A stretch of DNA of 49,969 bases from an uncultured Prevotellaceae bacterium (GTDB lineage Bacteria > Bacteroidota > Bacteroidia > Bacteroidales > Bacteroidaceae): the NCBI GenBank assembly GCA_947167455.1, contig CAMVIB010000020.1, positions 1 to 49,969 of the forward strand. The letters are read 5' to 3'. Shown here piece by piece: positions 1 to 49,969 of this stretch. The notes beneath the pieces are model-generated. The model made no database searches and was not told where the DNA came from. It saw only the letters and a program-made list of their open reading frames with translations. The translations under genes and the position numbers were made by a program. The stretch's first letter is position 1; each line of letters begins with the position of its first letter.

Positions 1-55
1 CTCGGTTACCAAAGCGAAGACCGCGTTGCGGTCTCTTTGGTGGTACGATTGCGGA
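1..55. repeat. Right end of the dispersed hairpin-string repeat (copy A, partial)
   Basis: This stretch matches the right end of the complete copies at 15799-16057 and 40063-40320, including the terminal hairpin GACCGC-gtt-GCGGTC at about 19-34 and the segment TCTTTGGTGGTA. Identity stops at about position 55, so the outermost terminal inverted repeat bases are lost. The rest of the copy lies outside the window. Confidence 0.85.
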
Positions 56-86
56 CACGCCATAATATTTTTTAAGACTTGAAATA

Positions 87-117
87 GTTGAAGTTGCAAG
101 AAAAAGTCGTACCTTTG
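87..117 (+). promoter_or_regulatory. Bacteroidetes-type promoter for the MATE gene
   Basis: A GTTG at 87-90 and TACCTTTG at 110-117 are separated by 19 bases, which fits the TTTG/TAnnTTTG consensus of the Bacteroidetes primary sigma factor. A start near 123 makes the upstream TTG codon at 88 untranslatable, so the gene must start at the ATG at 136. Confidence 0.75.
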
Positions 118-135
118 CGGCCGTTTTCACAGACG

Positions 136-1599
136 ATGAGCAAGAAAGACATTCTCTTACAACGCATACGCGAACATGGTAAGCTCTCCACGGCAGAGCA
201 ACTCCACCTGACAGCACTCCTGAGCATACCAGCCATCTTGGCTCAGATCTCAAGCGTGCTGATGTTCTATATCGACGACGCCATGGTGGGTTCCCTCGGT
301 GCCAATGCCTCGGCAGCAGTGGGGTTGGTTGCTACATCGCTGTGGCTGTTCTGGAGCATCATCTCATGTGTCGCCACAGGATTCTCCGTGCAGGTGGCCC
401 ACCGCATCGGCGCCAACGACTTCGACGGCGCACGCTCCGTCTTCCGACAAAGCATCATCGTCGGGCTGTGCATATCCGCCGCCACGGCCACCGTGGGCGT
501 TGCCATAGCCCGGCACCTGCCCTACTGGCTTGGCGGCAGCGAGGAGATAGCTGCCGATGCCGGCAGTTACTTCATGGTGTTTTGCCTGGGCACACCACTG
601 GCCCTCTACTCCATGCTGATGAGTGCCATGTTGCGCTGCGCCGGCAACATGAAGGTGCCGTCGCTGTCAAGCATACTTATGTGCCTGCTCGACGTAGGCT
701 TCAATTTCATCGCCATCTTCCCCACACGCGTCATCACCATCGACCTCTCGGCAGTAAGCACCGGCCTCACCACTCTCGACATCACCATCCCAGGCCTCGG
801 CCTCGGAGTGACGGGAGCAGCACTGGGGACGATACTTGCCGAAGGCACCGTGGCAGCCTACGTGACATGGTATGCCGTGGTACGCAGCAAGGAGCTGCGC
901 ATCTGGCACACCTCGGGCAGCTTCAAGCCGCAGCCCGAGGTGATGCACAAGGCCGTCAGCATAGCAGGCCCCATCCTCGTGCAACGAGTTCTGATGAACG
1001 TGGCTCAAATCACCATCACCGTCATCGTGGCTCCACTCGGCGCCATCGCCATTGCCGCCAATGCCCTCGGCGTGACGGCAGAGAGCGTATGCTACATGCC
1101 GGGCTATGGCATCGGCGAGGCCGCCACGACACTCATCGGGCAGAGTATCGGCGCCGGCCGACGACGTCTCACGACGTTTTTCGCATGGATGACGACGCTC
1201 ATAGGCATCGCCGTGATGACCGTCATGGGCGCCGTGATGTACATGGCCGCCCCGCTGATGATGGCCACGCTGACGCCCGACGCCGACGTGCAGGCTCTCG
1301 GCGTAGAGTGTCTGCGCATAGAGGCATGGGCAGAACCCATGTTCGCAGCCAGCATCGTGGCGATGAGCGTCTTCGTGGGCGCGGGCGACACACGTCTGCC
1401 GGCCCTGCTCAATCTCTTCTCTATGTGGGCGGTGCGTGTGACCCTCGCTGCCATGCTCGCGCCACTCTACGGCCTGCAAGGCGTATGGCTCGCCATGGCC
1501 ATAGAGCTTACATTCAGAGGCATCATCTTCCTCATCCGCATGAAACGCGGACGCTGGCTGAAGATAGCCACATACGAGAGCAGGACGCACAACGAGTGA
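136..1599 (+). CDS. MATE family efflux transporter
   Basis: A predicted 487-residue inner-membrane protein with about 12 hydrophobic segments, the usual size and layout of multidrug and toxic compound extrusion (MATE/NorM/DinF) carriers. These export cationic or polyaromatic compounds in exchange for Na+ or H+. The N-terminal half has the typical MATE run around SIPAILAQISSVLMFYIDDA, and the C-terminal half repeats the fold. I chose the ATG at 136 (MSKKDILL) because the longer frame from a TTG at 88 would begin inside the promoter. The substrate cannot be read from sequence. The next gene starts 45 bp downstream on the same strand. Confidence 0.9.
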   Translation: MSKKDILLQRIREHGKLSTAEQLHLTALLSIPAILAQISSVLMFYIDDAMVGSLGANASAAVGLVATSLWLFWSIISCVATGFSVQVAHRIGANDFDGARSVFRQSIIVGLCISAATATVGVAIARHLPYWLGGSEEIAADAGSYFMVFCLGTPLALYSMLMSAMLRCAGNMKVPSLSSILMCLLDVGFNFIAIFPTRVITIDLSAVSTGLTTLDITIPGLGLGVTGAALGTILAEGTVAAYVTWYAVVRSKELRIWHTSGSFKPQPEVMHKAVSIAGPILVQRVLMNVAQITITVIVAPLGAIAIAANALGVTAESVCYMPGYGIGEAATTLIGQSIGAGRRRLTTFFAWMTTLIGIAVMTVMGAVMYMAAPLMMATLTPDADVQALGVECLRIEAWAEPMFAASIVAMSVFVGAGDTRLPALLNLFSMWAVRVTLAAMLAPLYGLQGVWLAMAIELTFRGIIFLIRMKRGRWLKIATYESRTHNE

Positions 1600-1644
1600 C
1601 GCCTGAACACACCTGTAAATTGTGAGCATATATATTAACATGAT

Positions 1645-2526
1645 ATGACGACATTTATAAAAGACCAATCCTTCGGAGGCGAGCGCCCATTGTTCGCCAT
1701 CCATGACACACGCCTCGAGAACGTCATCATCACCGAGGGCGAGAGCGGCATCAAGTGCTGCCACGACATTGAAGTTGACTCATGCCGATTCATTGGCAAG
1801 TACCCCCTCTGGCACGTTGACCGTTCACTCATCACCAACAGTTACTTCGAAGTGGGGTCGCGCTCGGCAATATGGTACAGCAACGACATGACCATGCGCC
1901 ACTGCATCATCGATGCACCAAAGTTCTTCCGCGAGATGCACGGTCTCGACATCGAGGACGTGGACCTACGCGATGCCGACGAGACCTTCTGGCGTGTCAG
2001 CAACCTGCGTGTGCGCAACGTGACGCTCCACGACGGCACATACCCCTTCATGTTCTGCACCGACATTGATGTCGATGGCCTGCGCTCGGACTCCAAATAT
2101 GTGTTCCAGTATGTCAGGAATGCCGTGATACGCAACGCACACATCGTGACGAAAGATGCCTTCTGGGAGACGGAGAACGTCACCATCTACGACTCTCACC
2201 TGGATGGCGAATATCTGGGTTGGCACTCCAAGAACCTGCGCCTCGTCCGCTGTCATATCGCCGGCGAGCAGCCTCTGTGCTACATCGACGGGCTGACGCT
2301 CGAAGACTGCACCTTCGACCCCGCCTCTGACCGTGCCTTCGAGGACAGCAGCAACATCTGCGCCGACATTCGCGGCACCATCACGGAAATCAAGAACCCC
2401 GTCAGCGGCACCATCCACGCCGACAGCATACGGTTGCTCACCATCGATGAGCACGTCCGTCCGCCCCACGACTGCACCATAACGCCAGTCCCCGACACAG
2501 AAAACATTTCCCTCCCCAAGCTATGA
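1645..2526 (+). CDS. DUF3737 family protein (right-handed beta-helix)
   Basis: A 293-residue protein of the DUF3737 family. It is built from repeated short strands with regularly spaced turns (for example ENVIITEGESGIKCCHDIEV and DMTMRHCIIDAP), the pattern of a parallel beta-helix like those in pectate lyases. It has no signal peptide, so it is probably cytoplasmic. Its stop codon overlaps the start of the next gene (ATGA at 2523-2526), so the two are probably translationally coupled. In other genomes this family often sits beside PatB-type lyases. Its function is unknown and no catalytic residues are evident. Confidence 0.85.
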   Translation: MTTFIKDQSFGGERPLFAIHDTRLENVIITEGESGIKCCHDIEVDSCRFIGKYPLWHVDRSLITNSYFEVGSRSAIWYSNDMTMRHCIIDAPKFFREMHGLDIEDVDLRDADETFWRVSNLRVRNVTLHDGTYPFMFCTDIDVDGLRSDSKYVFQYVRNAVIRNAHIVTKDAFWETENVTIYDSHLDGEYLGWHSKNLRLVRCHIAGEQPLCYIDGLTLEDCTFDPASDRAFEDSSNICADIRGTITEIKNPVSGTIHADSIRLLTIDEHVRPPHDCTITPVPDTENISLPKL

Positions 2527-3692
2527 CCTACGACTTTGACACTGCCATCCGACGACGTGGCACCGACTGCGTGAAATGGGACGAGGCCGCGCCCGGCGAG
2601 CTCCCGATGTGGGTCGCCGACATGGATTTCCCTACGGCACCATGCATCATCGAAGCCCTGCGTCGGCGCGTGGAGCATGGCATCTTCGGCTACGCTCTGG
2701 TGCCGGAGAGCTTCTACGAGAGCATCATCGCCTGGTGCTCTCGCCGCTACAGCTGGACTCCACGCCGAGAATGGATGCTCTATACCAGCGGCGTCGTGCC
2801 GGCACTGTCGGCCATCATACGAGGCATCACCAAGCCCGGCGATGCCGTCGTCTTCATGACCCCGGCCTACAATTGCTTCTTCTCCAGCGTTCGCAACAAC
2901 GGCTGCCGCGAAGTGCATTTCCCACTTAGGTGGGATGCCGGTAGCGAACGCTATAGCATTGACTTTGAAGACTTCGAGGATGTCATGCGCCGCGAACGGC
3001 CTCGGGTCTTCGTGCTCTGCAATCCGCACAACCCTTCGGGACGCGTGTGGACGTCCGACGAGCTGCTGCGCCTGGCCCGACTTTGTGCCGCCAACGACGT
3101 CATCGTGATCTCCGACGAGATCCACTGCGAGTTCGTTGACCCGCAGCTCGGACGTCACTTCCTGCCTTTCGCACCGATAGCAGAAGCTGCCGGATGCAAG
3201 TGGGTCGTTGCCAATGCTCCCAACAAGGCTTTCAACATCGCAGGCCTCATGACGGCATATATCGTGTGTCCCGACACCACCCTCCGCAACGCCATTGACC
3301 GTGCCATAAACATCAACGAGGTCTGCGACATCAACGTCTTCTCGTCCGTGGCGCTGCAGGCAGCCTATACGCGTGAGGGTGAGGAATGGCTCAACCAGCT
3401 TGTGACATATATCTACGACGGCTACCGCCACTTCCGCCAGCGCATGAAGGATGCCCTGCCACAACTCCCGCTGGCACATCTCGAAGGAACATACCTCGCA
3501 TGGCTCGACGTGAGCAGCCTCGGCGACAGCAAGCTCATCAGCAAACACCTGCGCCGCGAACATAAGGTATGGGTCAACCCCGGCGATATGTACGGCCAGC
3601 CAGGCTTCCTGCGCATCAACCTCGCCACACAACGCCAGCACCTCGACGAAGCCACGACACGTATCATCGACGGGCTGAGAAGTAAAGATTAG
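2523..3692 (+). CDS. PatB/MalY-type PLP-dependent C-S lyase or aminotransferase
   Basis: A 389-residue fold-type I PLP enzyme. Family marks are WVADMDFPTAPCI near the N-terminus, NPHNPSGRVW in the middle, SDEIHCEF with the cofactor-pyridine Asp, and NAPNKAFNIAGL, where Lys235 should form the internal aldimine. These match the MalY/PatB cystathionine beta-lyase group, which cleaves C-S bonds in cystathionine or related thioethers to give pyruvate, ammonia and a thiol. It is cytosolic. It overlaps the DUF3737 gene by 4 bp and so shares its mRNA. A regulatory MalY-like role cannot be excluded. Confidence 0.88.
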   Translation: MTYDFDTAIRRRGTDCVKWDEAAPGELPMWVADMDFPTAPCIIEALRRRVEHGIFGYALVPESFYESIIAWCSRRYSWTPRREWMLYTSGVVPALSAIIRGITKPGDAVVFMTPAYNCFFSSVRNNGCREVHFPLRWDAGSERYSIDFEDFEDVMRRERPRVFVLCNPHNPSGRVWTSDELLRLARLCAANDVIVISDEIHCEFVDPQLGRHFLPFAPIAEAAGCKWVVANAPNKAFNIAGLMTAYIVCPDTTLRNAIDRAININEVCDINVFSSVALQAAYTREGEEWLNQLVTYIYDGYRHFRQRMKDALPQLPLAHLEGTYLAWLDVSSLGDSKLISKHLRREHKVWVNPGDMYGQPGFLRINLATQRQHLDEATTRIIDGLRSKD

Positions 3693-3723
3693 TGCACTTT
3701 TAACACGTTTTACACTGAAAATA

Positions 3724-3754
3724 TTTGCTGATAGCTGGAAAATACCTACCTTTG
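3724..3754 (+). promoter_or_regulatory. Promoter of ileS
   Basis: TTTG at 3724-3727 and TACCTTTG at 3747-3754 are spaced by 19 bp, an exact match to the Bacteroidetes promoter pattern. It gives a leader of about 50 nt before the GTG start at 3810. Confidence 0.85.
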
Positions 3755-3809
3755 CAGCCCAAATCGTAAAATATTAATCGCTATTTGTCGAACTATAAAT
3801 AAGCATATC

Positions 3810-6800
3810 GTGTTTCAAGAACGCAACAAGCTCAACCTCACAGAGGTATATAAGGAAGTGCTGAAGCAGTGGGACGACGAGGACTTGTTCCACCGCAGCA
3901 TCAGCGAACGAGAGGGCTGTCCCTCATTCGTCTTCTACGAGGGTCCGCCATCGGCCAACGGCCATCCGGGCATCCACCATGTCCTGGCACGCTCCATCAA
4001 GGACACCTTCTGCCGCTTCAAGACCATGAAGGGCTTTCAGGTGCACCGCAAGGCCGGATGGGACACACACGGCCTACCCGTGGAGCTTGGCGTGGAGAAG
4101 GAACTGGGCATCACCAAGGAGGACATCGGCAAGACCATCAGCATCGACGACTACAACCGCCGCTGCCGCCAGAACGTGATGATGTACACCGAGGAATGGA
4201 CAGACCTCAGCCGCCGCATGGGCTACTGGGTGGATATGGAACACCCCTACATCACCTACGACAACAAGTACATCGAGACTCTGTGGTGGCTGCTCAAGCA
4301 GCTCTATCAGAAGGGTCTGCTCTACAAAGGCTACACCATACAGCCCTACAGCCCCGCCGCTGGAACGGGGCTCAGCAGCCACGAGCTGAACCAGCCCGGC
4401 TGTTATCGCGACGTGAAGGACACCACCGTCACCGCACAGTTTAAGCTGAAGGCTGACAGCCTCACCGACAACCCACAGCTCGCAGAACTCAACTCACAGC
4501 TTGCCACTTCAGGCCTGCCAGCATATATCCTCGCATGGACGACAACACCATGGACACTGCCATCGAACACGGCTCTGTGCGTAGGACCTAAAATCGACTA
4601 TGTCGCCGTGAAAGGCCAGAACCCCTACACCAAGGAGGAAGCCATCTACATCGTTGCCAAGGCCAGGAAGGACGTTTACTTCCCCATCCCAAAGGCCGAC
4701 GACAAGGGCGACGCTCCTGCCTTCGTGCCCGAGGTGCTGTGCGAATTCAAGGGCACCGACCTCCTCGGCGTGCATTATGAACAGCTCTTCCCATGGGTCA
4801 AGCCCTGCGCACTCGAGGACGGACGCGCCGTAGATAAGAGTGCCGATGCCTTCCGCGTCATCCCCGGCGACTACGTCACAACCGAGGATGGTACCGGCAT
4901 TGTGCACATTGCACCCACGTTCGGTGCCGACGATGCCAAGGTGGCACGCGACGCAGGCATACCATCGCTCTTCGTCATCGACAAGATGGGCGACACGCGA
5001 CCCATGGTGGACTTCACCGGCAAGTATTTCGTGCGCGAGGACATGAATGCCGACTTCGTGGAGAGCTGCGTCAACGACAGCTACTGGCATCACGCCGGAG
5101 ACTTCGTCAAGAACGCCTATGACCCCAAATATGCCGACCTCGACGAGAAAGCACTCGCCAAGACCGAGGACCTGAACATCGTGCTCTGCATGGAGATGAA
5201 GCAGGCCGGCACGGCATTCAAGATTGAGAAGCACGTGCACAACTATCCACACTGCTGGCGCACCGACAAGCCCGTGCTCTACTACCCCCTCGACTCTTGG
5301 TTCATACGTTCCACAGCCGCCAAGGAGCGCATGATGGAGCTCAACAAGACCATACTCTGGAAGCCGGAATCTACGGGAACGGGACGCTTCGGCAAGTGGC
5401 TTGAGAACCTCAACGACTGGAACCTCAGCCGCTCACGCTACTGGGGCACGCCCCTACCCATCTGGCGCAACCGCGACACCCGCGAGGAGATATGCATCGG
5501 CAGCGTCGAGGAGCTCTACAATGAAATAGAAAAGAGCGTCCGTGCCGGTGTGATGGCCTACAACCCGCTCAAGGACAAGGGCTTCGTGCCCGGCGACATG
5601 AGTCAGGAGAACTACGACCGCATCGACCTCCACCGCCCATACGTTGACGACATCGTGCTCGTCGGCGAGAGCGGACAGCCCATGCGCCGCGAGCTCGACC
5701 TCATTGACGTGTGGTTCGACAGCGGTGCCATGCCCTACGCACAGATCCACTATCCCTTCGAGAACAAGGACGCGCTGGACGGCAGAGTCGTATATCCCGC
5801 CGACTTCATTGCCGAGGGCGTTGACCAGACGCGAGGCTGGTTCTTCACCCTCCACGCCATCGCCACGATGGTGTTCGACAGCGTGGCATATAAGGCCGTT
5901 ATCAGCAACGGACTCGTGCTTGACAAGAATGGGCTGAAGATGTCCAAACGCCTCGGCAATGCCATCAACCCGTTCGACAACATCGAGAAGTACGGCTCTG
6001 ACGCCGTGAGATGGTACATGATAACCAACTCACAGCCATGGGATAACCTCAAGTATGACGAAGCAGGGGTTCAAGACATCAGCCGTTCCTTCTTCGTCAA
6101 GCTGTTCCAAATGTACTCGTTCCTCACCATGTACGCCAACGTCGATGGCTGGCACTTCCAAGAGACAGCCGTACCCATGAGCGAGCGTACGGAGATGGAC
6201 CGCTGGGTGCTCTCCGAGCTCAACTCCCTCATCCGCGATGTCGAGCAGTGCTACGAGGACTACGAACCCACACGCGCCGGACGTCTCATTCAGACCTTCG
6301 TCATCGACAACGCTTCGAACTGGTTCGTGCGACTCTCACGCAAACGCTTCTGGGGCGGCGGCATGAGCATCGATAAGCTCAGCGCCTACCAGACACTCTA
6401 TACATGTCTGGAGACCGTGAGCCGCCTCATGGCACCTATAGCTCCGTTCTATGCCGACCGTCTCTACCGCGACCTGCATGCTGCCGTGGGCGATGACGTG
6501 CCATCAAGCGTGCACCTCGCACCTTTCCCCGTAGCCGATGCCTCGAAGATCGACAAAGAGCAGGAGGCACGCATGGAGCTCGCCCAGCAGATAACGTCGA
6601 TGGTGCTCTCCCTGCGCAAGAAGGAGCAGATCATCGTGCGTCAGCCACTGGCACGCATCGCGATACCAGCCACCGACCGCCAGCAGCAGCTACGCATCGA
6701 GGCGGTGAAGCAGCTCATACTCGACGAGGTCAACGTCAAGGCTCTGGAGTTCGTGGAGGGAGCAGGCCTTCTCAGCAAGAAGGTGAAATGCAACTTCCGC

Positions 6801-7295
6801 ACCATGGGCAAGAAGTTTGGCAAGCTGATGAAGGATGTCAATGCTGCCGTCACAGCCCTCAACCAAGAGCAGATTGCCGAGCTCGAAGGCGGACACCTGC
6901 CGCTGACTCTGGCCTCTGGCGACAGCGTCACCATCGACCTCGACGACGTCGAGATCTTCAGCGAGGACATCCCGGGATGGAGCGTCACCAGCGAAGGCAC
7001 ACTCACCGTGGCACTCGACATCACCATCACCCCCGAGCTGCGTGCCGAGGGCATAGCCCGCGAGCTCGTAAAGCGCATACAGAACCTGCGCAAGGAGAGC
7101 GGCTTCGAGATCACCGACCGCATAGCCATCACACTGGCACACACCGAGCAGACCGATGAAGCCGTGGCGCAGTTCGGAGGCTACATCAGATCACAGGTGC
7201 TGGCCGACACCATCACCCTTGCCGACAACGTGGAGGATGCCTCCACCCTCGACCTCGAAGACTTCACTGTCGATGTGAGAATCGACAAGAAATAA
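3810..7295 (+). CDS. ileS: Isoleucyl-tRNA synthetase
   Basis: A 1161-residue class I aminoacyl-tRNA synthetase that charges tRNA-Ile and edits mischarged valine. The HIGH-type motif is in PPSANGHPGIHHV near residue 55, and the KMSKS-type motif appears as KMSKR at about residue 710. Between them lies the CP1 editing domain (AWTTTPWTLPSNTALCVGP; GTGIVHIAPTFGADD). The C-terminal part holds the anticodon-binding helices. The length fits the long form common in Bacteroidetes. The start is a GTG at 3810, just downstream of a consensus promoter. It heads the series ileS, dksA-like, lspA, an arrangement I recognise from Bacteroidetes. Confidence 0.97.
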   Translation: MFQERNKLNLTEVYKEVLKQWDDEDLFHRSISEREGCPSFVFYEGPPSANGHPGIHHVLARSIKDTFCRFKTMKGFQVHRKAGWDTHGLPVELGVEKELGITKEDIGKTISIDDYNRRCRQNVMMYTEEWTDLSRRMGYWVDMEHPYITYDNKYIETLWWLLKQLYQKGLLYKGYTIQPYSPAAGTGLSSHELNQPGCYRDVKDTTVTAQFKLKADSLTDNPQLAELNSQLATSGLPAYILAWTTTPWTLPSNTALCVGPKIDYVAVKGQNPYTKEEAIYIVAKARKDVYFPIPKADDKGDAPAFVPEVLCEFKGTDLLGVHYEQLFPWVKPCALEDGRAVDKSADAFRVIPGDYVTTEDGTGIVHIAPTFGADDAKVARDAGIPSLFVIDKMGDTRPMVDFTGKYFVREDMNADFVESCVNDSYWHHAGDFVKNAYDPKYADLDEKALAKTEDLNIVLCMEMKQAGTAFKIEKHVHNYPHCWRTDKPVLYYPLDSWFIRSTAAKERMMELNKTILWKPESTGTGRFGKWLENLNDWNLSRSRYWGTPLPIWRNRDTREEICIGSVEELYNEIEKSVRAGVMAYNPLKDKGFVPGDMSQENYDRIDLHRPYVDDIVLVGESGQPMRRELDLIDVWFDSGAMPYAQIHYPFENKDALDGRVVYPADFIAEGVDQTRGWFFTLHAIATMVFDSVAYKAVISNGLVLDKNGLKMSKRLGNAINPFDNIEKYGSDAVRWYMITNSQPWDNLKYDEAGVQDISRSFFVKLFQMYSFLTMYANVDGWHFQETAVPMSERTEMDRWVLSELNSLIRDVEQCYEDYEPTRAGRLIQTFVIDNASNWFVRLSRKRFWGGGMSIDKLSAYQTLYTCLETVSRLMAPIAPFYADRLYRDLHAAVGDDVPSSVHLAPFPVADASKIDKEQEARMELAQQITSMVLSLRKKEQIIVRQPLARIAIPATDRQQQLRIEAVKQLILDEVNVKALEFVEGAGLLSKKVKCNFRTMGKKFGKLMKDVNAAVTALNQEQIAELEGGHLPLTLASGDSVTIDLDDVEIFSEDIPGWSVTSEGTLTVALDITITPELRAEGIARELVKRIQNLRKESGFEITDRIAITLAHTEQTDEAVAQFGGYIRSQVLADTITLADNVEDASTLDLEDFTVDVRIDKK

Positions 7296-7307
7296 GACAC
7301 TACCCGA

Positions 7308-7341
7308 CAACAGATTGCCGCATGTGGGCGGCAATCTGTTG
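7308..7341 (+). terminator. Perfect 14-bp hairpin between ileS and the DksA-like gene
   Basis: Arms CAACAGATTGCCGC (7308-7321) and its exact complement (7328-7341) enclose a 6-nt loop, 13 bp after the ileS stop. There is no clear U-run after it, so it may be a partial terminator or an mRNA-stabilising hairpin rather than a full stop. Confidence 0.6.
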
Positions 7342-7386
7342 CATCATTATAATGAGGCAAAACCCTTTTCCTGAAATCATAACACT

Positions 7387-7776
7387 ATGTCTGACCAACA
7401 AGAACGCTACTCTGACGAAGAACTCGAGGAGTTCCGTCAGCTCATCCTCGAAAAGCTGGCCCTCACACGAGAGGACTACGAGCACACGATGGATGCCATC
7501 ATGAACCGCGACAACAACGAGGCCGATGACACAGCCCCCACCTATCACGCCCTCGAGGAGGGCAGCGAGGTGCAGAGCAAGGAGCAACTCATGGCCATGG
7601 CCATGCGCCAGCAGAAGTTCATCCAGGGACTTAAGGCCGCACTCATACGCATCGACAACAAGACCTACGGCATCTGTCGGGAGACGGGCAAGCTCATCCC
7701 CAAGGAGCGGCTCCGCGCCGTGCCGCACGCGACGTTGAGCATTGAAGTCAAGAACGACCGCAAGCGCCACCACTAA
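7387..7776 (+). CDS. TraR/DksA-like regulator with reduced zinc finger
   Basis: A 129-residue acidic, helical protein. A coiled-coil-like N-terminal part (residues 1-85) precedes a DksA/TraR-type C-terminal segment, YGICRETGKLIPKERLRAVP. DksA relatives insert into the RNA polymerase secondary channel and modulate transcription with ppGpp. Only one of the four zinc ligands remains (Cys in YGIC); the others are replaced, as I recall for Bacteroidetes members. It lies between ileS and lspA, an association that is common in the phylum. The actual target is inferred from family only. Confidence 0.85.
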   Translation: MSDQQERYSDEELEEFRQLILEKLALTREDYEHTMDAIMNRDNNEADDTAPTYHALEEGSEVQSKEQLMAMAMRQQKFIQGLKAALIRIDNKTYGICRETGKLIPKERLRAVPHATLSIEVKNDRKRHH

Positions 7777-7857
7777 CACCACACCTCGCGAGCGTGCCAG
7801 TGAGCAGCCGGCACAGATGGCAATGCCGCCACGTCGCGACGAAATACTGAACTATCA

Positions 7858-8517
7858 ATGAGCAGACGCAGTTTGCAAGCTATCTTTGTGACCCTGATAT
7901 TTGTTGTGGGGCTCACCATCGACCAGTGGTCAAAGTTCATGGTGAAGACCACCATGTACCTGCACCAAAGCATTGATGTGACCAGTTGGTTTCACATCAC
8001 ATTCATCGAGAACAACGGCATGGCATTCGGCCTGGAGTTCTTCGACAAGTACCTGCTTACAGGCTTCCGCATCATTGCCACCGCCGCCGTGGCATGCTAC
8101 ATCTGCCGCCTCATACGCCGCAACGTCAGTTGGGGCTATCTCGCCTGCATGACGCTCATTATGACAGGGGCCGCCGGCAACATCATTGACTGCGTCTTCT
8201 ACGGACAGATATTCACAGCGCCGGCACCACCCGACACAGCGCAACTTGTGCCTTTCGGTCAGGGATATGGCGAATGGTTTCGCGGACGAGTGGTAGATAT
8301 GCTCTACTTCCCGTTCTTCGAGTGGACATGGCCTGAATGGATGCCCTTCGTTGGCGGACAGCAGGGGCTCTTCTTCAGCTACATCTTCAACATCGCCGAT
8401 GCATGCATCTCCACAGGTGTCATCGCCCTAATACTCTTCTTCCGCAAGACACTGGCCATAGAGCTGGGCGACAAGCCACTGATCCACAACAGCGAACAAG
8501 AGGGCTCTACGACGTGA
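7858..8517 (+). CDS. lspA: Lipoprotein signal peptidase (signal peptidase II)
   Basis: A 219-residue membrane aspartyl protease that removes signal peptides from prolipoproteins after lipidation. Four membrane segments are visible. Conserved blocks are DQWSK (residues 22-26), NNGMAFG (52-58), GAAGNIID (104-111), VVD (Asp147) and FNIAD (Asp181); Asp147 and Asp181 are the expected catalytic pair. Extra residues between GNIID and VVD, and an extended stretch before FNIAD, make it longer than the E. coli enzyme, as in other Bacteroidetes. The following lipoprotein gene starts within its stop codon (GTGA). Confidence 0.95.
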   Translation: MSRRSLQAIFVTLIFVVGLTIDQWSKFMVKTTMYLHQSIDVTSWFHITFIENNGMAFGLEFFDKYLLTGFRIIATAAVACYICRLIRRNVSWGYLACMTLIMTGAAGNIIDCVFYGQIFTAPAPPDTAQLVPFGQGYGEWFRGRVVDMLYFPFFEWTWPEWMPFVGGQQGLFFSYIFNIADACISTGVIALILFFRKTLAIELGDKPLIHNSEQEGSTT

Positions 8518-9620
8518 CGAGAAGAAGGACACTACCACCCACCCACAGGCACAGTGCCGCCACAGCTGTCTGGCACGTCGCTGCCACAACGCTCCCCGGT
8601 GCACTGAGGGGCACTGTGACGGTGGCGGTACTATGCATCCTTACACTGCTACAGACAGCGTGCAAGCCCGAGCTCCCGTCAGACGTCATCTCCGAGCGAC
8701 GCATGGAGCAGATCCTGCATGACTACCACATCGCACAGGGTATGGCCGAGAACGCCCCGCGACCCGACGATGTCACCACCGACATGCTTCTCTACGACTA
8801 CCAGCACGCCGTATTCCGCAAATACGGCATCACCGAAGAGGAGTTCGAACGTTCCATGGCTTACTACTGTAGCGACATGCCCAAGATGACGCGAATCTAC
8901 AAGAACGTCACCACACGCCTCGAACGCGAAGCCGAGGCCCTCGGCATACAGGCTGCCGACACGCCGCACGATGCCTATGCCAACCTCACCGAGAACGGCG
9001 ACACCGCCAACGTCTGGGCCGACCGCATGCTCGTGACACTCAAGCCCACACCCCTCGAGAACTTCTTCACATGGCAGATTGATGCCGACTCCACATGGCA
9101 GCCCGGCGATGACCTGTACTGGCGATTCCAGATGCTACAGCTCTCACAGGGAGGCATGTCACCGCTGACAGTTGACATGGAGGTCACCTACACCAACGAC
9201 TCCGTGCGCTCCGTCATCACGCACATCACCACAAACCCCGTTGTCGAACTGCGCATCAAGTCGCCCATCGACTGGATGCCGCGCGAGATAACGGGACATG
9301 CATACCTCGCCGTGATGCCAGGCGAGAAAGACTACCGACTCATGATCGTGCACCACCCCCTGCTGGCACGTATGCACAAGCCCGAGAGCGAGCGTAAGGC
9401 AGCCATCGCCGCAGACACCATCACCGCCGACACCATCGCCGCAGACACCATCGCCGCAGACACTGTCAACGACCCTGATGCAGGACGACGACTCTCGCCC
9501 ACGGAATTCCTCAACAAGCAGGACGTGGAGCGGACCATCAACGTCGTGAAGGAACAACCCTTCGACCCCTCCAAGCAGAAACGCGGCTACCCACAACGAC
9601 GCAGGAGACGCCAGCGTTGA
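8514..9620 (+). CDS. DUF4296 domain lipoprotein
   Basis: A predicted 368-residue protein whose GTG start (8514) overlaps the lspA stop. A hydrophobic segment ends in LLQTAC, a lipobox with Cys50. A second GTG at 8616 would place this Cys at position 16, a more typical signal length, so the start is uncertain. The DUF4296 region follows (about residues 53-145, SERRMEQILHDYHIAQGMAE), a helical domain of unknown function found next to lspA in Bacteroidetes. Near residues 300-320 the protein carries tandem ADTIA repeats, coded by a 15-bp DNA repeat at about 9408-9465. It probably sits in the periplasm or outer membrane. Confidence 0.8.
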   Translation: MTRRRTLPPTHRHSAATAVWHVAATTLPGALRGTVTVAVLCILTLLQTACKPELPSDVISERRMEQILHDYHIAQGMAENAPRPDDVTTDMLLYDYQHAVFRKYGITEEEFERSMAYYCSDMPKMTRIYKNVTTRLEREAEALGIQAADTPHDAYANLTENGDTANVWADRMLVTLKPTPLENFFTWQIDADSTWQPGDDLYWRFQMLQLSQGGMSPLTVDMEVTYTNDSVRSVITHITTNPVVELRIKSPIDWMPREITGHAYLAVMPGEKDYRLMIVHHPLLARMHKPESERKAAIAADTITADTIAADTIAADTVNDPDAGRRLSPTEFLNKQDVERTINVVKEQPFDPSKQKRGYPQRRRRRQR

Positions 9621-9628
9621 CCCGAGAG

Positions 9629-9790
9629 ATGAGACGAGCCTACCACAAATTGATACTGCCCGACGGCACATGCCACAAGATGGTGGTGTGCCACACCGAC
9701 GACGCCACGGGCCGCCTACTCGACTTCCACCCACTGCAAGGCGAAGAGCCGTTCGTGGAGTGGGTAGGCGGGATGCTGGTGGCAGAATAG
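9629..9790 (+). CDS. Small conserved-type protein, 53 residues
   Basis: A short frame starts 9 bp after the DUF4296 stop, with ATG at 9629; an in-frame TTG at 9617 would overlap that stop. It runs MRRAYHKLILPDGTC... to ...VEWVGGMLVAE. The spacing, strand and codon use match the neighbouring genes. It resembles the small beta-rich proteins I recall following the lspA/DUF4296 genes in Bacteroidetes, which look like the first strands of an amidohydrolase-type barrel. No function is known. Confidence 0.6.
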   Translation: MRRAYHKLILPDGTCHKMVVCHTDDATGRLLDFHPLQGEEPFVEWVGGMLVAE

Positions 9791-9837
9791 GACATCGCAC
9801 GCACAATAAAAAGCGCGTGCGAGCGTTTATTTAGAGT

Positions 9838-12270
9838 ATGCCACGCATCCTGACAACACTTGCCTTAATGCTCTGCCTCGCTGCCAACGTTGCGGCACAG
9901 AGTCAAGACGCCGCTACCACAGCAGGTGCCGACACCATTGTTGCCGACACCGCCAGCGTGCATCTCTCAGGACGCATCACCGCCGACGACGGAGATGCAC
10001 TGCCACTGGCCACGGTGCGCATCGAGGGACGGGCAGACGGCACGGTGGCCAACCTGCAGGGCCAGTACAGCCTCACCTTCGCCACTGCCGACACCGTCAC
10101 CGTCATCTACACCATGATGGGCTACGAACCCAAGCGCAAGACGCTGACACGCCCACACGGACGCCTCGTGTGGAACGTTTCACTCCACGCCGCAGGACGC
10201 GCCATGAACGAGCTCACTGTCACCGAGGTGCGGCGCCAGATGGGCAGCACACAGGAGATAAGCACCGACCCGCTGCGGCGCCTACCATCCACGACGGGCA
10301 ATGCCGTGGAGGAACTCATTGCCACCCAAGCCGGCGTATCGACCCACAACGAGCTCTCCAGCCAGTACAACGTGCGAGGCGGCTCGTTCGACGAGAACTG
10401 CGTGTATGTCAACGGCATGGAGGTCTATCGACCCTTACTCATCAACTCGGGGCAGCAGGAAGGACTCTCCGTCATCAACTCCGACATGGTGGAACGCATA
10501 CAGTTCTCGGCAGGAGGCTTCGAGGCCAAGTACGGCGACCGCATGTCCAGCGTGCTCGACATCACATACCGCAAACCCACACGCCACGAAGGAATCTTCG
10601 CGGCGAGTCTCCTCGGTGCCAGCATCTACGACGGCTTCCGAATTGGCAAGCTCACACTATCGCAAGGTCTGCGCTACAAGACCAACCGCTACCTCCTCGG
10701 CTCGCTGCAAACAAGCGGCGAGTACGACCCCAACTTCCTCGACTACCAAGCCTACCTCTCGTGGACCCCGACTTCCAAGTGGACCATCGACATCCTCGCC
10801 TACATCTCGCGCAACAGCTACCGCTTCAAGCCCCGCGACCGCGAGACCAACTTCGGCACGATGGAGGATGTCAAGAGCTTCCGAGTATATTTCGACGGCG
10901 AGGAGCAGGACCTCTTCCGAACGGCATGGGGCGCACTCTCGCTGCGACGACAGCTCGGCGCGCGCTCGACACTGACGTTCAGCGCATCGGCATTCTCGAC
11001 GCGCGAGCGCGAGACACGCGACATACAAGGGCAATATTGGCTCAACGAGACCAACACCAACGAGGAACTCGGCGTGGGCACATACATGGAGCACACCCGC
11101 AACCTCCTCACCTCACGCACACAGACCTTGCGACTGCTCTATCAGGGACGCTACGGCTCCCACAACGTGGAGGCCGGCCTGCAATGGCGCGCAGAACAAA
11201 TCCGCGAAAACACCCGCGAGTGGGAGTTCCGCGACTCGGCAGGCTACTCCATGCCGCACTACGGCGACCGCCTCGAACTCATCTACAACCTTAAGTCCGT
11301 GCAGAGCATCAACAGCAACCGCCTCGAACTCTTCGCACAAGACACATGGAGGCGTGAGACACGCATCGGCACATTCTCCGTCAACTACGGTATGCGACTC
11401 GCACACTGGTCGTGGAACGGCGAGACAATCTTCTCGCCACGGGCAGCAGTGGGATTCGTGCCACAGCATGCCGACCGCCTCACGCTGCGACTCGCCGCAG
11501 GACTCTACTATCAGGCTCCATTCTACAAGGAACTGCGGGACACCACCACCGCCGACGGAGCCACCGTCGTGACACTCAACCGCGACCTGCGCTCGCAACG
11601 CTCGATACAAGTTGTGCTCGGTGGCGAGTACAAGTTCCGTGTTGCCGGACGACCCTTCAAGTTCACTGCCGAAGCCTACTACAAAGCTCAGGCCAACCTC
11701 AACCCGTACAACGTTGACGGACTGAAGGTCGTCTATTACGGCCGCAACGAGGGTCGAGGCTATGTGGCAGGTCTCGACCTCAAGGTCTTTGGAGAGTTCG
11801 TGCCAGGCACTGACTCCTGGATATCGTTCTCGCTGATGAAGACACAGATGACGCTTCACGGCAAGACACTCCCCCAGCCCACCGACCAGCGCTGGGCACT
11901 CAACCTCTTCTTTCAAGACTACTTCCCCGGCACCGACCGCTGGAAGATGTCGCTCAAGATGGCCTTTGCCGACGGACTGCCATTCGGCCCTCCGCACACA
12001 GGTCTCGAGGGCCACGTCTTCCGCGCACCACCCTATCGCCGCGTAGATATCGGCATGATGTACCGTCTCCTCGACAATGAGGACCATCACCGCCGCGGCT
12101 TCGGACGCAACCTACGCAACGTTTGGCTCGGACTCGACTGCTTCAACGTCATAGGCATCAGCAATGTGGCGAGCTACCTCTGGATCACCGACATCAGCAG
12201 GCAGCAATATGCAGTGCCCAACTATCTCACAGGCCGACAAATCAATGCCAGAATCTCCATCGACTTCTGA
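9838..12270 (+). CDS. TonB-dependent receptor with carboxypeptidase-like N-domain
   Basis: An 810-residue outer-membrane protein. A signal peptide (to about residue 20, ANVAAQ) is followed by a carboxypeptidase-regulatory-like domain at about 40-115 (LSGRITADDGDALPLATVRI), a plug domain at about 150-240 (YNVRGGSFDENCVYVNGMEV) and a beta-barrel of alternating strands ending in aromatic SIDF, as expected for BAM-assembled barrels. Such receptors take up large or scarce ligands using TonB energy. There is no SusD partner next to it and it is shorter than SusC proteins, so a polysaccharide-utilisation role is not indicated. The substrate is unknown. Confidence 0.92.
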   Translation: MPRILTTLALMLCLAANVAAQSQDAATTAGADTIVADTASVHLSGRITADDGDALPLATVRIEGRADGTVANLQGQYSLTFATADTVTVIYTMMGYEPKRKTLTRPHGRLVWNVSLHAAGRAMNELTVTEVRRQMGSTQEISTDPLRRLPSTTGNAVEELIATQAGVSTHNELSSQYNVRGGSFDENCVYVNGMEVYRPLLINSGQQEGLSVINSDMVERIQFSAGGFEAKYGDRMSSVLDITYRKPTRHEGIFAASLLGASIYDGFRIGKLTLSQGLRYKTNRYLLGSLQTSGEYDPNFLDYQAYLSWTPTSKWTIDILAYISRNSYRFKPRDRETNFGTMEDVKSFRVYFDGEEQDLFRTAWGALSLRRQLGARSTLTFSASAFSTRERETRDIQGQYWLNETNTNEELGVGTYMEHTRNLLTSRTQTLRLLYQGRYGSHNVEAGLQWRAEQIRENTREWEFRDSAGYSMPHYGDRLELIYNLKSVQSINSNRLELFAQDTWRRETRIGTFSVNYGMRLAHWSWNGETIFSPRAAVGFVPQHADRLTLRLAAGLYYQAPFYKELRDTTTADGATVVTLNRDLRSQRSIQVVLGGEYKFRVAGRPFKFTAEAYYKAQANLNPYNVDGLKVVYYGRNEGRGYVAGLDLKVFGEFVPGTDSWISFSLMKTQMTLHGKTLPQPTDQRWALNLFFQDYFPGTDRWKMSLKMAFADGLPFGPPHTGLEGHVFRAPPYRRVDIGMMYRLLDNEDHHRRGFGRNLRNVWLGLDCFNVIGISNVASYLWITDISRQQYAVPNYLTGRQINARISIDF

Positions 12271-12431
12271 AAAAACAAGCAACGAATCAGAACAGCATGA
12301 TTGAGTTCACTACGGGAAGCGACATGCACGGATAGGCTCTCTCAGAAGGCAAAACCACAGGCATTGCTTAATATATGTTAACAGGATGAGGTTTACCCCC
12401 CCCACATGGATAGACCTATCAAAAAAAGTAG

Positions 12432-12439
12432 TACTTTTG
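12432..12439 (+). promoter_or_regulatory. -7 element upstream of the nucleotide-sugar dehydratase gene
   Basis: TACTTTTG matches TAnnTTTG, 50 bp before the ATG at 12490. No convincing -33 TTTG is present at the right distance; the upstream bases are a run of C followed by A. The rest of the gap from 12271 shows nothing recognisable. Confidence 0.55.
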
Positions 12440-12489
12440 CACCATAAAAGCATTTCTGCCTTTTGCACCAACAGACAGCATAGACATAC

Positions 12490-14397
12490 ATGAGAATACT
12501 AAATTATTTGGCACAATGGTATTTCACCAAGAAAGCCACACCCTATTGGATGGTTTTGCTCTTTGACTGCTTAACCATTATTGTAGCAAACATCATCGTC
12601 TTCTTACTTTACAATGGCGCCACCACGACAGCAGCCGTCTTTTGGAAACTCGTTTGCACACTGCTTGTCTATCTCATACCATACCTCATCGGCTTCCGCA
12701 TCATGCGCACCTACGCCGGCGTGATGCGCTATTCATCGTTTGCCGACCTCTACCGCGTGGCCATAGCAAATGCCATCGGTGTCGTCAGCGTAGAGGCGTT
12801 GCGTCTGCTGGCAAATACCGACAAGTGGCTCGTCACGATTCGCTGGCGGGAACTCATCTTCGCATGGCTGCTCGCCACAGGCATCATGTTCGCAGCGCGA
12901 ATACTTATTAAGTTCCTCTTTGACATCATTCGCGAGGACCGTGCACAAAAGCGAGTCTTCATCTACGGCACAAAAGGCGGAGGAATGGCTCTCGCCAAGA
13001 GCATACGCATGGAGTCGCCGGCACGTTTCCACCTACGCGGCTTCGTCAGCGACTCAAATGACATGCCCGGACACATCCTGCAGGGAGTACGTGTTTATCG
13101 CAATAACGAGGAACTCGTGAAGATAATGAAAGCCGAGCACGCCACAGCGTTGCTCGTCTCACCCCTCAAGGCAGAGCGACTCATGTCCAACACCGAGATG
13201 ACCGAGCGCCTGCTCAACGCGGGGATAGCCATCTACACCGTGCAACAGGCTCAACAATGGGACGGCAAGAGCGACATCAGCACCATGCAGCTCCATGAGG
13301 TCGATATCGAGGATCTTCTGCCACGCGACGAGATTGACGTCGATCTCGAAGCCGTAGAGAAACTTCTGCGCGGACGACGCATACTCATCACAGGCTCCGC
13401 TGGCAGCATAGGCTCTGAGATGGTGAGGCAGATAGCGAAATGGGAACCCTCACAGCTCGTCCTCGTTGACCAGGCCGAGACGCCACAGCACGACATACGC
13501 CTCATGATGGCACGCGACTTCCCGGGCATCAAGGCTCTTACCGTGGTCACCAGCATCACCGAGCGGAAAAGCATGGAATATCTCTTCGCACAATATCGGC
13601 CCGAGTACGTCTTCCACGCCGCAGCCTACAAGCACGTGCCCATGATGGAAGACAATCCCAGCGAAGCCGTCACCAACAACATCGTGGGTACACGCGTCAT
13701 TGCCGACCTCGCCGTGAAATACGGTGTGAATAAGTTCGTCATGATCTCCACTGACAAAGCCGTAAACCCCACCAACGTCATGGGATGCTCCAAGCGCATC
13801 TGCGAGATTTATGTCCAGGCTCTCGACAAGGCCATCAAGGACGGCAAAATGAATGGCGTGACACAGTTCGTCACGACACGCTTCGGCAACGTCCTCGGCT
13901 CTAACGGCAGCGTCATACCTCTCTTCCGCGAGCAGATCCGAAAGGGCGGACCCGTCACCGTGACTCACCCCGACATCATACGCTTCTTCATGCTCATCCC
14001 CGAGGCATGCAAGCTCGTCCTTGAGGCTGGCACGATGGGACACGGCGGCGAAATATTCGTCTTCGACATGGGCAAGCCCGTGCGCATCGCCGACCTCGCA
14101 CGACGCATGATAAGCCTCTCCGGTGCACATAACGTCACCATCAAGTTCACAGGGCTACGCGATGGCGAGAAGCTCTATGAGGAGGTGCTTGGCAACGAGG
14201 AGCACACCAAGCCCACCTTCAACAAGAAGATAAAGATTGCGCAGGTGCGCGAACAAGACTACGCCGACATCAACGCACAGATTGACGAGCTCTGCAAGCT
14301 CGCACTTGAGTACGACAACATGAACACCGTACGCATGATGAAGAAAATCGTGCCAGAATACAAGAGTCAGAACTCCATTTACCAGGAGCTCGACTGA
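12490..14397 (+). CDS. FlaA1/CapD-type membrane nucleotide-sugar 4,6-dehydratase/epimerase
   Basis: A 635-residue protein in three parts: membrane segments at about 20-145, a first Rossmann-like domain at about 150-270 (FIYGTKGGGMALAKS), and an SDR domain from about 295. The NAD(P)-binding loop is TGSAGSIG at 301-308. The catalytic set appears as Ser420, Met432 and Lys436, with Met in place of the usual Tyr, as known for the WbpM/PglF class. These make UDP-linked deoxy-keto sugars such as the precursors of QuiNAc or bacillosamine for capsule, O-antigen or glycoprotein. It stands alone, and a terminator follows 74 bp after its stop. Confidence 0.9.
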   Translation: MRILNYLAQWYFTKKATPYWMVLLFDCLTIIVANIIVFLLYNGATTTAAVFWKLVCTLLVYLIPYLIGFRIMRTYAGVMRYSSFADLYRVAIANAIGVVSVEALRLLANTDKWLVTIRWRELIFAWLLATGIMFAARILIKFLFDIIREDRAQKRVFIYGTKGGGMALAKSIRMESPARFHLRGFVSDSNDMPGHILQGVRVYRNNEELVKIMKAEHATALLVSPLKAERLMSNTEMTERLLNAGIAIYTVQQAQQWDGKSDISTMQLHEVDIEDLLPRDEIDVDLEAVEKLLRGRRILITGSAGSIGSEMVRQIAKWEPSQLVLVDQAETPQHDIRLMMARDFPGIKALTVVTSITERKSMEYLFAQYRPEYVFHAAAYKHVPMMEDNPSEAVTNNIVGTRVIADLAVKYGVNKFVMISTDKAVNPTNVMGCSKRICEIYVQALDKAIKDGKMNGVTQFVTTRFGNVLGSNGSVIPLFREQIRKGGPVTVTHPDIIRFFMLIPEACKLVLEAGTMGHGGEIFVFDMGKPVRIADLARRMISLSGAHNVTIKFTGLRDGEKLYEEVLGNEEHTKPTFNKKIKIAQVREQDYADINAQIDELCKLALEYDNMNTVRMMKKIVPEYKSQNSIYQELD

Positions 14398-14404
14398 GCC
14401 GCGG

Positions 14405-15367
14405 CTACATCAACTCCAAGACATCTTCGAGCAGGCCGAGACTCACCGAGGCCACTCCACGTTCCTGAGCCATCGCCACCAGCACTTGCAGTGGCGATGC
14501 TTTTTTTGTATCTACAGCAACGGCGACAGCAGCATAATCACCTTCAGCAGCAACATCAGCTGAATCACCATCTGTGGCAACAGCAACATCACCGTCATGC
14601 CAGAGACCATCCTCGCGCTGGCGCACGATGCCGTCATTACGCACTATGGTCAACAGACGGCGGTTGGAGAGCTTCACACCGCTGTCAGCCTTGCCAACAG
14701 GCTCGGTGGCGAGAGCCGACACCGGCCAGCACACGCGGTTGTAGCCATCCTCCCAACGCAGGAGCTCACCAGTCTGCTCGTCAACAATGACGTATTTGTA
14801 CTCGAAAGGCAGCTGCAATGCCGTGGCGCTGACAGCAATCCGCCATTCACATAGCCCCACGAAGGTCAAGCGCAGAGCACGCTCGGGCTTCCAGTCGCCA
14901 AGAGGAGGCTGCGAACCTATGAGAGCTACCGCCTCGCCGTCACTTAGCGTAGGTGCCAGCACACGCAGTACTATCGTCTGCGCGAACGTAGGGGTGTGAA
15001 GGTCGGCGTTGCGGTCTCGTGCGGCTCCGGCGTTGAAGTCCTTGAAGAAGAGCCAAGGCAATGAGGGTGTTTCCATCCAGAAGTCATCGAGGATGAAGTC
15101 GCGACCCGCATCGGCATCAAAGAGCCGCGGCGCACGATGCCATTCACGCCTCACAACTTCCATACCGCGATACACGGCGTATGAGTATCGGAACTGACGT
15201 ATGCCAGTCTCCATGACACGATAGTCTGTACGCCAAACGATTCCATCGCTTGTCTCCATGTGCAGCAACAGAGGCACCTCACGGCCGCGCGTGCCGATGA
15301 GTGCGAGCTCAACACACACATCCTCACCCCATTGCGCACGATATGGTATAGAGAAATGTAGGTTCAT
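14405..15367 (-). CDS. Truncated 4-alpha-glucanotransferase relative: tandem CBM20 domains without the GH77 domain
   Basis: A 320-residue frame that resembles the N-terminal third of Bacteroidetes MalQ: two starch-binding CBM20-like domains, at about 1-115 and 125-245 (second: IGSQPPLGDWKPERALRL). Full-length enzymes continue with a GH77 catalytic domain of about 550 residues, which is absent. The last ~60 residues are low-complexity (AVATDGDSADVAAEG) and then read through the neighbour's terminator, so they look like post-deletion readthrough. I chose the start at 15367 (MNLHFSIPYR); seven further residues upstream are possible. It could be a relic or a free starch-binding module; a relic is more likely. 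Confidence 0.7.
   Translation of the reverse strand: MNLHFSIPYRAQWGEDVCVELALIGTRGREVPLLLHMETSDGIVWRTDYRVMETGIRQFRYSYAVYRGMEVVRREWHRAPRLFDADAGRDFILDDFWMETPSLPWLFFKDFNAGAARDRNADLHTPTFAQTIVLRVLAPTLSDGEAVALIGSQPPLGDWKPERALRLTFVGLCEWRIAVSATALQLPFEYKYVIVDEQTGELLRWEDGYNRVCWPVSALATEPVGKADSGVKLSNRRLLTIVRNDGIVRQREDGLWHDGDVAVATDGDSADVAAEGDYAAVAVAVDTKKASPLQVLVAMAQERGVASVSLGLLEDVLELM
14471..14507 (+). terminator. Rho-independent terminator of the dehydratase gene
   Basis: CATCGCCAC (14471-14479) pairs with GTGGCGATG (14491-14499) and is followed by C and seven T. It points along the plus strand. It lies inside the 3' coding end of the convergent starch-binding-domain gene, which is odd for an intact gene. 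Confidence 0.85.
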
Positions 15368-15484
15368 AAGCATTAAACATGTCCACATACTGCGTCCAAA
15401 GATAATAAAACTTTCACATACTGCCGCACGAAATCAGAAATATTTTCCCAAAAAGCAAAAAATATACTTTTCTTTGTCTTGAAA

Positions 15485-15516
15485 TTTGGTGTTCTCACAA
15501 CAAGTGCCTAACTTTG
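15485..15516 (+). promoter_or_regulatory. Promoter with no downstream gene
   Basis: TTTG at 15485-15488 and TAACTTTG at 15509-15516 are spaced by 20 bp, close to the Bacteroidetes consensus. The nearest gene downstream on this strand is more than 5 kb away, so it should drive an untranslated RNA. Confidence 0.7.
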
Positions 15517-15522
15517 CATCGC

Positions 15523-15795
15523 AAAAGGGAAACAGACCCAAGCTTCTTTGACATACAGTCTGAGCGTTGCTGCCTTTATGGCAGTCACACGCTTCACGAC
15601 ATAGGCATAGCCGCATCGGTTAGATCGGGAGACTCATCAATAACATCAGAAAACCGAGAACGTTTCGCGCTCCAATGGCGGGCTGCGCCCCATCGGGGTA
15701 ACCTCTTCACGGAGGCCGGCAGATTACAAAGGACGTGGACACTCAAATCATTCATACTCGGAGTTCTCATCACATCATCGGTGCGGCTTTTTTTT
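15523..15795 (+). ncRNA. Candidate structured RNA of about 270 nt
   Basis: The stretch from the promoter to a run of eight T at 15788-15795 has no convincing coding frame. A 12-bp long-range helix (15609-15620 with 15777-15788, AGCCGCATCGGT with ATCGGTGCGGCT, two G-U pairs) ends at the T-run and closes a domain of about 156 nt. Local hairpins are seen at 15563-15593 (outer AGCGT/ACGCT, inner CTGCC/GGCAG), 15688-15698 (CCCC/GGGG) and 15702-15715. I could not match it to tmRNA, RNase P or SRP RNA by their signature sequences. A 6S-type RNA is possible but unproven. Confidence 0.5.
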
Positions 15796-15798
15796 GTT

Positions 15799-16057
15799 AT
15801 GATTATCCGCAATCGTACCACAAAGACGCTGGAAGCGTCTCCTCTCAATAACCGGGGGTGCGCAGTACCCCCGGATAGGGACAAAAAGGGGAACATCGAC
15901 CCTGAAGGGGTCGCCCATTACGCTGTTCGGGCACTCTTTCAGAGTGCTTGCCTCTATAGAGCTTGTTATCCGGGGGTGCTCGCTACGCTCGTACCCTCGG
16001 TTACCAAAGCGAAGACCGCGTTGCGGTCTCTTTGGTGGTATGATTGCGGATAATCAT
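15799..16057. repeat. Dispersed hairpin-string repeat, complete copy B (259 bp)
   Basis: The ends are near-perfect inverted repeats: ATGATTATCCGCAATCGTAC at left, and its complement with one change at right, extending to about 28 bp. Inside is a string of short hairpins: GACGC/GCGTC, ACCGGGGGT/ACCCCCGG, CGACCC/GGGTCG, GCACTC/GAGTGC, the palindrome CTCTATAGAG, and GACCGC/GCGGTC. It is almost identical to the copy at 40063-40320; the visible differences are one base near the left end and a small replacement before the last hairpin. No transposase is inside, so it is MITE-like and non-autonomous. Confidence 0.9.
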
Positions 16058-16084
16058 TTTTTTTGTCAGCTATAATACCAATAA

Positions 16085-16164
16085 GACGGTGAGCTCGACC
16101 TTCGGTCGCTACGACACTTCTTTGCAGAGCAAAGCGACCGGAGGTCGAGCGCGAAGAAACCGTC
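16085..16164. repeat. Large imperfect hairpin between the repeat and xylA
   Basis: GCTCGACCTTCGGTCGCT (16093-16110) pairs with 16133-16150 at 17 of 18 positions, with a further outer pairing GACGGT/ACCGTC and an inner TTTGC/GCAAA. It looks like a REP-type palindromic unit. It is not the xylA terminator, which lies at 16203-16235. Confidence 0.7.
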
Positions 16165-16202
16165 TCAGCGCAATTCCAGAATCTTCCTTGCGCCAAGACC
16201 TG

Positions 16203-16235
16203 AAAAAGCCCCGCATGAGCTTATGTCATGCAGGG
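16203..16235 (-). terminator. Rho-independent terminator of xylB-xylA
   Basis: On the minus strand CCCTGCATGA pairs with TCATGCGGGG (one G-U) around a 7-nt loop, followed by CTTTTTC. It lies 54 bp after the xylA stop. Confidence 0.85.
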
Positions 16236-16288
16236 CCAGTTGCCCTAAAGCGGGCTGAACGGTAAAAGGTTAGTCTGTGTGTGTGGTA

Positions 16289-17596
16289 TTAGTACATGTT
16301 GACGATGGCTTCGTAGAGTTCCTGCTTGCCGCTGGTCTGCTTGGGCTCACCGACCTTCTTGCCATAGGCGTAGGCCTCCTCAAAGGTCATCTTACCCTCC
16401 TCGAAACGCTTGCCCTCGCCCTGGTCGAAGCTTGCGTAGCGCTCCTTGACCATGCCGCAGATGGGCGAGTGCTCGATGATGTCGGCAGCGGAGAGCAGTG
16501 CGTGGGCCATGGCATCCATAGCAGCGATGTGTGCTATGAAGATATCCTCGAGGTCGGTGCTGTTGCGGCGTGTCTTGGCATCGAAGTTTGTGCCGCCGTC
16601 CTTGAAGCCGCCGCCACGGATGATCTGCATCATGGCCTGTGTGAGCTCATAGTGGTCGATGGGGAACTGGTCGGTGTCCCAGCCATTCTGGTAGTCGCCA
16701 CGGTTGGCGTCGATGCTGCCGAGCATGCCGGCATCCACGGCGCAGGCGAGCTCGTGCTCAAAGGTGTGGCCGGCGAGGGTGGCGTGGTTGACCTCGATAT
16801 TCACCTTGAAGTCCTTGTCGAGGTTGTGTGCACGGAGGAAGCCGATCACGGTCTCCGTGTCAACGTCATATTGGTGCTTGGTGGGCTCCATGGGCTTGGG
16901 CTCGATGAGGAATGTGCCCTTGAAGCCCTTGGCACGTGCGTAGTCGCGTGCCATGGTGAGCATGGTGGCCATGTGCTCCTTCTCGCGCTTCATGTCGGTG
17001 TTGAGGAGGCTCATGTAGCCTTCACGGCCGCCCCAGAACACATAGTTGGTGCCGCCCAGCTCGATGGTGGCATCGATGGCGTTCTTGATCTGGACGATGG
17101 CACGGGCCACGACGTCGAAGTCGGGGTTGGTGCTGGCACCGTTCATATAGCGTTTGTTGCCAAAGACGTTGGCAGTGCCCCACAGCAGCTTGATGCCCGT
17201 CTCGGCCTGCTTCTGCTTGAGGTAGGCAACGACCTCCTTGAGATTCTTCTCATAGCTCTCTACGTCGGCAGCCTCGGCCACGAGGTCGATGTCGTGGAAG
17301 CAGTAGTATTCGATGCCGAGCTTCTGCATGATCTCAAAACCGGCGTCGGCCTTTTCCTTGGCAGCCTGAACGGGGTCGGGGTTGGTGTTCCAAGGGAATG
17401 ACTTCGTGCCGCCGCCAAACTGGTCGGCGCCTTCGGCACAGAGTGTATGCCACCATGCCATGGCGAACTTGAACCATTCGCTCATCTTCTTGCCCATGAC
17501 GACGCGGTCGCGGTCGTAGTAGCGGTATGCCAGAGGATTCTTGCTCTCAACGCCTTCAAACTTGATGGCGGGGATTTCGGGGAAATACTGTTTCAT
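16289..17596 (-). CDS. xylA: Xylose isomerase
   Basis: A 435-residue cytosolic TIM-barrel enzyme that converts D-xylose to D-xylulose. Family blocks are present in order: WWHTLCAEGADQFGGGT, YYCFHDIDLVAEA with the catalytic His, NIEVNHATLAGHTFEHE and SIDANRGDYQNGWDTDQFP with metal-binding acids, and NFDAKTRRNSTDLEDIF. The length is normal for the family. It is the second gene of a two-gene operon, starting 44 bp after xylB, and a terminator follows. No XylR-type regulator or xylose transporter is adjacent. Confidence 0.98.
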   Translation of the reverse strand: MKQYFPEIPAIKFEGVESKNPLAYRYYDRDRVVMGKKMSEWFKFAMAWWHTLCAEGADQFGGGTKSFPWNTNPDPVQAAKEKADAGFEIMQKLGIEYYCFHDIDLVAEAADVESYEKNLKEVVAYLKQKQAETGIKLLWGTANVFGNKRYMNGASTNPDFDVVARAIVQIKNAIDATIELGGTNYVFWGGREGYMSLLNTDMKREKEHMATMLTMARDYARAKGFKGTFLIEPKPMEPTKHQYDVDTETVIGFLRAHNLDKDFKVNIEVNHATLAGHTFEHELACAVDAGMLGSIDANRGDYQNGWDTDQFPIDHYELTQAMMQIIRGGGFKDGGTNFDAKTRRNSTDLEDIFIAHIAAMDAMAHALLSAADIIEHSPICGMVKERYASFDQGEGKRFEEGKMTFEEAYAYGKKVGEPKQTSGKQELYEAIVNMY

Positions 17597-17640
17597 TGTG
17601 ATTGGTTATTTTAGTTTATGGGTTTGGTTTCTATAAAGGT

Positions 17641-19131
17641 TTATGGGATGAGTGCCCTCCAGCGCTCGTAGGCATCGCGGTAGGCTGCGGCGTTCTGCGT
17701 GTCGGGCTCTATGACCTGAAGCTTTTGCAACGCTGCGAAGGCTTCGCGATGGTCGGCATAGATGCCGGCTCCGATGCCGGCTCCGCGTGCTGCGCCCACG
17801 CTGCCATCGGTGTCGCACAGCTCAATGGTGGCACCCGTCACGCTGGCCAGCGTGTCGCGGAAGATGGGGCTGAGGAACATATTGGCACGACCGGCGCGTA
17901 TGGTCTTGAGCTCCATGCCCATCTCCTTCATTATCTCCATGCCGTAGGCAAAACTGAAGACGATGCCCTCCTGCGCCGCACGCAGCATGTGTGCCTGCGT
18001 GTGGGTGTTGAAGTTGATGCCGTGAATGCAGGCCCCCACCTCGCGGTTGCAAAGCACGCGCTCGGCACCGTTGCCGAAAGGCAGGATGCTGAGGCCGGCC
18101 GCACCGATGGGCGCTGTGGCGGCGAGGTCGTTCATCTCGGCGTATGATGCCGTGGCGTTGCCATTGAGCGGCGAAGCCACGATGCGACGCATCCACGAGT
18201 TGAGGATGCCTGTGCCGTTGATGCACAGCAGCACGCCGAGGCGCGGGTCGGCCGCTGTGTGGTTGACGTGTGCGAAGGTGTTGACACGGCTCTGGGGGTC
18301 ATAGCCCACCTGTCCGAGCACACCATATACCACCCCCGAGGTGCCTGCCGTCGTGGCAGCCTCACCGGGCTCGAAGACGTCGAGCGACAGGGCATTGTTG
18401 GGCTGGTCGCCGGCACGGTAGGTGACGGGTGTCCCGGCGGCGAGTCCGAGCTCTTCGGCCACCTGCTGCGTCACCTCGCCCTGCCGGCCGAAGGTGGGCA
18501 CGATGTCTGCCAACATCGTCGAAGGGATGCCATAGTAGTCGAGAAGGAACTGTGCGGGGGTGTCGGTGGCGAAGTCCCACATGATGCCTTCGGAGAGGCC
18601 GCTGACGGTAGTGGCGGCACAACCCGTGAGGCGTGCGGCGATATAGTCGCCGGGGAGCATTATCTTATATATCTTCTCGAAGGTCTCGGGCTCGTTCTCG
18701 CGCACCCAGGCCAGCTTGGCGGCGGTGAAGTTGCCCGGCGAGTTCAGCAGATGGCTGAGGCACTGCCGGCTGCCGATGGCCTCGAAAGCCTGACGGCCGT
18801 AGGGCACGGCGCGCGAGTCACACCATATTATGGCATCGCGCAGGGCGCGCAAGTCGCGATCCACGCACACGAGGCCGTGCATCTGATAGCTGATGCCGAT
18901 GGCCTTGACGTCGGCGGGGGCGGCGTTGCCCTGACGCATGATGTCGGCAGTGGCAAGTTTAAGGTACTGCCACCACGCCTCGGGCTGCTGTTCCGCCCAT
19001 CCTGCCTTGACGGCCTTGATGGGAGCTTCTGTTTTAGGATAGAAAGCGGAAGCAACACACTGTCCGCTCTGTGCATCTACCAGCGAAGCCTTGACGCTGG
19101 AACTGCCGATGTCGTAACCTAAGAGATACAT
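17641..19131 (-). CDS. xylB: Xylulokinase
   Basis: A 496-residue FGGY-family sugar kinase that phosphorylates D-xylulose to xylulose 5-phosphate for the pentose phosphate pathway. The N-terminal phosphate loop GYDIGSSSVKASLVD, the substrate segment ISYQMHGLV with IIWCDSR, the catalytic-Asp segment YRAGDQPNNAL and the C-terminal GAARGAGIGAG are all present. The pairing with xylA fixes the substrate assignment among FGGY kinases. It has its own promoter (19174-19207) and is first in the xylBA operon. Confidence 0.96.
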   Translation of the reverse strand: MYLLGYDIGSSSVKASLVDAQSGQCVASAFYPKTEAPIKAVKAGWAEQQPEAWWQYLKLATADIMRQGNAAPADVKAIGISYQMHGLVCVDRDLRALRDAIIWCDSRAVPYGRQAFEAIGSRQCLSHLLNSPGNFTAAKLAWVRENEPETFEKIYKIMLPGDYIAARLTGCAATTVSGLSEGIMWDFATDTPAQFLLDYYGIPSTMLADIVPTFGRQGEVTQQVAEELGLAAGTPVTYRAGDQPNNALSLDVFEPGEAATTAGTSGVVYGVLGQVGYDPQSRVNTFAHVNHTAADPRLGVLLCINGTGILNSWMRRIVASPLNGNATASYAEMNDLAATAPIGAAGLSILPFGNGAERVLCNREVGACIHGINFNTHTQAHMLRAAQEGIVFSFAYGMEIMKEMGMELKTIRAGRANMFLSPIFRDTLASVTGATIELCDTDGSVGAARGAGIGAGIYADHREAFAALQKLQVIEPDTQNAAAYRDAYERWRALIP

Positions 19132-19173
19132 AACTGATGTGAAAATGCCTTCTGTTTTTGTTTAAACGTGGTG

Positions 19174-19207
19174 CAAAAGTAGGTGTTTCGCCGAGACGTG
19201 ATGCAAA
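19174..19207 (-). promoter_or_regulatory. Promoter of xylB-xylA
   Basis: Reading the minus strand, TTTG at 19207-19204 and TACTTTTG at 19181-19174 are spaced by 22 bp, slightly wide, about 43 bp before the xylB start. The -7 element fits the consensus. Confidence 0.65.
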
Positions 19208-19285
19208 ATAATGTCTTATTTATGCTCCAAAATCGTCTCATCATGCCTTGTGTTCTACTTTTCCACAACAAATTAGACATTATTC

Positions 19286-21211
19286 TCACAACTCGTCGCA
19301 CTCGGCCAGCCATGCCGAGGCAGTAGCGTCGCTGGGCATGCGCCAGTCGCCACGTGGTGACAGACTCACGCTGCCCACCTTGGGGCCGTCGGGCATACAT
19401 GAGCGCTTGAACTGCTGGCTGAAGAAGCGGCGGTAGAAGGTGGTGAGCCCGTGCTTGATGGTGTCGATGGTGTATGTGTCACGGAAGGCGAGCTGCGCCA
19501 GATAGTAGATCTTAGAAGGACGGAAGCCCCATCTCAGGGCGTAGTAGATGAAGAAGTCATGAAGCTCGTATGGCCCTACGAGGTCTTCGGTCTTCTGCTC
19601 TATCTCGCCCTGGTCGTTGGCAGGCAGCAGCTCGGGGCTGATGGGCGTCGCCACGATGTCGAGGAGCGTGGCGCGCACATCGTCGTCGTGTTGCTGCGCC
19701 ACCCATTTCACGAGATGTCGGACAAGCGTCTTGGGCACACCGGCGTTGACGCCATACATCGACATCTGGTCGCCGTTGTAGGTGCACCATCCCAGTGCAA
19801 GCTCTGAGAGATCGCCGGTGCCGATGACAAGGGCATTCTCCTTGTTGGCGACATCCATGAGAATCTGTGTGCGCTCACGTGCCTGGCTGTTCTCGTAGGT
19901 GACGTCGTGGACGCTGATATCGTGACCGATATCCTCAAAATGCTGCTGCACGGCGCGGCCTATGGGAATCTCACGCACGGTGACTCCGAGCTTCCGCATG
20001 AGAGAGAGAGCGTTGGTATAGGTGCGGTCGGTGGTGCCGAAGCCCGGCATCGTGATGCCGATGATGCCCTTGCGGCTGAGGTCGAGCAGGGCGAAAGCCC
20101 TCACGGCGACGAGCAGAGCGAGCGTTGAGTCGAGACCGCCAGAGATGCCTATCACGACGTTGTGGGCCTGCGTGTGCGACAGACGCTTGGCAAGGGCCTC
20201 GGCCTGAATGCTGAAGATTTCCTCACAACGCTCGTCGAGGTGCCTGCCCTGCGGCACGAAGGGGTGCGGGTCGATGGTGCGGCTGAGTTCGAACTCGTGA
20301 GTGGTGATGAGTGCACTCTCCACGACAGGCATCGCCGTAGCGGCATAGTGTGCTGCCGAGGCCGTGAAGGTGGTGTTGGTGCGGCGGTGTATGCGCAGGC
20401 GCTCCACGTCAATCTCGCTCTCCACGAGCTGCGGCTTGAGGCTATGGTTCTCGCCCGAGCGCAGCAGCACGCCGTTCTCGGCAATGAAGACCTTGCCGCT
20501 GAAGAGAAGGTCCTGGCTGCTCTCGCCGAAACCGGCAGCGGCATAGACATAGCCCGAGATGGTGCGGGCACTCTGCCCCACGATGAGGTTGCGCAGATAG
20601 CTGCGCTTGCCAACGAGGTCGTTGTCGGCACTGAGGTTGAAGATAATCTCGGCACCCTCGAGGGCGAGACGGCTCGACACGGGAATGGGTGCCCACAGGT
20701 CCTCGCAGATCTCAATGGCGAAGGTACATGTCGGGGTGCGGAAGAGCTGACGCGCGCTGAGGGCCACCTGCTGGCCGGCAAGCCACACCTGCGCACCATC
20801 GGGGATGTCGTCGGCACTGGCAAACCACCTGCGCTCGTAGAACTCGCCGTAGTTGGGCAGATAGGTCTTGGGCACGATGCCCAGGATCTTACCCTTCTGC
20901 ACCACGGCGGCGCAGTTGAGCAGCATGCCCCTGTAGGCCACGGGCATGCCGACAATGGTGATGATGTCGAGTGAGCGCGAGAAATTCATGAGGTGAATGA
21001 GGGCTGCCTCGGCCTCGTCGATGAGCAGATGCTGGGCGAAGAGGTCACCGCAGGTGTAGGCCGTCATGGAAAGTTCTGGCATGCATATTATCTCGACACC
21101 TCGGCCCTCGGCCTGAATGACGAGGCTCTCTATGCTCTGAACGTTGCTGCGCGGGTCGGCGACACGCACCTCGGGCACGCCTGCCGCTATCTTCACGAAT
21201 CCGTTATTCAT
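19286..21211 (-). CDS. nadE: Glutamine-dependent NAD+ synthetase
   Basis: A 641-residue two-domain enzyme that amidates nicotinic acid adenine dinucleotide to NAD+ using glutamine. The N-terminal nitrilase-type glutaminase (about 1-285) has the Glu-Lys-Cys triad in MPELSMTAYTCGD, IVPKTYLPNYGEFYE and EICEDLWAP. The C-terminal synthetase has the PP-loop VVIGISGGLDSTLALL and the ALVIGTGDLSELALGW block. The size fits the long, glutamine-using form. It has its own promoter and is followed by xylB on the same strand after a 154-bp gap. Confidence 0.97.
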   Translation of the reverse strand: MNNGFVKIAAGVPEVRVADPRSNVQSIESLVIQAEGRGVEIICMPELSMTAYTCGDLFAQHLLIDEAEAALIHLMNFSRSLDIITIVGMPVAYRGMLLNCAAVVQKGKILGIVPKTYLPNYGEFYERRWFASADDIPDGAQVWLAGQQVALSARQLFRTPTCTFAIEICEDLWAPIPVSSRLALEGAEIIFNLSADNDLVGKRSYLRNLIVGQSARTISGYVYAAAGFGESSQDLLFSGKVFIAENGVLLRSGENHSLKPQLVESEIDVERLRIHRRTNTTFTASAAHYAATAMPVVESALITTHEFELSRTIDPHPFVPQGRHLDERCEEIFSIQAEALAKRLSHTQAHNVVIGISGGLDSTLALLVAVRAFALLDLSRKGIIGITMPGFGTTDRTYTNALSLMRKLGVTVREIPIGRAVQQHFEDIGHDISVHDVTYENSQARERTQILMDVANKENALVIGTGDLSELALGWCTYNGDQMSMYGVNAGVPKTLVRHLVKWVAQQHDDDVRATLLDIVATPISPELLPANDQGEIEQKTEDLVGPYELHDFFIYYALRWGFRPSKIYYLAQLAFRDTYTIDTIKHGLTTFYRRFFSQQFKRSCMPDGPKVGSVSLSPRGDWRMPSDATASAWLAECDEL

Positions 21212-21246
21212 AGTATTCCTTATTAATATATATGTAAGTTTGGGCG

Positions 21247-21277
21247 CAAAAGTACAAAAAGAACTTAACAGGGCAAA
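21247..21277 (-). promoter_or_regulatory. Promoter of nadE
   Basis: Reading the minus strand, TTTG at 21277-21274 and TACTTTTG at 21254-21247 are spaced by 19 bp, an exact fit to the phylum consensus, 36 bp before the nadE start. Confidence 0.85.
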
Positions 21278-21293
21278 TAAAATACCTGAAAAG

Positions 21294-21325
21294 TTTGCAT
21301 ACTACGCGGGAAAATAGTTTCTTTG
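21294..21325 (+). promoter_or_regulatory. Promoter of the rubrerythrin gene
   Basis: TTTG at 21294-21297 and TTTCTTTG at 21318-21325, spaced by 20 bp. The -7 element deviates in one base. It is divergent from, and adjacent to, the nadE promoter. Confidence 0.65.
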
Positions 21326-21406
21326 CACACGCGATTCGACTTAACAGGCATCGCAGCTAATCATATCTAAGTAATCAATATTAATTAACCCCCAAGACTA
21401 ACAACT

Positions 21407-21952
21407 ATGTCAAAGAAATTTGTATGCACCGTTTGTGGCTACATCCACGAAGGTCCCGAACCGCCCGAGAAATGCCCCGTTTGCAAGCAGCCTGCAAGCA
21501 AGTTCCGCGAGCTGAAGGAAGATAAGCTTGACTTCGTCACAGAGCATGTCGTAGGCATCGCAAAGGGTGTTGACCCCGAGATTCTCGAAGGCCTGCACGC
21601 TCATTTCGAGGGTGAGTGCTCGGAGGTGGGAATGTATCTGGCCATGAGCCGTCAGGCCGACCGCGAGGGCTATCCCGATGTCGCCGAGGCTTTCCGCCGC
21701 TATGCCTTCGAAGAGGCCGACCATGCCGCTCGTATCGCCGAGCTGCTCGGCGAGTGCGTCTGGGACACCAAGACGAACCTGAAGAAGCGCATGGAGGCTG
21801 AGAGCGGAGCTTGCGCCGGCAAGATGGCTATCGCCAAGAAGGCCAAGGAGCTGGACCTCGACGCCATCCACGACACCATCCACGAGATGGCCAAGGATGA
21901 GGCACGCCACGGCCGCGGCTTCGAAGGACTCTACAAGCGCTACTTCGAATAA
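21407..21952 (+). CDS. Reverse rubrerythrin (N-terminal rubredoxin plus diiron four-helix domain)
   Basis: A 181-residue protein. The N-terminal rubredoxin-like iron site has Cys7, Cys10, Cys23 and Cys26 ([18 protein letters not shown]). It is followed by a ferritin-like diiron domain with Glu/His ligands in [21 protein letters not shown] and [12 protein letters not shown]. Having the rubredoxin part first is the reverse rubrerythrin order, which acts as an NAD(P)H-linked peroxide and oxygen reductase in anaerobes. It is cytosolic and monocistronic, with its own promoter and a strong terminator. Its metal-site layout matches the N-terminus of NqrC in this window. Confidence 0.95.
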
Positions 21953-21992
21953 GCGACAGCCAGAAACGCTAAGACAGCGTCACGCTAAGACA

Positions 21993-22030
21993 ACGCCCCG
22001 GGTGAACGATGCCACCCGGGGCGTCTTTGT
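21993..22030 (+). terminator. Terminator of the rubrerythrin gene
   Basis: ACGCCCCGGGT (21993-22003) pairs perfectly with 22014-22024 around a 10-nt loop, then CTTTGT. The U-run is short but the stem is very stable. Confidence 0.75.
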
Positions 22031-22175
22031 CTGGGTAATGCTCACTCAGGGCAGCATCGATGCCACACGACCTTCGCACACTTCTGCCCTACGGCACAGA
22101 AGCATCGACACAACAACTCATGCACATAAAGCAAAAAAATGTCGGCGATTGTGCTTACTTTACGGGAGAATTATG

Positions 22176-22183
22176 TATCTTTG
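22176..22183 (+). promoter_or_regulatory. -7 element upstream of the HU/winged-helix gene and its tandem arrays
   Basis: TATCTTTG fits the consensus; a good -33 box is not evident. Transcription from about 22190 would run through both 22-bp arrays, giving a leader of about 230 nt before the ATG at 22420. Confidence 0.6.
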
Positions 22184-22201
22184 CCCCGTGGATGCAGTTA
22201 G

Positions 22202-22281
22202 CCCACGTTCGTGGGACAATTGGCCCACGTTCGTGGGATGATTAGCCCACGTTCGTGGGATGATTGGCCCACGTTCGTGGG
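22202..22281 (+). repeat. Array 1: four palindromes CCCACGTTCGTGGG at exact 22-bp spacing
   Basis: The palindrome occurs at 22202-22215, 22224-22237, 22246-22259 and 22268-22281. Linkers of 8 bp vary slightly (ACAATTGG, ATGATTAG, ATGATTGG) while the palindrome is invariant. The 22-bp period is close to two helical turns, so all sites face one side of the DNA. It lies just downstream of a promoter and upstream of a DNA-binding protein gene. It could be an operator array or a string of RNA hairpins. Confidence 0.95.
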
Positions 22282-22291
22282 ACAAGCGTAA

Positions 22292-22379
22292 CCCCTGGGC
22301 GATGAGGCAACAGCCCCTGGGCGATGAGGCAACAGCCCCTGGGCGATGAGGCAACAGCGCCAGGGCGATGAGGCAACAG
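22292..22379 (+). repeat. Array 2: four direct 22-bp repeats
   Basis: Units at 22292-22313, 22314-22335 and 22336-22357 are identical (CCCCTGGGCGATGAGGC then AACAG). The fourth at 22358-22379 differs only in its first few bases (CGCCAGGGCG). Each has a short dyad CCC/GGG. It follows array 1 after 10 bp and has the same unit length but an unrelated sequence. It ends 40 bp before the HU/winged-helix start codon. Confidence 0.95.
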
Positions 22380-22419
22380 CCACATAAACTACTCAACTTA
22401 CCATCAACAACAAACAACC

Positions 22420-23049
22420 ATGAGCAACAACACCATTGATTACACATTGAAGCTTCGTCCGGAGAGAGCTTCCGACAAGAAGCAGCGACGGGTCTATTCC
22501 AGCCCCGTGTTCAGAGAGAAAGTTGACAGCAAAGACATCGCCAGCGAGCTAGTATCCTCGACGACGCTGACAGAGACCGACATCATAGCCGTGCTGACAG
22601 GCCTCAGCGAGAGGCTGGCATCCCACCTGCGTAGCGGCGAGCTGGTGACGCTCGAGGGCATCGGCTCGTTCGGCGTTCGCTTAAAGAGCGAACAAGGCAC
22701 AGACCGCAAAGGACGCCTGACGACGAAAGACACACGGGTGAGCGGCATCCTGTTCCGCCCCTCCGAGGAATTTCTCACCAAGGTCAGGGACGTGCACTTC
22801 CGTCTGACCGCCGGTCCTCGCATCAAGATGCCTGACGATGAAGAAATCCTGCAAAAGCTCAACGAGCACTTTGCTACAAAGGACTTTATAACATGTCCCG
22901 TTCTGGCCGACAAGCTAAGTGTGTCGAAACGACGCAGCTATCAGATAGCAGCACGGCTGGTGGAGCAAGGCATCCTCTCGCGCCGTGGCCGCGGCTCAAC
23001 GACCCACTACGTTCTCGGCGAGAAGGGCTCGTCGGCACATACGCACTGA
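22420..23049 (+). CDS. HU-related DNA-binding protein with C-terminal winged-helix extension
   Basis: A 209-residue protein. Residues 1-140 match the Bacteroidetes HU-related family (TIGR01201 type): YTLKLRPE at the start, a helical dimer region (DIASELVSSTTLTETDI), VTLEGIGSFGVRL leading into the DNA arm, and the ILFRPSEEFLTKV strand. Residues 145-209 form a winged-helix-like domain (CPVLADKLSVSKRRSYQIAA, then LVEQGILSRRGRGSTTHYVLG). The usual family member ends before this. The leader carries two tandem arrays that may be its own binding sites. It converges on the RAYT-like gene with an 17-bp gap. Confidence 0.85.
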   Translation: MSNNTIDYTLKLRPERASDKKQRRVYSSPVFREKVDSKDIASELVSSTTLTETDIIAVLTGLSERLASHLRSGELVTLEGIGSFGVRLKSEQGTDRKGRLTTKDTRVSGILFRPSEEFLTKVRDVHFRLTAGPRIKMPDDEEILQKLNEHFATKDFITCPVLADKLSVSKRRSYQIAARLVEQGILSRRGRGSTTHYVLGEKGSSAHTH

Positions 23050-23066
23050 CAAGCAAGGACACACCT

Positions 23067-24566
23067 TTACATGACAATCCTCGCTTCACCCTCAAAGGCG
23101 CACAACTCGGCAGCCAGGGTGTTGAGGTTGTGGAATCGGCTGTAGTCGCTGTCGGCGGGAGCAGCGCCGACACCTCCCATCGCGTCGAGTTCCCATGGTG
23201 CCAGGATGAGGAGCGAGCCACTGGCACACGCTTCAAAACGCTTTCTCTCGGGTTTCCAGTAGCGTCCGATGGGTGTCTTCTGCAGGTGTATCAGCGGGAA
23301 TCGTCGTCTGAGACACTCATCCTTCATCAACGACTCGCCACGTGAGATGCCGGGAGTGATGATGACAGTGCCGCCTGTCATGACTGCCGCCTCCCAGCGG
23401 CGACGGTCGGCGGCATAGTCGTCAGTAGTCTCGTAGGGCAGACGGCTCACGGGGTGGCGACGATGGCACATCACCTGCACCCTGCGCGGCCATCTCAGCA
23501 AGAAGAGGTTGCCAAAGGCCCCATAGCTGCGCTGCCCTATCTTGACATGCAGACAACGCCGCAGGAAGTCGGGCAGGACATGGCACAGCATGGCTCGACG
23601 GGGATTGTCGAACACATAGGCTATCATAGCCTGGCGATGGCGCTCGTCGAGGCACACGGTGTCGTCGTAGTTGTCATCGAAAAGTGGGCGCTGTTGCCGC
23701 CCCACGCAGGCATAGTATTCCTGACGCTGCTTCTTAGACAATGCACGCACGAGGTCGCCTTCGTTGTCGTGGATGGCGGACTTCTCGCGTAGCCACGCGG
23801 GGGCATCGTCGCGTGTACAGGCGTCGGGGACAGGCCGGTTGGAAGAGGAAGGCAGCCCCTGTTGCTGCTGCCAAAGGCTGGTGCATGCGGCCTTGAAGGC
23901 CTGCATGATATCGCCGAGGCTCCATTGCATGGGTTGCATGACTTCTATAACGCCATGGAAATGATCGGGCATACACACGCACGCGTGTACCGCCACATGA
24001 TTGCCGTGCGCCTGCTGTCGGGCAGGAGTCTGTTGCCATAATGCTTGCACGGCCTCACCCAGAGGTGTGAGCACCAGGCGCTCGCCCCGCATCATGGCAG
24101 CGGGAGAGGGGGCCACGGCGGAGGGGGAGGGGGCGGGGGCTTCGCGGCCGAGATCGGTCGCGAATGGGGGAGCGGGCCAAGCGGACTTTGACACAGACAC
24201 GGAGCCGGGCGCAAGAACGGGCGCAGAGCCGGAGCCGGGCGCTAGAACTGGCGCAGAGCCAAGAACGGGCGCAGAGCCGGAGCCGGGCGCAGGGCCAGAG
24301 CTGGGCGCAGAGCCGGAGCTGGGCGCAGAGCCGGAGCCGGGCGCAGAGCCGGAGCCGGGCGCAGGGTCCAGAACGGCCGGGCCGGGTGCAGAGCCTAGAA
24401 CGGCTGTGGACGCGGAGGCAGTTTCGGAAGCGGAAGCAGGGACTGTAGCAGACGTGAAGCGCGAAAGGAGGCGTTCACGACCGCTCACCACAAGCGTGAT
24501 GAGATATGTGCCACGGCCATAATAGTCATGGCCGGCGTTACGTGGGCGATAAGGTGACGTTTCCAT
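23067..24566 (-). CDS. RAYT-like (IS200/REP-associated) HUH tyrosine transposase with repeat insertion and C-terminal domain
   Basis: A 499-residue protein when started at METSPYRPRN (24566), 34 bp after the TSCPD stop. HUH-family marks: a first strand GRGTYLITLVVSGRERLL, the motif CMPDHFHGVIEV (His202 and His204) and the nucleophile region AMIAYVFDNPRRAM (Tyr317). A low-complexity insertion of about 115 residues (43-157), rich in GSGSAP repeats, splits the N-terminal part. A C-terminal domain (about 352-499; TVIITPGISRGESLMKDE, RYWKPERKRFEACASG) has a Rossmann-like look and is typical of Bacteroidetes members. Such proteins act on hairpin-bearing repeats. Activity here is not shown. Confidence 0.8.
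   Translation of the reverse strand: METSPYRPRNAGHDYYGRGTYLITLVVSGRERLLSRFTSATVPASASETASASTAVLGSAPGPAVLDPAPGSGSAPGSGSAPSSGSAPSSGPAPGSGSAPVLGSAPVLAPGSGSAPVLAPGSVSVSKSAWPAPPFATDLGREAPAPSPSAVAPSPAAMMRGERLVLTPLGEAVQALWQQTPARQQAHGNHVAVHACVCMPDHFHGVIEVMQPMQWSLGDIMQAFKAACTSLWQQQQGLPSSSNRPVPDACTRDDAPAWLREKSAIHDNEGDLVRALSKKQRQEYYACVGRQQRPLFDDNYDDTVCLDERHRQAMIAYVFDNPRRAMLCHVLPDFLRRCLHVKIGQRSYGAFGNLFLLRWPRRVQVMCHRRHPVSRLPYETTDDYAADRRRWEAAVMTGGTVIITPGISRGESLMKDECLRRRFPLIHLQKTPIGRYWKPERKRFEACASGSLLILAPWELDAMGGVGAAPADSDYSRFHNLNTLAAELCAFEGEARIVM
24201..24404 (-). repeat. In-frame 18-bp tandem repeat coding GSGSAP units
   Basis: About eleven imperfect copies of an 18-bp unit (plus strand GCGCAGAGCCGGAGCCGG) code SAPGSG-type hexapeptides inside the RAYT-like gene. 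Some units are altered (SAPVLG, SAPSSG). The 18-bp period keeps the frame open whatever the copy number. Confidence 0.85.
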
Positions 24567-24600
24567 GGTGCTTGAGCAAGGGTCGGAATATGCTGTAGCC

Positions 24601-24855
24601 TTAGGCTGTGCGGAGCTGCTCGAGGGCGCGGCAGAGTTGGTCGGGGCATGATGTGGGCTTTGCGCCACAACGGATGCCATCGAGACGGGAGATGACGTCC
24701 TCGGCCTTTTTGCCTATCACGAGGCGGCTTAGACCCTGAAGGTTGCCGTTGCAACCGCCGAGGAACGATACTTGCTGGATGACGTTGTTGTCATCGGCCA
24801 CGACATCGATGAGCTTGGAACATGTGCCGTGGGTCTGATACTGAATGTGTTTCAT
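24601..24855 (-). CDS. TSCPD domain protein (TIGR03905 type)
   Basis: An 84-residue protein containing the eponymous TSCPD motif (KPTSCPDQLCRALEQL) and conserved FLGGCNGNLQGLSRLVIG, with five cysteines overall. The domain also occurs at the C-terminus of some ribonucleotide reductases, where it may bind metal; the stand-alone form has no known function. It is probably cytosolic. Its 5' leader would contain the GA-rich tandem array at 24924-25226. The RAYT-like gene follows 34 bp downstream, so the two may be co-transcribed. Confidence 0.88.
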   Translation of the reverse strand: MKHIQYQTHGTCSKLIDVVADDNNVIQQVSFLGGCNGNLQGLSRLVIGKKAEDVISRLDGIRCGAKPTSCPDQLCRALEQLRTA

Positions 24856-24923
24856 AATTACCGTTATTTGAGAGCGTGGAAATTAGACTTTAATAAAAAG
24901 GGGAAAGGGGAAGAGAAGGAAGG

Positions 24924-25226
24924 GGTGGCGACGGAAAGGAGGGGGCGGCGACGGAAAGGAGAGACGACGACGGAAAGGAGAGACGACGACGGAAAGGAGA
25001 GACGACGACGGAAAGGAGGGGCGACGACGGAAAGGAGGGGCGGCGACGGAAAGGAGGGGGCGGCGACCAAAAGGAGGGGGCGGCGACCGAAAGGAGGGGC
25101 GGCGACGGAAAGGAGGGGCGACGACGGAAAGGAAGGGGCGGCGACGGAAAGGAAGGGGCGGCGACGGAAAGGAAGGGGCGGCGACGGAAAGGAGGGGCGA
25201 CGACGGAAAGGAGGGGCAGCGACGCG
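24924..25226. repeat. GA-rich tandem array, about 15 units of 18-20 bp
   Basis: Units of the form CGGCGACGGAAAGGAGGGG follow each other without spacers, varying at a few places (GGCG/ACGA, GGAGGGG/GGAAGGGG/GGAGAGA, one GACCAAAA). It fills the gap between the SGNH esterase stop (25228) and the TSCPD start (24855). The plus strand is strongly purine-rich. Frames are open on both strands through it, but the translations are low-complexity and not credible proteins. Confidence 0.95.
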
Positions 25227-25227
25227 A

Positions 25228-26502
25228 TTAGTTGCCATCGGGCTTGAGGGCCTCGAAGAATGGCGAGTCACACCACTGGAAAGTGTCGGGGTTGTCGGGA
25301 TGAGCGGGGTCGAAGCCCTGGAAGTCACGCAACTCAGACGTCAGCGGGATGTTGAGGCGGAGCATCTCCGTGAGCACACACTTGGCCACCTCGTAGGCAC
25401 CATAAGGATTGAAGTGAGTGTTGTCCTTGAACTCGGACGTCTGCCCCGGGAATGTTCCGGCAGGATAGTGTACCAGTGCACGCTTGCTGCCCTCCTCGCC
25501 GAGAGTCTCGAAGAGGGTGCGTGTGAGTTCGTGTAGCTCGATGACCGGCACCCCCTCGCGCTTGGCCACCCATCGCATGGCTTCGGGGTACTCGCCATGT
25601 GTCTCCTGCAAGGCGCCGTTCGTGAAGGCCCTGCGCTGTGTCGGCGTGGCAAAGAGCGGCGTGGCACCCTTGGCGCGTGTGAGGTCGATGAATGTCTTCA
25701 GTGCAGTGGCGAAGTTATAGTAGGGTCCGTCGCCGGGGCGGTGCTGCTTCTGGTCGTTGTGTCCGAACTCTGCCACGAGGTAGTCGCCGGGACGCATCAT
25801 GGAGAGAGCCTTGTCGAGACGTCCCACCTGTATGAAGGTCGATGCCGTCTCACCGCTCTCGGCGAAGTTGGCGATGCACACGCGGTCGGAGAACCAACGT
25901 GTCACCATCTGTCCCCACGATGCCCAGGGCTCGTAGTCCTGATCGACGACGGTGGAGTTGCCGCAGAGGAAGATGGTGGTTGCCGTGGTGTCGGGTTCGA
26001 TGCTGAGTGCGGCGCAGGCAGGTGCCGTGCCGTTGACCTCGATGGTGAGACGGTCGTCCCAGTTGAGCTTGGTGCGTTCGCGTTCCTTGATGCGGACGTA
26101 GCGCTGCTCGTTGATCCTGGGAGAGTGCTTGTTGACCACGAAGGACACCTTCCGCAGCTCGCCCTTGCGTGTCGTGAGGTTCTCGACGAGGAGACGTCGG
26201 CTCTCGGCCCTGACGGTGGTGTTGGCGCTACGCCGACTTGAGCCGAGCCACAGCGTGACTCGATAGTTGCCATCGGGCACCCTGAGGCTGAAGAAGAAAG
26301 GCGTCTGTTGCGCGAGGTTGGCTGGCGAGGCTATGAAGTCGAAACCGTAGTCGGTGTCGGCACTGTAGCGGTCGGCCGCAGATACAGCGGTGGCATGGCT
26401 GAGACGGAGCTTCTTCTCCGGCACGAAAGAGAAGGTCTGTGCCGAAGCATTGACGAGCAGCAGCATCGCTGCCGCCATCATGGAGAGACGTTTTACAAGC
26501 AT
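25228..26502 (-). CDS. SGNH/GDSL carbohydrate esterase (rhamnogalacturonan acetylesterase-like)
   Basis: A 424-residue secreted protein. I chose the start at 26502 (MLVKRLSMMAAAM), which gives a good signal peptide ending near NASAQ; a longer frame would begin close to the transcription start. The first ~150 residues form a beta-rich accessory domain. The hydrolase domain follows, with block I IFLCGNSTVVDQ (Ser183, GNS in place of GDS), block III EFGHNDQK and block V DNTHFNPYG (Asp360, His363). The pattern fits acetylesterases that deacetylate pectin or xylan. It matches the GH43 and xylose genes nearby in theme. Confidence 0.88.
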   Translation of the reverse strand: MLVKRLSMMAAAMLLLVNASAQTFSFVPEKKLRLSHATAVSAADRYSADTDYGFDFIASPANLAQQTPFFFSLRVPDGNYRVTLWLGSSRRSANTTVRAESRRLLVENLTTRKGELRKVSFVVNKHSPRINEQRYVRIKERERTKLNWDDRLTIEVNGTAPACAALSIEPDTTATTIFLCGNSTVVDQDYEPWASWGQMVTRWFSDRVCIANFAESGETASTFIQVGRLDKALSMMRPGDYLVAEFGHNDQKQHRPGDGPYYNFATALKTFIDLTRAKGATPLFATPTQRRAFTNGALQETHGEYPEAMRWVAKREGVPVIELHELTRTLFETLGEEGSKRALVHYPAGTFPGQTSEFKDNTHFNPYGAYEVAKCVLTEMLRLNIPLTSELRDFQGFDPAHPDNPDTFQWCDSPFFEALKPDGN

Positions 26503-26535
26503 AGGAAAAGTACTTTTTGGTGACATATCTGGGGA

Positions 26536-26543
26536 CAAAGATA
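26536..26543 (-). promoter_or_regulatory. -7 element of the SGNH esterase gene
   Basis: On the minus strand TATCTTTG at 26543-26536 lies 33 bp before the start codon at 26502. The -33 box is weak. Confidence 0.55.
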
Positions 26544-26616
26544 GTCAAAAGTTGGGGCTTGAGCGGCATATTGGTGATATATTTTGCGTGTTACAGCAAA
26601 AAAATATTGTTTTTTG

Positions 26617-26647
26617 TTTGCCAAGTCGCAGAAAAGCTCTATCTTTG
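26617..26647 (+). promoter_or_regulatory. Promoter of tRNA-Thr
   Basis: TTTG at 26617-26620 and TATCTTTG at 26640-26647 with a 19-bp spacer, an exact consensus promoter 24 bp before the mature tRNA. Confidence 0.85.
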
Positions 26648-26671
26648 CAGCCGATTTCAGCGAGCATCGCT

Positions 26672-26747
<76 letters not shown>

Positions 26748-26818
26748 AGATAGAACAGACGAGTCGCAGAGTGCCTTTTGCCATGAGGTGCACTGCGATT
26801 TCTTCATTTAATGACGTC

Positions 26819-27838
26819 ATGAAGAAAGAGACGATTATCATAACGTGTGCAGCGCTGCTGGGAAGCTTGGGCTTAGGCGTCATGCTGTGGCACGACCTCA
26901 TGGGTTCGCCCTTCGAGCTCACAGAGCCGGCATACGTGTATGTCCGCCCTGACACCGACACAGACGCCATCGTCCGCCAGCTTCGCTATAATGCTCATGC
27001 AACGAGCGTTCGCGGCTTCACGTGGGGTGCGCGGCTTCTGGGCTACACCCCTCGCACAGGACGCTACGTTGTGCGTCCCGGCGACTCGATGCTTACCGTG
27101 TTGCGTCGCATGCGTAACGGCCATCAGGAACCCGTGCGACTGACGCTGCCTTCCACTCGCGGCCTTAACCGCGTGGCGGGAGTGTTGGGTCGCAAGCTCA
27201 TGCTCGACTCGGCGATGGTGGCCAATGCCTTTGCCGACTCGGCATTCATAGCCTCCACGGGCTACACGACGGCGACATTCCCTGCCCTCTTCATCCCCGA
27301 CACCTACGAGGTCTATTGGGACATCACGCTTGACGAGCTTATGGAACGTCTGAAGCGCGAGAACGAAGCCTTCTGGCAGCGCAACGGGCGTTCCGACAGC
27401 GCGACGGCCATGGGTCTCACGCGCGAGGAGGTATATACCCTGGCCAGCATTGTCGATGAGGAGACGGCCTCCACGGCCGAGAAGCCCGAGGTGGCCGGTC
27501 TGTACCTCAACCGTCTGCACATCGACATGCCCCTTCAGGCCGACCCGACGGTGAAGTTTGCCGTCGGCGATGAGACCCTGCGACGCATCACCGGCGAGCA
27601 TCTGGCCACGGAGAGTCCCTACAACACCTACAAGCACACGGGACTGCCTCCAGGTCCCATACGCATAGCCACGCAGGCGGGCATCGACGCCGTGCTGCAT
27701 GCCACGCGCCACACCTATATATATATGTGCGCGCGCGAGGACTTCAGCGGTCGCCACAACTTTGCCACCACCTTCGGCGAGCATCAGAACAACGCCCGCC
27801 GCTACCAGCGTGCCCTGAACGCCCGTGGCATAAAATGA
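26819..27838 (+). CDS. mltG: Endolytic murein transglycosylase
   Basis: A 339-residue single-pass inner-membrane protein that cleaves nascent peptidoglycan glycan strands. One N-terminal membrane helix (about 5-25) is followed by a LysM-like region, then the YceG domain with FIPDTYEVYWD and LASIVDEETASTAEKPEVAG, where Glu215 is the expected catalytic residue, and LQADPTVKFAVG. I set the start at ATG 26819 (MKKETIII); the frame is open further upstream only because it reads through the tRNA gene. The next gene, glnN, begins 21 bp downstream. Confidence 0.94.
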   Translation: MKKETIIITCAALLGSLGLGVMLWHDLMGSPFELTEPAYVYVRPDTDTDAIVRQLRYNAHATSVRGFTWGARLLGYTPRTGRYVVRPGDSMLTVLRRMRNGHQEPVRLTLPSTRGLNRVAGVLGRKLMLDSAMVANAFADSAFIASTGYTTATFPALFIPDTYEVYWDITLDELMERLKRENEAFWQRNGRSDSATAMGLTREEVYTLASIVDEETASTAEKPEVAGLYLNRLHIDMPLQADPTVKFAVGDETLRRITGEHLATESPYNTYKHTGLPPGPIRIATQAGIDAVLHATRHTYIYMCAREDFSGRHNFATTFGEHQNNARRYQRALNARGIK

Positions 27839-27859
27839 CATACAAACACTGACATACAA

Positions 27860-30076
27860 ATGAGCGCAACACTACGTTTCCAAGTCGTGGGCGAAGCCTT
27901 CAAGAAGCGCCCCATCGACGTGCCCGCCCCCAGCGAGCGCCCCTCAGAGTTCTTTGCCAAGTATGTGTTCACGCGTGAGAAGATGCACAAGTACCTTCCG
28001 CTGCCGACCTACGAGCGCATGATGGAAGTGATAGACGGCGAGGCGACGCTTGACCTCCAGACGGCCGACATCGTTGCCGAGGGCATGAAGCGCTGGGCCA
28101 TGGAGCTCGGCGCGACACACATCACGCACTGGTTCCAGCCTCTGACGGAAGGCACAGCCGAGAAGCACGACGGCTTCGTGGAGCATGACGGCAAGGGCGG
28201 CATGGTGGAAGAGTTCAACGGCAAGCAGCTTGTGCAGCAGGAGCCTGACGCGAGTTCGTTCCCCAGCGGGGGCATACGCTCCACCTTCGAGGCACGCGGC
28301 TACTCGGCTTGGGATCCGGCATCGCCGGTCTTCGTCATCGGCGACACGCTGATGATTCCCACTGTGTTCATCTCATTCACCGGCGAGGCCCTCGACTACA
28401 AGGCCCCGCTGAAGAAAGCCCTTCATGCCCTCGACCGCGCCGCCACCGACGTGGCACGCCTCTTCTACCCCGACGTGAAGCGCGTGCACACCAACCTCGG
28501 CTGGGAGCAGGAATACTTCCTCATCGACGAGGGTCTGTATGCCGCACGTCCCGACCTGCTGATGACGGGCCGCACACTGATGGGTCACGACTCTGCCAAG
28601 AACCAGCAGATGGACGACCACTACTTCGGTTCCATCCCCGAGCGTGTGGCGGCCTTCATGAAAGACCTTGAGATACAGGCCCTGGAGCTTGGCATCCCCT
28701 GCAAGACGCGCCACAACGAGGCCGCGCCCAACCAGTTTGAGCTGGCTCCGATCTTCGAGGAGACGAACCTCGCCGTGGATCACAACATGCTCCTGATGAT
28801 GCTCATGAAGAAGGTGGCGCGCAAGCACGGCTTCCGCTGTCTGCTGCACGAGAAGCCCTTCGCCGGCGTCAACGGCTCGGGCAAGCACAACAACTGGAGC
28901 CTGTCCACCGACACCGGCATCCTACTGCACGGCCCCGGACGCCTGCCTCGCACGGCCGACAAGGACGCCGTGAACCGCGAGAACCTACGATTCATAACAT
29001 TCATCGTAGAGACGCTGCTCGCCGTGCACCGCCACAACGGCCTCATCAAGGCCAGCATCGTCAGCGCCACAAACGCCCACCGCCTCGGCGCCAACGAAGC
29101 GCCGCCGGCCATCATATCGAGCTTCCTTGGCAAGCAGCTCAATGACGTGCTCGACCATCTGGAGCAGACTACCGACGACACCATCTCACTGAGCAGCAAA
29201 CATGAGTTGCGGCTCGACATCCCACAGATTCCGGAATTGCTCATCGACAACACCGACCGCAACCGCACGTCGCCGTTCGCCTTCGTGGGCAATCGCTTTG
29301 AGTTCCGTGCCGTGGGTGCCGAGGCCAATTGCGCCAGCGCCATGATAGCCCTCAATGCCGCTGTTGCCGAGACACTGGCCGACTTCCGTCAGCGCGTGGA
29401 TGCCCTGACAGCCGACGGCATGACGACGATGGCAGCCGTGCTGCGCCTCGTGCGCGAGGACATCACAGCATGCCGCGCCATCCGCTTCGACGGCAACGGC
29501 TACAGCAATGAGTGGCGCGAGGAGGCCGAGCGCCGCGGCCTTGACACAGAGGCATCGGTGCCGCTCGTCATAGACCGCTACCTTGATGCTGCCAGCGTTG
29601 AGATGTTCGCTAAGACGCATGTCTTCACGCGCGCCGAGCTTGAGGCCCGCAACGAGATAAAATGGGAGACGTACACCAAGAAGGTGCAGATTGAGGCTCG
29701 CGTGTTCGGCGACCTGTGCCTGAACCACATCATCCCCGTAGCGACACGCTACCAGAGCCAGCTCATAGACAACGTACACAAGCTACGCGAGATCTTCAGC
29801 GACGAGGAGGCCATGACGCTGTCATCGGACAACGTGCAGCTCATCCGCCAGATTGCCGCTCACACAACTTACATCACCAAGAATGTGGAACGCCTCGTGG
29901 AGGCTCGCAAGGTGGCCAACCGCATCGAGAACATTCGCGAGAAAGCCATCGCCTACCATGACACGGTGGCACCTCTGATTGAGGATATACGCTATCACGT
30001 TGACAAGCTCGAGCTCGTGGTTGACGATGAGCTGTGGCCGTTGCCCAAGTACCGCGAAATGCTGTTCATAAGATAA
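27860..30076 (+). CDS. glnN: Type III glutamine synthetase
   Basis: A 738-residue cytosolic enzyme that makes glutamine from glutamate, ammonia and ATP. Family III features are the length (GSI and GSII are far shorter) and the blocks GWEQEYFLID, KTRHNEAAPNQFELAPIFEE, NGSGKHNNWSLSTDTG and NRTSPFAFVGNRFEFRAVG. It is common in Bacteroidetes as a main ammonium-assimilating enzyme. It starts 21 bp after mltG, so some co-transcription is likely. A strong bidirectional hairpin follows. No PII or amtB gene is adjacent. Confidence 0.97.
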   Translation: MSATLRFQVVGEAFKKRPIDVPAPSERPSEFFAKYVFTREKMHKYLPLPTYERMMEVIDGEATLDLQTADIVAEGMKRWAMELGATHITHWFQPLTEGTAEKHDGFVEHDGKGGMVEEFNGKQLVQQEPDASSFPSGGIRSTFEARGYSAWDPASPVFVIGDTLMIPTVFISFTGEALDYKAPLKKALHALDRAATDVARLFYPDVKRVHTNLGWEQEYFLIDEGLYAARPDLLMTGRTLMGHDSAKNQQMDDHYFGSIPERVAAFMKDLEIQALELGIPCKTRHNEAAPNQFELAPIFEETNLAVDHNMLLMMLMKKVARKHGFRCLLHEKPFAGVNGSGKHNNWSLSTDTGILLHGPGRLPRTADKDAVNRENLRFITFIVETLLAVHRHNGLIKASIVSATNAHRLGANEAPPAIISSFLGKQLNDVLDHLEQTTDDTISLSSKHELRLDIPQIPELLIDNTDRNRTSPFAFVGNRFEFRAVGAEANCASAMIALNAAVAETLADFRQRVDALTADGMTTMAAVLRLVREDITACRAIRFDGNGYSNEWREEAERRGLDTEASVPLVIDRYLDAASVEMFAKTHVFTRAELEARNEIKWETYTKKVQIEARVFGDLCLNHIIPVATRYQSQLIDNVHKLREIFSDEEAMTLSSDNVQLIRQIAAHTTYITKNVERLVEARKVANRIENIREKAIAYHDTVAPLIEDIRYHVDKLELVVDDELWPLPKYREMLFIR

Positions 30077-30112
30077 GCCTGCGTTGCCGGCCTCGGCACG
30101 GAAGGAAACGGA

Positions 30113-30169
30113 AATTCCACGGATTGCAGACGTGGCGCAGCAAGCGCCGACATCGCAATCCGTGGAATT
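30113..30169. terminator. Bidirectional hairpin between glnN and the GH43 gene
   Basis: AATTCCACGGATTGC (30113-30127) pairs perfectly with 30155-30169, and the loop contains a second hairpin GGCGC/GCGCC (30134-30148). It sits in the middle of the convergent gap. There is no long T-run on either side. Confidence 0.7.
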
Positions 30170-30214
30170 GCTGTTACTGGACGTATGTAGCTTATGTTGG
30201 AGGGTGCGGCTACA

Positions 30215-32269
30215 TCAGTTGATGAGGAAGACCTTCGTCTGGCCGTTGTAGGTGCAGCGCACGGTGGCGCGTCCGTCAACGAGCTTTCCGACTTCGGTCG
30301 TCACGGCAGGGTCGGACGCCTTGACGCTGACCACCGACGATGCCTGCACAGGGGCATAGAGCTGATATGTGCGCGCCTCTGTGAAGCCGTTAGCGTTACT
30401 GCTGTGTATAGGCTCGGAGGGTATGGCCAGCTCACGGCCATCCACGGCAATAGTCACCGTGGGTGTGGCCGGCGGCTCGCACGTAGCCCCGGCCTTGGCA
30501 AAGCCGATGCCGTGGAGATCCATGAGACCAACGGGTCGCACGGGCGCCAGCGACTTGCCCCACTGAGGGCGCCGTCCGTGTTCGGGCTGCTTCACCTCGG
30601 GGCCTTCGACGATGAGGAAGATGGCATGTTTGCCCGTGAGGCCCTCCACTTCGGGCACGCTGACGCAGAAGGTCTGCGGCCGTCGCTGGGCATCGGCAGG
30701 GACATCCACGACAGCTATCTCACGGCCGTGCCACACGTCATTGGCGTATGGGCCATCGAGCATCACACGAATGCGAAATGCGCCATGGCCCCCCGGCGTG
30801 AGGTTGAGGCAGAGGCGTGTGCCGTCGCCCTTTGATGTGCCGACGAAGGGGGGCACACCCTTTGCCCACTTGTCAAGACCTCCGAACCCGAAGTACTTGA
30901 AACCAATGATGCCTCCGTTCTGCACTCCGGCGAGATCCATGTGGTTGCTCCACACGTCATGGTTGTCCTGCATCCAGTCGTTGCTGCCGGGGCCGGTCAT
31001 GTAGCAGGCAATACCAGCAGAGTAGTAGGCATAGGGCGGGAGTCCGAATATCTGGAAGCCCTCGCTCGTCACCTCGCCACCGCAATACTCCTTGCCATTG
31101 GCGGCACGGGCTGTCCACTCGCCAGTCTTGGAGTAGGGGTCGTAGCCAGTGATGCGCACCTGTCCGCCCTTGGCCACGGGCTTCTTGTCCCACTCGATCT
31201 TCACGGGTGCCACCATAGCCTGACGGGCATTGGCGAAGCCGCGTGGCGGACGGTGGTAGAAGATGTACCACTGTCCGTTGATTTCCTGCAGCGAGCCGTG
31301 GGTGTTGTGGGCAGCGTTGGAGGTGGTGAGTGCCGAGCCGTCCTCGTTGAGCACCACGCCGCGTGAATCTACAACGCACCCACCGGCACGCCATGGGCCG
31401 AGGGGCGAGTCGCCATAGGCATAGCGCAGCGTGGAGTTAGAGTAGCCCAGACCATACTCGGCGCCGCTGAAGCCCGAGAACACCATCACGTACTTGTTGC
31501 CCACCTGACGTATGCTACTGGCCTCGAAGAAGTTGAAGTCCAGCGGGTTCTGGTCTTTGTAGAGGGCTGGATAGGTCGTACCTTCGGGGTCACGCAAGCG
31601 TCCGTCGGGCGTGCTTGCCGGCAGGAAGTAGTCGTGGACCTCGGTGCCGGGGCGCACGGCAAACATATTGTCTGGGTCGAGCTCGTAGGCTGTGGAATGC
31701 TGGAAGCCATAGAACACGTAGGCTCGGTAGCCACGTCCGAAGTCGGGATCCTTGCGGTCTGTCACCGTCTCGACGAAGACGCTGGGGTCGAAGTCGATGA
31801 GTGAGCCATCGACACATGCACGGCCATCGGGGGTGAGGTTGACAGGCGTGAACGGCCCGTCGGGGCGGTCGCCTTTGCACACCATTCCCACACGTTGCCA
31901 GCCACGTGAATGTGGATAGAGCCAATAGGTTTTCTTGCCCGTGGCCTTGTCACGGACCTCCACAAGGTCGGGGGCGAACATAGTGTCCCAGCGTCCGTCA
32001 ACGAAGTAAGTGAACAGCGCACCCTCATCGCGCCACTGTGTGAGGTCTTCGACGGGAGCCGACCATGCGTGGACATCGTTGCCGCAGTACTCGGTGTAGT
32101 GTGTGTCGTGCGACCCGATGATGTATGCACGGTACTTGCCGGGATGGTCGGGATCCTCGAACACGCGGGGCTCACCGTCGGGCAGATGCTCCCACAGCGG
32201 GAGGTAGGGGTTCTGTGCACTGACGCCAGAGGCGAGGCAGAACATGATGGCTAAAGCAGTGTGTCTCAT
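30215..32269 (-). CDS. Glycoside hydrolase family 43 protein with C-terminal accessory domain
   Basis: A 684-residue secreted protein with a signal peptide ending near GVSAQ. The five-bladed propeller (about 25-400) shows GH43 marks: FEDPDHPGKYRAYIIGSHD for the base region, DTMFAPDLVEV for the pKa-modulating Asp, and FNFFEASSIRQVG for the acid Glu. GH43 enzymes release arabinose or xylose from plant glycans. The rest (about 410-684) contains a CBM6-like jelly-roll section (NHMDLAGVQNGGIIGFKYFG) and a short C-terminal beta domain. It is the last gene of a row behind two M6 proteases, 28 bp after the first. The exact substrate is not readable. Confidence 0.85.
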   Translation of the reverse strand: MRHTALAIMFCLASGVSAQNPYLPLWEHLPDGEPRVFEDPDHPGKYRAYIIGSHDTHYTEYCGNDVHAWSAPVEDLTQWRDEGALFTYFVDGRWDTMFAPDLVEVRDKATGKKTYWLYPHSRGWQRVGMVCKGDRPDGPFTPVNLTPDGRACVDGSLIDFDPSVFVETVTDRKDPDFGRGYRAYVFYGFQHSTAYELDPDNMFAVRPGTEVHDYFLPASTPDGRLRDPEGTTYPALYKDQNPLDFNFFEASSIRQVGNKYVMVFSGFSGAEYGLGYSNSTLRYAYGDSPLGPWRAGGCVVDSRGVVLNEDGSALTTSNAAHNTHGSLQEINGQWYIFYHRPPRGFANARQAMVAPVKIEWDKKPVAKGGQVRITGYDPYSKTGEWTARAANGKEYCGGEVTSEGFQIFGLPPYAYYSAGIACYMTGPGSNDWMQDNHDVWSNHMDLAGVQNGGIIGFKYFGFGGLDKWAKGVPPFVGTSKGDGTRLCLNLTPGGHGAFRIRVMLDGPYANDVWHGREIAVVDVPADAQRRPQTFCVSVPEVEGLTGKHAIFLIVEGPEVKQPEHGRRPQWGKSLAPVRPVGLMDLHGIGFAKAGATCEPPATPTVTIAVDGRELAIPSEPIHSSNANGFTEARTYQLYAPVQASSVVSVKASDPAVTTEVGKLVDGRATVRCTYNGQTKVFLIN

Positions 32270-32297
32270 AAGTTATAGGTTGTTTAGGGGTGTTGGG

Positions 32298-34925
32298 CTA
32301 TCTCACCACGACTTTCCTGCCGTTGCGGATGTAGAGTCCCGCCTTTGGCGTAGAGGGAACACGTCGTCCGCTGATGTCGTAGGTCACTGTGGGTGTGGGC
32401 TGAGCTGCCACGGGTGTCTGTGCGACATCGACCGTACCGCTGAGCTGTACCCTTTGTGACACCGACCAGCGTGATGTCCCGCTCTCGCTGTCCACGGCCT
32501 GCACCTGATACTCATAGAGGCAGGCATACTCGAGTCCGCTGACAGTGTACCGTGTGTCGGTGATGTCTTTCACTGTGACCCATTCGCCATAAGTAATGAT
32601 GTTGCGGCGTGTGCTGCGCTGACGTGCTGACGGTTGCCTGCGGGCATGAGCCTTGCGGCGTGCGAGACGCTGGTTGGCGTAATCGCTCCAGTCTTCGCCG
32701 GCTTCGGTGTCGGAGTAGAAGTAGTCGTAGAGGCTTTCGAGGACAGACATATCTCCGTCGGCAATGAGCACGAAGGACATGTAGAAACGATTCTTGGTGT
32801 TGCCGTTGGAACGGAAACATACTTTGGCCTCCGAGGGTACGTTATCAAACTGCACTTCAATGAGATACTCGTCGTTGGGTTCGGTGGTGAAGACATCGAG
32901 CTCGTTGTCATTGGCATCGAGGAGCACGACCTCTACCGTCGTGTTGTCGGCTACGCCGCTGCTGTTAAGCCAACTCTCCACGCCCAGATACATGCTCAGT
33001 TGCCGGCTCTTGAGGTTGGTGAGCAGAGGTGTGGTGAGAAAACCGCTGGCTCTGCTCGAACCCAGCTTGGCGCCATTAGTGCCTTTATATACCTTCGAGC
33101 CTGTCCAGCCACTCTCGACGGTATAGTCGTCGAGTCTTGAGGACAAGTCCGTGGAGCCATCCTTCTCGTCGTAGAACTTCTCGAAGTCCTCTATCAGAGC
33201 GCAGTACTCGAGGATGTCATCGCCCGACGGGTCATCGTTGACAGTAACTTGGCGATAGCGCAGGTTGTAGGACACGGCACCCTCGACCTCGCCCCACGAT
33301 GCCACAAACGAGCGCTTTTCCACACTGAGAGGAGTGTCGTCGAGCACAGGGACGGCCATCTTGGAATCGTACATGAAGTTGAAGCTGATGAGGTCATTGC
33401 TCTCGGTGATGTCAGTAATGGACTTCTGCATCAGCTTTGTGCCGTCGGTGTTGGAGTTATAGAGGATTGCCTTCGGCATGCTGTCGTCGGTGAGCGAGGT
33501 GTTGCCGGTAGGTCCGGGATAGAGGTCACCCCTGACATTACGTATCATCTCGTTGTAAGTGCTGCCGCTCTTCGCCGACCCATCGGCGGCGAAGATGGTC
33601 ATGCGTTGACGCGAGGTGGTGTTGTTGACGACATTGTTTTCCCATGCCGAGCGGTCGTAATCGACATGCGTGATCATCATGCCGTGGCCATAGGCCTCGC
33701 TGTCCCAGCCACGATGCTGGTGATTGGCGAGGAGGTAATACTCGTCGTGGTTGGCATCGTTGTAAACGATGTATGCCTCCGGCTCGTCCTCGATGGGCTT
33801 AAGGCCTGTGACGGCAGTCTTGGAGTTGAGTTCGGTGGGTGTGAGCCAGCCATTGTACATACGCTCGTAGGCTGTGTAGCCAGCCGGACAGTAGCCATCG
33901 CCATTGTAGCAGCCGTAGTCCATCAGACTCCACACACTCATGCCGAAGTTGTCTCCATTGCTGCGAGTGTCATAGAAGTCGGGCAGGCCCAGGCAGTGGC
34001 TATATTCATGGCACATGGTGCCGATGCCGTCGAGGGTGCTGCCGCTGGTGCCCGCCAGCTCGGAGCCGCAGGCGTAGGTGTTCACGGTGATGCCATTGTA
34101 GGTGAGACTGCTTCCTGTCGAACTAATTAGATCCCACTGATGAGGCCACACAGTGTTCTCACTGGCGCCACTGGCCTCGCCATAGCCGGCATAGGTGATA
34201 TATACGTTCTCGACCTCGCCGTCGCCGTCCCAGTCATAGTCGGCAAAGTTGACTTCGTTCTTCACGCCATCGATGGCATCGTGGATCATCTCGCCGACAT
34301 TGGGTTCGTCATTATCTTGGTTCTTACCGTAGTAGCTCATGTTCTTGCTCAGCGTGACAGGGCCGGCGATGTCGAAGGTCACATGCAACTGGCCGTAGCT
34401 CTGGTCGAGGAAATACTCATGCACCGACCCATAGTTGTCGCCATAGGGATTGTCTTCTGAGTTCAGGATCTGGTTATAGACCTCCTTAATTTTAGAGGCT
34501 GGGGTTGTCAGCTTTACATCGTTGAAGTTTACGAGTATGAGAAGACCCTTCTTATGCATATCATCGGTCTGCTCAGTGGCATCAGGGGCACGCTTGACAC
34601 GGCGTGCGGCCTTGAGGCTGGAGTCATGAAGCAGCTTGCGCATCTTCTCGGCATGGGGGCGACGCTGGGCAGCGCGCTCCTCGACACGCTCACGCCACAT
34701 ACGGCTGACGTCGCGGGTGTCAACGACCCACTGCCCGGAACTGCTCTGGCGCATGGGGATGCCGTCGGGGGTCGTGTAGAAATGGAATGTCTCATCGCCA
34801 CGCAACATCACCTGAAGAGTGGTGCCGTCGGGCTGCGAAACGGTTCTCACGACACGCTTCGCGGGGATGGCCGTCGCCATCTGTGCCATGACCAGTGCGG
34901 CCATGAACATAAAAAGTTTCTTCAT
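32298..34925 (-). CDS. M6 family metalloprotease with C-terminal sorting-like motif
   Basis: An 875-residue secreted protein: signal peptide MKKLFMFMAALVMAQMATA, a propeptide-like region, then an M6 (immune-inhibitor-A-type) zinc protease with HEYSH at 306-310 inside GTMCHEYSHCLGLPDFYD, and a Met-turn WSLMDYG. About 300 further beta-rich residues follow. The last ~35 residues (YDISGRRV, GLYIRNGRKVVVR) look like the C-terminal sorting signal of the type IX secretion system, which suggests export to the surface. It lies 55 bp after a shorter paralogue on the same strand. Its substrate is unknown; host or dietary protein is possible. Confidence 0.88.
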   Translation of the reverse strand: MKKLFMFMAALVMAQMATAIPAKRVVRTVSQPDGTTLQVMLRGDETFHFYTTPDGIPMRQSSSGQWVVDTRDVSRMWRERVEERAAQRRPHAEKMRKLLHDSSLKAARRVKRAPDATEQTDDMHKKGLLILVNFNDVKLTTPASKIKEVYNQILNSEDNPYGDNYGSVHEYFLDQSYGQLHVTFDIAGPVTLSKNMSYYGKNQDNDEPNVGEMIHDAIDGVKNEVNFADYDWDGDGEVENVYITYAGYGEASGASENTVWPHQWDLISSTGSSLTYNGITVNTYACGSELAGTSGSTLDGIGTMCHEYSHCLGLPDFYDTRSNGDNFGMSVWSLMDYGCYNGDGYCPAGYTAYERMYNGWLTPTELNSKTAVTGLKPIEDEPEAYIVYNDANHDEYYLLANHQHRGWDSEAYGHGMMITHVDYDRSAWENNVVNNTTSRQRMTIFAADGSAKSGSTYNEMIRNVRGDLYPGPTGNTSLTDDSMPKAILYNSNTDGTKLMQKSITDITESNDLISFNFMYDSKMAVPVLDDTPLSVEKRSFVASWGEVEGAVSYNLRYRQVTVNDDPSGDDILEYCALIEDFEKFYDEKDGSTDLSSRLDDYTVESGWTGSKVYKGTNGAKLGSSRASGFLTTPLLTNLKSRQLSMYLGVESWLNSSGVADNTTVEVVLLDANDNELDVFTTEPNDEYLIEVQFDNVPSEAKVCFRSNGNTKNRFYMSFVLIADGDMSVLESLYDYFYSDTEAGEDWSDYANQRLARRKAHARRQPSARQRSTRRNIITYGEWVTVKDITDTRYTVSGLEYACLYEYQVQAVDSESGTSRWSVSQRVQLSGTVDVAQTPVAAQPTPTVTYDISGRRVPSTPKAGLYIRNGRKVVVR

Positions 34926-34980
34926 TAAAAAAAATAGAAGTTGTGAATAAAGAAGTATTAGTTAATAAAAAAAGTATTGG

Positions 34981-36678
34981 TTAGAAATGCGTTTGGAATC
35001 GTGCATACTTGCGACCGCCCCTGACATATATGCCAGTGCGCGACGGCGGCCATGCGCCGGCCCCCACCTTGCGGCCGCTGAGGTCATACCATTCGTGCTG
35101 CTGTCTGGCAGGCGCCGACATTGGTGCGGCGATGCCGACCTCGTAGTCGTTGCCGAAATGGAACGTCACCGTGCTGTCGGAATTGATACGGATGTGGTTG
35201 ATGTCCTGACCCATATAGCCGGAGGCAGAGAACACCGTAGCGGCAGGAGTGGAATGTGCAGTGAGCGAGTCATTGCCTTCAAAGGGATACAAGTTGCCAG
35301 CCCAAGTCTTTGTGATAGTACTGAAATCGCTTGATGATGTCGTTCCGATGTAAATGTTGTTGGCGGCAATAATGCTCATACGCTGGTGGTCGGCTTTGAC
35401 ATTGACTTTGTTGCCGACCCATGAGTTGCGATCATAATCTACGTGAATCACCAGCATCCCGGAGCTGTAGGTGCATATCGCCTGATCCCAGCCCTTGCGC
35501 TGACGGTTCTCGAGGATATAGTACTCGTTGGGGTTCTCGGGATTGACAACCTTAACGCCCTGCCCTCCACTGTGGAGAGGCAGCAGGGTGTAGGTGCCGT
35601 TGTCGGTGATTGTGGGCAACTCGCGCCAGCCCATGAAGTCGAGTTCGTAGCTGTTGTAACCGCCAGGACAACGGCCGTTGCCGGCATAGCATCCAAAGTC
35701 CATGATGCTCCAGATGTCCATGCCAAAGGCATTGTAGTTGATATCGTAGAAGTCGGGCAATCCCAGCGCATGACTCAGCTCGTGGCAGAAAACGCCGATG
35801 CCGTCGGGAGTGGTGCCTATGACATCACCGTCTTTATTCAGCTGGGCACGCATCTCACTCGTGCATCCCGTGGTGGCTATCGTCACGTCATCAATCTTGA
35901 CAGAGCCTGTCGATTCCTTGGGCCACATAAGATAGTCGTTCTTGGTGGCTGTGTTCTCGCCCGGGCCGGCAAAGATGAAGAACGCCAAATCGACCTGACC
36001 CTTTTTCTTGTTGTCGAATGCCGACCAGTCGCCGGTATAGGCCTGCCTGGCAAGCTGGAGGGCTTCGCTGCGGAACTGAGAGTACAGGATATCCTTATTG
36101 CCCTGAGCATCGTTCTGTGCATAGTAGGACTCTTTCTGATGGAGCTTCACAGGACCGATGATGACAAATTCCGGAGTGAACAGGCCGCCGCTCTGCTCGC
36201 GGAAATAGTCGCGGATGGAGCCATAGTTGCCTGCAAACGGTTCGCGGATGCCATCGGGAGAGCCATTGCAGAAACGGTTGTAGTGCTCGCGAATGGCAGC
36301 AGGGGTGTCGGCAACTGTGAAGACGCTGTCTTGGAATTCGACGAGTATGACAGGTACCTTCGGCGAGCCCGTCGTGGGAAGGGGAGCCGTCTCTGCCGAC
36401 CCCATACGCCGACGGTTGGCGTTGCGGCGTACCTCTGACGTCGCAACGGCATCATCGAGCCTCTGTGCGGTGCGGACGTAAGTCCGACCGTCGCCAGAGG
36501 GCGTAAGTACAAAGCCGTCGTCATCGAGGAGCCAGCTATAATGCTCGTCGCCCATTACTGTTGCCGAGACACGTGTCCCGTCAACAAGAACAACGTTCCA
36601 GCGAGAGCGATACGCGGGAACGGAATATGCTGCAAAGTCCACGACAAGCAGCAATAAGAAGAACATTACCTTTCTCAT
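34981..36678 (-). CDS. M6 family metalloprotease (second paralogue)
   Basis: A 565-residue secreted zinc protease related to its neighbour: signal peptide (MRKVMFFLLLLVVDFAA), propeptide, HELSH at 299-303 in FCHELSHALGLPDFYD, and a Met-turn WSIMDFG. It lacks most of the extra beta domains of the longer paralogue but keeps the terminal motif WYDLSGRKVG, GIYVRGGRKYARF, which is T9SS-signal-like. The promoter -7 element ends only 7 nt before the ATG, so the mRNA may be nearly leaderless. It is the first gene of the M6-M6-GH43 row. Confidence 0.88.
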   Translation of the reverse strand: MRKVMFFLLLLVVDFAAYSVPAYRSRWNVVLVDGTRVSATVMGDEHYSWLLDDDGFVLTPSGDGRTYVRTAQRLDDAVATSEVRRNANRRRMGSAETAPLPTTGSPKVPVILVEFQDSVFTVADTPAAIREHYNRFCNGSPDGIREPFAGNYGSIRDYFREQSGGLFTPEFVIIGPVKLHQKESYYAQNDAQGNKDILYSQFRSEALQLARQAYTGDWSAFDNKKKGQVDLAFFIFAGPGENTATKNDYLMWPKESTGSVKIDDVTIATTGCTSEMRAQLNKDGDVIGTTPDGIGVFCHELSHALGLPDFYDINYNAFGMDIWSIMDFGCYAGNGRCPGGYNSYELDFMGWRELPTITDNGTYTLLPLHSGGQGVKVVNPENPNEYYILENRQRKGWDQAICTYSSGMLVIHVDYDRNSWVGNKVNVKADHQRMSIIAANNIYIGTTSSSDFSTITKTWAGNLYPFEGNDSLTAHSTPAATVFSASGYMGQDINHIRINSDSTVTFHFGNDYEVGIAAPMSAPARQQHEWYDLSGRKVGAGAWPPSRTGIYVRGGRKYARFQTHF

Positions 36679-36685
36679 GAGGCTG

Positions 36686-36693
36686 CAAAAATA
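36686..36693 (-). promoter_or_regulatory. -7 element upstream of the M6 protease row
   Basis: On the minus strand TATTTTTG at 36693-36686 fits TAnnTTTG. The -33 candidate (CAAA on plus, 36717-36720) is a little far. The start codon follows within 7 nt. Confidence 0.6.
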
Positions 36694-36733
36694 CTATTTT
36701 TGAAGGATGTAGGCAACAAAATGGCAAAAAAAC

Positions 36734-36764
36734 TTGTCAAGGTGCGGCAAAACACCTACTTTTG
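36734..36764 (+). promoter_or_regulatory. Promoter of ispE
   Basis: TTG at 36734-36736 and TACTTTTG at 36757-36764 with a 20-bp spacer, 30 bp before the ispE start. Confidence 0.75.
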
Positions 36765-36793
36765 TACATTAAAAGGCACAAAAAACCACGTAA

Positions 36794-37624
36794 ATGATGA
36801 GCAAAACTATAGTCAGACATCCAAATGCCAAAATTAATCTCGGACTCAACATTGTGAGACGCCGCTCAGATGGCTACCACGACATAGAGACCGTGTTCTA
36901 CCCTATCCCACTCACCGACACGCTAACCATCGAGGATGCCGATGCCTTCAGCTTCACGCAGACAGGCACACCCTTGGACTGCCGGTCTGAAGATAATCTC
37001 GTAGTGCGTGCCATAAAGGCATTGGCTGCCGACGATGAGCTGCCACGGCTGAGAGTGACATTGGAGAAGCACATACCCTCTGGCGCAGGACTGGGGGGTG
37101 GCAGTAGCGACGCCGCTGCAGCAATGTGCGCCGTTGCGAATCACATGAACCTGCCGCTGACGCCGACAGATATTGAACAGAAGCTTGCCACACTGGGCGC
37201 CGACTGCCCCTTCTTCGTGAGGAACAGGCCTGTTTTCGCGACAGGGACAGGCAACGTCTTCACACCAATAGAACTATCATTATCAGGATGGAAGCTTGTT
37301 CTTGTTAAACCCGACATACACGTCGCCACACGAGAGGCATACGCCATGGTGAAGCCTGCCAGGCCCGCCACTTCACTCACTGAGATAATACGCCGTCCCG
37401 TAGCAGAATGGCAGAACCTTATGGCCAACGACTTCGAGCCATCCGTCTTCATGAGGCACCCGGAGATTGGCGAAATCAAACAAAGCCTCTTGCAGCTCGG
37501 AGCCACATATACCAGCATGAGCGGCAGCGGTTCGGCGGTCTTCGCGTTATTTGAGAATGACACTCCCCTGCCCGACCTCAACGGCCTCTTCCCCGAAGCC
37601 TTCACATGGCAAGCAGAGCTTTGA
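36794..37624 (+). CDS. ispE: 4-diphosphocytidyl-2-C-methyl-D-erythritol kinase
   Basis: A 276-residue GHMP-superfamily kinase that phosphorylates CDP-methylerythritol in the non-mevalonate isoprenoid pathway. The N-terminal PNAKINLGLNIVRRRSDGYH, the ATP-binding glycine loop PSGAGLGGGSSDAAAA and the C-terminal MSGSGSAVFALF are all typical. The length is normal. ATG codons at 36794 and 36797 are both possible; I kept the first. It is divergent from the M6 proteases and has its own promoter. No other isoprenoid gene is adjacent. Confidence 0.97.
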   Translation: MMSKTIVRHPNAKINLGLNIVRRRSDGYHDIETVFYPIPLTDTLTIEDADAFSFTQTGTPLDCRSEDNLVVRAIKALAADDELPRLRVTLEKHIPSGAGLGGGSSDAAAAMCAVANHMNLPLTPTDIEQKLATLGADCPFFVRNRPVFATGTGNVFTPIELSLSGWKLVLVKPDIHVATREAYAMVKPARPATSLTEIIRRPVAEWQNLMANDFEPSVFMRHPEIGEIKQSLLQLGATYTSMSGSGSAVFALFENDTPLPDLNGLFPEAFTWQAEL

Positions 37625-37741
37625 CAAGCAAGGGAGCTATGCTTACGACACATAGGCAGAGTGTCACAACTTAGTCATGATGATTGCAGCACAGCGACTC
37701 GCTAACTACATAGTATTTAATCACTAAAAGAAGACTGACAA

Positions 37742-39691
37742 ATGAGAACAGCCAACCTTTGCCTCTCTCTGGCAGCAGCACTTGCTATTCAAGCCCTGGC
37801 ATTCAGCCACACGGCGTCCGCCCAGAAACAGCATCATGCCACCCGTGCCAATGGCAGCGAAGCCCCATACGCGGGCTACCTCTTCGCCTACTTCGAAGGT
37901 GGCGGCGACAAGAACTTGCAGGAGCAACTGCGCTTCGCGGTGAGCGAGGATGCCTCGAGCTGGTACGCACTCAACGACAACAAGCCCATCATGGCCAGCG
38001 ACAGCATCAGCGAAAGCGGCGGCATCCGAGACCCTCATATCCTGCGAGGCGAGGACGGTTGCTTCTATATCGTAGCCACTGACATGATGGTGGCCAGGAA
38101 CGGCTGGAATGAGAATCCAGGCATAGTGTTGCTGAAGTCGCACGACCTCGTCAACTGGACGCACAGCAAGATTAACCTTGGACGTGACTGGCCAGACTTC
38201 AGCGATGCCTACTGGGTGTGGGCCCCGCAGACGATCTACGACAGCAAGGCAGGCAAGTATATGATTTACTTCACGCTTCAGCGTACTGGCGACAACCGCA
38301 AGAGCCTCATCACCTACTATGCCTACGCCAACGCCGACTTCACAGCCTTCGAGAGCAAGCCAAAACAGCTGTTCGCAGCGAAATACGGGAGCATTGACAA
38401 TGACATCATCTTTGCGGACGGGACTTATCATCTCTATTACAAAGGCAACACCAAGGATGCCAAAGGCAATGAGATAAAGAACGGCATTCAGCAGGCTACA
38501 TCAAGACGTCTGACAGGACCCTGGAAAGAGGACTTTAGATACCTGGATGCCTATGCCGGCACGGACACGCACGTGGAAGGCAGCAGCGTATTCAAGACCC
38601 ACGACGGGTCGTGGGTCCTTATGTATGACCTCTACGGCAGCGGACGCTATGAGTACCAGACTTCAGAAGACCTGAAGACGTGGACCCTCAAGCCACAGTC
38701 GTTCCACAAGGATTTCTTCCCACGCCACGGCTCTGTCATCTCTGTCACCAAAGACGAGCTGCAACGCCTGCAGCAACGTTGGGGATGGGTGCTGACACAC
38801 GATTTCGAGAGCACAGGCAACCCCATCATCCGCGATAAGCATACTGCCGATCCCTCCGTAATGGTGGAGGGCGACACCCTGTGGCTCTTTGCAGGACATG
38901 ACGCCAAGGGTGGGCAGACCAACTACGTGATGCGCGATTGGCTGCTCTATTCAACGACCGACATGCATCACTGGACCGAGCATCCGTCACCACTACACAT
39001 AGAGGAATTCAGCTGGGCAAAGAGCCGTCAGGCTTACGCCGGACATCCGGCAAAGCGCAACGGCAAATACTATTTCTATGTCTCTACGAACTGGTGCGGG
39101 ATCGGCGTGGCCGTGGCCGACAAGATCACAGGTCCCTACAAGGACGCACTGGGGCGTCCGTTGCTCACCAACGAAGACTGCTTTGACTCCAAGCACAGCT
39201 GGGCGTGCATCGACCCCGCCATCTTTGTGGATGACGACAACACACCTTATATCGTGTGGGGCAACCGAGAGTGCTACATCGCCCGTCTGAAAGACAACAT
39301 GATTGAGATTGACGGTGACATACGCCGCATCGACATCGACCAGCGACACCCGTTCACCGAAGCACCATGGCTGCATAAGCACAACGGCAAGTACTACCTC
39401 ACCTACGCCTCAGAGTGGCCCGAGAAGATAGCCTACGCTGTGGCCGACAATCCTTTTGGCCCCTATACGCCAAAGGGTATCATAAGCGAGATAGCCGGCA
39501 ACAGCAACACCACACACCCTGCCATCGTGCCGTTCAAAGGCAAGTGGCTGTTCTTCTCACACAACGGAGGATTGTCTGACGGCACCAGCTACAGCCGCAG
39601 CATCATCGCCGAGCCATTGCACTACGACAGCGAAGGACACATAAAGTCCATTCCCCCAACGACAGCTGGTGTCAGCGGTATGGAGTTCTGA
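37742..39691 (+). CDS. Secreted protein with two GH43-like catalytic domains
   Basis: A 649-residue protein with a signal peptide ending near TASAQ. The first propeller-type domain (about 45-345) has GGIRDPHILRGEDGCFYIV, WAPQTIYD and HVEGSSVFKTHDG (candidate base, modulator and acid). The second (about 375-645) has HTADPSVMVEGDTLWLFAGHD, CIDPAIFVDDD and FTEAPWLHKHNGKYYLTYAS. Both halves keep all three acidic positions, so both may be active. This suggests a dual-activity arabinosidase/xylosidase acting on branched plant glycans. The first domain is more divergent and could belong to a related GH43/GH117-like clan member. Confidence 0.82.
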   Translation: MRTANLCLSLAAALAIQALAFSHTASAQKQHHATRANGSEAPYAGYLFAYFEGGGDKNLQEQLRFAVSEDASSWYALNDNKPIMASDSISESGGIRDPHILRGEDGCFYIVATDMMVARNGWNENPGIVLLKSHDLVNWTHSKINLGRDWPDFSDAYWVWAPQTIYDSKAGKYMIYFTLQRTGDNRKSLITYYAYANADFTAFESKPKQLFAAKYGSIDNDIIFADGTYHLYYKGNTKDAKGNEIKNGIQQATSRRLTGPWKEDFRYLDAYAGTDTHVEGSSVFKTHDGSWVLMYDLYGSGRYEYQTSEDLKTWTLKPQSFHKDFFPRHGSVISVTKDELQRLQQRWGWVLTHDFESTGNPIIRDKHTADPSVMVEGDTLWLFAGHDAKGGQTNYVMRDWLLYSTTDMHHWTEHPSPLHIEEFSWAKSRQAYAGHPAKRNGKYYFYVSTNWCGIGVAVADKITGPYKDALGRPLLTNEDCFDSKHSWACIDPAIFVDDDNTPYIVWGNRECYIARLKDNMIEIDGDIRRIDIDQRHPFTEAPWLHKHNGKYYLTYASEWPEKIAYAVADNPFGPYTPKGIISEIAGNSNTTHPAIVPFKGKWLFFSHNGGLSDGTSYSRSIIAEPLHYDSEGHIKSIPPTTAGVSGMEF

Positions 39692-39705
39692 AGACACCCG
39701 ACTAC

Positions 39706-39720
39706 CCGCAGGTCCTGCGG
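39706..39720 (+). terminator. Short hairpin after the double-GH43 gene
   Basis: CCGCAG (39706-39711) pairs with CTGCGG (39715-39720) around 3 nt, 15 bp after the stop. There is no T-run, so terminator function is uncertain. Confidence 0.35.
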
Positions 39721-39739
39721 ACACAGCGGCTATTGAAAG

Positions 39740-39786
39740 GAGACCGCGTTGCGGTCTTGCTGGTGGTATGGTTGAGGATAATCATT
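39740..39786. repeat. Diverged right end of the hairpin-string repeat (copy D)
   Basis: The hairpin GACCGCGTTGCGGTC, then GGTGGTATGGTTGAGGATAATCAT, matches the last ~45 bp of the full copies with several substitutions. It retains the exact terminal TAATCAT. Confidence 0.8.
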
Positions 39787-39791
39787 TAAGG

Positions 39792-40362
39792 TGGGTTCTA
39801 TAAATTAGCTTTGGATTGCTCTTAGGCTATTCTCGAGCATATTTTGTTTCAAAGCCGCCGGGGCGTAGCGGGCCGCTCGGCGCTTGCGACGCTTGACACT
39901 TCAAGCGCTCGAGCTCCACCCGCTCCACACTTGGAGAACGTCCCAAGGACTTGAAGCAAAAGATGCCGAGATCTCGTGCAGGGTGAGCGGCATAAGGCTT
40001 GCCTTAATGCCCGAGCCGCAGCCGAGATTATCCAAAAGAGACAAGAGCAGACAAAGATAATTATGATTATCCGCAATCGTACCACCAAGACGCTGGAAGC
40101 GTCTCCTCTCAATAACCGGGGGTGCGCAGTACCCCCGGATAGGGACAAAAAGGGGAACATCGACCCTGAAGGGGTCGCCCATTACGCTGTTCGGGCACTC
40201 TTTCAGAGTGCTTGCCTCTATAGAGCTTGTTATCCGGGGGTGCTCGCTACGCTCGTACCCTCGGTTATTGAGCGAAGACCGCGTTGCGGTCTCTTTGGTG
40301 GTATGATTGCGGATAATCATTTTATTATTTCTTTAAGTAGAATCATGCTTTTATAGAACCCA
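39792..40362. mobile_element. Composite repeat island bounded by a 13-bp inverted repeat
   Basis: TGGGTTCTATAAA (39792-39804) and its exact complement TTTATAGAACCCA (40350-40362) enclose about 545 bp. That interval contains unannotatable sequence (39805-40062) and then the complete 258-bp hairpin-string repeat. The layout suggests one non-autonomous element inserted into another. No transposase is present. The left part contains small dyads such as CATAAGGC/GCCTTAATG. Confidence 0.6.
40063..40320. repeat. Dispersed hairpin-string repeat, complete copy C (258 bp)
   Basis: It is nearly identical to copy B at 15799-16057. It differs at one base of the left terminal repeat (ACCACC/ACCACA) and at TTATTGAGCG versus TTACCAAAGCG before the last hairpin. 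It has the same terminal inverted repeats and the same order of internal hairpins. Frames open on both strands begin MIIRN, because the inverted ends code the same residues; I do not regard these as genes. Confidence 0.9.
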
Positions 40363-40370
40363 TCCAAACA

Positions 40371-40400
40371 ATTATCCCCGGCATTGCTGCCGGGGATAAT
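40371..40400 (-). terminator. Terminator hairpin after nqrF
   Basis: ATTATCCCCGGCA (40371-40383) pairs perfectly with 40388-40400 around a 4-nt loop, 18 bp beyond the nqrF stop. The T-content after it on the minus strand is modest. Confidence 0.75.
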
Positions 40401-40418
40401 CATAATGTTTGATGTGGA

Positions 40419-41708
40419 TTAACCACCGAAGTTATCGAAGCGGATCATATCGTCCTCAACACCGAGCGAATGCAGCAGGTCGAGAACCGTCTTGGCCATC
40501 ATTGGAGGTCCGCAGAGGTAGTACTCGCAGTCCTCGGGTGCCTCGTGAGCCTTGAGGTAGGTATCACCCATGACAGGCGCCACGAAGCCCGGGGTGTACT
40601 TCACGCCAGCGGCATCGGCCTTGGGATCGGGACGGTCGAGTGCGAGGTGGAAGTGGAAGTTGGGGAAGTCCTTCTCCAGCTGTAGGAAGTCGTCGAGGAA
40701 GGGGATTTCCTCTAGGGCACGGGCGCCGTAGAAGTAGTGCATGGGGCGCTTGCGGTCTTCGTCCTTCACGCCGTGGCCTTTGAGCATGTGCATAATCTGA
40801 GCGCGCAGGGGAGCCATACCGGCACCGCCGCCGACCCATATCATCTCGCGACCTGTGCCGTACTGCGGACGGAACTCGCCGTAAGGGCCGCTCATGGTGA
40901 CCTTGTCGCCGGGCTTGAGGCTGAAGATGTATGATGATGCTATACCCGGGTTCACATCCATGAAGCCAGGGCCTTGGTCTTTGGGCTTGAAGGGCGGCGT
41001 GGCGATACGCACGTTGAGGGTGATGATATCGCCCTCGTCGGGGTAATTGGCCATGGAGTAAGCGCGGATTGTGGCTTCGGGGTTCTTACACTTTAGGCCG
41101 AAGAGTCCGAACTTCTGCCATGCGGGCAGATACGTGTCGCCGATGAGGCTCTTGTCAATATCCTTGTCGTAGTCGATGCAGTCGAAGGCCGGGATGCGGA
41201 TCTGAGCGTAAGAGCCTGGCTCGAAGTCCATGTGCTCTCCTGGAGGCAGGGCAACCTTGTACTCCTTGATGAAGGTAGCCACGTTGCGGTTGCCGATGAC
41301 GGTGCACTCCCACTCCTTGACGCCGAGGACGCTGTCGGGCACCTTGATGCCCAGGTCGCCCTTGACCTTGCACTGACAGCCGAGGCGCCAGCCTTCCTTG
41401 ATTTCCTTGCGGGTGAAGTGGCCTTTCTCGGAGTCGAGAATTTCTCCGCCGCCCTCCACGACCTGACATTTACACTGGCCGCATGACCCCTTGCCGCCGC
41501 AGGCCGAGGGGAGATACACACCCTCCTGTGCGAGCGTGGAGAGAAGGCTGGCACCCTGAGGCACGGACAGCTTGTCCTTGCCATTCATAGTGATGGTGAC
41601 GTTACCACTCGGTGAGAGGTAAGCCTTTGCAACAAGCAGAATGATAACCAACGCGATGATGATCACGAGGAAGACCACGATGCTTGTCAGAATAAGTGAT
41701 GTATTCAT
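40419..41708 (-). CDS. nqrF: Na+-translocating NADH:quinone reductase subunit F
   Basis: A 429-residue membrane-anchored flavoprotein, the NADH entry point of the Na+ pump. It has one N-terminal helix (about 5-28). A 2Fe-2S ferredoxin domain carries Cys70, Cys76, Cys79 and Cys111 (SACGGKGSCGQCKC, GCQCKV). An FAD domain has RAYSMANYP, and an NADH-binding domain has MIWVGGGAGMAPLRAQ and YYLCGPPMM. It is the last gene of the minus-strand nqrABCDEF operon. The gap to nqrE (139 bp) is unusually long for such an operon and filled with GTTGACGAG-type direct repeats. Confidence 0.97.
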   Translation of the reverse strand: MNTSLILTSIVVFLVIIIALVIILLVAKAYLSPSGNVTITMNGKDKLSVPQGASLLSTLAQEGVYLPSACGGKGSCGQCKCQVVEGGGEILDSEKGHFTRKEIKEGWRLGCQCKVKGDLGIKVPDSVLGVKEWECTVIGNRNVATFIKEYKVALPPGEHMDFEPGSYAQIRIPAFDCIDYDKDIDKSLIGDTYLPAWQKFGLFGLKCKNPEATIRAYSMANYPDEGDIITLNVRIATPPFKPKDQGPGFMDVNPGIASSYIFSLKPGDKVTMSGPYGEFRPQYGTGREMIWVGGGAGMAPLRAQIMHMLKGHGVKDEDRKRPMHYFYGARALEEIPFLDDFLQLEKDFPNFHFHLALDRPDPKADAAGVKYTPGFVAPVMGDTYLKAHEAPEDCEYYLCGPPMMAKTVLDLLHSLGVEDDMIRFDNFGG

Positions 41709-41717
41709 TTTCTTTTT

Positions 41718-41773
41718 AGTTGACGAGTTATAAGTTGACGAGTTGACAAGTTGACGAGCTGTCTGTTGACGAG
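41718..41773. repeat. Mini-repeat between nqrE and nqrF (GTTGACGAG family)
   Basis: Five copies of GTTGAC(G/A)AG lie within 56 bp at irregular 8-15-bp spacing. Inverted relatives (GAGTCAACTTG, CTTGTCAGTTGTC) lie at about 41808-41842, just before the nqrE stop codon. Confidence 0.8.
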
Positions 41774-41847
41774 TTGGTTGTCTATGAAAGTGATACCATT
41801 CACCCGTGAGTCAACTTGCATTATTGTCCACTTGTCAGTTGTCTTCT

Positions 41848-42474
41848 TTAGAGGTTAAGTCCACTGAAGCACATGAAGGCCATTGCCATCAGTCCCACGG
41901 TGATGAATGTGATGCCCAGCCCTTGAAGAGGACGCGGCACGTCGGTATATGCCATCTTCTCACGAATGGCAGCCAAGCATGTGATGGCGAGCAGCCATCC
42001 TATGCCGGAGCCAAGAGCGTATGCGATGCTGTCCCACACGTTGAGGATTGCCTGTGAATTGGTGTCGGGCATGGTGATGCGCTGCTGCATGAAGAGCGAT
42101 GCGCCCATGATGGCACAGTTCACGGCAATCAGCGGGAGGAAGATACCGAGTGCAGCATACAGCGACGGGCTGAAGCGTTCGACGATCATCTCCACCAACT
42201 GTACGATACCGGCTATGACGGCTATGAAGAGTATGAACGAGAGGAAGCTCAAGTCAACATTCTCTACCAGGCAGTCGGGTCCAAGGACATAGACCTGCAA
42301 CAAGTAATCCACGGGAACGGTGATGAGTAACACAAAGGTCACTGCGACACCGAGTCCGAGGGCGGTCTTCACACTCTTCGAGACGGCAAGGTATGAGCAC
42401 ATGCCCAAGAAGAACGCAAAAATCATATTGTCCACGAAAATGGAGCGGACGAATAGGCTTATGAGATGTTCCAT
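41848..42474 (-). CDS. nqrE: Na+-translocating NADH:quinone reductase subunit E
   Basis: A 208-residue protein with six membrane helices, homologous to NqrD and RnfA. NqrD and NqrE together form the antiparallel pair that carries the intramembrane iron site. Typical segments are [23 protein letters not shown] at the start, which contains a ligand Cys, and [12 protein letters not shown] in the second half. The length is normal. It is followed by nqrF after the mini-repeat gap and preceded by nqrD after a palindrome-rich gap. Confidence 0.95.
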
Positions 42475-42489
42475 ATTTCTTGTTTTTTA

Positions 42490-42597
42490 AATTCACAATT
42501 CATAATCCAAAATTCATAATTAGTACGCCGTTCCGGCATTATGTGCTACTGCACTGCTAATTGTGAATTATGAATTGTGCATTATGAATTAGTTAAG
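42490..42597. repeat. AT-rich inverted mini-repeat between nqrD and nqrE (AATTCATAATT family)
   Basis: The left part has AATTCACAATTCATAAT and AATTCATAATTAG. The right part has CTAATTGTGAATTATGAATTG and ATTATGAATTAG, the inverted equivalents. The middle is GC-richer (ACGCCGTTCCGGC). The right arm contains the nqrD stop codon (42589-42591), so the repeat reaches into the gene. Confidence 0.8.
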
Positions 42598-43212
42598 TTC
42601 CTTATTATATGCCCGATGTGCCCAGATTACGCAACCCACGATGATGAGCGACATGGCTGGCATGGTCATCATGCCGTTGTTCATGTAGCCATGTTCGTAG
42701 CACCACTCTGGAACAATCTGTATGCCGAAGAGTGTGCCTGCGCCAAGGAGTTCGCGTACGAAGCCCACGATGACGAGTATGATGGCGTAGCCGATGCCGT
42801 TTCCGATACCGTCGAGGAACGACGGCCAAGGCTTGTTCATCATAGCGAAAGCCTCCAGACGGCCCATAAGGATACAGTTGGTGATGATCAGTCCCACATA
42901 CACGGAGAGCTGAACGCTGACATCGTAGGCGAAGGCTTTGAGGATCTGGCTGACGATTGTCACCAGCGCAGCCACCACCACAAGCTGCACGATGATACGT
43001 ATGCGGTTGGGTATGGAATTGCGTATTAGGGAAATAATCAGATTGGAGAAGGCAGTGATGATTGTCACAGACAGACCCATCACGATGGCGGGTTCCAGCT
43101 GAGCCGTGACAGCCAGAGCGGAGCAGATGCCGAGCACCTGCACAGCAATGGGGTTGTTTAGGTTCAACGGGTTGACCAGTGCCTCTTTATTTGCTTTTGA
43201 TAACAGTGCCAT
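42589..43212 (-). CDS. nqrD: Na+-translocating NADH:quinone reductase subunit D
   Basis: A 207-residue, six-helix membrane subunit, homologous to NqrE and RnfE. The segments VQVLGICSALAVTAQLEPAI (with a ligand-type Cys) and LIITNCILMGRLEAFAM are typical. The N-terminus carries the usual soluble lead (SKANKEALVNPLNLNNP). It lies 28 bp after nqrC. Its last codons and stop are part of an AT-rich repeat, so the C-terminal residues may have been altered by the repeat. Confidence 0.95.
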   Translation of the reverse strand: MALLSKANKEALVNPLNLNNPIAVQVLGICSALAVTAQLEPAIVMGLSVTIITAFSNLIISLIRNSIPNRIRIIVQLVVVAALVTIVSQILKAFAYDVSVQLSVYVGLIITNCILMGRLEAFAMMNKPWPSFLDGIGNGIGYAIILVIVGFVRELLGAGTLFGIQIVPEWCYEHGYMNNGMMTMPAMSLIIVGCVIWAHRAYNKELN

Positions 43213-43240
43213 ATCTATTAAGGATTTGACGGTTTACTAT

Positions 43241-44569
43241 TTACTTTTTCTGGCCGCAGCAAGCCTTGTCGCCATTGCAACCGGGCTTCCCGCATGAACC
43301 ACTTTTGTCACACTGGCCGCTCTTGCAGCAGTCGTTGCCGCTCTTGCACTTGTGGGCAGCTTCGCCGCCTGCCTTGGGGCAGTCGCCACATCCGGCCTTT
43401 CCTTCGGGGCACTGACCGCATTCTGTCTTCTTGTCACAGCAGCAGTCGGCGCATTCACAAGGATTGCAGCACTTGCCGTCTGCACCCATCTGGCAGCAGC
43501 AGTTCTCACACTCGCAGGGGTTGCAGCAGTCGGGCTTTGCCTTGGCACAGCCGTCAGCCTTGGCGCAGGGAGCAATCTTCTCGCAGCTGGCACAGGGACA
43601 TTCCTCGCGTGCGCAGCACTTACCGTCGCAGGCACAGTTGCAAGCCGCGTCGCCGCAGCTTCCGTCCTTGCAGGCACACTGCTTCTTCTGGGCGCAGACG
43701 CACTCGGGCTTGTCGCAGCACTTGGGAGCCTGCTGTCCACAGCCTTCGCCGCTGACGCAGCCACCGGCGGGCTTGGCACCTCCGAGAGCATTGACATACT
43801 GCTGGATTCCGGTGAGCAACATCTCGCCGACGCCCTTTGATGTCAGTGTGGCGCCTGTGACGCCATCCACCTGAGTGTCGGCTTCACTGCTGCCCTTCTT
43901 GACAACCGTCAGAGCGACATTTCCGTCAGCTCCCATGACAGGCCGCCCGATGAACTGGCTCTGGAACTTCTCTTCCTTGATGAGAGCACCCAGACCTGCT
44001 GTCTCGCTCTCATGGTCGAAGTACGCACCGAGCACCTTCTGCATGTCGGGTGTCACGGCGACATAGCCCCACAGGCCGCCCCACAGGCCGCGACCCTTCA
44101 AGGGCAGCACGAGGGCATCGTCACCGTCGGCTGTCTTTGCCTTATATACAGGGAACTTCTCGCCAATCTCCTTGGTATCGACATCGAAGGCATCCTCGCC
44201 CTCGACGACCTGTCCGTCGGGAGTCAGCACACAAGTCTCTTGGATCAATTCGTCGTACTTGCCTTCCACCTCGCTCTTGGCCAGGCCACGGACGTTGAGC
44301 GAAGCAAGTATCTGCGATTTCTTGTCGATAGCCACATTGGCATCCTGTGCGGGCTTCAGTGAGCTGCTGACGAATGCCAGGAGGAAGGCTACGAGCACCA
44401 CCATGACGGCTGCATAGCAGATGGTATATACATTCCCGTTGGTGTTGATGCCCTTCGGTTTCTCTTCCTTGATATGGGAAGTGTCAGCGCCACAGATAGG
44501 ACACTTGTCGGGCATTGATGCGGCTTCGAATGTCTGGCCGCACTGGCTGCATATAAATTTCTTTGCCAT
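43241..44569 (-). CDS. nqrC: NqrC subunit fused to an N-terminal rubredoxin-like knuckle and a C-terminal cysteine-rich tail
   Basis: A 442-residue protein, far longer than typical NqrC (about 210-260). Residues 1-35 hold a CxxC pair set (Cys7, Cys10, Cys23, Cys26; KFICSQCGQ, DKCPICG). One membrane helix follows at about 46-70. The NqrC core has GLWGGLWGYVAV and the flavinylation motif TGAT, in which Thr241 should carry covalent FMN. From about residue 265 to the end, 45 of roughly 178 residues are Cys, in CC, CCC and CxC clusters, with an internal repeat CCNPCEC-xx-CCC. The tail looks metallothionein-like and should face the periplasm. Confidence 0.9.
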   Translation of the reverse strand: MAKKFICSQCGQTFEAASMPDKCPICGADTSHIKEEKPKGINTNGNVYTICYAAVMVVLVAFLLAFVSSSLKPAQDANVAIDKKSQILASLNVRGLAKSEVEGKYDELIQETCVLTPDGQVVEGEDAFDVDTKEIGEKFPVYKAKTADGDDALVLPLKGRGLWGGLWGYVAVTPDMQKVLGAYFDHESETAGLGALIKEEKFQSQFIGRPVMGADGNVALTVVKKGSSEADTQVDGVTGATLTSKGVGEMLLTGIQQYVNALGGAKPAGGCVSGEGCGQQAPKCCDKPECVCAQKKQCACKDGSCGDAACNCACDGKCCAREECPCASCEKIAPCAKADGCAKAKPDCCNPCECENCCCQMGADGKCCNPCECADCCCDKKTECGQCPEGKAGCGDCPKAGGEAAHKCKSGNDCCKSGQCDKSGSCGKPGCNGDKACCGQKK

Positions 44570-44574
44570 ATCTG

Positions 44575-45744
44575 TTACTTGTTAATTGCGCGTTTAGCAC
44601 GTTGTGAAATGTTGCGGTTCACGAAACAGTAGTCGATCAGCGGAGCGAAGAGGTTCATGAGCAGGATGGCGAGCATCATGCCTTCGGGGTAACCGGGGTT
44701 GAGCACACGCACGGTGACAGCCACGAAGCCGATGAGGAAGCCATAAATCCACTTACCGCCTTCTGTGCGGGCGCTGGTGACGGGGTCGGTAGCCATGAAC
44801 ACTGCGCCGAAGCAGAAGCCGCCGAGCACGAGATGCTGGCAGGCATCGAGTGGCGAGAGGCCGAGCGCATTGTACATCCATCCCGTGCAGGCACCTCCGA
44901 CGAAGACGCTCAGCATTGTCTTCCACGAAGCTACGCCAGTCCACAGGAGCAGCAGAGCGCCGAGGGCGATGGCGATGACACTTGTCTCACCGATGGAACC
45001 TGGTATGAGACCTACGACCTGGTCGCAGAAGCTGGTGCTGAGAGTCGTTGCTCCCTGAGCGATCTCACCCAATGGCGTAGCAGCCGAGAACGTGTCGGGC
45101 ACGGCATATCCGAGTCCGCAGATGACATCCTGGCTTACCCAAACGCTGTCGTCGCCCGTCATTGCCGAAGGATAAGAAAAGAAGAGGAACGCGCGCGCGA
45201 TGAGCGCGACGTTGAAGATGTTCATGCCGGTGCCACCGAATATCTCCTTTGCGAAGATTACGGAGAAAGCCACGGCGATGGCGAGGATCCACAGCGGAGT
45301 GTTCACGGGAATAATCATCGGGATGATGATACCCGATACGAGGAAGCCCTCCTGGATTTCTTCGTTTTTCCACTGTGCCACGGTGAACTCGATGCCAAGA
45401 CCCACCACATAGCTGACAATCAGCTTTGGCAGCACGGCGAGGAAGCCGTAGAAGAACATGCCCCAGAAAGTGGCATTCTCCAGTTGTCCGGCTGCGAGCG
45501 CGTTCTGATAGCCCACGTTGTACATACCGAAGAGCAACGCGGGGACGAGCGCGATGACAACGAGCGACATGATGCGCTTGCTGTCGATGGCATCGTGCAC
45601 GTGTGTGCCGCAACGTCCTGCCGTCGTGTTGGGCACGAAGGCGAACGTCTCTAAACCATCATAAAGCGAACGGAAGGCATGGAGCTTGCCACCCTCCTCG
45701 AAGTTCGGCTTTATCTTGTCGAAATATTTTCTTAATGCATTCAT
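44575..45744 (-). CDS. nqrB: Na+-translocating NADH:quinone reductase subunit B
   Basis: A 389-residue multi-helix membrane subunit with about 10 membrane segments; it holds covalent FMN and riboflavin and forms the Na+ path together with other subunits. Typical parts are the cytosolic N-terminus (LRKYFDKIKPNFEEGGKLHAF), GTHVHDAIDSKRIM, and FSAATPLGE, in which the Thr of SAAT should carry FMN. The gene ends 5 bp before nqrC. Upstream, instead of adjoining nqrA directly, it is separated from it by about 490 bp of mini-repeats and a decayed gene. Confidence 0.95.
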   Translation of the reverse strand: MNALRKYFDKIKPNFEEGGKLHAFRSLYDGLETFAFVPNTTAGRCGTHVHDAIDSKRIMSLVVIALVPALLFGMYNVGYQNALAAGQLENATFWGMFFYGFLAVLPKLIVSYVVGLGIEFTVAQWKNEEIQEGFLVSGIIIPMIIPVNTPLWILAIAVAFSVIFAKEIFGGTGMNIFNVALIARAFLFFSYPSAMTGDDSVWVSQDVICGLGYAVPDTFSAATPLGEIAQGATTLSTSFCDQVVGLIPGSIGETSVIAIALGALLLLWTGVASWKTMLSVFVGGACTGWMYNALGLSPLDACQHLVLGGFCFGAVFMATDPVTSARTEGGKWIYGFLIGFVAVTVRVLNPGYPEGMMLAILLMNLFAPLIDYCFVNRNISQRAKRAINK

Positions 45745-45766
45745 CTTTTCATATACAATTTAAAGA

Positions 45767-45819
45767 TTTACCATTTACCATTTGATACCATTTACATTTA
45801 ATGACCGACCATTTACTAT
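45767..45819. repeat. Mini-repeat upstream of nqrB (TACCATTT family)
   Basis: Four or five close copies of TACCATTT or ACCATTTAC occur in about 50 bp between the nqrB start and the decayed gene. A related motif (AATGGTAAATTAC) recurs at about 46226-46240, at the other side of that gene, so it is flanked by copies. Confidence 0.75.
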
Positions 45820-46208
45820 TTATATATCTGAAATGCCTGAGCTATCGATCTTGCGACGAGTAGTGGCAATCGGACTAACAATGCTTCTGAACAACTCGTG
45901 ACACTCATTATACAATGCTTCCACTCTACAGGGTTTGACCATCTCTGTTTCCATGATAATACCCAACCGATGGAGTGTTTCGTCTAATTCCTCTTCAACC
46001 ATCTTCAGCTTGTTCAGGAAATCTCTATCAGACTTTGCAAGAAGAGCTGACCTGTAATTGGCAGATGGTGACGTACCAGAACGTACAATTTGCCTTGCTA
46101 TGGCATCAGAAGGAATCCGTCCGAGGCATTGAATCTACCATTTTTAATGATGCGGACTGCAAAGTTCTTAAACCTTAATTTGAGTTCGTTGCTATCCACA
46201 ACATTCAA
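45820..46208 (-). pseudogene. Decayed four-helix-bundle (S23-type) protein gene inside the nqr operon
   Basis: Reading the minus strand, fragments in three frames join into one family sequence: NELKLRFKNFAVRIIK (frame 1, from a TTG near 46208), then MVDSMPRTDS (frame 2, after a slip in an A-run), then PSDAIARQIVRSGTSP leading to SANYRSALLAKSDRDFLNKL and VEEELDETLHRLG (frame 3, ends at 45820). Two frameshifts therefore inactivate it. Intact relatives of about 120 residues are the four-helix-bundle proteins also found as intervening sequences in 23S rRNA genes. A 60-residue remnant frame from 46002 remains open. The base composition is AT-rich, unlike the nqr genes. Confidence 0.75.
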
Positions 46209-46238
46209 ATGGAAAATAGTAAATGCCGAAATGGTAAA

Positions 46239-47567
46239 TTACATGTTTTCTTTACGTAGGATATCCAGTCCCTCGCGCACGATACGTTGCAGTTCCAGTT
46301 TGGAGCTATCGACGAACTCGGCCAGAGCGAAGTCCTCGGGAGCCACCTCGTAGATGCCGAGAGCCTCTTGACGGTCGATGTCGCCAGCTATGATAGCCTT
46401 AACGAGATAGCCGGCGTATATGTCCATGGGGAACACACGGTCGTACTCGCCCGACATAATCATGTGTCGTTCGCCGCCCTTGATACGTGCATCGAGCTTA
46501 TACTCAGTGCTCTTGGGCTTCAGCCAGCTGAAGTAGCTGCGGCTCGTGGAGAACTCATTGAAGCGCGGGGCAATCCATCCGAGCATCTCATAGACGTCGT
46601 CTCCCTCGGGGATGACGGTGACTTCGGTGGCATGAGCGCCGATGAAGCCGTCCTTCTGCACCTTGACGCCCACCATTGGGTTGCCACTGATGATGCGCAG
46701 GCTCTTCTTCTCGTCGATCTGCCCGGCAAGTACTGCTGCGACGGGTGCACCGACAACCACCTTGGCATACTTCGGAGCCTTCACTTCGCTTCCTGCCACG
46801 GCGATGGTGCGTGTGAGGTCCACCTTGCCCGTCAGAGCCAGCCGACCTACGAAGATCACCTCTTCGGCACCCATTGTCCATACGACTTCGCCTTTGTTGA
46901 TGGGATCGACATGGTTGATCTGCACGCCTACGTTGCCGGCAGGTGCCGGTCCGTCGAAGATGGTGACGGTGGCATCCTTGGCACCCGTCAGAGCCTGTGC
47001 CTTCTGCTTTGCGCTGATGCCGAGGTTCACCTTGGCAATCTTGCTGAGCAGCGACAGGCCAGCCTGGAACTCCTTCTCCTGTCCCTTGAGGACATACTCG
47101 AAGTCGGCTGCCAGAGGCATACTGTTGAATGCACTGACGAAGATAGCCTTGGGCTTGTCATCAGGATTTGCCACCACGTCATAGGGACGCTGACGGAAGA
47201 ATCCGAACAGGCCGCTCTCGCAGAGCAGCATCAGCGGGTCTTTCTCCGTGAAGGTGGCTGCCTCCTGCTTGCCATCGGCATCTACGCGCACGCTCATCAC
47301 CTTGCGGCGCTCGCCGCGCTCCACGAGAGCCACGGTGCCGCTGACAGGCGAAACGAACTTCACTTCGGGATGGTTCTTGTCAACGAACAAGGCATCCCCG
47401 ACCTTGACAGTGTCACCCTCCTTGACAACGACCTTGGGCTTCATGCCGTAGAAGTCGTCGGGCACCAGTGCGTACTGTCCCGAGACCTTCGTCTGCATGG
47501 TTTCCAAGTTCGCTTTGCCCTTTAGGTTTACGTCGAGGCCTTTGCGTAACTTGATTACATTTGCCAT
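46239..47567 (-). CDS. nqrA: Na+-translocating NADH:quinone reductase subunit A
   Basis: A 442-residue cytosolic-side subunit of the Na+ pump, without membrane helices, in the family's usual length range. The N-terminus (VIKLRKGLDVNLKGKA) and the blocks VKEGDTVKVGDALFVDK, KFVSPVSGTVALVERGERR, NHVDPINKGEVVWTMG, PMVGVKVQKDGFIG and MIMSGEYDRVFPMDIYAGYL are characteristic. It is the first gene of the minus-strand operon, with a promoter about 42 bp upstream. A decayed gene separates it from nqrB, so expression of nqrB-F depends on transcription through about 490 bp. Confidence 0.96.
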   Translation of the reverse strand: MANVIKLRKGLDVNLKGKANLETMQTKVSGQYALVPDDFYGMKPKVVVKEGDTVKVGDALFVDKNHPEVKFVSPVSGTVALVERGERRKVMSVRVDADGKQEAATFTEKDPLMLLCESGLFGFFRQRPYDVVANPDDKPKAIFVSAFNSMPLAADFEYVLKGQEKEFQAGLSLLSKIAKVNLGISAKQKAQALTGAKDATVTIFDGPAPAGNVGVQINHVDPINKGEVVWTMGAEEVIFVGRLALTGKVDLTRTIAVAGSEVKAPKYAKVVVGAPVAAVLAGQIDEKKSLRIISGNPMVGVKVQKDGFIGAHATEVTVIPEGDDVYEMLGWIAPRFNEFSTSRSYFSWLKPKSTEYKLDARIKGGERHMIMSGEYDRVFPMDIYAGYLVKAIIAGDIDRQEALGIYEVAPEDFALAEFVDSSKLELQRIVREGLDILRKENM

Positions 47568-47608
47568 ATAAAAGGATTATAAAATAAAGGTTTTTGCAAA
47601 AATCTGTG

Positions 47609-47616
47609 CAAAAGTA
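47609..47616 (-). promoter_or_regulatory. -7 element of the nqr operon
   Basis: On the minus strand TACTTTTG at 47616-47609 lies about 42 bp before the nqrA start. No clear -33 TTTG is seen at the right spacing. Confidence 0.6.
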
Positions 47617-47655
47617 GTCTTTTTTACCCATATTCTAACATATTTTGCCAACATT

Positions 47656-47687
47656 TTTGCAAGAAACATCAAAAAAGGCTACTTTTG
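47656..47687 (+). promoter_or_regulatory. Promoter of the tamB-like gene
   Basis: TTTG at 47656-47659 and TACTTTTG at 47680-47687 with a 20-bp spacer. It makes starts upstream of about 47690 impossible, including the TTG at 47645. Confidence 0.8.
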
Positions 47688-47704
47688 TACTCGCATTAGC
47701 CCTC

Positions 47705-49105
47705 CTGCCTATCAAAATCATCAAAATCATCGCACGTTTTCTGGTTGGCGCGACGTTGGGTCTTTACCTTCTTCTGCTCTTGCTGACCAGCCTTCCCGTC
47801 GTCCAACGTTGGACAGCGGAGAAGCTTTCGTCCGTCCTCGCCGAGCAGCTTCAGACCGCGGTGACGATGAGCAATGTCAGACTCGGTCTATTCAACCGCG
47901 TTGTCGTTGACGACCTCAGCCTTCTCGATCAGGACGGACGACATCTTCTCAATGCATCGCGTCTCAGTGCCAAGGTCGATATCCTCGAACTCATCAAGGG
48001 TCGTGTGCGCATAGCCTCTGTCCAGCTCTATGGCTATGACATACGCCTACGCCGCGACGACCCTGCCCGACCCTACAACTTCCAGTTCGTCATCGACAGC
48101 TTCTCATCCGATGACACCACCTCGCACACGCCCATCGACATCGCCATCCGCGACATCATGATACGTCGTGGCAGTGTCCGGCACGACCTGACATGGCTGC
48201 CGCACCAAGAGGGCATAGACCCCAACCACCTCCGTGTGCATGACCTCACGCTTCACGCCGCGCTCCGCGCGCTTACCAACGACAGCATCAACGTGGAAGT
48301 CAGACGTTTGTCACTCGAAGAGTCAAGCAGTACTCTAAGGCTTCGCAACATGCAGTTTGCCCTCGAAGCCAGCCGCAGCGAATGCCACATCAGCGACATG
48401 ACCATCGACCTTCCCGGCAGCACACTCAGCATCCCGCACCTCGAAGCCACATACTCCATCCCCGACACGACACAGAGAGCCACACAGTTCCTCGCCGGTA
48501 TCGTTGCCAAGGCCGACGTCACGGGTTCGCTGTTGCCGTCAGACCTCTTGCCCCTGCTGCCGCATCTCCCCGGGCTGAGCAATTTCAGCACTCCCTTTTC
48601 CTTCTCCACCTCTGTCACACTCGCCGACAGCCGCCTGCAGCTCGGCGAGCTCAATGTCAGGAGCCAGCAGGGCCTGGCACTGGCGGCGCAATGCCGTGTC
48701 GGCCTCGCCCCACCGCAGAACGCCTGGGCCGACATCGAGCGTCTGAGCATCGACGCCCCGATGCTCGGAGCCGTGCTCGACTTTCTCTCCAGCGGCGATA
48801 ATGCCCCTGTCTCTCCCACTCTGGCGCAGACACTGCGACGCATCGGCGACATCAGCCTGCATGGCCGTGGCGAGTATTCGCCTACGCTGTCACAGGCCGC
48901 AGCCGACATCAGCACATCGATAGGCCAGGCATCTCTCAACGCCACCTTGACCGACAACGACCACCTGCGCCTGCACGCCGAGACCACCGACATCAGACTC
49001 GCCGCACTGCTCGACCAGGAACGCTCTCCGGTAGATAGAGCTGAACGCCTATGCGGTTGGCCGACTGAACACGTACGACGGCATCGCTGCTGGGCATTGC
49101 TATGA
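47705..49105 (+). pseudogene. N-terminal fragment of a TamB-like translocation/assembly protein
   Basis: About 440 residues resemble the start of Bacteroidetes TamB: a basic lead (PIKIIKIIARF), one membrane helix, then VQRWTAEKLSSVLAEQLQTAVTMSNVRLGLFNRVVVDDLSL and further beta-strand repeats. Full-length proteins of this kind usually exceed 1300 residues and span the periplasm to help outer-membrane protein or lipid transfer. Homology ends near TDIRLAALLDQE (about 49020); the last ~28 residues read antisense through the helicase fragment. No ATG exists after the promoter: CTG at 47705 or TTG at 47756 are the candidate starts. Confidence 0.75.
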
Positions 49106-49430
49106 CCATGCGGTCTCCTTCTACATAGCTCACTTGAGCCACGAAGTTCATGTAGTGCAGCATCCCGCTGGCATCTTCCTCAAAGAAACAGACTGGTTTA
49201 GACGGCTCAAACTGATGGTCAATGTCCAGGGCCTCGGTGCGCTCCACCTCAATAATCTGCTGGTCCAGCGAGTTGAAGTAGCTCCGACCTATATGCAGGG
49301 GATACCAGCACAGGCCCTGCCGCACTTTGCGCTGCACGCCCATGTTCTCCGTCTGCCTCTGGAACAACTCTTTCTCATATTCATATTCCTTCAGCAGCAT
49401 TGCTTTCTGTCGCAGAAGTTCCTGAATCAT
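48993..49430 (-). pseudogene. N-terminal fragment of an IGHMBP2-like superfamily 1 helicase
   Basis: A 145-residue frame resembles the N-terminal, pre-ATPase region of Bacteroidetes AAA/SF1 helicases: a coiled start (LRQKAMLLKEYEYEKELFQRQTE), then GVQRKVRQGLCWYPLHIGRSYFNSL, and VQSANRIGVQLYLPES. Intact proteins continue for about 480 residues with the Walker A and helicase motifs, none of which are here. Similarity stops at about 49030 and the last residues (VPGRAVRRV) are read antisense from the tamB fragment. A -7 element (49442-49435) sits 4 nt before the ATG, so its mRNA would be leaderless or nearly so. Confidence 0.7.
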
Positions 49431-49434
49431 GCTG

Positions 49435-49442
49435 CAAAGTTA
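49435..49442 (-). promoter_or_regulatory. -7 element abutting the helicase fragment's start codon
   Basis: On the minus strand TAACTTTG at 49442-49435 is followed by CAGC and then the ATG at 49430. The -33 box is weak. Confidence 0.5.
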
Positions 49443-49610
49443 ACATGAAACTGCGTCATTTACGAAAGAAAGCAGATTTTTTTTTGATTATTCTTTGTTT
49501 ATTGCCCTTTGGTCTTCTTCTTGAGCAACTTGGCATAGCTCTTTCAGGTTTTTTTTCGACAAATAAGGCTATTTTCCTTTAATAATGATAGGCATATCGT
49601 TTTTTTTTTG

Positions 49611-49618
49611 TATTTTTG
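49611..49618 (+). promoter_or_regulatory. -7 element of the symporter gene
   Basis: TATTTTTG fits the consensus, 78 bp before the ATG at 49696. The upstream region (49460-49610) is AT-rich with several T-runs of 8-10, and I see no gene in it. Confidence 0.6.
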
Positions 49619-49695
49619 TAGCCAATAATGCCCAAAAGGGATATAAAAAACCGTAAACTAATATAAACAACTTATAAAAGGTATTTAACTTAATT

Positions 49696-49969
49696 ATGGA
49701 ATTTTTGGATTGGTTAGTCATTGCGGTGTTCACAGCAGCACTCGTTGGCATTGTCGTGTGGGTGGTTCGTCAGAAGAACGACAACTCAGCCGACTATTTC
49801 TTGGGTGGAAAGGATGCAACATGGATTGCCATCGGTGCCTCCATCTTCGCCTCTAACATTGGTTCGGAACACTTGATTGGCCTGGCCGGAGCTGGTGCGT
49901 CCAGTGGTATGGCTATGGCCCATTGGGAGATTCAGGGCTGGATGATTCTGATTCTTGGCTGGTTCTTTG
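49696..49969 (+). CDS. Sodium:solute symporter (SSS/SGLT family), 5' part only
   Basis: The first 91 residues of a membrane transporter: helix 1 (LDWLVIAVFTAALVGIVVWV), the family signature NSADYFLGGKDATWIAIGASIFASNIGSEHLIGLAG, and the start of the next helices. This is the N-terminal signature of Na+/sugar symporters of the SGLT type, so a sugar substrate is likely. The gene runs off the window end. The Na+ gradient could come from the nqr-coded pump nearby. Confidence 0.92.
   Translation, partial: MEFLDWLVIAVFTAALVGIVVWVVRQKNDNSADYFLGGKDATWIAIGASIFASNIGSEHLIGLAGAGASSGMAMAHWEIQGWMILILGWFF

What the first reader, a model, noticed from the sequence alone, without database searches (positions are those of the whole stretch)
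43241..44569. NqrC with a rubredoxin-like head and a 45-cysteine, metallothionein-like tail
The sequence shows a normal NqrC core (one helix, TGAT flavinylation motif) with two extra modules. The head has Cys7, Cys10, Cys23 and Cys26, the same positions as in the reverse rubrerythrin at 21407-21952. The tail of about 178 residues is about 25% Cys in CC, CCC and CxC clusters, with an internal duplication (CCNPCEC-xx-CCC). NqrC from known Na+ pumps has neither. NqrC's soluble part is periplasmic, so the tail would put a large thiol or metal store next to the electron path of a Na+ pump. Possible roles are metal or oxygen sensing, iron supply to the NqrDE site, or redox buffering. Function is inference; the fusion is read directly.
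Basis: partly seen in the sequence, partly recalled or inferred. Interest (0 to 1): 0.75.

Follow-up and report, generated by a model that had tools for sequence, protein, structure and literature searches.

The report
Sodium pump with metallothionein-like tail
In an uncultured gut bacterium related to rumen species, one subunit (NqrC) of the sodium-pumping respiratory enzyme carries a small rubredoxin-like head and a 178-residue tail that is one-quarter cysteine; the tail likely sits outside the inner membrane and would bind metals there, and largely unrelated cysteine-rich tails appear to have arisen several times at this same spot in relatives.

Summary
Window 43241-44569 (-) is nqrC in a complete nqrABCDEF set: 442 aa, with a rubrerythrin-type 4-Cys head, one membrane helix, an FMN domain with TGAT, and a 178-aa tail holding 45 Cys. 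It is no assembly error: another species carries the same tail at 92% identity, the tail is under purifying selection, and its Cys stay while their codons interchange. The head is ordinary for the group (73 of 120 NqrC in the genus). The tail is the find. Of 120 readable genus NqrC, 49 have a Cys-rich tail (7-45 Cys) made of shuffled modules or repeats. Thirty-three belong to one clade; the other 16 carry mostly unrelated Cys-rich sequence, and the core tree needs 10 label changes (at least 6 on firm branches). DsbA over cut-off and DsbB were found in none of 139 genus genomes (many incomplete), so the tail is probably not enzymatically oxidised. Best reading: a disordered, periplasmic, membrane-tethered metallothionein-like metal sponge on a pump that sub-micromolar Ag+ inhibits. 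Metal binding is inferred and untested, Cys spacing is no more MT-like than chance, and no metallothionein family matches. My searches found no description in print.

The parts
43241..44569 (-). nqrC, 442 aa: head + membrane helix + FMN domain + Cys tail
44471..44569 (-). residues 1-33, rubrerythrin-type rubredoxin-like head, Cys 7/10/23/26 (cytoplasmic by homology)
   Evidence: RUBY_RBDX PF21349 38.3 bits, cut-off 26.5, when the head is scanned alone; model block means 77-93 pLDDT over residues 1-40
44360..44437 (-). residues 45-70, part of the long helix 43-90 that includes the single membrane helix
   Evidence: helix 43-90 in the model; aligned from residue 45 on to V. cholerae NqrC chains
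43817..44089 (-). FMN_bind domain, residues 161-251
   Evidence: PF04205 55.7 bits, cut-off 22
43847..43858 (-). TGAT flavinylation motif, residues 238-241
   Evidence: invariant in alignments A1 and A2
43244..43777 (-). Cys-rich tail, residues 265-442, 45 Cys in 178 aa
   Evidence: low-confidence in the model, all 10-residue blocks from 261 on under pLDDT 60 but one of 62
43577..43723 (-). tail module A (KCCDKPECVC ... CASCEK), residues 283-331
   Evidence: present, absent or swapped between relatives
43436..43528 (-). tail module B, CCNPCECxxCCC twice, residues 348-378
43244..43354 (-). tail module D, C-terminal HKCKSGNDCCKSG..SGSCGKPGC..KACCG, residues 406-442
   Evidence: best conserved tail part
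46239..47567 (-). nqrA
44575..45744 (-). nqrB
42589..43212 (-). nqrD
41848..42474 (-). nqrE
40419..41708 (-). nqrF
21407..21952 (+). reverse rubrerythrin whose head resembles the NqrC head

Best explanation
The tail of this NqrC is a cysteine-rich chain, predicted to be disordered, that likely acts as a periplasmic, membrane-tethered metallothionein-like metal sponge, which would hold soft metal ions (predicted: Cu, Zn, Cd, Ag) beside the sodium pump and so likely protect this metal-sensitive enzyme. Shown here: the in-frame fusion, the six nqr genes in order, conservation of the cysteines, turnover of the modules that carry them, several lineages with Cys-rich tails at the same C-terminus, and no DsbB and no above-cut-off DsbA in the genus genomes searched. 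Inferred: periplasmic location (from homology), reduced thiols, metal binding, protection of NQR, and independent origin of the tails. The head is a rubrerythrin-type rubredoxin-like domain, predicted to be cytoplasmic; it comes and goes independently of the tail and probably has a separate role.
For: Selection on Cys: against 29 main-clade relatives, 726 of 784 aligned window Cys are kept (93%), 209 of them with a silent TGC/TGT exchange, against 1761 of 2672 non-Cys (66%); 521 Cys and 1272 non-Cys cells faced gaps. Tail Ka/Ks is 0.08-0.17 in 9 of 10 pairs, the tenth being saturated.
Composition: 30 main-clade tails average 21.1% Cys (sd 2.4) with 0.3% F/W/Y; six tails of other lineages average 18.0% Cys with 0.5% F/W/Y. 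The window's own tail has no F, W, Y or L.
Recurrence: 49 of 120 genus NqrC have Cys tails; 10 label changes on the core tree, at least 6 forced by well-supported branches; tails of different lineages mostly show no likeness beyond composition.
Reduced state plausible: DSBA over cut-off in 0 of 139 genomes (1 sub-cut-off match; control 8 of 14), DsbB 0 of 139 (control 6 of 14), VKOR 11 of 139 (control 3 of 14).
Need: NADH:quinone oxidoreduction of P. bryantii membranes is half-inhibited at about 0.75 uM AgNO3, ascribed there to NQR (PMC6560451, passages).
Tail seen only on NqrC: a search with the tail alone gave 5 proteins among 22 candidates, all with FMN_bind, and one place in the own genome at E up to 10.
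Against: No metal was measured. No Pfam family (E up to 10) and no solved-structure sequence (E up to 1) matches the tail. CC, CxC and CxxC are not in excess over shuffled tails of the same composition (main type z -1.1, -2.3, -6.1), so the spacing gives no support for MT-like clusters. 71 of 120 genus NqrC do without a Cys tail, and some congeners have an acidic tail with one Cys or none at the same place (L206, L207, L244). One main-clade member (L006) keeps only 7 Cys in a tail no longer alike in sequence. The Ag+ site of NQR is, as I recall, on the cytoplasmic NqrF, which a periplasmic sponge would protect only indirectly. The DsbD/CcdA search did not complete; many genomes are incomplete (own genome 77%), and other thiol oxidants were not looked for.
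Confidence: 0.45

Rival explanations
1. Thiol redox buffer or electron tap: the tail's cysteines cycle between dithiol and disulfide and are kept reduced by electrons from the FMN of NqrC, so the pump would export reducing power to the periplasm.
For: The tail is joined directly to the flavin domain, about 24 residues after the flavinylation site. [quoted passage not shown] No above-cut-off DsbA and no DsbB in 139 genus genomes, so an oxidised state would have to come from chemistry rather than Dsb.
Against: No CxxC enrichment: main-type tails have fewer CxxC than shuffled ones (48 against 105.6). No thioredoxin-like partner was looked for. The modules turn over freely, unlike a tuned redox relay.
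Confidence: 0.18
2. Nearly neutral low-complexity extension: the C-terminus of NqrC in this group tolerates unstructured tails, which grow and shrink by repeat slippage; the Cys content has no function.
For: Tail lengths vary widely, also between identical cores (L038 and L051, L149 and L166). Some congeners have acidic tails poor in Cys. Many tails are tandem repeats.
Against: Tail Ka/Ks 0.08-0.17; Cys kept 93% against 66% for other residues, with 209 silent codon exchanges; mostly unrelated tails reach similar Cys fractions.
Confidence: 0.17
3. Metal delivery: the tail hands iron or another metal to NQR (for example the NqrD/E cluster) or to other periplasmic clients.
For: NqrC moves to the NqrD/E cluster in the catalytic cycle (PMC12174285, passages), so a tethered store would be close.
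Against: That [2Fe-2S] site exists in tail-less NQR, including P. bryantii (PMC10739449, passages); 71 of 120 genus members lack the tail.
Confidence: 0.08
4. Structural cross-link or surface attachment: the Cys tail forms disulfides or metal bridges with other envelope proteins.
For: High Cys content in a chain predicted to be disordered.
Against: No above-cut-off DsbA and no DsbB found; nothing else in my calls points to a partner.
Confidence: 0.07

Closest known systems
NqrC of Na+-NQR (V. cholerae; Parabacteroides distasonis 3lwx; P. bryantii)
   Same: membrane helix, FMN_bind fold, flavinylation motif, operon place
   Different: characterised ones lack the rubredoxin-like head and the Cys tail (P. 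bryantii 210 aa; V. cholerae chains 257 aa)
Bacterial metallothioneins (SmtA, PmtA, MymT)
   Same: Cys-rich, few or no aromatics
   Different: those are small free proteins reported to bind metals in the cytoplasm (SmtA 56 aa, PmtA 70 aa; PMC12193353, passages); this is a 178-aa C-terminal part of a respiratory subunit with no family match
Rubrerythrin rubredoxin-like domain (RUBY_RBDX, PF21349)
   Same: the NqrC head scores over the family cut-off and has the four Cys
   Different: fused to NqrC, not to a ferritin-like diiron domain
DUF4266 / DUF3570 flavinylation-linked systems
   Same: a Cys-bearing periplasmic part tied to a flavinylated protein (PMC8238504, passages)
   Different: separate small protein with a single CxC motif, not a Cys-rich fusion to NQR

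Membership tests
NqrC (TIGR01938) | score over curated cut-off | tested here: met
   170.4 bits, cut-off 144; narrower NqrC models such as NF003750 are hit under their cut-offs
NqrC (TIGR01938) | flavinylation motif in an FMN_bind domain | tested here: met
   TGAT at 238-241, PF04205 55.7 bits
NqrC (TIGR01938) | place between nqrB and nqrD | tested here: met
NqrC (TIGR01938) | NqrC fold | tested here: met
NqrC (TIGR01938) | covalent FMN | not testable with these tools
   needs in-gel flavin fluorescence or mass spectrometry
RUBY_RBDX (PF21349) | score over curated cut-off | tested here: met
   38.3 bits, cut-off 26.5, for the head alone; missed when the whole protein is scanned
RUBY_RBDX (PF21349) | Fe(Cys)4 site | not testable with these tools
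   the four Cys are present; Fe against Zn needs spectroscopy
Metallothionein | high Cys content with few aromatics | tested here: met
   45 of 178 Cys, no F, W or Y
Metallothionein | match to a known metallothionein family | tested here: not met
   no Pfam match at E up to 10, no PDB sequence match at E up to 1
Metallothionein | CC/CxC spacing beyond chance | tested here: not met
   z -0.3 and -0.5 for the window tail
Metallothionein | small free protein | tested here: not met
   C-terminal part of a 442-aa membrane subunit
Metallothionein | binds metal through thiolates | not testable with these tools
   needs metal analysis of the expressed protein

The most novel reading that the evidence does not exclude
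A respiratory sodium pump that carries its own periplasmic metallothionein, acquired several times independently on NqrC in herbivore-gut Bacteroidota, with the FMN of NqrC keeping the thiols reduced; together with the cytoplasmic rubredoxin-like head this would make NqrC a two-sided redox and metal hub.
Probability: 0.15. Interest if true: 0.82.

Novelty: new variant of a known kind. Interest (0 to 1): 0.62.

Why it matters
If the tail binds metals, a core energy-converting complex carries its own periplasmic metal buffer, a place where, in the review passages I saw, bacterial metallothioneins are not described (PMC12193353). Recurrence on the same subunit in several lineages would point to a shared pressure on NQR in herbivore guts, perhaps soft metals acting on a silver-sensitive enzyme. 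It is directly testable with one purified protein and one enzyme assay.

Tried and rejected
Assembly error or frameshift: rejected, since other genomes hold the same tail in frame and under selection. Tail as a separate gene or shared module: not supported; the tail alone found 5 NqrC-type proteins and one place in the own genome. MT-like Cys clustering: tested and not supported. Tandem repeats in the window tail DNA: none found by TRF at score 30, so the module B copies have diverged at DNA level. One origin for all Cys tails: the tree needs 10 changes, at least 6 forced, although one gain with many losses and later sequence turnover is not strictly excluded; the tail of L091 resembles that of L005 (z 7-9, 120 shuffles of non-Cys letters) and a few other cross-lineage pairs reach z 4-5, so some tails may share descent or have been exchanged. 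Faster evolution of the NqrC core with the tail: NqrC is the most divergent subunit in tailed and untailed relatives alike, so no claim is made. The bootstrap of the tree had not settled. Fold matches of the head and tail apart from the core were not obtained: one search is dominated by the core.

Print searches: NqrC with rubredoxin gave 1 paper, not opened; Na+-translocating NADH with metallothionein gave 1, not opened; NqrC with Prevotella gave 6, of which I read passages of PMC6560451, PMC10739449 and PMC12174285; NqrC with cysteine-rich gave 0; a search for heavy-metal inhibition of NqrF gave 0. Searches gave background; passages of PMC8238504, PMC10979944 and PMC12193353 were read.

Full report

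The tail is real. A 440-aa protein 92% identical to the window's is present in G372 and in the named record RUG367. Against it the tail has Ka 0.075, Ks 0.822 and Ka/Ks 0.091; 44 of 45 Cys are kept and 11 of those use the other Cys codon. In the other pairs tail Ka/Ks is 0.08-0.17, with one pair saturated. Pooled against 29 main-clade relatives, 726 of 784 aligned Cys are kept (93%) against 1761 of 2672 other residues (66%), with 209 silent Cys codon exchanges.

How common. The whole-protein search scored 7998 candidates and found 2054 at E up to 0.001; 120 were listed, of which 81 have at least 7 Cys after the flavinylation region (counted). In the own genus, 139 genomes were searched and 133 had some match. 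I took the NqrC region of 122, leaving 11 whose only match was weak (E above 1e-7). Of the 122, 120 read as one open frame; 49 of these have a Cys tail (at least 7 Cys and 12% Cys), 15 more have 3-6 Cys, 42 have none, and 73 have the four-Cys head. Head and tail combine freely: 31 with both, 18 tail only, 42 head only, and 29 neither, two of those cut by contig ends. Across 399 genomes of 30 genera of the family, a tail related to the window's was found in 8, all of the own genus.

How it evolves. Main-type tails are mosaics of a few modules (A, B, repeat C, C-terminal D) in different combinations. Proteins with identical cores can differ in tail length (L038 and L051; L149 and L166). In a tree of 134 NqrC cores, 33 tailed rows form one clade at 100/100, and the Cys-tail label needs 10 changes, at least 6 forced by well-supported branches; the bootstrap had not settled, and the broken L084 was left out. 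Other lineages have different tails, for example CADCTKECKDGKK repeats (L149), CGQGQC repeats (L150), PMAGCPKEDC repeats (L025) and GCGMHEGCPKAEG repeats (L091). With Cys positions fixed and other letters shuffled (120 shuffles), main-type tails match each other at z 10-24, save L006 (z -1.2 to 3.7); cross-lineage pairs mostly fall under z 4, with L091-L005 at 7-9 and a few at 4-5. Repeated origin is the simplest reading, not a proof.

Habitat. The 28 named records with main-type tails (L059-L086) are all MAGs or uncultured; 13 of the 28 titles name a ruminant (goat, yak, sheep, red, roe or reindeer, water buffalo), and the other 15 name no host. Two tails of other lineages come from records named for horses (L093, L099).

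What it likely does. NqrC's globular domain is periplasmic in NQR (PMC12174285, passages), so the tail should be too (inferred). DsbA over cut-off was found in 0 of 139 genus genomes (one sub-cut-off match), DsbB in 0 of 139 and VKOR in 11 of 139, while the controls rang in 8, 6 and 3 of 14; many of these genomes are incomplete. Thiols without a Dsb oxidant in an anaerobe are probably reduced and would bind soft metals (inferred). NQR is specially sensitive to such ions: P. bryantii membranes lose half their NADH:quinone activity at about 0.75 uM AgNO3 (PMC6560451, passages). Selection on Cys density with free turnover of the rest is what a metal sponge would show; a tuned relay would hold its spacing.

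What speaks against it. No metal was measured; no family or solved structure matches the tail; CC, CxC and CxxC are not in excess over shuffled tails; 71 of 120 genus members do without the tail. I therefore do not file it as a metallothionein; it would work like one.

Novelty. The papers of which I read passages describe neither extension of NqrC, and searches for NqrC with rubredoxin, cysteine-rich or metallothionein terms gave no paper on it by title and abstract (two listed papers not opened).

Noticed in passing
window 45820-46119 (-): Between nqrA and nqrB lies a 494-bp gap holding a start-less, apparently N-terminally truncated 23S-rRNA-IVP / four-helix-bundle reading frame (PF05635, 36.2 bits, cut-off 33.8; no ORF of 80 aa or more listed there on this strand).
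   Followed up: partly
window 15609-15794 (+): Bacteroidales-1 RNA (6S-like), 139 bits.
   Followed up: no
window 40371-40400: A 13-pair hairpin just beyond the end of nqrF, terminator-like; the scan found 6 such sites where 5.8 are expected by chance.
   Followed up: no
L149, L150, L165, L166, L025, L091, L099, L103: Other NqrC with different Cys-rich repeat tails, some from horse gut records.
   Followed up: yes
L084 and G395:C1:113617-114628: nqrC of a tailed type broken into two frames inside the core; assembly error or pseudogene not decided.
   Followed up: no
L101 (Segatella paludivivens) and other family genomes: The rubredoxin-like head on NqrC occurs in several genera without any Cys tail, with a CGYIHEG motif closer to rubrerythrin.
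   Followed up: partly
window 22420-23049 (+): HU-HIG DNA-binding protein (PF18291, 77.8 bits).
   Followed up: no
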